Source of the DNA: an uncultured Pirellulaceae bacterium
GTDB taxonomy: Bacteria; Planctomycetota; Planctomycetia; Pirellulales; Pirellulaceae
Assembly: GCA_938036435.1 (NCBI GenBank)
Contig: CALHPU010000004.1
Coordinates: 1-40,068 of the forward strand
Direction of reading: 5' to 3'
DNA length: 40,068 nt
Part shown: positions 1-40,068 of the stretch, piece by piece
How the letters are laid out: each line of letters starts with the position of its first letter
Position numbering within the stretch: the first letter of the stretch is position 1
Program-made: the position numbers and the translations under genes
Notes under the pieces: model-generated
Database searches by the model: none
The model's input: only the letters and a program-made list of their open reading frames with translations
Told to the model about the DNA's origin: nothing

Positions 1-120
1 GCCGGTGGACTAAATCGGCGTTGCGGACTAGGGCCTTTTGAAGAGTCAGCTGATGGCTGGCCGGTCAGATCGTGAGGGCCGATGGTGGTTTTGGACTCTG
101 CTGACATGGAATCCCAACGA

Positions 121-177
121 CCCACCCTACATTGACCTTGATGTAGGGTGGGGCAAGCGACGTCGTCGCGCCCACCC
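121..177. repeat. REP-like inverted repeat downstream of the DUF202 gene
   Basis: A perfect 12-bp inverted repeat (121-132 against 141-152, arms CCCACCCTACAT and ATGTAGGGTGGG, 8-base loop) is followed at 171-177 by a further CCCACCC that could pair with the GGGTGGG of the right arm, enclosing a small GCGAC/GTCGC hairpin. There is no T-tract, so a simple Rho-independent terminator is unlikely. From memory, GTAGGGTGGG-type motifs are common as dispersed intergenic repeats in bacteria. It lies just past the end of the 2039-214 minus-strand cluster. Nothing else is recognised between positions 1 and 213. Confidence 0.5.
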
Positions 178-213
178 ACAAATTGCCTCCAGCTATTTTG
201 TCTATCAAGGCGA

Positions 214-636
214 TCAATACACATCGATCATCAGCAAGAAAATGATCAGTGCCACCGCAATAATTGCTGTGGAATACGCTACGATCATGGCCAATGTCCA
301 TGCGGCAAATGGACGAGAACCATCACTGCGAATACGTGCAAAGTACTTTCGGTAGTGCCATGGGGCTCCCGCTGATGCGATTGCTCCGATGGCTACCATC
401 ATGACGCCAATTCCAGTCGCCAAGTTGGCATGCTGACTCTTGATTTCGATGCCCAACGTGGAGAGGATGAGTGCGAATCTGGCAAGGACAAAGCCGAACG
501 CCATGAGCGCAAGACTGGTTCTCACCCACGCAAGCAGAGTGCGCTCGGCTGACATCTGCACGCGCGGATCACGTTCGGAAATTCCGAAACGTGCATTGGG
601 CGGATCAGCTGACTGGTTTTTCTCGTGCGCCGCCAT
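214..636 (-). CDS. DUF202 (YidH-type) small membrane protein
   Basis: This is a 140-residue inner-membrane protein with three hydrophobic segments. The N-terminal part carries the RTLLAWVRTSLALMAFGF signature typical of the DUF202/YidH family, followed by two more membrane spans, the last at the C-terminus (IVAYSTAIIAVALIIFLLM). The family has no established biochemical function. I chose the ATG at 634-636 because it starts just after the stop of the upstream oxidoreductase at 651; the longer open frame would overlap that gene. Being only 14 bases downstream, it is probably co-transcribed with the oxidoreductase-ACP-ketosynthase cluster, although its role there is unknown. Confidence 0.8.
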   Translation of the reverse strand: MAAHEKNQSADPPNARFGISERDPRVQMSAERTLLAWVRTSLALMAFGFVLARFALILSTLGIEIKSQHANLATGIGVMMVAIGAIASAGAPWHYRKYFARIRSDGSRPFAAWTLAMIVAYSTAIIAVALIIFLLMIDVY

Positions 637-650
637 TTGGCAATCCGATC

Positions 651-2039
651 TCAAGGACGAAGACAATGAAGGTTGGCCATCGAAATACCGCTCATCATGG
701 CACCGATGATCCCGACGTAACCTTGGTCGGTCCCACAAAGAAACAAGTTGTCGACATGGGTTGATCCGTCAAGTTTCTTCTCCGGGGCTCCGTATACGGC
801 TCCGTTATCATGCCAAGTAAATCGTCGAATCGTCTTGGGAGTAAAAAGGTCTGTGTCAATCACGTACGGGCGAAAGTCTGGCGTGAACCGGACACTGGCC
901 TCGACACTCTTGTCATACCATTTTAATTTGGCGCGAGCATAATCTTCGTCTGACATCTCGTTCCATCGCCGGAAATCGGCGATCGTCGTAATACGGACGA
1001 TGCCGTCGGCCAGTTTACCTTCGTCGTCGGCGTAGACATAATTATTGGGTGAACAGATCACGCCGGTACGCGTGTCGCAAAAATCATCAGTTGGCGGATG
1101 CCAGTTGAATTTTTCTGAATCATTATAGAACACGATCGTGTCGTCATTTCCGATCTTTGAGGGCTCGCGATCCAGTACAGAGATTGACTCGATGAACGTC
1201 ATCTCTCCTGCCTTGGATAAGTCCGGTTCGCTGACGTCGGAGCACAGTCGCATCGTCTCCAGTGAACCGGCAGATGACAGAATCCGCTTTCCCTCGATAA
1301 CCTCGCCGTTATCGAGCTCGACCGCCGTCGCGTGTCCATTGTCAACGATGACTTTGCTGACGCCATGACGTAGTTTGAGTTCGCCGCCGAGGCTTCGGTA
1401 CCGCTTGACCAGATTCTTCAGAATCAGCCGGACGCCTTTGTAGGGACGGGCAAAGCCTTCGAAGAAGATGCTGCGGAACATGATGCAGAACTGCCCCCAT
1501 GCCATGTCGTGGCTGTCTGCGTTACCGTACCACATTAATGGGCACAAAATCATCTCGATCAAAAGCGGTTCCGAGATCGTTTCATCGAGAACTTTGCGAC
1601 CTGACACTTCGAACGCCTCTTGATCTAAGTCGTCGTAGTCCACAATTTTCTCGATCAACGCCTCGAAGTTATCGACCTGGCCGGGAAAGGCGCGAGCCAC
1701 CTCGCTCCGCAGAAGGTCAATGTCGTTGTCGAAACGCAGTTCGGCCGAAGGGAAGACAACCCTAGACCCGCGTTGTGGCGAGAGAGAAAAGTCTTCCCAC
1801 TTGAAACGGAGCTGCCGAAGGATCCGCGCGAGCGGGCCTTTTTTAGCGCCTTTCTCAGTGAAATTGGTCACCGCGTGTAGACCCACGTCGTAGTCGCGCC
1901 CGTTCATTCGATAAAACGAATTAAGTCCGCCGATCGTGTAGTGCCGCTCAAGGATGCAGACTTTCTGATCGTAGTGGGCCAGTCGGATGCCTGCAGCAAG
2001 ACCGGACATCCCTGCACCAATGATGATCGTGTCGTACAT
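651..2039 (-). CDS. CrtI/phytoene desaturase-like FAD-dependent oxidoreductase
   Basis: The 462-residue product begins with a dinucleotide-binding fold (IIGAGMSGLAAG at residues 6-17, acidic residue in LERHYTIGGLNSF about 20 residues on). It ends with the FAD-contacting C-terminal motif LFLCGTDQGYVGIIGAMMSG. This is the arrangement of the carotenoid desaturase / retinol 13,14-reductase-like family (NAD(P)/FAD-dependent amine-oxidase superfamily). The substrate cannot be read from sequence. Immediately upstream on the same strand lie an acyl carrier protein and a ketosynthase, so an ACP-bound or derived acyl/polyene chain is a more likely substrate than a C40 carotenoid; that is inference. The start ATG at 2039 gives the canonical short lead before the Rossmann motif. 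Confidence 0.85.
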   Translation of the reverse strand: MYDTIIIGAGMSGLAAGIRLAHYDQKVCILERHYTIGGLNSFYRMNGRDYDVGLHAVTNFTEKGAKKGPLARILRQLRFKWEDFSLSPQRGSRVVFPSAELRFDNDIDLLRSEVARAFPGQVDNFEALIEKIVDYDDLDQEAFEVSGRKVLDETISEPLLIEMILCPLMWYGNADSHDMAWGQFCIMFRSIFFEGFARPYKGVRLILKNLVKRYRSLGGELKLRHGVSKVIVDNGHATAVELDNGEVIEGKRILSSAGSLETMRLCSDVSEPDLSKAGEMTFIESISVLDREPSKIGNDDTIVFYNDSEKFNWHPPTDDFCDTRTGVICSPNNYVYADDEGKLADGIVRITTIADFRRWNEMSDEDYARAKLKWYDKSVEASVRFTPDFRPYVIDTDLFTPKTIRRFTWHDNGAVYGAPEKKLDGSTHVDNLFLCGTDQGYVGIIGAMMSGISMANLHCLRP

Positions 2040-2171
2040 GCGTTGAATGCCAGAACGTTAACGTGTAGCCGATCTCGCAAGACATTGGAGAGTGCTCGCT
2101 CGAGGCATCCAAAGTCTTGTGATCTGCATCGGCGGGACTTTTACTTCAAATGGCGAGGGAGTCAGCCCGCT

Positions 2172-2426
2172 TTAGGCTACGGCGACCATTTTGGGCGTCA
2201 GGTAAGTAACGGTCGATGCCATCGATTCAAGCTGCACGTAATCTTCTTCCGGAACTTGCACTCGGTAGCGCTTACGTAGCTCCATGACGATGTCAAGAAA
2301 GTCCATGCTGTCGAGTTCCATCTGATCGCGAAAGGATTGATCGTCGTTCAAGTTCGACAGATCCTCATCGGGAGCGATGTCTGCAAGGATGTCGATGATT
2401 GCGGTTCTGATTTCTGCAGGGACCAT
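2172..2426 (-). CDS. Acyl carrier protein
   Basis: An 84-residue phosphopantetheine-binding protein. The attachment serine is in the ELDSMDFLDIVMEL motif (DSM, where family consensus is DSL), on the expected helix II. The open frame extends 11 codons further to a TTG, but the ATG at 2424-2426 is preceded by ACGGAG at a 7-base spacing and gives normal ACP length, so I use it. The protein would carry growing or finished acyl chains for the neighbouring ketosynthase (170 bp upstream) and FAD oxidoreductase (132 bp downstream). It is a dedicated rather than housekeeping ACP judging from this context and from the divergent DSM motif. Confidence 0.88.
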   Translation of the reverse strand: MVPAEIRTAIIDILADIAPDEDLSNLNDDQSFRDQMELDSMDFLDIVMELRKRYRVQVPEEDYVQLESMASTVTYLTPKMVAVA

Positions 2427-2596
2427 GTTAAACTCCGTGTCTCTTTCTTTAACGCTCAACCGACGAAGCTCTTTCGAGCCTTTACGGGACCGACTAGGTC
2501 AATGGTTGAGCGGTCGCATTGTTTTGTGGTTTTCTGTACGCGAAATCGGCGAATTACGAACGACTTTTATACATGGGATTCGTCTGAAGCGAAACT

Positions 2597-3856
2597 CTAC
2601 ATTCGCTTAATCACGACCGCAGAATTTATCCCAAGCATTCCAAAGGAGTTATTAAAGACGTAGTTAACTCTGTCCAACTCCCGAGCTTCATTGATCACAA
2701 GTCCGTCTATGGCGCACTGCGGATCCAGTTCATCCACGTTAATGGAGGGATGGACCGTGTTATCGTCGAACGACGCTAGATTGCCCGCCAATTCTATGGC
2801 ACCGGCCGCTCCCATCGTATGCCCGATGAAGCTTTTTGTGTTATTTATGAACGTATTATTACATTCGCCAAACACATCGCGCACCGCTTCGCATTCTAGC
2901 ACGTCTCCCATGCCCGTTCCGGTGGCGTGAGTGCTGACAATGTCGATGTCTTCGGCATTGATGCAGGCACGGTCCAGCGCCATTCGGATGCACTGCGCCT
3001 GCCGGGTGGGGTTAGGCAGCACAAAATCTGTGGCATCGGTGTTCATCGCATAACCGACAATTTCGCCAATGATATTAGCCGATCGAGCTTTCGCGTCAGA
3101 AAGTCGTTCGAGCGTGTATAAGCACCCTCCCTCGGCAACCACGATTCCGTTTCTGTTGACATCAAATGGGCGAGATGCCTTTGTGGGGTCCTCGTGAGAG
3201 GCAAGTGCTCCTTGGCTGTTGAAGCCGGCGAAGATGCCAAAAGTATGAATGCTCTCCGAAACGCCACCGGCAATCGCAATGTCGCATTCCTTCAACCGCA
3301 ACATTTGCAGGCCTTGAATCAGCCCCGCGTTACCGGCCGCACACGCCGCACCGATGGTGTAGTGCGGGCCAGTGATACTCATGTTCAACGCGATTTCGCC
3401 GGCCGGGTTGTTGGCGACGGTGCGTGGGTTGTGGTGGTGCGTCCACACGCTGGTGTCGTAATCGAATTTGCTGATCTCGTAGATTTCGCTTTCGGTTTCA
3501 ACGTTGCCGTGTTCGGTGATGCCGACGTAGATCCCTACGCGGCTGGTATCGATGTTGTCCCAATCCAACCCCGAATTTGCGACGGCTTCTCTCGCACAAT
3601 AGATCCCGACACTACCGGCACGCGTCCCACGACGGGCGTCCCGCCGAGACTGATGGCGCTTGACCTCGAAATCACAAATTCCAGCAACCGTTTTTCCAAA
3701 ATAGCGAATTTCATAGTCTTGAATTCCGCTGCGGCCGTTGAGCAAACTATCACGAAACTCTTTAAGGCTATTTCCGTTAGGAGCGGTCAGACCAAGTCCC
3801 GTGATGACGATTCTTTGATCGTCGGGCAAATCTTCTGGTTTGGGAAACTGGGGCAT
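2597..3856 (-). CDS. Beta-ketoacyl-ACP synthase, FabF-like
   Basis: A 419-residue condensing enzyme of the KAS I/II thiolase fold. The catalytic triad is visible: Cys172 in GAACAAGNAG, His310 in STHATGTGMGD and His346 in SFIGHTMGAAG. It would carry out decarboxylative Claisen condensation of malonyl-ACP with an acyl chain, using the ACP encoded next to it. Length is normal for FabF. Start: ATG 3856 preceded by AGGA at 7 bases. Sequence features such as HHNPRTVANNPAGEIALNMSI set it apart from housekeeping FabF, as does its place in a cluster with its own ACP and a desaturase-like enzyme rather than with fabD/fabG/acpP. No ketoreductase or dehydratase is in the window, so those must come from elsewhere. 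Confidence 0.88.
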   Translation of the reverse strand: MPQFPKPEDLPDDQRIVITGLGLTAPNGNSLKEFRDSLLNGRSGIQDYEIRYFGKTVAGICDFEVKRHQSRRDARRGTRAGSVGIYCAREAVANSGLDWDNIDTSRVGIYVGITEHGNVETESEIYEISKFDYDTSVWTHHHNPRTVANNPAGEIALNMSITGPHYTIGAACAAGNAGLIQGLQMLRLKECDIAIAGGVSESIHTFGIFAGFNSQGALASHEDPTKASRPFDVNRNGIVVAEGGCLYTLERLSDAKARSANIIGEIVGYAMNTDATDFVLPNPTRQAQCIRMALDRACINAEDIDIVSTHATGTGMGDVLECEAVRDVFGECNNTFINNTKSFIGHTMGAAGAIELAGNLASFDDNTVHPSINVDELDPQCAIDGLVINEARELDRVNYVFNNSFGMLGINSAVVIKRM

Positions 3857-4296
3857 GTAAGTCCTGTGAGGATGCCCTTGATGGGCGCGAAAGTTGCTGC
3901 TTAAATCCTGTCTCTTTGAGTCCTAGAAACTACCGATTAAACGACCGTTTTGCAACCGTCACAAACGTGAAGTTTACCTTCAAATCCGCAACCGCCGATG
4001 CTGGAAGACGTGAGAAATCTGCCTCGGAAGAAAATTCTGGTTGCTCCAATCGTCTGAAGCGGGCCGGTTCGACACATTCTTGGAAGCCCTATGCTAACAA
4101 GCGGCCCATAGGCACCGATTTGCTGCTGTTTCTTTTACCAGCGGATTTGAGAAAGTTGCGTGCCCAGCAACCGAATGTTTGGCGAAGCGGGTTCTGGTAT
4201 GCGGCAATTTTGCCCCAGCCTCTACGCTTATGCCAAAAACGCACCTCATTAAGAGAAGCGTAGGCTGCGGAGGTCTGGGGCTGAAGTTCGCGTTGC
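3857..4296. other. Intergenic stretch without a recognised gene
   Basis: About 440 bp between the ketosynthase start and the end of the PEP-CTERM gene, both on the minus strand. Open frames on either strand here have no recognisable domain or convincing start. It presumably holds the promoter of the ketosynthase-ACP-oxidoreductase cluster, but I could not pick out a clear -35/-10 pair. Confidence 0.4.
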
Positions 4297-4995
4297 CTAC
4301 CGGCGGCGTCGACGTGCCATGCAACATGTGGCGCCGATCAAGCACAGGGATAGCGCTGTTGGCTCGGGAACCGATGTTGCCGGCGTCACTAGCGTCAACG
4401 TAAAGTCACCGGCTAAGTTGGCAGATTGAAAGTCGTTGAGACTTACGATCTCGATTGTATTGCTACCAACATTCAAAAGACTTGAAAAATCGTTGACGGT
4501 GAATCCCGGTGTGTAATTGATGATCGGTGCTGGGTTGTTAGGATCATCCGGCAGAGAAAGATCTGGGCCAGAGAAAATTGTACCAGTCGAATCGGAAGAA
4601 ACCGTTAGTCTTGGTTGGTTATCGCTTCGAGGGCCGAAAGGAATGCCAAGATTAGTGGCTCCTGTATCGGTGAAGACTGTTTGGTTTGCTCCGTTGAACT
4701 GCGAGACATCAGTGCCTGTATTGAAAAGCGAGTTGTTGTTGACAAGGATTTCAATGCCCGCATCGATTAAGTCGAAGTTCGCTTCAAAAGCAATATTGGG
4801 GATGTCGGCGCTTGTTAAGATAAACGGCATCGTCGCTGCCGCGACTCCACCCGGGGCGGGATCAGGAGTTGTCTGCGTAAACGAGAAATCATCCATTTCA
4901 ATGATTGTGTCAGCGTGAGTTGGTGTCAGTGAAGACGTAATCGCTAGTAAAACCGCGCAGGTGATAGTAAGTGCTTGACGAAATGAATACAGCAT
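4297..4995 (-). CDS. PEP-CTERM sorting-signal exported protein
   Basis: A 232-residue secreted protein. It has an N-terminal signal peptide (basic n-region, hydrophobic core about residues 8-22, likely cleavage after THA near residue 28). Its C-terminus is a PEP-CTERM signal: VPEP, a short hydrophobic segment and a final RRRRR cluster. PEP-CTERM proteins are processed by an exosortase and tend to be surface or extracellular-matrix proteins in exopolysaccharide producers. The body is rich in Asn, Thr and Asp and looks like a beta-sandwich-type extracellular domain; I recognise no enzymatic motif. It stands alone with long gaps on both sides. No exosortase (epsH/xrtA) gene is in the window. Confidence 0.85.
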   Translation of the reverse strand: MLYSFRQALTITCAVLLAITSSLTPTHADTIIEMDDFSFTQTTPDPAPGGVAAATMPFILTSADIPNIAFEANFDLIDAGIEILVNNNSLFNTGTDVSQFNGANQTVFTDTGATNLGIPFGPRSDNQPRLTVSSDSTGTIFSGPDLSLPDDPNNPAPIINYTPGFTVNDFSSLLNVGSNTIEIVSLNDFQSANLAGDFTLTLVTPATSVPEPTALSLCLIGATCCMARRRRR

Positions 4996-5385
4996 CGAAG
5001 AGTCCTTGATTATTGGGAAAAGTTTTTGAAGAAAGAGAGCAGAGGAGAAGTGGTGCTAGGGAAATGTAGCACTCTTTTCGATAGGCCCGGCTACGGATGA
5101 ATGGAGTGACCATCCCTCTTGAAAAAATCCTCGCTAAAGAATTACTACAACCGCTACTAGATCTTCAGCCGGACCCAGAATAAGCCTCTCGAATATTAGA
5201 CATTGGCGCAGTGTTAGACTGTTAACAATGAACAGCAACGACTTGGCAGGAATTTTGGCGACGATCCAAAAGTGTTGAGGCGACGAAAGATCGTTCTTGG
5301 CAATCCCAAAGATTTCGGGCCAAAAGATTGGGCTATGTTTTAGCCCCTTGTTAACCGCGAAAGTTGGACTGGGGATCAGACATTG
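4996..5385. other. Intergenic stretch without a recognised gene
   Basis: About 390 bp between the PEP-CTERM gene start and the end of the reductase gene, AT-rich for this window. It presumably carries the promoter and leader of the PEP-CTERM gene. I see no RNA gene, strong inverted repeat or credible short coding frame. Confidence 0.4.
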
Positions 5386-6387
5386 TCAGTCGCTTGTCAT
5401 TGCATATAGCGATTCTTTAAGCCTAAGCATCCCCTCCGCATTTCCAACTCGCGGAGAGTAACCAAAATCACGTTTGGCACGCGATATATCGAAGTAATGA
5501 TTCTTGGCCAACTGAGAGGCCAGAAAACGCGTCATGCGCGGTTCGGAATCTTTGTTCATCAATTCGTGAATACTCTCTAGGGCGTAGCCCAATCGATACG
5601 CCCAGCGAAAGGAAATCGATTGCCGGACTCTCGACACCCCGGCAAGTTGAAGGATTTCATTGATCCACTCCCAGCAATTCACTGGATCGTCCTGCGATAT
5701 GAAATAAGCTTGGCCGCACAGCGGCGAATTCTCTTCCAGCGCCTCGGCTGCCTGTATGTGTGCTTCGGCGGCGTTGTCCACGTAGATCGTGTCAATCAAG
5801 TTCGCCCCGTCGCCTACACGACGTAACTGTTTCTTTTTTGCCCGATCAATCAAACGCGGAACCAGATGCCGGTCCCCCGGCCCCCAAATCAAGTGAGGAC
5901 GCAAGGCGCAGGTCAGCAAATCGAACTTGTCATTGGCATGTAAGACATTCTGCTCGGCCAGAGCTTTCGAATGAGGATAATGACACAACCACCGCTTGGG
6001 ATAAGGAGCGGATTCATCAACATGCGTCTGGTGTTGGCCGTTGAATGTGACAGACGGGCTGCTGGTGTATACCAACCGCCGGACGCTGGTTTGGACGCAA
6101 GCATCTACAACATTGCGCGTCCCAACTGTGTTGGTTGTGTAGTACCGTTTCCAAGGGCCCCAAATTCCGGAAATGGCTGCGGTGTGAAAAACTATATCTT
6201 GTCCCGTGCAGGCGGATAGCACACTGTCGAAGTCCCGCACATCGCCATGGGCCATCTCAACGTTTAAGCCCGCCAGTCCTTCGTCTCGGCGACGGGTCAT
6301 TGCGGTAACTTCGTAGTTCTGTTTGAGCAGATGCTTAACTAGGCATGACCCCAGAAATCCGTTCGCTCCTGTCACCAGTGCTTTCAC
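5386..6387 (-). CDS. OleD/NSDHL-like NAD(P)-dependent 3-beta-HSD family reductase
   Basis: A 333-residue extended short-chain dehydrogenase. It has the NAD(P) motif TGANGFLG at residues 6-13 and the catalytic YPHSK (Tyr137, Lys141) with upstream SSPS. The stretch SSPSVTFNG...DESAPYP...HYPHSKALAEQ resembles the 3-beta-hydroxysteroid dehydrogenase branch that includes OleD (2-alkyl-3-oxoalkanoate reductase of long-chain olefin synthesis) and sterol-decarboxylating NSDHL. No oleA, oleB or oleC is nearby, so olefin synthesis cannot be claimed. The arginine-rich segment after Gly-Asp (MTRRRDEG) suggests a possible NADPH preference. The ATG at 6387 sits right at the start of the Rossmann fold, as usual. 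The gene stands alone. Confidence 0.85.
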   Translation of the reverse strand: MKALVTGANGFLGSCLVKHLLKQNYEVTAMTRRRDEGLAGLNVEMAHGDVRDFDSVLSACTGQDIVFHTAAISGIWGPWKRYYTTNTVGTRNVVDACVQTSVRRLVYTSSPSVTFNGQHQTHVDESAPYPKRWLCHYPHSKALAEQNVLHANDKFDLLTCALRPHLIWGPGDRHLVPRLIDRAKKKQLRRVGDGANLIDTIYVDNAAEAHIQAAEALEENSPLCGQAYFISQDDPVNCWEWINEILQLAGVSRVRQSISFRWAYRLGYALESIHELMNKDSEPRMTRFLASQLAKNHYFDISRAKRDFGYSPRVGNAEGMLRLKESLYAMTSD

Positions 6388-6783
6388 AAATCTACCTTAA
6401 AAGACTTACACAATACGATTCTAAACCAATTAGCCTCATTCGTCACAATCGCTATCAACACAACGACTGTCCGGCTGAGTTGTTAGGGCAGAGAGAAAAC
6501 TCTCTGCCTGTAAGATCAATCTGCCGATTTACCTTTACTGTGGCCGTTGCGGTCGGCCGAGCTACCGCTTTCACACAAGAAAATTGCACTAAGGGCGATG
6601 AAGCTAACGCTATAGGGTGCCCATCTTATCGCAGACAGTCGCGTCTCAGAACTGGGTCGGCGAAAAAATACGGAATCGGTAATATTCTTCCGGCAATTGC
6701 TAGATTACAATGAGGGGGGATGAGGCCGCTTTTGATCAAACTCGCACATCTTTAAGTGCCTTTTCATTGTTTGAGGTTCCTCT
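6388..6783. other. Divergent intergenic region
   Basis: About 396 bp between the minus-strand reductase and the plus-strand zinc-ribbon gene. It must contain both promoters. A plus-strand open frame that runs through most of it also overlaps the reductase start and has no recognisable domain, so I do not call it. Confidence 0.4.
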
Positions 6784-7428
6784 ATGGGTAGAAAAGAAGG
6801 GTTTTGTGATTCTTGTCAGCAGAACAAGGATCATCGCCGTGTCGCCGGCATATGCTCGCTAATTAATCTTGTCTTGCTGGGAATTCCGAGCCTGTTTGGT
6901 GTAAGCACTTGGGCGTGCGTCCATTGTCGTTCTGTGCGAATTTTTCTTTTTCGCCAACGCGAGGTAAACAGGAAGATCAAGCCTAGTTCATTTCACAAGT
7001 CTTACCTGCCCACGCCACCGCCTAACGGAGGTTTAAAACCTCAGACGCCCCGGAAGGTGAAGTCGACTCGTTCACAACTTTACTCTGAAAAATATCGAGA
7101 CGCGGTAGCGAAGCGTATTGTGTCGGGGATAACCTCGATCGCCGAAGTGAAGGCATCTTTGGATCTGCCGGACTCGGATGTGATGGATTGGATCAAGCAA
7201 AGCTTTCAAAGGAAGGAAGATCGTGTGGAGATGCTGCGCGATGTTTTGATGCGGTACCAAACAGATAACCCTGGATTCGACGCTGAAGAGGTGATGCGCG
7301 ATATCAACCAGTCGCATCAATCTGAACAAAACTCGCGGACAAACCGACCCGTCGAGGATAGGCCCGTTCAATCAAGCGTCAGTGGGATCAATCCGTATAT
7401 GGACTCGATTGTTCCTAACGAAGGCTAA
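6784..7428 (+). CDS. Zinc-ribbon and HTH-like domain protein of unknown function
   Basis: A 214-residue protein in three parts. Residues 8-48 hold two CxxC pairs (Cys8/Cys11 and Cys45/Cys48) around a hydrophobic stretch (ICSLINLVLLGIPSLFG), suggesting a zinc ribbon with either a buried hairpin or a membrane-associated loop. Residues about 58-90 are a basic, proline-rich linker. Residues about 95-140 resemble the N-terminal helix-turn-helix of IS3-type transposase OrfA proteins and related homeodomain-like folds (regularly spaced Y..AV..IVSG..S..EV...L.L..S.V..WI). The C-terminal 50 residues are polar. A GAGG ribosome binding site lies upstream of the ATG. No transposase catalytic domain or terminal repeats are near, so it is not an insertion sequence. 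Role unknown; DNA binding is inferred. Confidence 0.7.
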   Translation: MGRKEGFCDSCQQNKDHRRVAGICSLINLVLLGIPSLFGVSTWACVHCRSVRIFLFRQREVNRKIKPSSFHKSYLPTPPPNGGLKPQTPRKVKSTRSQLYSEKYRDAVAKRIVSGITSIAEVKASLDLPDSDVMDWIKQSFQRKEDRVEMLRDVLMRYQTDNPGFDAEEVMRDINQSHQSEQNSRTNRPVEDRPVQSSVSGINPYMDSIVPNEG

Positions 7429-7437
7429 GTTATTGGA

Positions 7438-7457
7438 ATTATCGCGGGGGCGATAAT
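7438..7457. terminator. Hairpin between convergent genes
   Basis: An 8-bp perfect stem, ATTATCGC/GCGATAAT with a GGGG loop, lies in the 63-bp gap between the convergent genes ending at 7428 and 7492. It may act as a bidirectional terminator, but neither side has a real T-tract. Confidence 0.4.
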
Positions 7458-7491
7458 CTGTTGAGTTGGGTGAGTTTACACCGCTTCCCAT

Positions 7492-8865
7492 TTAGTTGTC
7501 GAGTGAGACAAGTTGTTGACCGACGCCCTCAAGAGCCTCCAGTGCGATCTCTAGATATTCGGGACTATGTTCTGCGAACAGTCCGTTGAAATGGGCCGCC
7601 GGATCTGAGAGCCATCTGCTGTAGCCGGTTGCAAACAGGTTGACGAATTCTTGATCACAATTCGAGAGGGCTCTCGTGAATTCTCGATCTAACAAGGGCA
7701 GTGATTGATCGGACACCTCGTTAGATGACGACAACGCCAACAAAGCGGCGTAGCGAACAAATTTTTCACGACTGTCAAGCATTCTTTGGGCCAAATCTAG
7801 GGCGACTGAGTTGAGCCTGCCCATGTGCGTTAGTGCCATCAGTGCCTTCGCCTTGATCAGGTCATCACGGTTTTCTACCAAGAAGATTAACTCCTCCACT
7901 ATCTGTGGACTAACAATTTTACCTCTTTCGGCTGCTGCGATCGCGTGCAGGACGACGTCTCTGCCGCCCGAGCGAAACTTATTGACCAGCAATTCCGACC
8001 ATCGAGACCGCATTGCGTCAGAATCGTCTTCTTTAGAATCAATTAGGCAATGCCGAAGGCCAATGATCTGCGAAGACACCTGCTTCGAACTTCCCAGCTC
8101 CAGCCATTGTTCCTGATTGTAGTTGGCTAATGGGGTTTGCGTGGCGGCAATGGAAAGGTCAAAAAACGAGTCATCGGTTTTCGAAAGAAATTTAAGTGAC
8201 TTGTTCATTGGCCCGGTAATTTCCGTCGTCAGTTCATTCGCCCACGAGGGTGACTTCTCCTTTCGGATCCACGCGGCCATCGCTAGGGCGTACGCTGTTT
8301 TTTGAGCGCTAAGAAATGGTGACGGTAGAACCTCCCAAGCAGTCGAATCCCAGAACGCCCCAGACTGGTTCACCAAGTCGATTTGGCTACGCAAAATGCC
8401 TAAGCCTGTAGCGATCGCCGCGGCATCAACAATCTCGGGCAGGTGGGCTCCCGGAAAATCACTCTGAACCAACAAATCTACAATGACGAAATGAATCGCT
8501 GTCGCAACAGACAGCGGTTGGGTTCCGTCCCATTGGGTTGTCAATGTCATGGTGCGTGAGTCGGCATCATAAAATCCCGGCAAACTGCCGAGTCCCTCGC
8601 AGGAGCCACCGCCTCACCCGCCGCTGCCGCACTTCTCCAGTACCTGAGGTTGGATTACAGTTTTGAGTTGATCGACGTCGTGTTGAAGATGACTGCCGAT
8701 TACACTTACGCTTTGATCGATCGAAAGGCCAGAGAGTAATTCATCTGACCGCAGTACGGGCAATCGCATCCGATCCGGGCCAACACAGTCAGCGATCCAC
8801 TGAAAACAATATTCGACCTGAGCCTTTTCGTTGGGAGAAAGGTTGGGACGCGATTTGAAGAACAT
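7492..8865 (-). CDS. Candidate selenoprotein: degenerate peptidase-like domain with HEAT-like C-terminus, in-frame TGA at codon 84
   Basis: Seen: from ATG 8865 one frame runs to 7492 with a single TGA at 8614-8616; ignoring it gives 457 residues. Around the TGA the protein reads CGSGG-U-GGGSCEGLG, a mirror-like motif with Cys at minus 5 and plus 5. The part after the TGA has no good start of its own (first in-frame starts are an internal TTG and a buried ATG), while the two halves join smoothly. The middle (PGFYDADSRTMTL, then TAIHFVIVDLL, EIVDAAAIATGLGIL, YALAMAAWIRKE) has the layout I remember from a bacterial family with an AHELGH zinc-peptidase motif, but the catalytic HExxH is absent here. 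Residues about 290-390 look like HEAT repeats. A SECIS-like hairpin follows the TGA. Alternatives: nonsense mutation of a Cys codon or a sequencing error. Function unknown. Confidence 0.72.
8576..8592 (-). promoter_or_regulatory. Candidate bacterial SECIS hairpin for the codon-84 TGA
   Basis: On the minus strand, 22 to 38 bases after the TGA, CTCGGCA and TGCCGGG form a 7-bp stem (one G-T wobble) with loop GTT. The loop begins 29 bases after the TGA. As I recall the bacterial SECIS model, it asks for an apical loop about 16-37 bases from the UGA with a G among its first two bases; both hold here, and the loop contains the GU that SelB reads in E. coli fdhF. The hairpin lies wholly inside the coding frame, as in known bacterial cases. 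Confidence 0.6.
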
Positions 8866-9238
8866 AGAAAACCTTACCGACTAGCATTTCTTGGCTAAAG
8901 GCAGCAGCATACAGAGAACCGCGGATATTTACATCCCAAGATTTTCGTCGATCGGTAACGCGAGAATTTGTTGCTTGGATGTGTTGAATCGTTAGTTTTG
9001 CTGTAATTCTCGTCAGATTACGTGTGGCAGGGAAATGCCCAGTGGTTCTGAGTCTCCGACAAAACGGTCTTGTTTTAACGCGAGCCCGACGTTTTCCCAG
9101 AGCTCTAATCAGATAAACCCGGGCTGTTTGCGCTCCGCAGCTATAATATAGGCGCCGTTGAAGGGGTGCCTATAGCATCCTCGCAGGTTTTTGCTATTCT
9201 GCGGTCTGACGTACTATCTTGATATTGGAGCATTCGCT
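8866..9238. other. Divergent intergenic region with a possible -10 box
   Basis: About 373 bp between the candidate selenoprotein (minus) and the secreted-protein gene (plus). A TATAAT hexamer at 9142-9147 lies about 92 bp before the plus-strand start and could be its -10 box, but no convincing -35 box is present at 17 bp. No other feature is seen. Confidence 0.35.
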
Positions 9239-9946
9239 ATGAAAACCTTGACCACTTTCTTCATCGTCGCCTTGTCTTTTGGCGTCGTTGCTTCGGGCTC
9301 GAAATTATTCGCGCAAAACACCAAAGACGCTTCCGCGGTATCTGAATCGGATCAGCTTGATGTAACGATCTTGCAACTGCGAGAGCAGTTATCGAAGCTA
9401 GAAAACGAACGCGGCATGGCAACAGTGCCCAGCAGCGTTTCCAGTGGCGATACTGCTGAATCGTCTTCGTTGAGTTCGGTGCGGTCAGGCGATGACGTCT
9501 TTGGTAATTCGCAAACTGTTGACGTTGTACCAGCGCAACTGCCGGCGCAGGTTTACGCACCAGAGGCAGGACAGCATGAGATGTCCTATATCCAAACATT
9601 GCCGCAGCCAGCGACCCTTCCCAGTACCAGTTCGTGGATAGAGCAACCAATGTCTACGCCAATGGTGACGGTCCCGCCGGTATCTGAGCTGATTCCTTCG
9701 ATAGTCCAACCCGCTTATGAGACTCCAGCAACCCTTTACAGTCAGCCGGCACCATTGGTTGAGCAACCCGTGATTGTTCAGCAAGCTCCGGCGTTCCAAA
9801 CTCCACCGACGGTTATCGTCAATATCTATCAGCAAGCCCCCGCACCACAGGCAAGTTTTGTTCAGCCAATCTTGGCTCCGATTCATGGGGCGCCGATTCA
9901 GTTTGTTGCGCCTAGACGAGGATGCTGTTTGTTCGGCCGGCGATAG
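9239..9946 (+). CDS. Secreted Pro/Gln-rich protein of unknown function
   Basis: A 235-residue exported protein. Residues 1-25 are a signal peptide (MKTLTTFFIVALSFGVV..., cleavage near LFAQ). Residues about 38-58 (LDVTILQLREQLSKLENERG) form a short predicted coiled coil. The rest, about 170 residues, is low complexity: rich in Pro, Gln, Val and Ala with repeated QPAP, EQPV and QQAP elements, and it ends in RRGCCLFGRR with a Cys pair. The start is the ATG at 9239 preceded by GGAG at 9 bases, not the in-frame ATG 48 bases earlier, which would push the signal peptide inward. It is likely periplasmic or surface-attached. No family recognised. It sits between the two candidate selenoprotein genes but on the opposite strand. 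Confidence 0.75.
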   Translation: MKTLTTFFIVALSFGVVASGSKLFAQNTKDASAVSESDQLDVTILQLREQLSKLENERGMATVPSSVSSGDTAESSSLSSVRSGDDVFGNSQTVDVVPAQLPAQVYAPEAGQHEMSYIQTLPQPATLPSTSSWIEQPMSTPMVTVPPVSELIPSIVQPAYETPATLYSQPAPLVEQPVIVQQAPAFQTPPTVIVNIYQQAPAPQASFVQPILAPIHGAPIQFVAPRRGCCLFGRR

Positions 9947-10202
9947 AAGTCAGCCAGTGCCAAACGGGTTTGTGCACGATCAAATGAAGGGGCGACCGTA
10001 AATTCGAAGAGACAAGAAAAGGTCCATCCGGGTTTGTCGTGGTTCGAGATCTTATAAGCATTTTGCATTTGCGATGGATGTAGTGGGATTTGCCAGAATT
10101 CCTTACGTCTGCCAAGCAAGAATTTTGGCGAACGTAGTTTAGCCTCCCTGGCCCAATCAGAATTCCAAAACAGAATTCGCTAACCGAATCCCCAAATGGA
10201 AT

Positions 10203-10238
10203 AAAAAAGGCGTTCCGAAATTTTCGGAACGCCTTTTG
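10203..10238 (-). terminator. Rho-independent terminator of the thioredoxin gene
   Basis: A 13-bp stem AAAAGGCGTTCCG/CGGAACGCCTTTT with a six-base loop lies 40-75 bp after the thioredoxin stop. Read on the minus strand it is followed by T residues. It is nearly symmetrical, so it may also stop plus-strand transcription from the secreted-protein gene that ends at 9946; nothing else is recognised in the 9947-10202 gap. Confidence 0.85.
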
Positions 10239-10277
10239 TTATCGTTTTGGTTTTTATCGTCGAGAATTGTACACTGG

Positions 10278-10589
10278 CTAGACCGCCAGCAGTTCCTGAA
10301 GCTGAGCTTTTGGAAGGGCTCCAACTTTGCGATTGATAACTTCGCCACCTTGGAAGACCAAGATTGTTGGTACGGCAGAGACGCCGTATTTCATTGCCAA
10401 TTCCATGTTCTCGGACACATTGCACTTACCGATTTTGGCACTACTGCCCATTTCGTCGGAAAGTTCGTCAATGACCGGACTCAGTTCACGGCAAGGCGGT
10501 CAGCCATCTGCCCAGAAGTCAACGAGAACAGGCGTTTCTGCTCCTAGGACTTCCGCTTCGAAGTTGTCTTCGTCAAATTCTGCTGCCAC
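10278..10589 (-). CDS. trxA: Thioredoxin with selenocysteine (TGA) at the first active-site position
   Basis: Seen: GTG at 10587-10589, preceded by GGAG at 7 bases, opens a frame to TAG at 10278 with one TGA at 10500-10502 (codon 30). Read through, the 103-residue product is a full thioredoxin: VLVDFWADG-U-PPCREL, with buried Asp24, active-site U30-P-P-C33, the cis-Pro74 loop (SAVPTILVF), the FQGGEV turn and C-terminal helix. Against canonical WCGPC, the site is GUPPC, with Sec exactly at the position of the attacking Cys. Family knowledge: thioredoxins reduce protein disulfides with electrons from thioredoxin reductase; Sec at this position is chemically sensible. A further Cys at 56. Own ribosome binding site, own terminator, no restart codon after the TGA, and no other damage argue against a pseudogene. 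A Cys-to-stop mutation or read error remains possible. Confidence 0.85.
10465..10494 (-). promoter_or_regulatory. Candidate bacterial SECIS hairpin of the thioredoxin gene
   Basis: On the minus strand, bases 6 to 35 after the TGA can fold into an imperfect stem: TTG/CGA (outer), then C-G, then GTG/CAT (with a G-T wobble), then ACT/GGT at the top, with one mismatch and single-base bulges. The apical loop is GAGTCC, starts 18 bases after the TGA and begins with G. This fits the loop distance and loop-start rule of the bacterial SECIS model as I recall it. Alternative foldings exist and the stem is weaker than the one in the 7492-8865 gene. Confidence 0.5.
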
Positions 10590-11044
10590 GTGATTTCTCC
10601 ATGAGGGCAAAGTAATACGAGAGAGGTGTGGAACCGCGAGTTAAGGACTCAAGATGAACGAGTTTCTCCCATTGACCGATGCGGGTTCCAGTCCATTCTA
10701 TTTTCGACATTCTATCCCCAGTAGAATCAGGTCAACCAGAAAGAAGAGGTCTTTTGGCGGCAAAAAGTTGATTTTGCAACATTTCTTTGGCCCGCACAGC
10801 AACTTAAACCGGCATAAACATTCGGAATCTGGTACTGGACAATGATGCTGGACCATTGTCTCAGCCCGATTACGAATTTGATCGCAACATCATTTTCAAA
10901 TGAAAATATTCGCGTGAGGCAGGTTTGCAACTTTTCAACCTGCCAGGGCGATAGATCTGACAGGTTAAAAAACCTGCCCCACTAACTTAACTGATGCACA
11001 ACGCCATCGCCGAAGATCTCCATATTGGCTAAACCGACGTTGGG
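10590..11044. other. Intergenic stretch between thioredoxin and gltD
   Basis: About 455 bp between two minus-strand genes. It contains the inverted repeats listed below near the gltD end and presumably the thioredoxin promoter near 10600-10700. No coding frame here is credible. Confidence 0.4.
10918..10976. repeat. Two related hairpins downstream of gltD
   Basis: Two inverted repeats share the core CAGGTT/AACCTG. The first is GGCAGGTT (10918-10925) with AACCTGCC (10937-10944), 8 bp and an 11-base loop. The second is CAGGTT (10961-10966) with AACCTG (10971-10976) and an AAAA loop. They lie 70-130 bp past the gltD stop and could end gltBD transcription or be copies of a dispersed intergenic repeat. 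The shared core suggests the two came from one element. Confidence 0.5.
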
Positions 11045-11058
11045 CTAAACCGACGTTG
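11027..11058. repeat. 16-bp tandem duplication across the gltD stop codon
   Basis: Two exact adjacent copies of GGCTAAACCGACGTTG, at 11027-11042 and 11043-11058. The second contains the gltD stop codon (TAG on the minus strand, 11045-11047), so the duplication has only lengthened the 3' untranslated part and left the protein end unchanged. Confidence 0.9.
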
Positions 11059-12523
11059 CAACCGGTGATTCGAGATAGGCGTTGCAGGCCTCCGCGGCGC
11101 CGCGTCCTTCGCCAATGGCCCACACGACCAGACTTTGGCCTCGGCGGCAATCACCGGCAGCGAAGACACCTGGCACACTGGTCAAATAGTCGCTCTCGTC
11201 GGCCACCATGTTCGAGCGTCCATCAATCTCGATCCCAAACGCTTCAGAGATCGGAGCTTCTGGTCCCAAGAAGCCAAGTGCCAAGAAAATCAGATCCGCT
11301 TCGATGATCTTTTCGGTTCCGGCGACGTGAGAAAATGGAGCGACGCCCGGACGAGGCTTCGACCAATCGACCTGCATCGTTTTCAAGCCTTTCAAATTCC
11401 AATCCTTATCGGCGATGAATTCGACTGTTTCGACGGCAAACTTGCGAGGGTCTTGGCCGAATTTTGCTTTGGCTTCTGCATGACCATAGTCGGTGCGGAA
11501 AACGACTGGCCACTGAGGCCATGGATTTGAATCGGACCGCTCATCGGGTGGGCGATCGACAATTTCTAAATTCACAACGCTTTGACAACCTTGGCGAAGG
11601 GCCGTTCCAATACAGTCGGTTCCCGTATCTCCACCACCAATGACGACGACTTTCTTGCCTTTGGCGTCGATTGGTTCATTGGATTTCGATAGAAGGTACT
11701 GCGTCGAACCGTGAAGGTACTCCATCGCAAAATGAATACCGTCCATCGATCGTCCAGGTATTTTCAGATCGCGTGGTTGTGTTGCACCAACGCATAGAAT
11801 GACTGCATCGAAATCTGACTTCAATTGATCTGCGGTTACATCAACACCGACGTTGACGCCCGTCTTGAAATCGATGCCTTCTTCGGCAAGCAAATCCAAG
11901 CGCCGCTGCACGACATTTTTGTCCAGCTTCATGTTTGGAATGCCATACATCAGCAATCCACCGATGCGATCGTGTCGTTCGAATACGGTTACCTTATGCC
12001 CGGCTTGGTTCAGTTGGTCGGCCGCAGCCAATCCGGCAGGGCCAGAACCGACAATGGCGACAGTTTTGCCAGAGCGTTTGTTAACTTCGCGAGGCACGAT
12101 CCAGCCATTATCAAAGCCACGATCAACGATCGAGCGTTCGATGTTTTTGATGGTTACCGCCGGTTCGTTGATTCCCAGAACGCATGAACCTTCACAAGGA
12201 GCCGGGCAAACACGGCCAGTAAACTCAGGGAAATTGTTGGTGTGGTGCAGACGGTCCAGCGCCTCCTTCCATTTACCCTGATAAACCAAGTGATTCCATT
12301 CAGGAATCAGGTTGTTGATCGGGCAGCCAGCAGCCGAACGACCAATTAACTCTCCTGTATGACAAAATGGAACTCCACAGTCCATGCACCGAGCACCTTG
12401 CTTCTGTAGCGGCTCGTCAGTCAATTCGACCAAAAACTCTTTCCAGTCGCCAATGCGTTCTTGTGGATCGCGCTTACCTTCGTTCTCGCGATCGAACTCC
12501 ATAAATCCAGTTGGCTTACCCAT
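11045..12523 (-). CDS. gltD: Glutamate synthase [NADPH] small (beta) subunit
   Basis: A 492-residue FAD/NAD(P)H and iron-sulfur protein that passes electrons from NAD(P)H to the large subunit for making two glutamates from glutamine and 2-oxoglutarate. The N-terminal 4Fe-4S region shows [14 protein letters not shown] and [18 protein letters not shown] binding: [16 protein letters not shown](P) binding: [13 protein letters not shown]. The C-terminal FAD motif is [28 protein letters not shown]. Length is typical. It starts 77 bp after the gltB stop on the same strand, so gltB-gltD is an operon in the usual order. A 16-bp tandem duplication covers its stop codon. Confidence 0.97.
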
Positions 12524-12600
12524 ATTTCATCACTCTAATTTCTTGGTCTGTGTTCAATGGTTGTCTTGCGGCTCGATTGGACGAGCATGAAACGCGGAAG

Positions 12601-15600
12601 CTAGGCCTTTGCGGCCGCCTCGGCACGCTGACGCAGAATCTCCCGATACTTGATCGGAATAATCTTGCGGAAACGGGGGAACTCCTCCCCCCAATTTTCG
12701 AGGATCGCGGCGCCGACTTTACTGCCGGTGTACTCGACGTGACGGCTGATCATGCCACGCAGTTCGGAGATGTCTTCTGCGTTTTCCATCGCTTCGATAT
12801 CAATCATCTCCATGTTGATATCCGGTTCGATGTTGTTGTCTGGGTCGTACAGATACGCGACGCCACCAGACATGCCGGCCGCGAAGTTTCGTCCGATCTT
12901 GCCTAGTACCACTACTCGGCCACCAGTCATGTATTCGCAACCGTGATCGCCGATGCCCTCGATGACCGTCCAAGCCCCCGAGTTTCGAACGGCAAATCGT
13001 TCCGCGGCAACCCCGCTGAAGTAGGCTTCGCCGGCGGTCGCTCCGTAAAGTGCAACGTTGCCAATCAAGATGTTTTCGTTTGACTCAAACGTGGCCGTTT
13101 TGGGCGGATAGATGATCAGCTTACCACCGGAGAGGCCTTTGCCGCAGTAATCGTTGGCATCTCCTTCGACGCGAATCTTGACGCCCGGAGCCATAAAAGC
13201 ACCGACGCTCTGGCCAGCCGAACCGGTCAAATTAATTTCGATGGTGTCTTCAGGAAGTCCCTCCTCGCCGTGCGCTTTGGAAACGTAGTGGCTAAGAATG
13301 GTGCCAACCGAACGGTCGGTGTTGACGACTTTGGACTCGATGGTCACTTTCTCTTTGTTGGTCAACGCCGCTTCGGCTTTCTTGACGAGTGTTCGATCAA
13401 GAACCTCTTCAAGTGCGTGGTCTTGATCGATCGTGCAGTAGACTTCAGTGTCTTCGTAGTATCCGACCGCTGGCGCGAGAAGTTTCTCGAGGTTGATGCC
13501 CTGAGCCTTCCAGTGTTCTACAGCATCGTCCACGTGCAATGATTCAACTTGTCCAACCATTTCATTGATCGAGCGGAAACCCAAACTGGCCATGATTTCG
13601 CGTGCTTCTTCGGCAACCATGAACAGGTAATTGACCACGTGCTCGGGCTTGCCTTTGAATTTCTTCCGCAGCTCTTTGTCCTGAGTCGCGATGCCGACCG
13701 GGCAAGTGTTCAAATGACACTTCCGCATCATGATACAGCCAAGCGTAATCAAAGGAGCGGTTGCGAAACCGTATTCTTCAGCGCCGAGCAATGTTGCGAT
13801 CACGACGTCTCGGCCAGTCTTCAATTGGCCGTCGGTCTGCAATCGGACACGACTGCGGAGGTCGCTCATGACTAACGTTTGGTGGGTTTCAGCGATTCCC
13901 AACTCCCACGGCATACCGGCGTGCTTAATTGATGTCAGCGGAGAGGCACCCGTGCCGCCGCCGGTTCCTGAAATCAAAATATTGTCCGCGTGCGCTTTGG
14001 CGACGCCTGCTGCGATCGTGCCAACGCCGACCTCTGATACCAGTTTGACACTGATGCGAGCGGTTGGGTTAGCGTTTTTGAGATCGTAAATCAGTTGAGC
14101 CAGATCTTCGATCGAGTAGATGTCGTGGTGCGGCGGAGGGCTGATCAACGTCACACCGGGAGTCGAACGACGCGTAGCTGCGATCTTTTCGTCGACCTTG
14201 TGTCCCGGCAGCTCACCACCCTCACCCGGCTTAGCACCTTGAGCCATCTTGATCTGGATCTCGTCGGCATTGGCCAAGTAATAGGCCGTTACGCCGAAAC
14301 GTCCGGAGGCAACTTGCTTAATCGCCGAGCGACGTGAGTCACCGTTAGGGCTCGGCTGGAACCGAGCGACATCTTCACCGCCCTCGCCTGTGTTGCTCTT
14401 ACCGCCCAAGCGGTTCATTGCAATCGCCATCGTCTCATGTGATTCAGCAGAGATAGATCCGAAGCTCATCGCGCCGGTACAGAACCGCTTAACGATCTCC
14501 TTGGCCGGTTCGACTTCATCGATATCGATAGCGGCGCGCTTGCTAAAATCGAATTGCAACAAACCTCGCAGATGACATTCTTTCATCGCCTGTTCGTTGA
14601 TCGCTTTTGCGAAATCTTTGTAGGCGTTCACATCACCGGAGCGAGCTGCTTGCTGGAGCTTTGCGATATTCAGCGGCGTCCAAGCGTGTTTTTCACCTTC
14701 ACTGCGCCAGTGAACGGTGCCTGCTGTTTCAAGTTCGACAATCGGTAAAGCCTGGGAAGTCTTGCTGTAACCAAGATCGTGGCGGCGGATGGCTTCTTTG
14801 GCCAGCACCTCAAAACCAACGCCTTCGATGCGGCTGGCCGTTCCAGGGAACGCTTTGTTGATAACGTCGGAGTTCAGCCCAACGGCTTCAAAGATGCGAG
14901 CCCCTTTATAGCTGGCCAGCGTAGAGATTCCCATTTTTGCCAACACCTTCAACATGCCCTTCATCACACCTTTGCGGTACGACTTAATGCACTTTTCAGG
15001 CGTCAGATCAGAATCGGGATTATTGGTGTGGTGATCGATGATGGCTTCAAGGCCAAGGTACGGATGAATCGCATCAGCACCGAAACCGGTCAGCAAGCAG
15101 TGGTGGTGGACTTCGCGCGCTTCGCCCGTTTCCACAACGATGCCGATACGCGTGCGCGACTCCTTCTCGATCAAGTGATGGTGGACGGCGCTCGTCGCGA
15201 TCAATGCAGACAAAGGAACGCGGTCAGGCCCTACGGCCCGGTCGCTCAAAACTATCAAGGCATTACCGGCCTCGATGGCTTGTTCGGCTTCGCTGCAAAT
15301 GCGTTCTATCGCGGCAGCGAAACCCGATTCGCCTTCGCTTCGATCAAACGTGATGTCGATCAGCTGAGATTTCCAGCCGCGATGGTCGAGATCCTTGATG
15401 GACGCCATCTCTGCGAAATCAAGAATGGGGTTGTGCAGCAGCAGGCGATTGCATTGACTCTCTGTCGTATCGAGCAAGTTACCTTCAGGGCCGATAAAAC
15501 ATTCGACCGACATGACAATCTCTTCGCGAATCGAATCGATCGGCGGGTTGGTGACCTGAGCAAACAGCTGCTTGAAATAGTCGTACAGCAAACGGGGTTT

Positions 15601-17142
15601 GTCGCTGAGACAGGCCAATGCCATGTCGTCACCCATTGAGCCGATCGGGTCCTTTTCGACCTTGATCAGGGGCAGCAACATGAAGTCCATGGTCTCGTTG
15701 GAGTAACCGAAGGCTCGCATTTGAGCGATGCGGTCCTCGCGTGACATGAACGAAGCAGGATCTCGGTTGGGCAATTCGCCCAAGGTCATGCGCTGGTTTG
15801 ACAGCCACTGCTCGTAGGGACGACGGTTAGCGATTTCGTCTTTCAGTTCGCCGTCGGCAACGATGCGACCGTTCTCAAAATCGACCAAGAACATTTTGCC
15901 TGGCTCGAGACGACCCTTTTTGACGATTTTGGCCGGATCAATTTCCAGCACGCCAACTTCACTAGCCATGATGACGCGATTGTCATCGGTGACGTAGTAG
16001 CGACTTGGACGCAAACCGTTGCGGTCCAATACCGCGCCAATGATGGTGCCGTCGGTAAATGAAATTGAGGCTGGGCCATCCCAAGGTTCTTGCAAGCAAG
16101 CGTGGTACTCGTAGAACGCGTGTTTGTTACGAGGGATGCTTTTGTGATTCCGCCATGCTTCGGGGATCATCATCATGACAACCTCCGGCAACTCGCGGCC
16201 CGCCATCATCAACAATTCCAACGCACAATCTAATTCGCCGGAGTCACTGCAGCCTTCCTCGATCGTCGGCATTGCTTTCTTCAGGTCATCGCCGAGGACG
16301 GAGGACTCCATCAGGCCCTGACGAGCTGTAATCCAGTTGCGGTTACCTCGGAGCGTATTGATTTCACCGTTGTGAGCCATCCAGCGGAGCGGTTGGGCGC
16401 GAGACCAAGCCGGTAGCGTGTTGGTGGAGAAGCGCGAATGCACCATCGCGAGGTGGCTAGTGAAGTCTTCGCAACGGAGATCGTCAAAGTATTGCGGAAC
16501 CTGAGCCGTCGAAAGCATTCCTTTGTAAACGAGAATGCGAGAGGACAGCGAGCAAGCGTAGAACTCTTCGTTGACGCCGCCGAATTTTGCGTTGACTTTC
16601 TTTGTGGTCATCTTGCGGATCACGTACAGCTTCCGCTCGAATTCGTCTTGGCTAACGCCATCGCCCGGCCCCACGAATGCTTGGCAGATCTCAGGTTCTG
16701 AGCGCAAGGCGGTCGCACCAATGTTGGCTCGTTTTGCATCGACAGGGACATCACGCCAACCGATGAAGCGTTGGCCATTATCGGCACAAGTGTCCTCGAA
16801 CGCTTTTTTGGCGAATTCTGTGGTGGGTCCGTCTTTTGAAAAGAAGATGTTTCCGACCGCGAAGAAAGTGTCCTGCAGGTCGAAATCATTTTCCTTAGCG
16901 ATACGTTGCATAAAATCAACAGGCATCGCCACGAGAATCCCCGCGCCGTCGCCAGTTTCTTGCTCACATCCGCAGGCTCCGCGGTGTTCCATTCGAGCTA
17001 GGATATCGCAGGCGTCCGAAACGATCGCGCGGGAGGCTTTGCCTTCGATTTGGGCAACGAAGCCCACGCCGCAGCTGTCGTGCTCGTGCTCGCTAGAGTA
17101 GAGCGTATTTGAATTATCAAAGTTTGGATTGAAGTTTGCCAA
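12601..17142 (-). CDS. gltB: Glutamate synthase large (alpha) subunit
   Basis: A 1513-residue enzyme with the full GltB layout. A short propeptide precedes Cys24 (SCGVGF), the N-terminal nucleophile of the class II glutamine amidotransferase domain freed by cleavage. The central domain and FMN-binding synthase domain follow (GGGTGASPLTSIKHAG). The 3Fe-4S cysteines lie at about residues 1130-1145 (GCIMMRKCHLNTCPVG), and the C-terminus is a GXGXG beta-helix (GMSGGVAYLYD). It makes glutamate from glutamine and 2-oxoglutarate with electrons from GltD. The start is TTG at 17142, preceded by AAGGG at about 9 bases; no ATG or GTG lies between it and Cys24, so a rare start codon is needed. Confidence 0.97.
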   Translation of the reverse strand: MANFNPNFDNSNTLYSSEHEHDSCGVGFVAQIEGKASRAIVSDACDILARMEHRGACGCEQETGDGAGILVAMPVDFMQRIAKENDFDLQDTFFAVGNIFFSKDGPTTEFAKKAFEDTCADNGQRFIGWRDVPVDAKRANIGATALRSEPEICQAFVGPGDGVSQDEFERKLYVIRKMTTKKVNAKFGGVNEEFYACSLSSRILVYKGMLSTAQVPQYFDDLRCEDFTSHLAMVHSRFSTNTLPAWSRAQPLRWMAHNGEINTLRGNRNWITARQGLMESSVLGDDLKKAMPTIEEGCSDSGELDCALELLMMAGRELPEVVMMMIPEAWRNHKSIPRNKHAFYEYHACLQEPWDGPASISFTDGTIIGAVLDRNGLRPSRYYVTDDNRVIMASEVGVLEIDPAKIVKKGRLEPGKMFLVDFENGRIVADGELKDEIANRRPYEQWLSNQRMTLGELPNRDPASFMSREDRIAQMRAFGYSNETMDFMLLPLIKVEKDPIGSMGDDMALACLSDKPRLLYDYFKQLFAQVTNPPIDSIREEIVMSVECFIGPEGNLLDTTESQCNRLLLHNPILDFAEMASIKDLDHRGWKSQLIDITFDRSEGESGFAAAIERICSEAEQAIEAGNALIVLSDRAVGPDRVPLSALIATSAVHHHLIEKESRTRIGIVVETGEAREVHHHCLLTGFGADAIHPYLGLEAIIDHHTNNPDSDLTPEKCIKSYRKGVMKGMLKVLAKMGISTLASYKGARIFEAVGLNSDVINKAFPGTASRIEGVGFEVLAKEAIRRHDLGYSKTSQALPIVELETAGTVHWRSEGEKHAWTPLNIAKLQQAARSGDVNAYKDFAKAINEQAMKECHLRGLLQFDFSKRAAIDIDEVEPAKEIVKRFCTGAMSFGSISAESHETMAIAMNRLGGKSNTGEGGEDVARFQPSPNGDSRRSAIKQVASGRFGVTAYYLANADEIQIKMAQGAKPGEGGELPGHKVDEKIAATRRSTPGVTLISPPPHHDIYSIEDLAQLIYDLKNANPTARISVKLVSEVGVGTIAAGVAKAHADNILISGTGGGTGASPLTSIKHAGMPWELGIAETHQTLVMSDLRSRVRLQTDGQLKTGRDVVIATLLGAEEYGFATAPLITLGCIMMRKCHLNTCPVGIATQDKELRKKFKGKPEHVVNYLFMVAEEAREIMASLGFRSINEMVGQVESLHVDDAVEHWKAQGINLEKLLAPAVGYYEDTEVYCTIDQDHALEEVLDRTLVKKAEAALTNKEKVTIESKVVNTDRSVGTILSHYVSKAHGEEGLPEDTIEINLTGSAGQSVGAFMAPGVKIRVEGDANDYCGKGLSGGKLIIYPPKTATFESNENILIGNVALYGATAGEAYFSGVAAERFAVRNSGAWTVIEGIGDHGCEYMTGGRVVVLGKIGRNFAAGMSGGVAYLYDPDNNIEPDINMEMIDIEAMENAEDISELRGMISRHVEYTGSKVGAAILENWGEEFPRFRKIIPIKYREILRQRAEAAAKA

Positions 17143-17988
17143 GTGATTCGACCCTTAATGTAAATTTCTCTGCAGCCGTGTTAGTGATTTTCCGCTGCGA
17201 TCCGATCCCTCAAACGCAATTTCTGCGACGAGCCCTATATTAAAGTCTGTTTGGCGAGAAAGATCAAACAGCAAGAAACCTTCTATGTGGTTTCAGGCCC
17301 CGTTAGGGTGCGTTATGGTAAGGGTTGTGGAATCTTTCTCGTCCAAAAGTTCCGGCTTGTAAGGATTGGGCTGCCTTTTAGGAGCTTGGTTGCTCTTTCC
17401 TGATCCGCGTCGCCGCACCCATTATAGCAGATCATCGATAGGTTTGAAACGAAATAGCGCTGCTACGAATTAGCGCAGACAGTTGATGCTTGGGCGTCCA
17501 ATATCACCAAGCGTCTAAGCGTTGGACGGGCTTGTAGGAGCCCAATCCGGGTGTGGACAAACACCTCTGGGAACTGCCCCGCGCGGTTGACGGATTTGAT
17601 TTAAGTCAGGTTCTCCTAAGACGAATTTGTGTCAAAGCTAACAGTCCAACTTACGGGGACGCCAGAGAGAAAGTTAAACGGCTCGTTTCAAGTGTTTCAT
17701 CCAATTGCATTTGTTGCCTATCCAAGCTTTCCTATCGCGTCTTTCCTATCGCGGCCTTGTTTGTAGCGATTGGTTGATCTTCAAGACCGAACACGAGTTC
17801 GAACAGTTCAACAGATAATTCAGGAAGACTGCGATGTCTTTGGTGATTGCGTGAATCAATAAAGGGACTGCACCATTGCTGGCAAGTAGACCAAATGCAA
17901 TGCTTTGGACGATTTTACAGCACTTTAGACTTTCGTTTTCGTTATCATTTTGTTGAGGAGTCTTTTAGCAGTCTTTGAGGTCCGTTTT
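17143..17988. other. Long divergent intergenic region between gltB and nrdR
   Basis: About 846 bp between the start of gltB (minus) and of nrdR (plus). I find no tRNA, riboswitch or credible protein; the open frame at 17553-17777 has no domain, no good ribosome binding site and odd composition. One exact direct repeat stands out: CTTTCCTATCGCG at 17727-17739 and again at 17741-17753. The region must contain the gltBD promoter near its left end and the nrdR promoter near its right end. Confidence 0.45.
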
Positions 17989-18477
17989 ATGAAGTGCCCT
18001 TTTTGTCAGAATGACAACGACAAAGTTGTCGACTCGCGCAGTGGTGAGGATGGTTACGCGATACGTCGTCGGCGTGTTTGCCAAAGTTGCGACAAGCGGT
18101 TCACTACCTTCGAGCGAGTCGCGGAATTAGATTTGCCGGTCATCAAAAAGGACGGCACACGCGAACCGTTTTCGCCAGCGAAGATTCGCCAAGGTCTTGA
18201 GCGTGCGTGTTGGAAACGGCCGATCGCAACAGATGACGTTGAAAGTGCAATCACCGATACGATCCAAAGAGCATACGATCACAAGAGCTCCGAGATCGAC
18301 AGCCAGTTGATCGGCGAGTGGTTGATGGAAAGGCTTAGTAGGCTGGATGATGTTGCCTACATTCGTTTCGCCAGTGTTTATCGTCAGTTCAAAGACTTGA
18401 ATGAGTTTATCGAAGAAGTCCAGCCGATCTTAAATCGCACTGGTGTTGGCGGACGCGGCGAGCGATTGCCAAAGTAG
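17989..18477 (+). CDS. nrdR: Transcriptional repressor NrdR
   Basis: A 162-residue regulator of ribonucleotide reductase genes. The N-terminus MKCPFCQNDNDKVVDSR is the family hallmark. Zinc ribbon: Cys3/Cys6 and Cys31/Cys34. An ATP-cone domain (about residues 49-139) follows, including the basic VIKKDGTREPFSPAKI segment. NrdR binds ATP or dATP and represses nrd operons at NrdR boxes. I chose the ATG at 17989 (GAGG 10 bases upstream) since it gives the conserved N-terminus; an in-frame upstream start would add 13 unrelated residues. It stands alone here, with no nrd genes in the window. Confidence 0.96.
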   Translation: MKCPFCQNDNDKVVDSRSGEDGYAIRRRRVCQSCDKRFTTFERVAELDLPVIKKDGTREPFSPAKIRQGLERACWKRPIATDDVESAITDTIQRAYDHKSSEIDSQLIGEWLMERLSRLDDVAYIRFASVYRQFKDLNEFIEEVQPILNRTGVGGRGERLPK

Positions 18478-18514
18478 TCTCGCGATGATCCTACGGTGGT
18501 GAATCTGGAAAGGA

Positions 18515-19582
18515 CTAGTGCGAGCGTTCAAGAATGAATTGGGCAAGTTTTATGAGCGACTGTGCCGCTTCGTTATGAGGCAAAGATTTCGCAAATGCCT
18601 CCGCCCGAGACGCATGCTGTTGAGCGACTTGCCGAGCGTAATCAATCGATCCGGTTGAATTAAGCAGCTTTACCGCGTGATCGACATCTGACCCGGCGTT
18701 GAGAACGGCTAGGAACTGCGAACGCTGATCATTAGTAAGGGTCTTCAGGCAGTGGATGATGGGCAAAGTGGCTTTTGCATTGAATAGATCGGTACCAAGC
18801 GTTTTGCCGACATCCTCTGCGGTCCCGACTAGATCAAGGACGTCATCGATAATCTGAAAAGCAATACCCAGATCGCGGCCGTAGCTCTCGAATGCATCGA
18901 TTTGTGACGCATTACCGCCGACCAACATTGCCCCGATGCCACATGCAGCAGCACAGAGTTCTGCCGTCTTTTGCGTTACGATCTCGAAATAGACGCTCTC
19001 GTCGATCTCAAACTTGCCTGCGTGAAAATTCTGTTTCATCTCGCCAGCGCAAACTAGATTGCTCGCCGCGGCCAATTTTCCCAATGCCGCGGCCGAGCCG
19101 CTTTTGCTGCCGACGTGAAATGCATGGGTGAACAAGTAATCGCCCAGCAAGACGCTGACGCGGTTGCCCCATTTTGCATTGGCTGTTGGTTGATGACGTC
19201 GGAGGTCGGCTTTGTCCAAAACGTCATCATGGATAAGCGTGGCGGTGTGAATCATTTCGATTGCCGCACCCATCAAATGCAGCTCGCGGTCGGCACACGT
19301 TTGCGGTTTCGCAATTGCCATCCCAGACAGCAGCAGCAATACCGGCCGCATGCGTTTGCCGCCAACCAGCCAGCTGTGCTCGAGCAACTGGTCAACGAAC
19401 GGCGTGTCGCTGCTGAGTTCGGTTTGAAGGATCGTTTCGACCGACGCAAGTGGTTCGGCCACAGGCGCGTACAACTTTGCCAGCTTTTGCCGCGCCGCTG
19501 AACCTTGGTTGGATCGGGCACTCCGGTCAGCTGGAAGTTGGTTTTCTTTTGGTTGGATATCGCCGCTAACTATTTGGCTCAC
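18515..19582 (-). CDS. Polyprenyl (trans-isoprenyl) diphosphate synthase
   Basis: A 355-residue class I isoprenyl chain-elongating enzyme. Both Asp-rich motifs are present: DDVLD at residues 119-123 (IHDDVLDKADLRR) and DDVLD at about 246-250 (FQIIDDVLDLVG), with GGKRMRP for diphosphate binding. It joins isopentenyl diphosphate units head to tail. The bulkier residues and overall pattern fit octaprenyl/heptaprenyl-type synthases supplying the quinone side chain, rather than IspA, but chain length cannot be fixed from this. A TTG start at 19651 would overlap moaC by 50 bases; a GTG at 19582, 19 bases after the moaC stop, fits better. The first 25 residues are polar and unconserved. Probably co-transcribed with moaC. 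Confidence 0.9.
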   Translation of the reverse strand: MSQIVSGDIQPKENQLPADRSARSNQGSAARQKLAKLYAPVAEPLASVETILQTELSSDTPFVDQLLEHSWLVGGKRMRPVLLLLSGMAIAKPQTCADRELHLMGAAIEMIHTATLIHDDVLDKADLRRHQPTANAKWGNRVSVLLGDYLFTHAFHVGSKSGSAAALGKLAAASNLVCAGEMKQNFHAGKFEIDESVYFEIVTQKTAELCAAACGIGAMLVGGNASQIDAFESYGRDLGIAFQIIDDVLDLVGTAEDVGKTLGTDLFNAKATLPIIHCLKTLTNDQRSQFLAVLNAGSDVDHAVKLLNSTGSIDYARQVAQQHASRAEAFAKSLPHNEAAQSLIKLAQFILERSH

Positions 19583-19601
19583 AGTGTTTCCCGGAGTAGG
19601 T

Positions 19602-20081
19602 TCACGCCTTATGGCGTTGAAAATGACCGCTTTTGCCACCCGATTTCTCAATCAGGCAAACATCTGTGATCGTCATTTCTTTATCGATGCTCTTGCACAT
19701 GTCGTAGACCACCAAGCATGAGGTACTAACCGCAGTTAATGCCTCCATCTCAACACCCGTTCGATCGGTCGCCGTTACAGCAGCCTCTACACGCAATTCT
19801 GTATCGGATTTGAACGCCAAAGCGATATCAACGGAGGTAATTCTCAGAGGATGGCATAATGGGATTAGATCCGGTGTGCGTTTTGTGGCCATAATGCCCG
19901 CAACACGCGCGATTTCGAGAACGTTTCCCTTTTTGATCCCGTTTTCCCTGATTTTATCCGCTGTTATTGCCTTCATCACCACAATTCCTGCGGCTCTCGC
20001 GGACCGGGCCGTTTCTGGCTTTCCACCAACATTGACCATCTGCGACTCGCCCTGTGGGTTTAAGTGGGTGAATTCGCTCAC
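19602..20081 (-). CDS. moaC: Cyclic pyranopterin monophosphate synthase MoaC
   Basis: A 159-residue molybdenum cofactor enzyme that, after MoaA, turns the 3',8-cyclo-GTP intermediate into cyclic pyranopterin monophosphate. Family motifs: HLNPQGESQMVNVGGK near the start, LIPLCHPL, GVEMEALTAVS, YDMCKSIDKEM and the terminal KSGGKSG. The GTG at 20079-20081, with GGAG 6 bases upstream, makes the N-terminus begin SEFTHLN, matching MoaC proteins of other bacteria; an upstream TTG would add 20 unrelated residues. No other moa or mod genes are nearby, so the pathway genes are scattered. The polyprenyl synthase follows directly. Confidence 0.96.
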   Translation of the reverse strand: MSEFTHLNPQGESQMVNVGGKPETARSARAAGIVVMKAITADKIRENGIKKGNVLEIARVAGIMATKRTPDLIPLCHPLRITSVDIALAFKSDTELRVEAAVTATDRTGVEMEALTAVSTSCLVVYDMCKSIDKEMTITDVCLIEKSGGKSGHFQRHKA

Positions 20082-20478
20082 GTGGATCTCCAAAGGTTCA
20101 TCGCCTGCGTTGTTAACGGAAGACACGTATACGTTAACCAATCGCCGAGGATTTCGTTAGGTAGGATCTTGGGTGTGACAAAATGTCTCTTGTCAGTCGT
20201 TCATCAATTCGGGCGGCAAAGGAGGTGTTCGGCGCGGTCAAGGGGGAACGTTCGTGAGCCTTTTTAGGCAAGGGTTTTCATTGATCTGCTGATTTTTTGG
20301 GATGCTGTTAATTTTTTTTGTTACAAGAAGCCTTATCCAAGGGCAAATCAGCTTTGGAATTCAAGTCCAGCTAGGTAGACTTCTTTATTAGAGAACACAG
20401 ACCTTTTGGAGGATTTTCGCGAGAATTTCTTTCCGTTTGGCTTCAACCACATTCCTCCCTACATCCAGAAAGATTTAG
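20082..20478. other. Divergent intergenic region
   Basis: About 397 bp between moaC (minus) and the secreted-protein gene (plus). It should contain both promoters. It is AT-rich with T-runs near 20310-20320. No RNA gene or conserved structure recognised. Confidence 0.4.
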
Positions 20479-21663
20479 ATGAATTTTAAAAGCCCTTTAT
20501 GTTTTGTGGCGATTGCTGCCGCCATGTTATCTTCCCTAGCAACCACGTCTAACGCCCAAACGCCAGAAAGCGTGGCGGCATGTGAGGCTTTCACAGCTGA
20601 CGTCGAAGCAAGAGGAGACGCCACGATCGTCTCTGGTATACAAGCGGAAGAAACTGTGGTTGGTGGTAGCAATGGCGGAATCAGTAACTCCATTCAAGTA
20701 GTAGCCTTCGACACGCCGCAATTAACGCTTCCGTCAGGGACGCTGACAGCTACGGGTATCGCAAACCCCGACGGGAGTTTTAGAGATACGTTTCTCCAAG
20801 ACGACGTATTCACCCTTGAAGCATTGGCTGACTTAACGCTTCTTGATTCGCCTACAATCCCTGAGTTTGGGGATGAAGTCGAGACAGTCGAGACCCTGAA
20901 TATTATTGACATTGACTCACTTTTGGTACCGAACGATCTTGTTCTTGCGTTAGAGCCCAATTCTGATTTAGGGACAGCCTTTGGCATTTGTATTCCGAAC
21001 CAATTTGGTAGTTTCCCAGCTGACGATCCGACAGCCGTTATCGGTACAATTTTTGATGGTGATACGGTTATTGGTGAAATCACTGCGGTTGATGACTTTA
21101 GTTTCATCGCTGCTCCGGGGCAGACCATCACGCGTGTTGAATTTATTTCAATTCAACCCACCGACATTCTGGTTGCCTTCGGACCAAATCCTGAGTTGCC
21201 ATCAGAAGATGTCAGCAACCAAGAATGCCTCGCCAATATTGCCGCTGAAATCGGGGCTCTCGCAGACGCCGCGACTGATTCCAGTGACGCTTATGCATTG
21301 AACGTGGCTTGCGCGGCGTTAAATTTTGCTGCGAAGGATGAATTCTACGAAGAAGACGGAAATCGTCTTTCTCGTTTCGGTTGCAACGTCTTCACCGGTG
21401 CTGCTTATGCGATCTGTTACCTTGAGCATACTGGCCTAGAGGGCACCGAGGAAATTGTGGACCGTATTGTTGATAAGCTTGAGCAGATCGTTGACGACGA
21501 AATTGATTACGCGATCGCAAACGGAGGAAGGCCTAACTTTATCGAGCGTGCCGAAGACCTAGCAGAGGTTGCGGACTGGATTGACGAAGATCTCGATAAT
21601 CCATTTGTTGCATCAATCGCCTATAAATTGGCTTGGGCAAACGCTTACTTTGCGACCTATTAA
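20479..21663 (+). CDS. Secreted acidic protein of unknown function
   Basis: A 394-residue exported protein with a clear signal peptide (MNFKSPLCFVAIAAAMLSS..., likely cleavage at SNA-QTPE, residue 26). The mature protein is very acidic. Residues about 60-230 look like beta-rich extracellular sequence (alternating Thr/Ser/Val with Asp-Gly turns). Residues about 245-394 are mostly helical and include spaced cysteines (EC, VACAA, FGCNVF, AICYLE) and a run EEIVDRIVDKLEQIVDDEID. There is no PEP-CTERM, lipobox or membrane anchor at the end, so it is probably released or periplasmic. A strong terminator follows 29 bp after the stop. I do not recognise the family. Confidence 0.8.
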   Translation: MNFKSPLCFVAIAAAMLSSLATTSNAQTPESVAACEAFTADVEARGDATIVSGIQAEETVVGGSNGGISNSIQVVAFDTPQLTLPSGTLTATGIANPDGSFRDTFLQDDVFTLEALADLTLLDSPTIPEFGDEVETVETLNIIDIDSLLVPNDLVLALEPNSDLGTAFGICIPNQFGSFPADDPTAVIGTIFDGDTVIGEITAVDDFSFIAAPGQTITRVEFISIQPTDILVAFGPNPELPSEDVSNQECLANIAAEIGALADAATDSSDAYALNVACAALNFAAKDEFYEEDGNRLSRFGCNVFTGAAYAICYLEHTGLEGTEEIVDRIVDKLEQIVDDEIDYAIANGGRPNFIERAEDLAEVADWIDEDLDNPFVASIAYKLAWANAYFATY

Positions 21664-21691
21664 GCACCGATCGATATCAGCTGATAAACTT

Positions 21692-21725
21692 AAAGGGCAT
21701 GGATTCACTCCATGCCCTTTTTTAT
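21692..21725 (+). terminator. Rho-independent terminator
   Basis: A perfect 12-bp stem, AAAGGGCATGGA/TCCATGCCCTTT with a 5-base loop, is followed by a T-run on the plus strand. It ends transcription of the secreted-protein gene at 20479-21663. Confidence 0.9.
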
Positions 21726-21750
21726 TTTGTTATCTGTTATCGGAAAAACA

Positions 21751-21781
21751 AAGCCAAGCATTCCGATGAGATGCTTGGCTT
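21751..21781 (-). terminator. Rho-independent terminator of the RimI-like gene
   Basis: An 11-bp perfect stem AAGCCAAGCAT/ATGCTTGGCTT with a 9-base loop; read on the minus strand it is followed by TTGTTTTTCC. It lies 45 bp after the stop of the acetyltransferase gene. Confidence 0.8.
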
Positions 21782-21825
21782 AATGTTTTTGTTTGCGATC
21801 TGGCGATGTTCACCAGACTTTCAGG

Positions 21826-22326
21826 TCAACCTGCTAAACGACGTGCGATTCGATTGGTCGATTGTACATCCTGTTCGACCTCTTGTTGGTACAGGTACTG
21901 CATGACGTAGGCGTCTTCGACGGTGTCGTCATAGTAGTCACGCAGCACGGAGATCGCCTTGAAGCCAAGATTCCGGAAGAACACTTGAGCCGCTAGGTTG
22001 GTTTCGCGAATCTCTAGAGTGATTTGGTTGCGGCGTTGTTGGGAAAGTTTGCCCAGCAGCTTATTGACCATCTGAGAGCCAATGCCGCGACGGTGAACGT
22101 CAGGTCCGACTGAGAAATTCAGAACGTGCAGCTGATCGCGATGCAGTTCGTAGATCATAAAGCCGACGACCTTTTCGTCGTACTCGGCAACCATACCGAT
22201 GCAGTTCCGCTGGCGGAGGCAGCGGATGAAGTCTTCTTCGGTCCACGGAAATTCGAAACTACTTTGCTCGATCTCCAAAACCTCTGGCATGTCTCGCCGG
22301 ATCATCCAGCGGATATGCACGTTCAT
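21826..22326 (-). CDS. RimI-like GNAT N-acetyltransferase
   Basis: A 166-residue acetyl-CoA-dependent acetyltransferase of the GNAT fold. Acetyl-CoA binding loop: VGPDVHRRGIGSQMV (the Q/RxxGxG/A motif). Other family features are LEIEQSSFEFPWTEEDF at the N-terminus, as in RimI, and LEIRETNLAAQVFFRNLGFKAISVLRDYYDDTVEDAYVM in strands beta5-beta7. RimI acetylates the N-terminus of ribosomal protein S18; the family also acts on other targets, so I give no symbol. Two starts are possible: ATG 22326 with GAAGGA at 7 bases, or an ATG a few codons upstream; I choose 22326 because MNVHIRWMIR begins the first strand. Not next to tsaB or tsaD. Confidence 0.85.
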   Translation of the reverse strand: MNVHIRWMIRRDMPEVLEIEQSSFEFPWTEEDFIRCLRQRNCIGMVAEYDEKVVGFMIYELHRDQLHVLNFSVGPDVHRRGIGSQMVNKLLGKLSQQRRNQITLEIRETNLAAQVFFRNLGFKAISVLRDYYDDTVEDAYVMQYLYQQEVEQDVQSTNRIARRLAG

Positions 22327-22939
22327 GTCGAAATCCTTCTTTACATCCATCGCTGACATCCTTTGTCATCTACGGGTTCCCTATCTGAAACCCTGAGTGG
22401 TGTCCATTCCGTACCCCGAACGCTGCAGCCCTATCAAATCATTTGATTAGGTAACGAACGGGTGATCGCCGACAAGCAGTTCGTGAAACGTGTATCACTT
22501 TACGAAACGTAATCACGTTCGCCACCGCCTGTCGAAGCATCAGATTATCAAAACAGGTTGACTTCACCAATATTGAACTGAGCAAAAACCGCAGCGTCTT
22601 GCGAGCTATTTGTTGCAAGAAACTTGAGCAGAATTTGTAAAAATGAACGAAATTGGTATTTGAAAATCTTTTGAGTTTATCGTCACTTTCGTCTGTTGCC
22701 TTTGCCCGCAATTTAGATTGCGGGCCTTCCCTGCTCTTACTGGCGTATCCATGGGAGTTTCGGCCTGCCTTCTGACTTATGACACCTGAGGGTTCGTTAG
22801 AATCGCTAAAGTTTAACATTGGTATCGCCGATGCTGATGGTGGACCCCGCCGGTCTGAAGTTGCGCAATGGGCTTGGGGAAATCAAGCCAATCCGCTAAA
22901 CCACTGATCCAGCCTGCTCTACGAGCGAAACGAGCTTTC
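22327..22939. other. Divergent intergenic region with a 9-bp inverted repeat
   Basis: About 610 bp between the RimI-like gene (minus) and the glycosyltransferase (plus). A perfect hairpin, GCCCGCAAT (22704-22712) with ATTGCGGGC (22717-22725) around TTAG, sits in the middle without a T-tract. The minus-strand open frame at 22439-22819 has no domain and poor start context, so it is not called. Confidence 0.4.
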
Positions 22940-24403
22940 ATGTTGACCAATTTTTTAATCATTGCTGCAATTGGCTTTGCACTTGGAGCTTGGGTCTACT
23001 CGATTGCATTTTTGGCGTTGCTGGTGGAGAACCATCGGTTTTGGAAGGTGCATCAAAAGAAGCCCGCGCCGTTGGCTCATACTTACGCTCGAGCAAATAT
23101 TATCATTCCATGCAAAGGCATGGAGCATCAATTGCGCGAGAATCTGACTGCTTTTATGCAGCAAGATCATCCTAACTATGAAGTTACCTTTGTCGTTGAG
23201 CGCACCGACGACACTTCGGTTCAGCTGATTCGCAACGTGCAAAAAGAGAACCGCTGTGTGCGATCTCGACTAGTCGTCGCCGGTAGAACTGAGCAATGCG
23301 GCCAGAAGGTCCACAACTTGCGTTGTGCCACGGCTGAGCTTTCTAAAGAGGTCGATGTCCTCGTGTTCGCCGATTCTGATGCAAGCCCCAAACGTACATG
23401 GCTACGTTGGTTGGTTAATAGTGTCGGGCGCGAAGGCCTTGGTGCTCGCACCGGGTACCGCTGGATGGTTCCCAAAAACAAGAAACTACCGACGCTTCTA
23501 GGGTGTACTATTAATAATGCCCTTGCCTCATTTCTTGGTAGAGGAAAACATTATCTGGTATGGGGTGGGTCTTGGGCCATTCATCGAAATGTTTTTGATG
23601 CTGTCGGCATCCGTGAGGCTTGGTCGGGCGTGCTGAGCGATGATCTGGTTGCCACACGCGCTCTCCGGTCGTCAAACTTGGACGTTGAGTTTGAACCGCA
23701 ATGTGTCTGCACGTCAGCGGTTGAGTTTACCTGGGCTTCGCTGACGGAATTTCTGCGACGGCAACTTCTCATTAGTCGTCGCTACGCGCCGTTCTATTGG
23801 TTTGCCTCTCTGGTTGTGACGACTGTCGCGACCGTTGGTTTTTGGGGAGGGCTAGTCGCCGGTATCGTTGCAATGGCTCAAGGAGCGAGCTGGGGGTACT
23901 GGGCGTTCGGGTCTTCCGTTGGCCTATACCTGATGGGGGTTGCTCGAGCTGCCATTCGACAGAATATCGGACGGAGCAACTGCCCAAACTGGCGTGGCTA
24001 CCGTCGTGCTAAAAAATTCGATTTGTTCGCCGGTCCTCTGACGGCGCTAGTCAGCAATTTCATGTTGCTGATGTCAACGCTAGGCAACACGGTCACGTGG
24101 CGCGGAATCACGTATTTTGTTGGGCGAGGCGGTCGCGTGATTCTTGTTGGAAGATCGCTGGGGGATCGACCATGGCCGGTCAATACTCAAGAGTCGCCCG
24201 ATCCACGCGTGCAAGTAGAAAAGCAACCAGCCAAAAAAGCAGTGCTTGCTCACCGAGATGGTGCCAATCGCTCTGAGGGAATTTCTAGTTCTCGTGTAGA
24301 ACAGCCAGTGGTCCCAGCTCCGCATTTTGATTCTAACCCCGCTGGTTCGCCAGAAGCCAACGCGAACGTTCGTATTTCGCGAAGCGCTCCGAGCGACAAT
24401 TAG
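22940..24403 (+). CDS. Membrane glycosyltransferase family 2 (ceramide glucosyltransferase/HpnI-like)
   Basis: A 487-residue membrane enzyme. An N-terminal membrane span (residues 3-30) is followed by a GT-A domain with ANIIIPCKGME (nucleotide-sugar entry strand), DXD metal motif FADSDASP, GVLSDDLVATRAL (the catalytic base region) and RRQLLISRRYAP, equal to the (Q/R)xxRW-type site of processive and ceramide-type GT2 enzymes. Three or more C-terminal membrane spans follow, then a polar tail of about 80 residues. The pattern fits the GT21/HpnI-like group that puts a sugar on a lipid. I use ATG 22940, since the extra 24 residues from 22868 are polar and precede the membrane span; both starts have weak ribosome binding sites. 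Followed 26 bp later by a radical SAM gene, so the pair is likely an operon. Confidence 0.83.
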   Translation: MLTNFLIIAAIGFALGAWVYSIAFLALLVENHRFWKVHQKKPAPLAHTYARANIIIPCKGMEHQLRENLTAFMQQDHPNYEVTFVVERTDDTSVQLIRNVQKENRCVRSRLVVAGRTEQCGQKVHNLRCATAELSKEVDVLVFADSDASPKRTWLRWLVNSVGREGLGARTGYRWMVPKNKKLPTLLGCTINNALASFLGRGKHYLVWGGSWAIHRNVFDAVGIREAWSGVLSDDLVATRALRSSNLDVEFEPQCVCTSAVEFTWASLTEFLRRQLLISRRYAPFYWFASLVVTTVATVGFWGGLVAGIVAMAQGASWGYWAFGSSVGLYLMGVARAAIRQNIGRSNCPNWRGYRRAKKFDLFAGPLTALVSNFMLLMSTLGNTVTWRGITYFVGRGGRVILVGRSLGDRPWPVNTQESPDPRVQVEKQPAKKAVLAHRDGANRSEGISSSRVEQPVVPAPHFDSNPAGSPEANANVRISRSAPSDN

Positions 24404-24429
24404 CTGCCTAACCCAATCGAGTTGCAAGT

Positions 24430-25779
24430 ATGAAAGTTTGTCTTTGGGACACCCGCCGCAATAATGTGCAAAAGGATTTTGCTGGTGGCATGGGCGTTGG
24501 GATGCCTGAGAAGTCATCCAGCTTCCGCGAGAACTTCATCCGGCGAATGTACTTGCGAGACTACCGCCCGACCGCGCTTAATTTTGCTTATCTGGTCGCG
24601 GTGTTAAAAAAGCTTGGGCATAACGTTGAATATAGCTTGGACGAAGTGGTTGCGGCGGACGTCTACATTTTCAACCCGGCATTGTTGACGCTGGATGATG
24701 AAATGAAGACGATTCACTCGGTCGTTAAAAATAGTCCGGAAGCCAAAGTGCTGGTTGTCGGCCAAGTCGCATTTGCGATGAGTGAGTCGATTGCGGCAGC
24801 GTTTGAGGGTTCTAATGTAGTCGTTCTTAAAGGTGAGCCCGAACAGTTGCTTTTCCGTTGGGAGGAGGTTCTGGCGTCCAAAGAAAACGTCATTGACGTG
24901 GGCGTTGTCGCCGATTTAGATCGCCTGCCGATGCCAGATTGGTCGCTGTTTCGTTACGCGGACTTTCGGATCATGTACGATTTTTGGCGGTTTCCTACGA
25001 CTATGATTCAACAAAGTCGGGGGTGCACGTTCAAGTGTAATTACTGTCCCTACATTATGATCGAGAGTAAAACACGCTTTCGAAGTCCTGACTCAGTCGC
25101 GGCTGAGATGCAGCACGGTATTGACCGATACGGTTTTGAGTCATTCAAGTTTCGCGATCCTCTTTTCGGGCTCAATCGCAAAAAAGCGTTGGAGCTTGCC
25201 GAGAAGATTGGCGGACTTTCGAAACGCATTCAGTTTTCGATTGAGACGCGCGTGGATATTATGAAAATTGAAACGCTCAAAGCGCTTAAAGATGTCGGAT
25301 TGACCAGTATCACGATCGGTATCGAGACGCCCGACGAGGCAACATTGAAGCGATACGATAGGGTAGCGATCAAGGACGACAAACAACGCGACTTCATTAC
25401 GCAATGTCGTCAGTTGGGGATTCGAACGGTTGCTGGCTTCATGGTGGGATTCCCTGACGATACGCAGCAGAGTATTTTTGACGTGCTGAACTATGCTCGC
25501 AAAGTGAATCCTACGTTTGCGAACTTTAATATCGTCACGCCCTACCCTGGAACGCAATTCTACGATGAGGTCAAGGATCAGATTGAGGACTTTGACCACA
25601 GCAAGTACTCCGTCTATCAACCGGTGTTAAAGTATAAAAATCTTACGCCCGGTGAAGTCCAAGCACTGCACAGCAAGTGCTTTTCGAAGTTCTATTTTCG
25701 CTCAAGGTACTTCAAAGATAATGGAAGACTTCTTTGGCCAGCGCTCAACCGCTTCCTCCCAAAGTCGAAGGCCGCTTAG
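24430..25779 (+). CDS. B12-binding-type radical SAM protein
   Basis: A 449-residue protein. Residues 1-155 have the Rossmann-like layout of a cobalamin-binding domain (PTALNFAYLVAVLKKLGH, then VYIFNPALLTL, KVLVVGQVAFAM, VVVLKGEPE). The canonical cobalamin DxHxxG motif is not evident, so B12 binding is uncertain. The radical SAM cluster motif is Cys199-x3-Cys203-x2-Cys206 (SRGCTFKCNYCPY), followed by TIGIETPDEATLKRYDR and TVAGFMVGFPDDTQQSI typical of the Elp3/MiaB-like fold. Such enzymes do radical methylations, rearrangements or C-C bond formation. The substrate is unknown; sharing an operon with a lipid-type glycosyltransferase suggests modification of a glycolipid or its lipid part, somewhat like the HpnI-HpnJ pairing in hopanoid synthesis. 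Confidence 0.85.
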   Translation: MKVCLWDTRRNNVQKDFAGGMGVGMPEKSSSFRENFIRRMYLRDYRPTALNFAYLVAVLKKLGHNVEYSLDEVVAADVYIFNPALLTLDDEMKTIHSVVKNSPEAKVLVVGQVAFAMSESIAAAFEGSNVVVLKGEPEQLLFRWEEVLASKENVIDVGVVADLDRLPMPDWSLFRYADFRIMYDFWRFPTTMIQQSRGCTFKCNYCPYIMIESKTRFRSPDSVAAEMQHGIDRYGFESFKFRDPLFGLNRKKALELAEKIGGLSKRIQFSIETRVDIMKIETLKALKDVGLTSITIGIETPDEATLKRYDRVAIKDDKQRDFITQCRQLGIRTVAGFMVGFPDDTQQSIFDVLNYARKVNPTFANFNIVTPYPGTQFYDEVKDQIEDFDHSKYSVYQPVLKYKNLTPGEVQALHSKCFSKFYFRSRYFKDNGRLLWPALNRFLPKSKAA

Positions 25780-26148
25780 GTCTTTAATTAGCCGTCGGGT
25801 GCCGCGAATCCAAAGCCGCCTTTCGGGTGAGCAATCTAGGAAACGCTTAGCGAAGCACACCGCAGTTATCCTGACGGTAGATCCCGGCTGTGCAGGTTGC
25901 CCAAATCATCGCCTCGGCTTGCGATCCTTGAGAGACTCCAACCGCCACGTCGGCAGTTGGACGCATCGCGAACTGACCAACGAGATCAAGTCGAACGAGA
26001 TTATTGATTCGATCCCACGACTTTATGTTGTCAATTTGCTGCGACAGGCCGACTTGTAACCACACAAAAATATCTGCTGGTTCAACGCTAAGGCCCGTCT
26101 TTCTTCGTCAGCAAATCAAAGAGGTTCGCCAAACCTTGCCGCGCGGAA
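25780..26148. other. Intergenic stretch with an unrecognised 72-codon frame
   Basis: About 369 bp between the radical SAM gene (plus) and the lipoprotein gene (minus). Most of it is filled by a minus-strand open frame at 25847-26065 listed separately. No clear terminator hairpin is seen for either neighbour. Confidence 0.4.
25847..26065 (-). pseudogene. Possible gene remnant, 72 codons
   Basis: A minus-strand frame from GTG 26065 to TAA 25847. Its composition looks coding (VRLDLVGQFAMRPTADVAVGV, few Arg/Ser runs, few rare codons), and the frame stays open for 22 codons upstream of the GTG without a start or ribosome binding site. That suggests the 3' part of a gene whose beginning has been lost or frameshifted rather than a complete small gene. 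I recognise no family. It could also be a chance open frame. Confidence 0.3.
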
Positions 26149-26568
26149 CTACTGCGACGATGAGCTACGAACCTTCGGGATGAATCCACCGCCGTCGGCG
26201 CTTGGCTCTACAACCTCTGGAACTATCCGAGGAGTAATTACCCGTGGGGCAGTTGCTCGAGGAATGATTGTCGCAGCTGCGTTAGCGGTTTGTACTGGAC
26301 TAGAGAATTGTTCGGTTGAGAACTCTTGGGTGGAATAGGACTTCGCCCCAGTCTCATATCCCAAAGTTGGAGTTGTGAAGCTCTGCGTAGGTGCAGAGTA
26401 ACCCGTTTCGTCGCCGCAGGTCGAGCATGGTTGGCTGTTCGTTTCCTGACTGATGTTTTTTTTGCAAAACGGCAGTCCACATTTACCGCTGCAACAGCAA
26501 CCGGCAAGCGAGAAAATAAGCGTTGAAACTAGAGCTGAGCATACGGGGGCATTACGGAACGCAAACAT
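26149..26568 (-). CDS. Small Cys-rich lipoprotein of unknown function
   Basis: A 139-residue exported protein. The N-terminal signal ends in a lipobox-like SLAGC followed by CCSGKCGLPFCKK, so Cys26 or so would be lipidated and the next residues hold four more cysteines that could bind metal or form disulfides; PCSTCGDE adds another CxxC. The rest is low-complexity, rich in Ser, Thr, Gln and Pro. The start is the ATG at 26568, with AAGGA 8 bases upstream; the ATG nine bases earlier overlaps that ribosome binding site. Likely anchored to a membrane and facing the periplasm. No family recognised. Confidence 0.7.
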   Translation of the reverse strand: MFAFRNAPVCSALVSTLIFSLAGCCCSGKCGLPFCKKNISQETNSQPCSTCGDETGYSAPTQSFTTPTLGYETGAKSYSTQEFSTEQFSSPVQTANAAATIIPRATAPRVITPRIVPEVVEPSADGGGFIPKVRSSSSQ

Positions 26569-26946
26569 TTTGAGCATCCTTGATTAAAGCGATTGGAACT
26601 TCTCAATCATCGACAAGAACCGCTGTTAGTAGTGAAGAAGAAGTGATCGTCAGCCAAAATTCCTTAACTATTTTCACGCCTACCTCGATTGCAGTTGCGG
26701 CGAAAATGAACACGCTCAAATCGCTTGTTTTAAGCACGGAAGTGTCGCTTTAAGCGTTCGGCAAAGCGGCGAGCAAGCCATTGCCAACGGGTAAGCCAAT
26801 CGACTTCAGCTTGCATGAAACAGGTTTTTGAGAAACACTTGGGCTTGCAGGCATTTCGAACGTTCTTGCTAGCGGCAGCTGCTAGTGGATTAAACTAAAA
26901 TTCTTTGCTTGCCTTACTAACATGTGGCGACCAACTGAGGAAAAAA
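26569..26946. other. Divergent intergenic region
   Basis: About 378 bp between the lipoprotein gene (minus) and the MDR oxidoreductase (plus). It should contain both promoters. A GCTAGCGGCAGCTGCTAG imperfect palindrome near 26870-26887 lies about 60 bp before the oxidoreductase start and could be an operator; nothing else is seen. Confidence 0.4.
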
Positions 26947-27963
26947 ATGAAGGCTATTGGGCTTACTCGTTATCTTCCAATCGAAAATCCAGAATCGCTG
27001 ACGGACGTGGACCTAGAGAAACCATCTCCAACCGGCCGTGATTTGCTGGTCGAGATCAAGGCGATTGCCGTCAATCCCGTAGATACCAAGGTGCGTGCTC
27101 CCAAAGATAAGGTTGAGGAATCCCCGAAGGTTCTCGGCTGGGATGCGGCAGGCACCGTGGTAGCGGCAGGCCCGGAGGCCACCTTGTTCAAACCCGGCGA
27201 TGAAGTGTTTTATGCCGGTGATATAACGCGTCCGGGTACGAATGCGGAGTTTCATTTGGTTGACGAGCGCATTGTTGGCGCGAAACCAAAAACGCTAGAC
27301 TTTGCCCAAGCCGCGGCATATCCGTTGACGGCAATTACAGCTTACGAAGCGTTCTTCGACCGACTTGGCATTGACGTCGAAGGCGCCAATTCAAACGAAA
27401 CATTGTTGATCATTGGTGGAGCTGGTGGAGTGGGGTCGATCGGAATTCAGCTCGCAAAAATTGCTGGGCTGCAAGTTATCGCTACCGCGTCTCGCGCAGA
27501 ATCATCGCAATGGGTGAGGAAGCTCGGCGCTGACCATGTGATCAATCACTACGAGCCGCTGCGGCCGCAAGTGGAAGCGTTGGGCATCAAATTTATTGAT
27601 CATATTGCGATCTTCAACAACACAGATACGCATTGGGAGGCGGTGGTCGACCTGATTCGTCCCCAAGGGAAAATCGTTTCCATCGTTGAAAACAAAGCCC
27701 CCCTCAACCAAAGTCTGATGAAGACGAAGGCTGCGACGTTTGTCTGGGAGTTTATGTTTACTCGTTCGATGTTCGAAACTGATGACATGATCCAACAGCA
27801 TCACTTACTTAATCGTATCGCGAAGTGGATCGACCAAGGGACCATTGTCAGCACAACCGGCGAATTGATGTCGCCTATTAACGCTCAGAATCTGCGGTTG
27901 GCGCACGAAAAGCTTGAGGCGGGGAGCAGTATTGGAAAGATCGTGCTAGAGGGGTGGGCGTAA
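26947..27963 (+). CDS. Zinc-independent MDR-type alcohol dehydrogenase / quinone oxidoreductase
   Basis: A 338-residue medium-chain dehydrogenase/reductase. The N-terminal GroES-like domain shows AIAVNPVDTKVR and VLGWDAAGTVVA; the Rossmann domain has IIGGAGGVGSIGIQLAK. The catalytic and structural zinc ligands of classical ADH (GHE, and the four-Cys lobe) are missing, which puts it with the zinc-independent quinone-oxidoreductase/ZADH-like branch (NADPH-dependent reduction of quinones or enones). The start is ATG 26947 with TGAGGA upstream. The APC permease starts 9 bp after its stop, so they are likely an operon, but a shared substrate is only a guess. Confidence 0.88.
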   Translation: MKAIGLTRYLPIENPESLTDVDLEKPSPTGRDLLVEIKAIAVNPVDTKVRAPKDKVEESPKVLGWDAAGTVVAAGPEATLFKPGDEVFYAGDITRPGTNAEFHLVDERIVGAKPKTLDFAQAAAYPLTAITAYEAFFDRLGIDVEGANSNETLLIIGGAGGVGSIGIQLAKIAGLQVIATASRAESSQWVRKLGADHVINHYEPLRPQVEALGIKFIDHIAIFNNTDTHWEAVVDLIRPQGKIVSIVENKAPLNQSLMKTKAATFVWEFMFTRSMFETDDMIQQHHLLNRIAKWIDQGTIVSTTGELMSPINAQNLRLAHEKLEAGSSIGKIVLEGWA

Positions 27964-27972
27964 GGATTCACC

Positions 27973-29316
27973 GTGCTGGAAATTGATTCTACGAAGCCGA
28001 CACCCGGAGGCCCTTTTGGGCTATGGTCGGCAATTTTTCTTGTCGTTGCCAATATGATTGGTGCGGGAGTCTTCACGACCAGTGGATTCTCATTTGCCGA
28101 CCTTGGAAATCGTCAATATGTGATGCTGGCTTGGTTGATTGGTTCTGTCATCGCGCTCTGCGGCGCAATCAGCTACGGACAACTGGCTCAACGCATTACT
28201 GAGTCAGGCGGAGAGTATCTTTTCCTCAGTCGGATGGTTCATCCATCGGTCGGATTCATCGCCGGTTGGGTTTCGCTATTAGCCGGATTTACGGGCGCTA
28301 TTGCGTTTGCTGCTACTGCGTTTGAGGTTTACGGGATACCAGAATCGGTGCGCCCCGATTGGTTTCGGCCCGGCATGGCTGGAGTCACTGTTATCGTGTT
28401 TTTCGGATTGCTGCATTCGATTGTGTTGAAGTTTGGCTTGCTGTCGCAGAACTTGGTCGTTGTTCTAAAACTTGGTTTACTCGTTGCGTTTGTGGCAGCA
28501 GCGTTCTCCAGTTACCCGGGCCGATGGCAGGGCTTGCAGATAGAAACGGACGCCGCTCCTTTGTCGATCTACGGATTGGCCTCAACGCTGGTGTGGATCT
28601 CACTTAGCTTCAGTGGATTTAACGCGGCCGTTTACGTTACCGGAGAGGTAGACAATCCAAAAAGAAACGTTCCGAGAGCTTTATTTGTTGGAACACTGGT
28701 TGTTTCGCTGTTGTATCTAGCGCTAAATTTCATTTTCGTCTATGGCGCAGCACCCGGTGAAATAAGAGCGGTTGCCGATGTTGCGGTGGCAGCATCAAAA
28801 GCTACTGGTGGCGAACGTTTGGCGTTGCTAATCCGAGTGATCGTAAGCGTTGGTTTGCTCAGTTCCGTTTCGTCGATGGTGGTCGCTGGCCCGAGAGTTT
28901 ACGCCAAAATGGCCGAGGATGGTGTGTTGCCAAAGCTCTTCAATTTTTCTTACACTAGTCAGCCTGGCGTTTCGGTCGCTCCGATTGCCGCCATCTGGCT
29001 GCAGGTGATTTTGGCTTCGGCGGTTGTGTGCTCGGCTTCTTTGAAGTCGCAGTTGGACTATCTTGGTTTCACGCTCTCCGTCAGCGCCGCATTTACAGTT
29101 GCGTGTATCTTTTGGACTCGGCGCGAACAGGATACGAGTTTTCATCGCTGTTTTTTCTCGAGCATCGCTTTGGTGTACGTGATCGCGACGTTCGGACTGG
29201 CGATACTCTCTGCCGTTAACCGGCCTCAACAATTAGTCGGTTTCGCGGTAACCGTAATTAGTGGACTGATTCTGTTCGCCGTCATCAAAACCCTCAAGAC
29301 GCCTCGCACCAATTAG
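27973..29316 (+). CDS. APC superfamily amino acid/polyamine permease
   Basis: A 447-residue inner-membrane transporter with about 12 predicted spans. The first span contains the family signature VVANMIGAGVFTTSGF (the unwound GxG substrate site of APC transporters). Further features: GGEYLFLSRMVHPSVGFIAGW and VYVTGEVDNPKRNVPRAL in the span 6 to loop 6-7 region (the conserved E-NP.R..PRA signature). It likely moves an amino acid, by antiport or proton symport. The start is GTG 27973 with AAGGA upstream. It follows the oxidoreductase by 9 bp. Its stop codon overlaps the stop of the convergent M50-HlyD gene by 3 bases, so the two transcripts run into each other. Confidence 0.92.
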   Translation: MLEIDSTKPTPGGPFGLWSAIFLVVANMIGAGVFTTSGFSFADLGNRQYVMLAWLIGSVIALCGAISYGQLAQRITESGGEYLFLSRMVHPSVGFIAGWVSLLAGFTGAIAFAATAFEVYGIPESVRPDWFRPGMAGVTVIVFFGLLHSIVLKFGLLSQNLVVVLKLGLLVAFVAAAFSSYPGRWQGLQIETDAAPLSIYGLASTLVWISLSFSGFNAAVYVTGEVDNPKRNVPRALFVGTLVVSLLYLALNFIFVYGAAPGEIRAVADVAVAASKATGGERLALLIRVIVSVGLLSSVSSMVVAGPRVYAKMAEDGVLPKLFNFSYTSQPGVSVAPIAAIWLQVILASAVVCSASLKSQLDYLGFTLSVSAAFTVACIFWTRREQDTSFHRCFFSSIALVYVIATFGLAILSAVNRPQQLVGFAVTVISGLILFAVIKTLKTPRTN

Positions 29317-31493
29317 AGTCCGTGGGTACGAAAGTTGTTTGCGTTGACGAACTGTCTTAATCCGGATACGAGGTAGCTTCCCATGTTTTCGTTTCGGTTT
29401 CGAACCATAAAGATTCCAGACTGACCTGCTAGGAGGTCTTGCCGATCCTGTGGCTCAAGAGCGATCTCAAGTTTCACGCGTGGTTCGGTCAGCATTAGCT
29501 CGCCGTCAGATTCTTCTTTATCCGATTCGACTTGGTTCCGAGGGACGACGGCCAGCGGTCCTCCAGCGGCAGCAGCGAATGCCTCGTTCGGTAAATCGTC
29601 TCTGGCTCGCGGGTCAATTTTGATGATCTTGCCGGGAATCATCGCGGACTCGTAACGCCCCCAAAGATGCAGTTCGACGTCAGAATCTGGATTCTCAAGA
29701 ATCCAATCGACATCCGTTTGCTCTGCCAATCCAACCGCATGCATGTCGCCGGGCTTGCCAATCGACATGATCTCATCTCCTGGAGTCAGGTACTGTCCGA
29801 CTTGCGTGCCCAAGTCACGCGCCAGTACAGTTCCTGAACGTGGTGCATAAATTTTTAAATCGTCGATTCGGGCGTCGAGTTCTGCCTTGCGTTCCAGCAT
29901 CGAGGTGAGCGATTCCCTTTCATGTTGAACTTGGCTTATTTCTCCCGCATTGAACAGATTGTCGATGCGAAGTTTTGAAATTTCGATATCGATTTTCAGA
30001 GAGGCCAGTTCTAATCCAATTTCCTTATTTTCTAGGGTGACTAACAGATCACCTTCTTTGACCGTATCGCCGTCATTAACGTGAATTTGTTTGGCAAATC
30101 CTGACGCGTTGGACCGAATGATAGACCACTCTTCAAATTCGATTACGACCGGTGCGGTGATCACCGAGGGGCTCGGGCAAAAGCCCAGAAAGCCGCCCGC
30201 CAAGAGAAGCGTGATGGCCATCGCGCCTGCAAACCAGCGCCTGTTTGGCCGCTCGGTATCGGTGCCCTTAATTGTGAACGAAATCAGTTTAACCAGTGGT
30301 ACCCCAACCCAAAGAATGCATCCAATGAGAGCGATCATCAGGCCAAATCCCTCAATCAGCCCAGAGGCAGCCAGCGACATTCCTATAGCAATAAAAAAGA
30401 ACCAAACCATTGCTAGAATGCCGTATGCGCGAACCGCAAGTCCTCGGAAACCCGTTTCCTTTACCGCAGCAGGCTTAGCGCCAAAGTATAGCCACTTGAA
30501 CTGCCCCTTGAGCCACTGCCTGCCGTGCGAGGAAAGATTTGGCAGCTCAAGAAAGTCACTCAACATATAGTAGCCATCGAAACGCATCAGAGGATTGATG
30601 TTGAACAGTAGCGTATGAAGCGTTGCTGAAATAATTAGATTCCCACAGTGGTACCGGATTGGGCCGGGTTCTGCCGAAATCCAGATCAGGCAAGCGATAG
30701 CGGCGATGAACACTTCGGCCATCATGCCAGCAGCAGAAGTCAGAATCCTTTTCCATTTGTTGTCAAAACGCCAAGACGTCGTGACATCGACGTAGGGCAT
30801 TGGAATCATCAACAGTAAAAGAAAGCCACATGACTTCACACGCCCTCCGAACTTTTTGCAGACCAAAGAGTGAGCCAGTTCGTGAATCACTTTGAGAACC
30901 AACCAAGCAACGGCGATCCATAGAAGGTCAGTCGCTCCAAAGGACTCAATGCGATCAACGAAGAACTCGTTCCAGTTCATCGAGAGTTGCAAGAATCCAT
31001 AGACCACGACCGTTAGCCAGACCAGCAGTCCCATTGGGCTGACGAGAAAGCTGGTGTATCGCGCAATGTCGGTGACGATGGCGTCGGGATTGAACAATGG
31101 CATCCTTAGCATCATCGGATTAAGGTACGAGACAAGTTGCTGCTTCTGAAGCATCTCGTGCTGCTCTTCTCTTCGTTGAGCTGAGTTTCCGACTTCCGAG
31201 TCGACGAGGCCAGATTCGATCGCCCATTTACACAGACTGGCCGCTTCGTTTTCATCGATAGCACTCTGACGCATAAGCGTTGCGGTCTTCATTAGTGCGG
31301 TGCTAATGGTGCGGTTGCCGTCAAGCATCGTGAGAAATGTGTACTGTGGCAGCCCAACGCGAAAGAAGCGACCGGTGGATTCGTCCTCAAGCAAATACTC
31401 TAGGCTTCCCCCACTTTGACGCATTGTAAAACGAAGGGAGTCCTTAAGTTTCAGCCTCGCTTGGCTAAATTCGAATGTTTGTTCGTTAAGCAT
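29313..31493 (-). CDS. M50-type metallopeptidase fused to HlyD-like adaptor
   Basis: A 726-residue membrane protein. Residues 1-100 resemble the PqqD-like winged helix found in front of such fusions (SLEYLLEDESTGRFFRVGLPQ). Residues about 145-420 are a multi-span site-2-protease (M50) domain: zinc motif His204-Glu205-x2-His208 (VIHELAHSL) and the third ligand Asp306 in NPLMRFDGYY. After another span at about 425-445, residues 450-700 are a HlyD/membrane-fusion domain with a biotinyl-lipoyl-like half (VKEGDLLVTLENKEIG), a helical hairpin and a beta-barrel. Both catalytic motifs are intact, so it may cut a membrane substrate as well as bridge membranes. Last gene of the TolC-SecA-HlyD operon. 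Its stop overlaps the convergent permease stop. Confidence 0.88.
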   Translation of the reverse strand: MLNEQTFEFSQARLKLKDSLRFTMRQSGGSLEYLLEDESTGRFFRVGLPQYTFLTMLDGNRTISTALMKTATLMRQSAIDENEAASLCKWAIESGLVDSEVGNSAQRREEQHEMLQKQQLVSYLNPMMLRMPLFNPDAIVTDIARYTSFLVSPMGLLVWLTVVVYGFLQLSMNWNEFFVDRIESFGATDLLWIAVAWLVLKVIHELAHSLVCKKFGGRVKSCGFLLLLMIPMPYVDVTTSWRFDNKWKRILTSAAGMMAEVFIAAIACLIWISAEPGPIRYHCGNLIISATLHTLLFNINPLMRFDGYYMLSDFLELPNLSSHGRQWLKGQFKWLYFGAKPAAVKETGFRGLAVRAYGILAMVWFFFIAIGMSLAASGLIEGFGLMIALIGCILWVGVPLVKLISFTIKGTDTERPNRRWFAGAMAITLLLAGGFLGFCPSPSVITAPVVIEFEEWSIIRSNASGFAKQIHVNDGDTVKEGDLLVTLENKEIGLELASLKIDIEISKLRIDNLFNAGEISQVQHERESLTSMLERKAELDARIDDLKIYAPRSGTVLARDLGTQVGQYLTPGDEIMSIGKPGDMHAVGLAEQTDVDWILENPDSDVELHLWGRYESAMIPGKIIKIDPRARDDLPNEAFAAAAGGPLAVVPRNQVESDKEESDGELMLTEPRVKLEIALEPQDRQDLLAGQSGIFMVRNRNENMGSYLVSGLRQFVNANNFRTHGL

Positions 31494-31602
31494 GTCTAAA
31501 TGGCAAAAGTGGAAAGGGGACAGTGGATAAACTCAGGTACGTGAGAGTCTTTTTCAGAGGCAGGTTCGTGTACCCTTTTCCCTGTAGACTTGCACCTCCT
31601 CA

Positions 31603-33495
31603 TTACCACCACGTGAGGCGCGAACGTAACCAGTTTGCTGGTTTGTGGAACAGGCACCAGCCTAACGGTCTGCTTTCGCCGTCGATTCTTGCTGAGCCTT
31701 TCATGCCGGGCCGCAGGCGTTCGTCTTCGTTTGCGAATTCAATCTCTGCGATAAAGACATTGTCTGCGTTTCGAGTTTCACTGCGCGGATGAATTTGATT
31801 GATTTCACCTTTGATAGGGTCGGATTCTTGGCCGTCAATCCAAATTTTCACAGGGTGCCCTACTTTAATTTGGGAAACCTCATCATCCGGAATGGCGATT
31901 TCGACTTTGAGAGGTTTAGTCGGGCCGATCTCAAATAATACTTGGCCTGTTTCAACCGAGGCTGCTTCGGCGCGCTCTAGTGATCCGCTCAAAACCACTC
32001 CGTCAACGGGGCTCTTGATCTGTAGATTATCGCGTTGGTACTTGAGCACCGACTGCTGAGCAATCAAGCGATCGAATTCCAGTTCTGCGAGAATCGCTTT
32101 TGGAATATTGCGTTGGAATAGTTCCGACTCACGGGTCAGTAACGATTGTTCGCGTTCCGCCTCAACCCCTGACAGCTCCCACCGAATGGTGCGCCCGTCC
32201 ATTTCGGCAAGTAGATCGCCGACCTGGACAACGTCGCCAATCTCCTTGTGGCCACTGATGATTTGCCCATCAAAAGGAGCCACCGCAAAACGACGCGATA
32301 CTGCCTCGGCCACACAATTACATCGAACTCGATACGTGATTGGAAGAAACATAAGCAATGTCGCAACGATCACTGATCCCGCAATGGCCAGTCGTTTGGC
32401 ATACGAGAGCTTTCGTTTAACGAAACGCTTTACTTTTTTGACAGAAGTCAAACGGTTTTTGGAAACTACCTTCAAAGCTCCTGCAATTGCTGGCGCAGCC
32501 GTTTCTCCAAAACGAGCGACCTGATTGGAGTGTATTAACGCTCTCTCTCCAGTAAAAACAATTGCACCCAATGGTAAATCGTCGTCCTCCTCATGGTCGC
32601 TGAAAAGCGGTACGCTCATGACAGCGTCGCTTTGCGTCACTGCGGCCAACTGCTTGTGAGCTTGTAAGAGATGGTTGTTGTCAAGTTGTGCGGCGGGAAA
32701 TAGGCCAAGCTGCTTTCGAGTTGTGCTTTCCACCAACGCTTGGACGTAGTTTCGACTTGCTTCGGAGCCATGGTCGATCTTGCTGACGCCCGAAATGGCC
32801 TTAAGATGCATACGGTTCTTTTCTAGCCAACCGACGGCAACTGAACCGCATCCGATGCGATTGGCCATCAGGTTTGCAGCTTCCTCGCAAGCCGAATCAA
32901 GATCGCCTTGATTCTCAATTTTTCCAATCATATCAATCACCGCGCTTAAAGCGATGACCTGCCACTCGGCATCCGTTGCTTGGCGACTGTCCAGCCACAG
33001 TGACAGCGCGCGAGAAATGGTTTGAATCATTTTGGATATCGCTACGGTCTGGGTCGACGCAGTGATCGAAGCTGCCAATATCTCAGGTTGAGCGCCGCGT
33101 CGCAACAGCGAGACCATGCCCAGCTTCATGTCCTTAGTGCCGGAGTCGACGAACTGTACGTTTGAAGAGCTGGCGACTTTTGAACAAACCTCGGGGCCTT
33201 TCTCTGTAAAAAACTCACGCGTTGGCAGACGGCCGGAGGAAGGATGCTTGATGGCAAGCATCCACTGGTCGTCGACGCCTTGGTGGATATAGCCCGCGCC
33301 AACGACGCCCGTTTGCGACAAGATCAACTGAATGAACTTAGAACGCACTGTCTTTTCATCATGCCGATCAGAAACAATTTGCAATATCTGCTGATCAACA
33401 CTCTTGCCCAAAGTCTGATTAAGGTGAGCTGAGTGTGTGAATGTGCGACGTTTGCCAATTGAAGAATTGGCAGTAGGCATGTTGGGAGTTTGCAT
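31603..33495 (-). CDS. GAF-like sensor fused to HlyD-family adaptor
   Basis: A 630-residue protein. Residues about 35-370 are cytoplasmic and look like one or two GAF-type sensory domains (for example DLDSACEEAANLMANRIGC, SVAVGWLEKNRMHLKAISGVSKID, and the closing GAIVFTGERAL). A basic stretch and a single membrane span (AIAGSVIVATLLMFLPITY, about 390-410) follow. The rest is a HlyD membrane-fusion module: PFDGQIISGHKEIGDVVQVGDLLAEMDG, a coiled hairpin, IKSPVDGVVLSGSL, and a C-terminal barrel. Such proteins could couple an internal signal to the assembly of an export channel; that is inference. It lies 51 bp after the HlyD gene and 109 bp before the M50-HlyD gene, same strand. Confidence 0.83.
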   Translation of the reverse strand: MQTPNMPTANSSIGKRRTFTHSAHLNQTLGKSVDQQILQIVSDRHDEKTVRSKFIQLILSQTGVVGAGYIHQGVDDQWMLAIKHPSSGRLPTREFFTEKGPEVCSKVASSSNVQFVDSGTKDMKLGMVSLLRRGAQPEILAASITASTQTVAISKMIQTISRALSLWLDSRQATDAEWQVIALSAVIDMIGKIENQGDLDSACEEAANLMANRIGCGSVAVGWLEKNRMHLKAISGVSKIDHGSEASRNYVQALVESTTRKQLGLFPAAQLDNNHLLQAHKQLAAVTQSDAVMSVPLFSDHEEDDDLPLGAIVFTGERALIHSNQVARFGETAAPAIAGALKVVSKNRLTSVKKVKRFVKRKLSYAKRLAIAGSVIVATLLMFLPITYRVRCNCVAEAVSRRFAVAPFDGQIISGHKEIGDVVQVGDLLAEMDGRTIRWELSGVEAEREQSLLTRESELFQRNIPKAILAELEFDRLIAQQSVLKYQRDNLQIKSPVDGVVLSGSLERAEAASVETGQVLFEIGPTKPLKVEIAIPDDEVSQIKVGHPVKIWIDGQESDPIKGEINQIHPRSETRNADNVFIAEIEFANEDERLRPGMKGSARIDGESRPLGWCLFHKPANWLRSRLTWW

Positions 33496-33546
33496 GGCGG
33501 AGAGCCCGAAGGAGGTAATAGTGAATCAATTTTCGTTTAATCGAAT

Positions 33547-34554
33547 TCAGCGTTGGATCACATTTTGGGGTTTGTCAGATTGAAGTTCCGCATTGGAGTT
33601 GTGTAGATGATCGTCCGACCAAAAACAGATGATGCCGCTCTGAATACTCAGATCTCGGTTGTCAATTTTGACATCGATTCTTCCTAGTCCGCTGTCGGGA
33701 TCAATAATCGGCGAAACATAAGTAACGGTGGCAGGGCTAGGATCTTGATCCTGTCCCACTAACACTCTTACCTGCTGGCCGACGCTCAAACTACTCATCG
33801 TGTCCGCGTCCAAGTAGAAACGTACCTTGAGTTCATCGACACGGACGACCGTCGCGTACTGAGGCTCGTTGCTGGAGAGGTTCTCCCCCAACTGCTTGTG
33901 AATCTCAGTCACCACCCCGTTAATGGGGCTCTTGATGACTCTGTCTTCGACTTGAGCTCGAATTCGATCGACCTCTAGCTTGTTCAACCGCAGCTCATCT
34001 TGGGCTGCATGAAACTCAGCGTAGATGGTGTGGTACTCGGCCTGTTTTTGTTCAACTTCAAAACGGCTGGTATGTCCGCCCGAAACTAGAGACTGCACAG
34101 CTTCGACTTGGGAGGTGAGCATTTCCAATTGTGATCGTGCAGCGTCCAATCGCGCTGTTGATTCGGCGCGAGCTTGGGCAATCTCCAGCGACTCTAGTAA
34201 AACGGCTCGATTGAGCGTGGCCAGCGGATCACCAACTTTTACGATATCACCTTCTTTGACAGATGATTCGGCGACGATACCGGCTTCAGCGCTAGCGGCA
34301 ATGCTTTGTTCTACTGGTTCGGTAAAACTTCTGGTGATTCGGCCAGAGTGTAATCTTCCAGAATGCAGGTTGGACGACTTCAGTTTTACTTGCGCAAATC
34401 CGTCGGAGCAGAAGCCCATCAAGCCCGCTGTCAGGAGAAGCCCAGCGATTGAAGCTCGGCTAGGAATCGCGGACCGGATTGAATGATTGATATGGTTGAA
34501 CACTGGGCACCTATTTTTTCTGCACTGAATCTGAATATTTGAACACATGGTCAC
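33547..34554 (-). CDS. HlyD-family periplasmic adaptor
   Basis: A 335-residue membrane-fusion protein. An N-terminal hydrophobic segment (SIAGLLLTAGLMGFCSDGFAQ, about residues 35-55) acts as signal or anchor. The two lipoyl half-motifs flank a coiled hairpin: VKEGDIVKVGDPLATLNR before and DRVIKSPINGVVTEIHKQLGENL after, with about 90 helical residues between that would reach the TolC tip. A beta-barrel follows. Its start codon overlaps the stop of the SecA-like gene (ATGA), so the two are translationally coupled. The adaptor would dock the TolC-like channel made by the first gene of the operon. Confidence 0.88.
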   Translation of the reverse strand: MTMCSNIQIQCRKNRCPVFNHINHSIRSAIPSRASIAGLLLTAGLMGFCSDGFAQVKLKSSNLHSGRLHSGRITRSFTEPVEQSIAASAEAGIVAESSVKEGDIVKVGDPLATLNRAVLLESLEIAQARAESTARLDAARSQLEMLTSQVEAVQSLVSGGHTSRFEVEQKQAEYHTIYAEFHAAQDELRLNKLEVDRIRAQVEDRVIKSPINGVVTEIHKQLGENLSSNEPQYATVVRVDELKVRFYLDADTMSSLSVGQQVRVLVGQDQDPSPATVTYVSPIIDPDSGLGRIDVKIDNRDLSIQSGIICFWSDDHLHNSNAELQSDKPQNVIQR

Positions 34555-36503
34555 TCCTTCTCGATTGCCTCACGCACTTTGTCCATCCATCGATCGCGCA
34601 GGATCATCTCCTGCCGCAGCTTGGAGTTGCGCCGCTCGATGCTTTCCTGAAGTTTCAAGATTTCGTTGGTGAAATCGGCTGATTCCCCAGACTTAGAAGC
34701 GCGTCGCGGAATCGATTTAACGAGCGACGAATTGTTTTCGATAAGAAGTTCATCGGTTGCCGCAGTGAAGAACTGAGCCGAACCGGGTTGGCCTTGTCTT
34801 GCTGCCCGTCCGACGAGCTGTCTATCAATGCGACGCGAGGCATTGTGGCTGGTGCCGATAACGTGAAGCCCGCCAGCATCCAATGCTTGCTGGTCAAGTT
34901 TGATATCGGTTCCTCGACCGGCCATGTTGGTTGCGATCGTGATCGAGCCTAAGACTCCTGCCTGAGCCACAATTTCAGCTTCCTCTTTGTCTTGGACTCC
35001 ATTTAGCACAGTAGGGTTGAGGTTCACCGCGAGCAAAGCATCACGTACATGAAAGCTCTCGGCAATGGTGCGCGTGCCCACAAGGATGGGTTGCCCCGTT
35101 CGATGCCGACTGAGAACTTCGCTGGCCATTTGTGAGAATTTGGAATCTTGGTCTGCAAAGAAACGGGTGCGATCAACGTTACGCAGGCACTTTCGATTTG
35201 TTGGAATTCCAACGACTTGACATCCGTAGACTTCTTGCAGTTCAGCAGCCACCGAGGAAGCTGTTCCTGTAAGGCCAGCAAGATCGTCGTACAGTTGCAG
35301 GTAACGCTGGCGGGTGATCTGCGCCGTTGAATCACGACCGGGCTGGATTGGAACATTCTCTTTGCATTCAATGGCTTGGTGAAGGCCTTCTTGCCAAGTT
35401 CGATCGGGCGCGATTCGACCGGTGAACGGATCCACAATCTGTACTTTGGAATCAACGATGACGTAGTCAATATCTCGCTTGAAAGTTTCGGTAGCGCGGA
35501 CGGCGTTGGAAATGTAGATCCGCCATGGACGCACTAGTTCGAAAACCTGTTTCTCAACAGCCATGTGAGCTTTGTCATTTGCCTCGTCGAAGATAGTTAC
35601 TTTCTTCGAAGGCCACTCAATTGAGTAATCTTCGTCCTCGACAAATTCCGCAGCAATTTTCTTTGCTGCGAGATAGGGTGCCGGGTCTTCAACTGTATTC
35701 GATGGCATGCTGATGATCAGAGGCGTCATTGCCTCATCAATCATCACACTGTCCGCTTCATCGATTAATGCCATTCCGTGCTCAGGAGGCTGAATCATGT
35801 TGGCTCTGGTCTCTTGACCGCGTATACGGTTCATCACCGATAAACCCAACTTGTTCTTGCGATCTTTTCGCAAATACATTTGGTCGCGTAGGTAATCGAA
35901 TCCGTACTGATACCCGGGGCCGTATACGATCTGTTGCCGGTAAGCGCTTCGGCTCTGCGATTCGTTGCTTTCCTCTGGGAGTAATCCGTAGGAGATTCCC
36001 ATCATTGAGTAGATGGACTCGAGCGACTCAAGGTCTCTGGCGGCCAGATAGGGGTTGGTCGTACCCACGTGCACGGAGGTGTGCTGGAGTGTTTTCAATG
36101 CTGCAACGATGCCAGTGACGATCGTTTTGCCTTCTCCCGTTTGCATTTCGACAATGTTGCCACCAATAGCAGCACCAACGGCCGCGACTTGCACATCGTA
36201 AAGCCGGTATCCGTGCGAGCGAAATGTTGCCTCGTCAGCAAGGCTGCAATATTTAACGAGGCTGTCATACGCACAGCCCTCGGACAGCACCGTTTCGCGG
36301 ACTTGATTGGCTTGTGCAAGTAATTCCGCATCACTGAGCGATACGAGTGTTGCCTCTGTTTGCCGAACAAGTTCCGTCCATTTGGCAGTGTTTTTTGAAA
36401 TGGAGGTGCGGCCAAAACGTTGCTGCTTCTTTGCGCCAGCACCGCTGCTGGCGAACCATCCGAACAGTCTAGCGCGTTTGCTGCCTGTTAGCGTTGTTGG
36501 CAT
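34551..36503 (-). CDS. Short SecA paralogue (preprotein translocase ATPase-like)
   Basis: A 650-residue SecA-family ATPase; housekeeping SecA is about 850-1000. Residues 100-140 hold Walker A (MQTGEGKT, 120-127) and 244-256 hold the DEAD box (ALIDEADSVMIDEA, Asp248-Asp251). Later come LTGTASS (410-417), TNMAGRGTDIKL (525-536) and HNASRRIDRQLVGRAARQGQPGS (553-575), the second nucleotide-binding fold with its arginine finger. After residue 590 only a short helical tail remains: most of the helical scaffold/wing region and the C-terminal zinc-binding (SecB/lipid) segment are missing. ATP motifs are complete, so it should be an active motor. Placed between TolC and HlyD genes, it is likely a dedicated exporter for the nearby giant protein. 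Confidence 0.9.
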   Translation of the reverse strand: MPTTLTGSKRARLFGWFASSGAGAKKQQRFGRTSISKNTAKWTELVRQTEATLVSLSDAELLAQANQVRETVLSEGCAYDSLVKYCSLADEATFRSHGYRLYDVQVAAVGAAIGGNIVEMQTGEGKTIVTGIVAALKTLQHTSVHVGTTNPYLAARDLESLESIYSMMGISYGLLPEESNESQSRSAYRQQIVYGPGYQYGFDYLRDQMYLRKDRKNKLGLSVMNRIRGQETRANMIQPPEHGMALIDEADSVMIDEAMTPLIISMPSNTVEDPAPYLAAKKIAAEFVEDEDYSIEWPSKKVTIFDEANDKAHMAVEKQVFELVRPWRIYISNAVRATETFKRDIDYVIVDSKVQIVDPFTGRIAPDRTWQEGLHQAIECKENVPIQPGRDSTAQITRQRYLQLYDDLAGLTGTASSVAAELQEVYGCQVVGIPTNRKCLRNVDRTRFFADQDSKFSQMASEVLSRHRTGQPILVGTRTIAESFHVRDALLAVNLNPTVLNGVQDKEEAEIVAQAGVLGSITIATNMAGRGTDIKLDQQALDAGGLHVIGTSHNASRRIDRQLVGRAARQGQPGSAQFFTAATDELLIENNSSLVKSIPRRASKSGESADFTNEILKLQESIERRNSKLRQEMILRDRWMDKVREAIEKE

Positions 36504-36626
36504 GGCAACCTTCGGTGTGTAAGACTTCTAAATTGACGGCAATCGAACTCGCCAACGATCCAAGGTCAGGAGAGCGTCTCTCCCGCCAATGAATCGTCTG
36601 CGTGAACGTGGTGGCTGATCAACCGA

Positions 36627-38561
36627 CTAACGCTGGTAGTAGTCGTATGTCTGTTGCGGCGACCCATTTTTCGGAGATGGGTAAGGACTAGAAAAACCTT
36701 CTGGAGCAACCTTTTGAACGTTGGCCGGTACCGGATGACTCCACTCGGTCTCCGTAGCAGCCGTTGGAACGGCACAGGTTGAACAAGTCGGCTCAGCTTG
36801 AGCTACCGTGGGTGAATTTGCAGCCGGTCCAAGCTTGGCCAAATGAATCTGCTGACAGCCACCTTCGCAACCTTTGCTGACATTGACGTTCTCTGACTGT
36901 AGTAAAGAACCGTTGCTTCGCTTGAGGTTTACCATTGCGAGGTTATAGGTCAGAATCGAACTGACGTACTCACGTTCGGTTTCGGTAACACGTTCTTGGG
37001 CACGCAGTAATGACTCAAGGTTGAGGCCTGCCGATCCGCTTCCATCAACCATCCGCAACCACCTTTGCTCAATCGTGTTGGCTTCAGCTTCGGCTGCCGC
37101 CAGAGCGCGACCTTTGGCAGAGAGTTCGCGGTAGGAAGTATTCAACTCGCGGACGGCAATGTCGACTTCCGTTGAAACAGCTTCGACTGCTCGAGAATAT
37201 TCATCCTGCAATCGGGCCAGTTCATGCTTGCGACGGCAAACACGTGCTTTTGCAAGCCGGTTACCAATTGGCATCTCATATTGGATTCCAACGGAATAAC
37301 TCGGACGACCGGTTGAGAATTGATCGGTGAAGGAGCGACCAAAATTACTGTCGCCCTGTAGACCGTTGAGGAAAGACTGAGTAACCAAGTTCAACGCTGG
37401 CAACATCTCGTGCTGAGCAATGCCAAGCTGGTTGGCTCCGGCCTTAACTTGTTGAATTGCAGCCCGGATTTCGGGTCGCGATTGGAGTGCGTTTTGAATT
37501 TCGGTTTGCAGCTCGGCATGCACGAAATCCATCACGGGGACTTCTGCTGGAATCAGTTCGGCTAGATCGGTGTTAGCCAATTCAGGAGCGTTGATCAGAC
37601 CGCGAAGGCGTGTCTCGGCATTGGCCACCGCCGTTTTGGCACGGATCAGATCCGCACGGCGATTCTCAAGGGCACTTGCTGCTGTGATCAGTTGAGTTCC
37701 CTGAGTATCAACGCCCTTTCGAGCGTTAAGCGTTTGGAAGATCTTTTGAGTTTTCAAAAACAGCCGCATCTGATGAGCAAGCGTAGCCCGTTCAAGATAA
37801 AGAGCCCAATAGCTGCGAGTAATCTCAAGTAGTTCTTCTTGCATAGTCGCCATGAACTCTTGTTGAGCCACTTCGGCGTCCAGTTTGGCTAGAAAAACAA
37901 TGCTGTTGTTGTAGGCAAGGCCTCGTCCCCTAAGCAGTGGATGGGTGTACGAGACGGTGAACTGGGAAGTCGCTTGCTCGTCTGGAGTCAGGAAGACAGA
38001 GTTATTATCCTGCCAACCAAATTGTTGAGAGATATCCAGCAGGCCACCGTATCGCGTCAAACGTCTTACACCGGCGGTGCCTTGAAAAATGTTGTCTTCA
38101 AACTGAGTTGCAGTTCCGCCAGCGGTCAGACTGTTTCCAATCGGTTGGGTCGTATCGTTCCATGCCGTGTTTAAATACTTGACCCAATCAAATCGAGAGT
38201 CGGCTTCTTGGATGGCAGTTTCACGGATCAGAGGATCACGTTTGGCGATTTTGATCTGCCGTGAATGCTGGATCGCAAGATACAGCAGCGTGTGTACGTC
38301 AGCCGGCAGGGGTTGTTTGTCTCGAAGCGAATTGGTGACGTGAGCATCCCACCAACTTGGAGCGATATTAGTCGGCGAGCCTGTCGAGTGGGTGTCGAGT
38401 TGCTGAAAAACCGAACGGGCATCAAAGCGCGTGAAATCACTGGTCTGACCTGAAGCCGGCGTTGTCGCCAGTGAAACCACCGTGGCGGCTGCGAGGATGG
38501 CGGTATGCTTTGGTTTTCGTAAACAACCTGACATTGAAGAAAGGAGAGATTTTCTTGACAT
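36627..38561 (-). CDS. TolC-family outer-membrane channel protein
   Basis: A 644-residue protein when begun at ATG 38561, where a signal peptide follows (KHTAILAAATVVSLATTPASG, cleavage near residue 42). The frame stays open 68 codons further upstream, but that part is basic, contains a 15-bp tandem repeat and would bury the signal peptide. The body has the repeated helical TolC/OEP pattern: YWALYLERATLAHQMRLFLKTQKIFQTLNARKG in the first half and PEIRAAIQQVKAGANQLGIAQHEMLPALNLVTQ, YSVGIQYEMPIGN, EYVSSILTYNLAMVNLKRSNG in the second. The tail is rich in Pro and Cys (KGCEGGCQQ, CSTCAV). It is first in the operon, 123 bp before the SecA-like gene. Confidence 0.9.
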   Translation of the reverse strand: MSRKSLLSSMSGCLRKPKHTAILAAATVVSLATTPASGQTSDFTRFDARSVFQQLDTHSTGSPTNIAPSWWDAHVTNSLRDKQPLPADVHTLLYLAIQHSRQIKIAKRDPLIRETAIQEADSRFDWVKYLNTAWNDTTQPIGNSLTAGGTATQFEDNIFQGTAGVRRLTRYGGLLDISQQFGWQDNNSVFLTPDEQATSQFTVSYTHPLLRGRGLAYNNSIVFLAKLDAEVAQQEFMATMQEELLEITRSYWALYLERATLAHQMRLFLKTQKIFQTLNARKGVDTQGTQLITAASALENRRADLIRAKTAVANAETRLRGLINAPELANTDLAELIPAEVPVMDFVHAELQTEIQNALQSRPEIRAAIQQVKAGANQLGIAQHEMLPALNLVTQSFLNGLQGDSNFGRSFTDQFSTGRPSYSVGIQYEMPIGNRLAKARVCRRKHELARLQDEYSRAVEAVSTEVDIAVRELNTSYRELSAKGRALAAAEAEANTIEQRWLRMVDGSGSAGLNLESLLRAQERVTETEREYVSSILTYNLAMVNLKRSNGSLLQSENVNVSKGCEGGCQQIHLAKLGPAANSPTVAQAEPTCSTCAVPTAATETEWSHPVPANVQKVAPEGFSSPYPSPKNGSPQQTYDYYQR

Positions 38562-39225
38562 CGGTAGGCCTGAGGATAAAGGGAATAGCTTGGATCTTAA
38601 TGGCTTGGATCTTAATGGTAGGCGGCAAGCCCAGATCACAATTGCGATCGTTACGAACGGTACAACCAGTCGTATTACTTTGGTCTGAATCGGGGCAAAG
38701 AGACTCAATTCAATAGAATTACGAGCACAGCCCACGAGGTTTGACTTACCGGTAAAGTTGGCCATGCCGGGTTGCGAAAATACACAGTTTGAACCTCAAA
38801 CGAGCCGTAGCATGCCGTTCAGTCGCCGCACAGTGCCCGGTTTTCAAGTTGGGTAAAACACGAAAAGGACGCAAAATTAACTCTTTTCCCCCTCGGGTTG
38901 GTCGGATCGGCTCGCAGGCAGCACTTTCGCTTGCGTGGAAAACTCCCCTCAACGCCGAAATATCTTTTTGGCCGTAAATTCAGTAGCAGCCATCTAATCG
39001 GCAACCATCGAAGTTTGGGCGGGGCTTCTGAGAAAAAGAACGATAACCAAAGAGGCTATTTAGGTTTTGTCAAGCAAAAGCCTCGGCTTTTTTCCGATAA
39101 GCACGGATTTCAAATCCAAGATGGCGTGCTAGTGAATGGGACCCGGCCAGCGAGGGTTCGATGTGCGCCTTCGTCGGATCCCTCCAATGCCCCGCTATCC
39201 TTACCTCAATCTAGGACTCGACGAT
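38562..39225. other. Divergent control region between the export operon and the giant surface protein
   Basis: About 664 bp between TolC (minus) and the DUF4347 gene (plus), the probable site of coordinated control of exporter and cargo. On its left side is an exact tandem repeat of GCTTGGATCTTAATG (38588-38602 and 38603-38617). On the right, at 39076-39093, AAAAGC-CTCG-GCTTTT followed by TT forms a small terminator-like hairpin on the plus strand, about 130 bp before the DUF4347 start; it could attenuate a leader or end a short RNA. No protein-coding frame here is convincing. Confidence 0.5.
38588..38617. repeat. 15-bp tandem repeat upstream of TolC
   Basis: Two exact adjacent copies of GCTTGGATCTTAATG lie 27-56 bp upstream of the chosen TolC start. 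If the longer TolC frame were translated they would encode a duplicated P-L-R-S-K unit, but in the 5' leader they may simply be untranslated. Confidence 0.9.
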
Positions 39226-40068
39226 ATGCTTCCAACCGACAACAACGGTTCTCTTCCAAAGTCATTTTTTGAATCCCTCGAAGATCGAGTTCTTTTTGAT
39301 GGAGTGCCAGATGCAACGTTTATTCTTCCTCAAACTGATGCACAGGAGCCGATGCCGGCTCAAACACAAGACGTCGTTCAGCCAAGTCTTGATGGTCCGC
39401 GCGAGCTGGTTCTGATTGATGCTGGGGTGCCTGATAGCCAGGAGCTTCTCGCTGAGATTTTAGATTCAAATCCCGAAAGTACAATTGAGATTCGTTTTCT
39501 AGATGCCAACAGCGACGGTGTTCAACAGATCACTGACATTTTGGCGACCAGCGACAGTCAATACAGCGCCATTCACATTATCTCCCATGGTGATGAGGGT
39601 GAAGTTTCCTTGGGGAACTCAGTTCTTTCGGCGGACAATCTGGACCAGTACTCTGACCAACTGGCGGGTTGGGCAGACGCGCTAACAGGCGATGCGGATC
39701 TCTTGTTCTACGGTTGCGAACTGGCGGGTAATGCAGAGGGCGAGCAATTCATTGAGTCCATTAGCGCGATTACCGGTGCCGACGTGGCAGCATCGGATGA
39801 CTTGACCGGCGCAGCTGACAAAGGCGGCGACTGGGACTTAGAGCTTAGCGTAGGAACGGTCGAAGCCCAGTCTTTGAGAGCCGAAAACTGGGACGGTATC
39901 TTGGCCGATAAAGACGGCGACGGCGTCGATGATGTTGATGATCTTGACGACGACAACGACGGAATTCTGGACACAGAGGAAGGTTATTCGGTCACCACCG
40001 AAACCGTGGATATCACCGGCAATACCGCTGGCGAACTGGTGCAAACTTTTTCCGTCAGTCCCGAAGTT
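39226..40068 (+). CDS. Giant surface protein, DUF4347 domain at N-terminus (partial, runs off the window)
   Basis: The frame is open from 39226 to the window edge, 281 codons so far. Residues 13-26 carry the FFESLEDRVLFDG motif seen at the N-terminus of large planctomycete surface proteins. Residues about 60-210 are a DUF4347 domain: LVLIDAGVPD, IHIISHGDEGEVSLGN, DLLFYGCELAGNAEG and GADVAASDDLTG. Then comes a calcium-binding TSP3-like string, DKDGDGVDDVDDLDDDNDG, and the beginning of a further repeat domain. There is no signal peptide, which fits export by a non-Sec or special route. AGGA lies 9 bases before the ATG at 39226; an ATG at 39187 in the same frame is possible. The divergent neighbour operon is the likely exporter. 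Confidence 0.85.
   Translation, partial: MLPTDNNGSLPKSFFESLEDRVLFDGVPDATFILPQTDAQEPMPAQTQDVVQPSLDGPRELVLIDAGVPDSQELLAEILDSNPESTIEIRFLDANSDGVQQITDILATSDSQYSAIHIISHGDEGEVSLGNSVLSADNLDQYSDQLAGWADALTGDADLLFYGCELAGNAEGEQFIESISAITGADVAASDDLTGAADKGGDWDLELSVGTVEAQSLRAENWDGILADKDGDGVDDVDDLDDDNDGILDTEEGYSVTTETVDITGNTAGELVQTFSVSPEV

What the first reader, a model, noticed from the sequence alone, without database searches (positions are those of the whole stretch)
10278..10589. Thioredoxin with TGA in place of the first active-site cysteine: probable selenocysteine thioredoxin (GUPPC)
The minus-strand frame from GTG 10589 to TAG 10278 encodes a complete thioredoxin broken by exactly one codon, TGA at 10500-10502. 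It falls on the residue that is Cys32 in E. coli thioredoxin: F-W-A-D-G-U-P-P-C-R aligned with F-W-A-P-W-C-G-P-C-R. Upstream (buried Asp24) and downstream (Cys33, cis-Pro74, glycine turn, last helix) features are intact for 73 further codons, there is no restart codon with a ribosome binding site, and a strong terminator follows. A stem-loop with a G-first apical loop starts 18 bases after the TGA. Standard gene callers would miss this gene or split it. The residue before (Trp to Gly) and after (Gly to Pro) the Sec are also changed, suggesting a retuned active site rather than a random nonsense mutation.
Basis: partly seen in the sequence, partly recalled or inferred. Interest (0 to 1): 0.95.

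Follow-up and report, generated by a model that had tools for sequence, protein, structure and literature searches.

The report
Selenocysteine thioredoxin in a planctomycete
A small redox protein (thioredoxin) in a Pirellulaceae bacterium very probably uses the rare amino acid selenocysteine, coded by what is normally a stop codon, in its active site; close relatives do the same or use ordinary cysteine there, so it is a real selenoprotein gene of an already known kind.

Summary
Window 10278-10589 (minus) is a 103-residue thioredoxin interrupted only by TGA at 10500-10502, on the first active-site cysteine (GUPPC). The same TGA is at this codon in 15 of the 28 genomes held of the genus; 3 have TGC, 1 is cut by a contig end, 9 showed no such orthologue. 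The genus encodes selenocysteine machinery: tRNA-Sec in 24 of 28 (own genome included), SelA in 22, SelB wing domain in 23. In the own genome (89.75% complete) SelD is present but SelA and SelB were not found. Codons just after the TGA are synonymously frozen across UGA lineages (74% against 41-45% elsewhere), and 11 of 15 carry the hairpin GACUG-GGUC-CAGUC. The window's own hairpin is weaker and not significant alone; no covariation supports it. Sec-containing thioredoxin (UxxC) is already a known bacterial selenoprotein family, so this is a new member of it, with Sec and Cys forms exchanged within one genus. The same genus, and other planctomycetes, carry a TlpA-like UGA family (WU[PG]PC) whose hairpin also has a GGUC loop. 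No protein or selenium data exist here.

The parts
10278..10589 (-). Sec-thioredoxin coding sequence, GTG start to TAG stop, 103 residues with TGA read as selenocysteine
   Evidence: family matches; relatives
10500..10502 (-). in-frame TGA, predicted selenocysteine codon (residue 30, motif G-U-P-P-C)
   Evidence: same codon TGA in 15 and TGC in 3 of 28 genus genomes
10473..10486 (-). AACTGAGTCCGGTC: place of the predicted bacterial SECIS hairpin (ACUG/CGGU, loop AGUC), beginning 13 nt after the TGA; an alternative fold with loop GUCCGG overlaps it
   Evidence: weak in this sequence alone
10597..10600 (-). Shine-Dalgarno-like GGAG; GGAG within 20 nt before the start in 15 of 15 UGA forms
10209..10233 (-). 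terminator-like stem after the gene (GGCGTTCCGAAAATTTCGGAACGCC, then T run)
   Evidence: consensus scan lists the repeat on the + strand only
11045..12523 (-). upstream neighbour gltD, glutamate synthase small subunit; also upstream in G001, G005 and, before the Cys form, G013

Best explanation
The gene encodes a thioredoxin, probably cytosolic, whose attacking active-site cysteine is replaced by selenocysteine (G-U-P-P-C). Translation starts at GTG 10589; at the UGA (10500-10502) the ribosome would insert selenocysteine from tRNA-Sec, delivered by SelB bound to a short stem-loop just downstream, instead of stopping. The selenol would attack substrate disulfides, form a mixed selenenyl sulfide and then an internal Se-S bond with Cys33, and be reset by a thioredoxin reductase. 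Shown by sequence: the frame, the fold, TGA/TGC exchange among relatives, Sec machinery in the genus, constraint on codons after the TGA. Inferred: Sec insertion itself, SelB binding, location, redox chemistry, the reductase and the substrates.
For: TGA at the same codon in 15 of 28 genus genomes, TGC in 3, cut off in 1, no such orthologue in 9. tRNA-Sec in 24 of 28 genomes and 15 of the 15 with the TGA; SelA over cut-off in 22 of 28 and 12 of the 15; SelB wing domain in 23 of 28 and 14 of the 15; SelD in the own genome. Synonymous identity at codons +5 to +10: 53 of 72 comparable pairs (74%) among six representatives, against 107/238, 54/125, 82/199 and 68/160 (41-45%) in other parts of the gene. 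Hairpin GACUG-GGUC-CAGUC, loop 18 nt after the TGA, in 11 of 15 UGA genes and 0 of 4 Cys genes, within the published bSECIS rules for loop, stem and spacing (PMC13188914, passages). dN/dS after the TGA 0.31, 0.14 and 0.11 in the three closest pairs. AlphaFold2 model (Cys written for Sec) pLDDT 94.5; Foldseek's best PDB matches are thioredoxins, TM up to 0.96. TGA ends 4 of 19 larger window ORFs, one of them (5386-6387) matching its family model nearly to the end, so it still serves as a stop. A second UGA gene of the UxxC kind is in the own genome (L177).
Against: SelA and SelB were not found in the own genome. In the window's own sequence the hairpin is weak: 4 pairs with one G-U; synonymous shuffles do as well in 44% of trials and the local folding energy ranks at 0.38. 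The fourth published rule (energy at most -7.5 kcal/mol) is not met by this hairpin: -6.2 for the 30-nt stretch in five tested relatives, -5.2 in the window; the window's 45-nt fold reaches -8.0 but pairs the UGA itself instead. The helix has 0 of 5 pairs with changes on both sides, so no covariation. L023 loses the loop U (AGCC), L026 has only 3 pairs; one Cys gene (L030) also folds well there (rank 0.035). No Rfam match over a gathering score. No expression, protein or selenium data.
Confidence: 0.93

Rival explanations
1. Pseudogene: a nonsense mutation in a redundant thioredoxin, backed up by the ordinary WCGPC copy.
For: The own genome has an intact WCGPC thioredoxin on contig C11; SelA and SelB were not found in the own assembly.
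Against: The same TGA sits at the same catalytic codon in 15 of 28 genomes, in relatives down to 54% protein identity; protein-level selection continues after the TGA; synonymous sites just after the TGA are frozen.
Confidence: 0.02
2. The TGA is read, but as Cys, Trp or another amino acid by near-cognate or reassigned decoding, not as selenocysteine.
For: TGA differs by one base from TGC and TGG; SelA/SelB absent from the own assembly.
Against: TGA ends 4 of 19 larger window ORFs; tRNA-Sec with anticodon TCA is present; all 15 genomes with the UGA form have tRNA-Sec and 14 the SelB wing domain.
Confidence: 0.02
3. Selenocysteine insertion works in the relatives but the own species has lost selA and selB, so here the gene now gives a truncated product (recent loss).
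For: Neither selA nor selB found in the own assembly; the EpmA-like gene that borders selA in G001 is followed by other genes in the own genome.
Against: Assembly 89.75% complete; contig C70 starts about 150 bases beyond the gene that lies upstream of selB in G001, so that place is unassembled, although in G005 the same gene is not on the selAB contig; tRNA-Sec, SelD and a second UGA gene are kept; dN/dS after the TGA is low.
Confidence: 0.03

Closest known systems
Selenocysteine-containing bacterial thioredoxin (Trx, PF00085, UxxC; listed as characterized in PMC13188914, which cites Kim et al. 2015)
   Same: Thioredoxin family, Sec at the first position of UxxC, predicted SECIS inside the coding region after the UGA.
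   Different: Host is a Pirellulaceae planctomycete; the passages seen of PMC1794560 name a thioredoxin in Geobacter, Anaeromyxobacter, Carboxydothermus and Treponema. Motif here GUPPC (13 of 15) or SUGPC (2 of 15); I did not see the flanking residues of the published Sec-thioredoxins, so whether the motif is new is untested.
Ordinary thioredoxin TrxA (WCGPC), TIGR01068
   Same: Same fold and family score; Asp24, second Cys, cis-Pro position and last helix kept.
   Different: Sec for Cys; Gly for Trp and Pro for Gly beside it.
Other Trx-fold selenoproteins of bacteria (UGC TlpA, ResA-like WAxxUGC NF041054, redoxin PF08534 UxxC)
   Same: Sec in the redox motif of a Trx fold.
   Different: TlpA/ResA or redoxin type, not the small thioredoxin family.

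Membership tests
Sec-containing thioredoxin (PF00085, UxxC) | thioredoxin family match over curated cut-off | tested here: met
   (Cys written for Sec); structure
Sec-containing thioredoxin (PF00085, UxxC) | in-frame UGA aligned with a redox-active Cys of homologues | tested here: met
   UGA in 15, Cys in 3 of 28 genus genomes and in ordinary thioredoxins
Sec-containing thioredoxin (PF00085, UxxC) | bacterial SECIS hairpin (spacing 16-37 nt, G in first two loop positions, stem of 4 or more, energy at most -7.5) | tested here: inconclusive
   first three rules met in 11 of 15 and marginally in the window; energy rule not met by the hairpin; no covariation
Sec-containing thioredoxin (PF00085, UxxC) | host encodes tRNA-Sec, SelA, SelB, SelD | tested here: inconclusive
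   tRNA-Sec and SelD in own genome; SelA and SelB only in relatives
Sec-containing thioredoxin (PF00085, UxxC) | selenium in the purified protein and thioredoxin activity | not testable with these tools
   needs protein

The most novel reading that the evidence does not exclude
Within one Pirellulaceae genus a single thioredoxin subfamily (G-[U/C]-P-P-C, S-U-G-P-C) has changed between Sec and Cys at least twice, probably three times, while the hosts of both forms kept Sec machinery; and its UGA genes share with an unrelated TlpA-like UGA family one SelB-readable loop (GGUC) set at two different distances. The genus would be a ready natural series for why Sec is kept or given up.
Probability: 0.55. 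Interest if true: 0.6.

Novelty: new member of a known kind. Interest (0 to 1): 0.45.

Why it matters
A gene caller that stops at TGA would lose or split this thioredoxin. It places Sec-thioredoxins in Pirellulaceae; none of the listings and passages I saw reports one, but the candidate table of the one planctomycete paper (PMC4807772, S9) could not be opened. The value for a specialist is the comparison: thioredoxins about 81-82% identical, with Sec (G001, G005) and with Cys (G013, same gltD neighbour), in sister lineages that keep selA, selB and tRNA-Sec, make the question of what selenium adds to thioredoxin directly testable. The kind itself is known.

Tried and rejected
Pseudogene and general UGA reassignment were tested and found unlikely. 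Covariation as proof of the SECIS failed: 0 of 5 pairs change on both sides. A synonymous shuffle of the window's hairpin gave no significance (0.44; energy rank 0.38); the 5-pair hairpin of five tested relatives gave 0.07-0.08 and energy ranks of 0.01-0.06 (which took 13 of the 19 sequences then in hand: 9 UGA, 4 Cys; near copies left out). Rfam gave 6 matches, none over its gathering score. The SelB model in the own genome hit only other GTPase-like frames (best 146.7 bits, cut-off 242.25), the SelA model only a 28.9-bit stretch of a 415-residue frame. The search for selA-selB by neighbourhood was half informative: C32 carries the EpmA-like gene without selA after it; C70 starts near where selB would begin. 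Neighbourhood as a clue to function: gltD is upstream in own, G001, G005 and G013, but gave no match in the fetched flanks of G008 or of the other relatives searched, so no link is drawn. The GUPPC flank as Sec-specific tuning was rejected because the Cys forms have it too.

Row choices: the synonymous test used six representatives (own, G014, G016, G024, G025, G015) of 15 UGA genes; the other nine are their close relatives. The tree used 35 rows with the Sec/Cys column masked; G011, whose contig begins after the codon, is not in it. The 9 genomes without orthologue: in G004, G009, G010, G020, G026 and G027 I read a WCGPC best hit; in G003, G021 and G023 the best hits are weak and were not read (whose match list is cut). 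The TlpA-like hairpin count used 37 distinct sites that also hold R[ST]LV after the UGA; sites without it are not counted. Of the 44 pattern sites, 30 were read.

Full report
What is in the sequence. On the minus strand a GTG at 10589, preceded by GGAG (10597-10600), opens a frame that runs to TAG at 10278 with one interruption, TGA at 10500-10502. Read through, it gives a 103-residue thioredoxin that, with Cys written for Sec, passes the curated cut-offs of Pfam PF00085 and NCBIfam TIGR01068. The TGA stands on the first cysteine of the CxxC motif of solved thioredoxins. An AlphaFold2 model from a 19-sequence alignment of relatives (mean pLDDT 94.5, pTM 0.87) matches solved thioredoxins with TM-scores up to 0.96. 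A terminator-like stem lies at 10209-10233.

Relatives. A search of 117 genomes, own included, with the read-through protein found the same TGA elsewhere in the genus. For the 28 genus genomes held, reading the fetched loci gives: TGA at the codon in 15 (13 GUPPC; 2 SUGPC, G015 and G025), TGC in 3 (G008, G012, G013, all GCPPC), codon cut off by a contig end in 1 (G011), and no orthologue of this type in 9. G025 also has a GCPPC copy. The closest relatives with a name are filed as uncultured Pirellulaceae MAGs. GGAG lies within 20 nt before the start in 15 of 15 UGA forms and in 0 of 4 Cys forms.

Machinery. In the own genome tRNA-Sec scores 70.3 bits (cut-off 47) and is also called by ARAGORN with anticodon TCA; SelD scores 269 bits (cut-off 125) within a 743-residue frame whose first half I read, without a search, as an NADH-dehydrogenase-like fusion. 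SelD alone could also serve tRNA selenouridine (recalled). SelA and SelB were not found there. In the genus SelA is over the cut-off in 22 of 28, tRNA-Sec in 24 of 28, the SelB wing domain in 23 of 28. Of the 15 genomes with the UGA thioredoxin, 15 have tRNA-Sec, 14 the SelB wing and 12 SelA. In G001 and G005 selA and selB lie side by side. In G001 the pair sits between an EpmA-like gene and a further gene of about 390 residues. In the own genome contig C70 begins about 150 bases beyond that further gene, on the side where selB would follow, while the EpmA-like gene on C32 is followed by other genes; in G005 the further gene is not on the selAB contig, so the arrangement is not fixed. The own assembly is 89.75% complete. 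One missing locus would explain both absences, but this is not shown.

Is the region after the TGA a SECIS? Among six representatives, codons +5 to +10 after the TGA keep the same synonymous codon in 53 of 72 comparable pairs (74%), against 41-45% in other parts of the gene; codons +1 to +4 give 29 of 43, and a second peak lies at the start codon. In 11 of 15 UGA genes and none of the 4 Cys genes the hairpin GACUG-GGUC-CAGUC is present, its loop 18 nt after the TGA. It meets three of the four published rules for bacterial SECIS (loop of 3-9 nt with a stem of 4-16 pairs, G in the first two loop positions, spacing 16-37 nt) but not the fourth, an energy of at most -7.5 kcal/mol: five tested relatives reach -6.2 and the window -5.2 over 30 nt (PMC13188914, passages). 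SUGPC and GUPPC lineages share the hairpin though their active-site codons differ. The own clade has ACUG/CGGU with loop AGUC (AGCC in G001), or an alternative stem with loop GUCCGG; alone it is no better than synonymous shuffles. No pair of the helix is compensatory. In the 4 Cys genes the longest unbroken run of these pairs is 2 or 3, but it is also 3 in the UGA gene of G014, and one Cys gene (G012) folds well in another form. I regard the SECIS as likely from the frozen synonymous sites and the relatives, not from the window alone.

Selection. After the TGA, dN/dS (Nei-Gojobori, my script) is 0.31 (own vs G005, few differences), 0.14 (own vs G001) and 0.11 (G005 vs G001). TGA ends 4 of 19 larger ORFs picked from the window. 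Pseudogene and general reassignment are therefore unlikely.

History. In a tree of 35 thioredoxins with the Sec/Cys column masked, the G[U/C]PPC and SUGPC proteins form one group apart from the WCGPC proteins (86/93), with Cys forms at three places inside it: G008/G013 near the own Sec clade, the G025 copy, and G012 beside nine Sec forms. Several forks are open, the place of the G025 copy is weak (82/44, long branch). A SelA tree, 20 genomes and without the own one, groups G001/G005 with G008/G011/G013 (98/98). G013 keeps gltD upstream like G000, G001 and G005, so there it is the same locus. G008, G012 and G013 keep SelA, SelB wing and tRNA-Sec. The direction of change is not settled.

A second UGA family. 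A DNA pattern for D-F-[W/Y/F/C/L]-x-x-x-TGA-[P/G/A/R]-P-C found 44 sites in 19 of 396 order genomes, with 1 site for the backward control pattern, and matched 58 of 244 phylum genomes of at least 85% completeness with no control site. Of the 44, 30 were read: 24 are TlpA/ResA-like with DFWG-x-WU[P/G]PC or close to it, 5 are the thioredoxin of this report (two more of the 44 are too, as L033 and L039), 1 (G414) is chance. A genus search with one TlpA-like protein gave 91 matches in 25 of 28 genomes at E up to 1e-20: 71 with one TGA inside, 18 with no stop, 2 with two stops. The own genome has one, with FUPPC and a lipoprotein-like start by my reading (L177). Of 37 distinct sites with R[ST]LV after the UGA, 34 were scored with a 6-8 pair hairpin with loop GGUC and 2 with GGAC, each 31 nt after the TGA; the last, the own copy, also shows ACGGGC-GGUC-GCUCGU but the script listed an equal competitor first. 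The same loop in two different genes at two distances supports the hairpin of the thioredoxin.

What is known. Sec-containing thioredoxin with UxxC is an established bacterial selenoprotein family: listed as characterized in a 2026 review (PMC13188914, passages, citing Kim et al. 2015, not held), with 11 thioredoxins in the Sargasso Sea set (PMC1088965, passages), Trx-like families in the GOS data (PMC2398784, passages) and 7 in a 2006 survey (PMC1794560, passages). PMC4807772 (passages) describes selenoproteins in two other planctomycetes, naming formate dehydrogenase and formylmethanofuran dehydrogenase in the text; thioredoxin occurs there only in a reference title, and its candidate table was not opened. 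PMC1242214 was seen in passages. The searches listed no paper on a planctomycete Sec-thioredoxin, and the strings GUPPC and WUPPC only in mite papers; one search listed 20 of 45 papers, and the library is open-access only.

Verdict. The finding is real and its interpretation well supported: a selenocysteine thioredoxin. It is a new member of a known kind, made interesting by the Sec/Cys exchange inside one genus and by the selenium-rich setting. The first score of 0.95 was too high for novelty.

Noticed in passing
L127-L132, L134, L135, L137, L140, L141, L143-L151, L153-L168, L178, L179, L183-L201 in part (e.g. L148:1399-1851 +): TlpA/ResA-like family with WU[PG]PC, TGA at the first active-site position, six pattern sites in one genome (G004); the two segments scanned are below every NCBIfam cut-off; hairpin with loop GGUC coded by HERSLV 31 nt after the TGA in 34 of 37 sites; also in other planctomycete families.
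   Followed up: partly
L177 (G000:C140:32925-35302), TGA at offset 1108 on +: Second predicted selenoprotein of the window's own genome: short TlpA-like protein with FUPPC, lipoprotein-like start.
   Followed up: partly
L202, L203, L204, L205: Further UGA genes in other planctomycete families with GUGPC, GUPPC or TUPPC motifs and without the HERSLV hairpin; not classified.
   Followed up: no
L125:9021-9127 (G001): An element of about 107 bases upstream of selB matches about 40 other places listed in G001 and a few in G005; contig breaks may follow such repeats.
   Followed up: no
G013 and G005: These have Sec machinery but no TlpA-like match at E up to 1e-20; in G013 the thioredoxin is the Cys form, so what its Sec machinery serves is open.
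   Followed up: no
L018: SelD lies at the end of a 743-residue frame, apparently fused to an NADH-dehydrogenase-like half (my reading).
   Followed up: no
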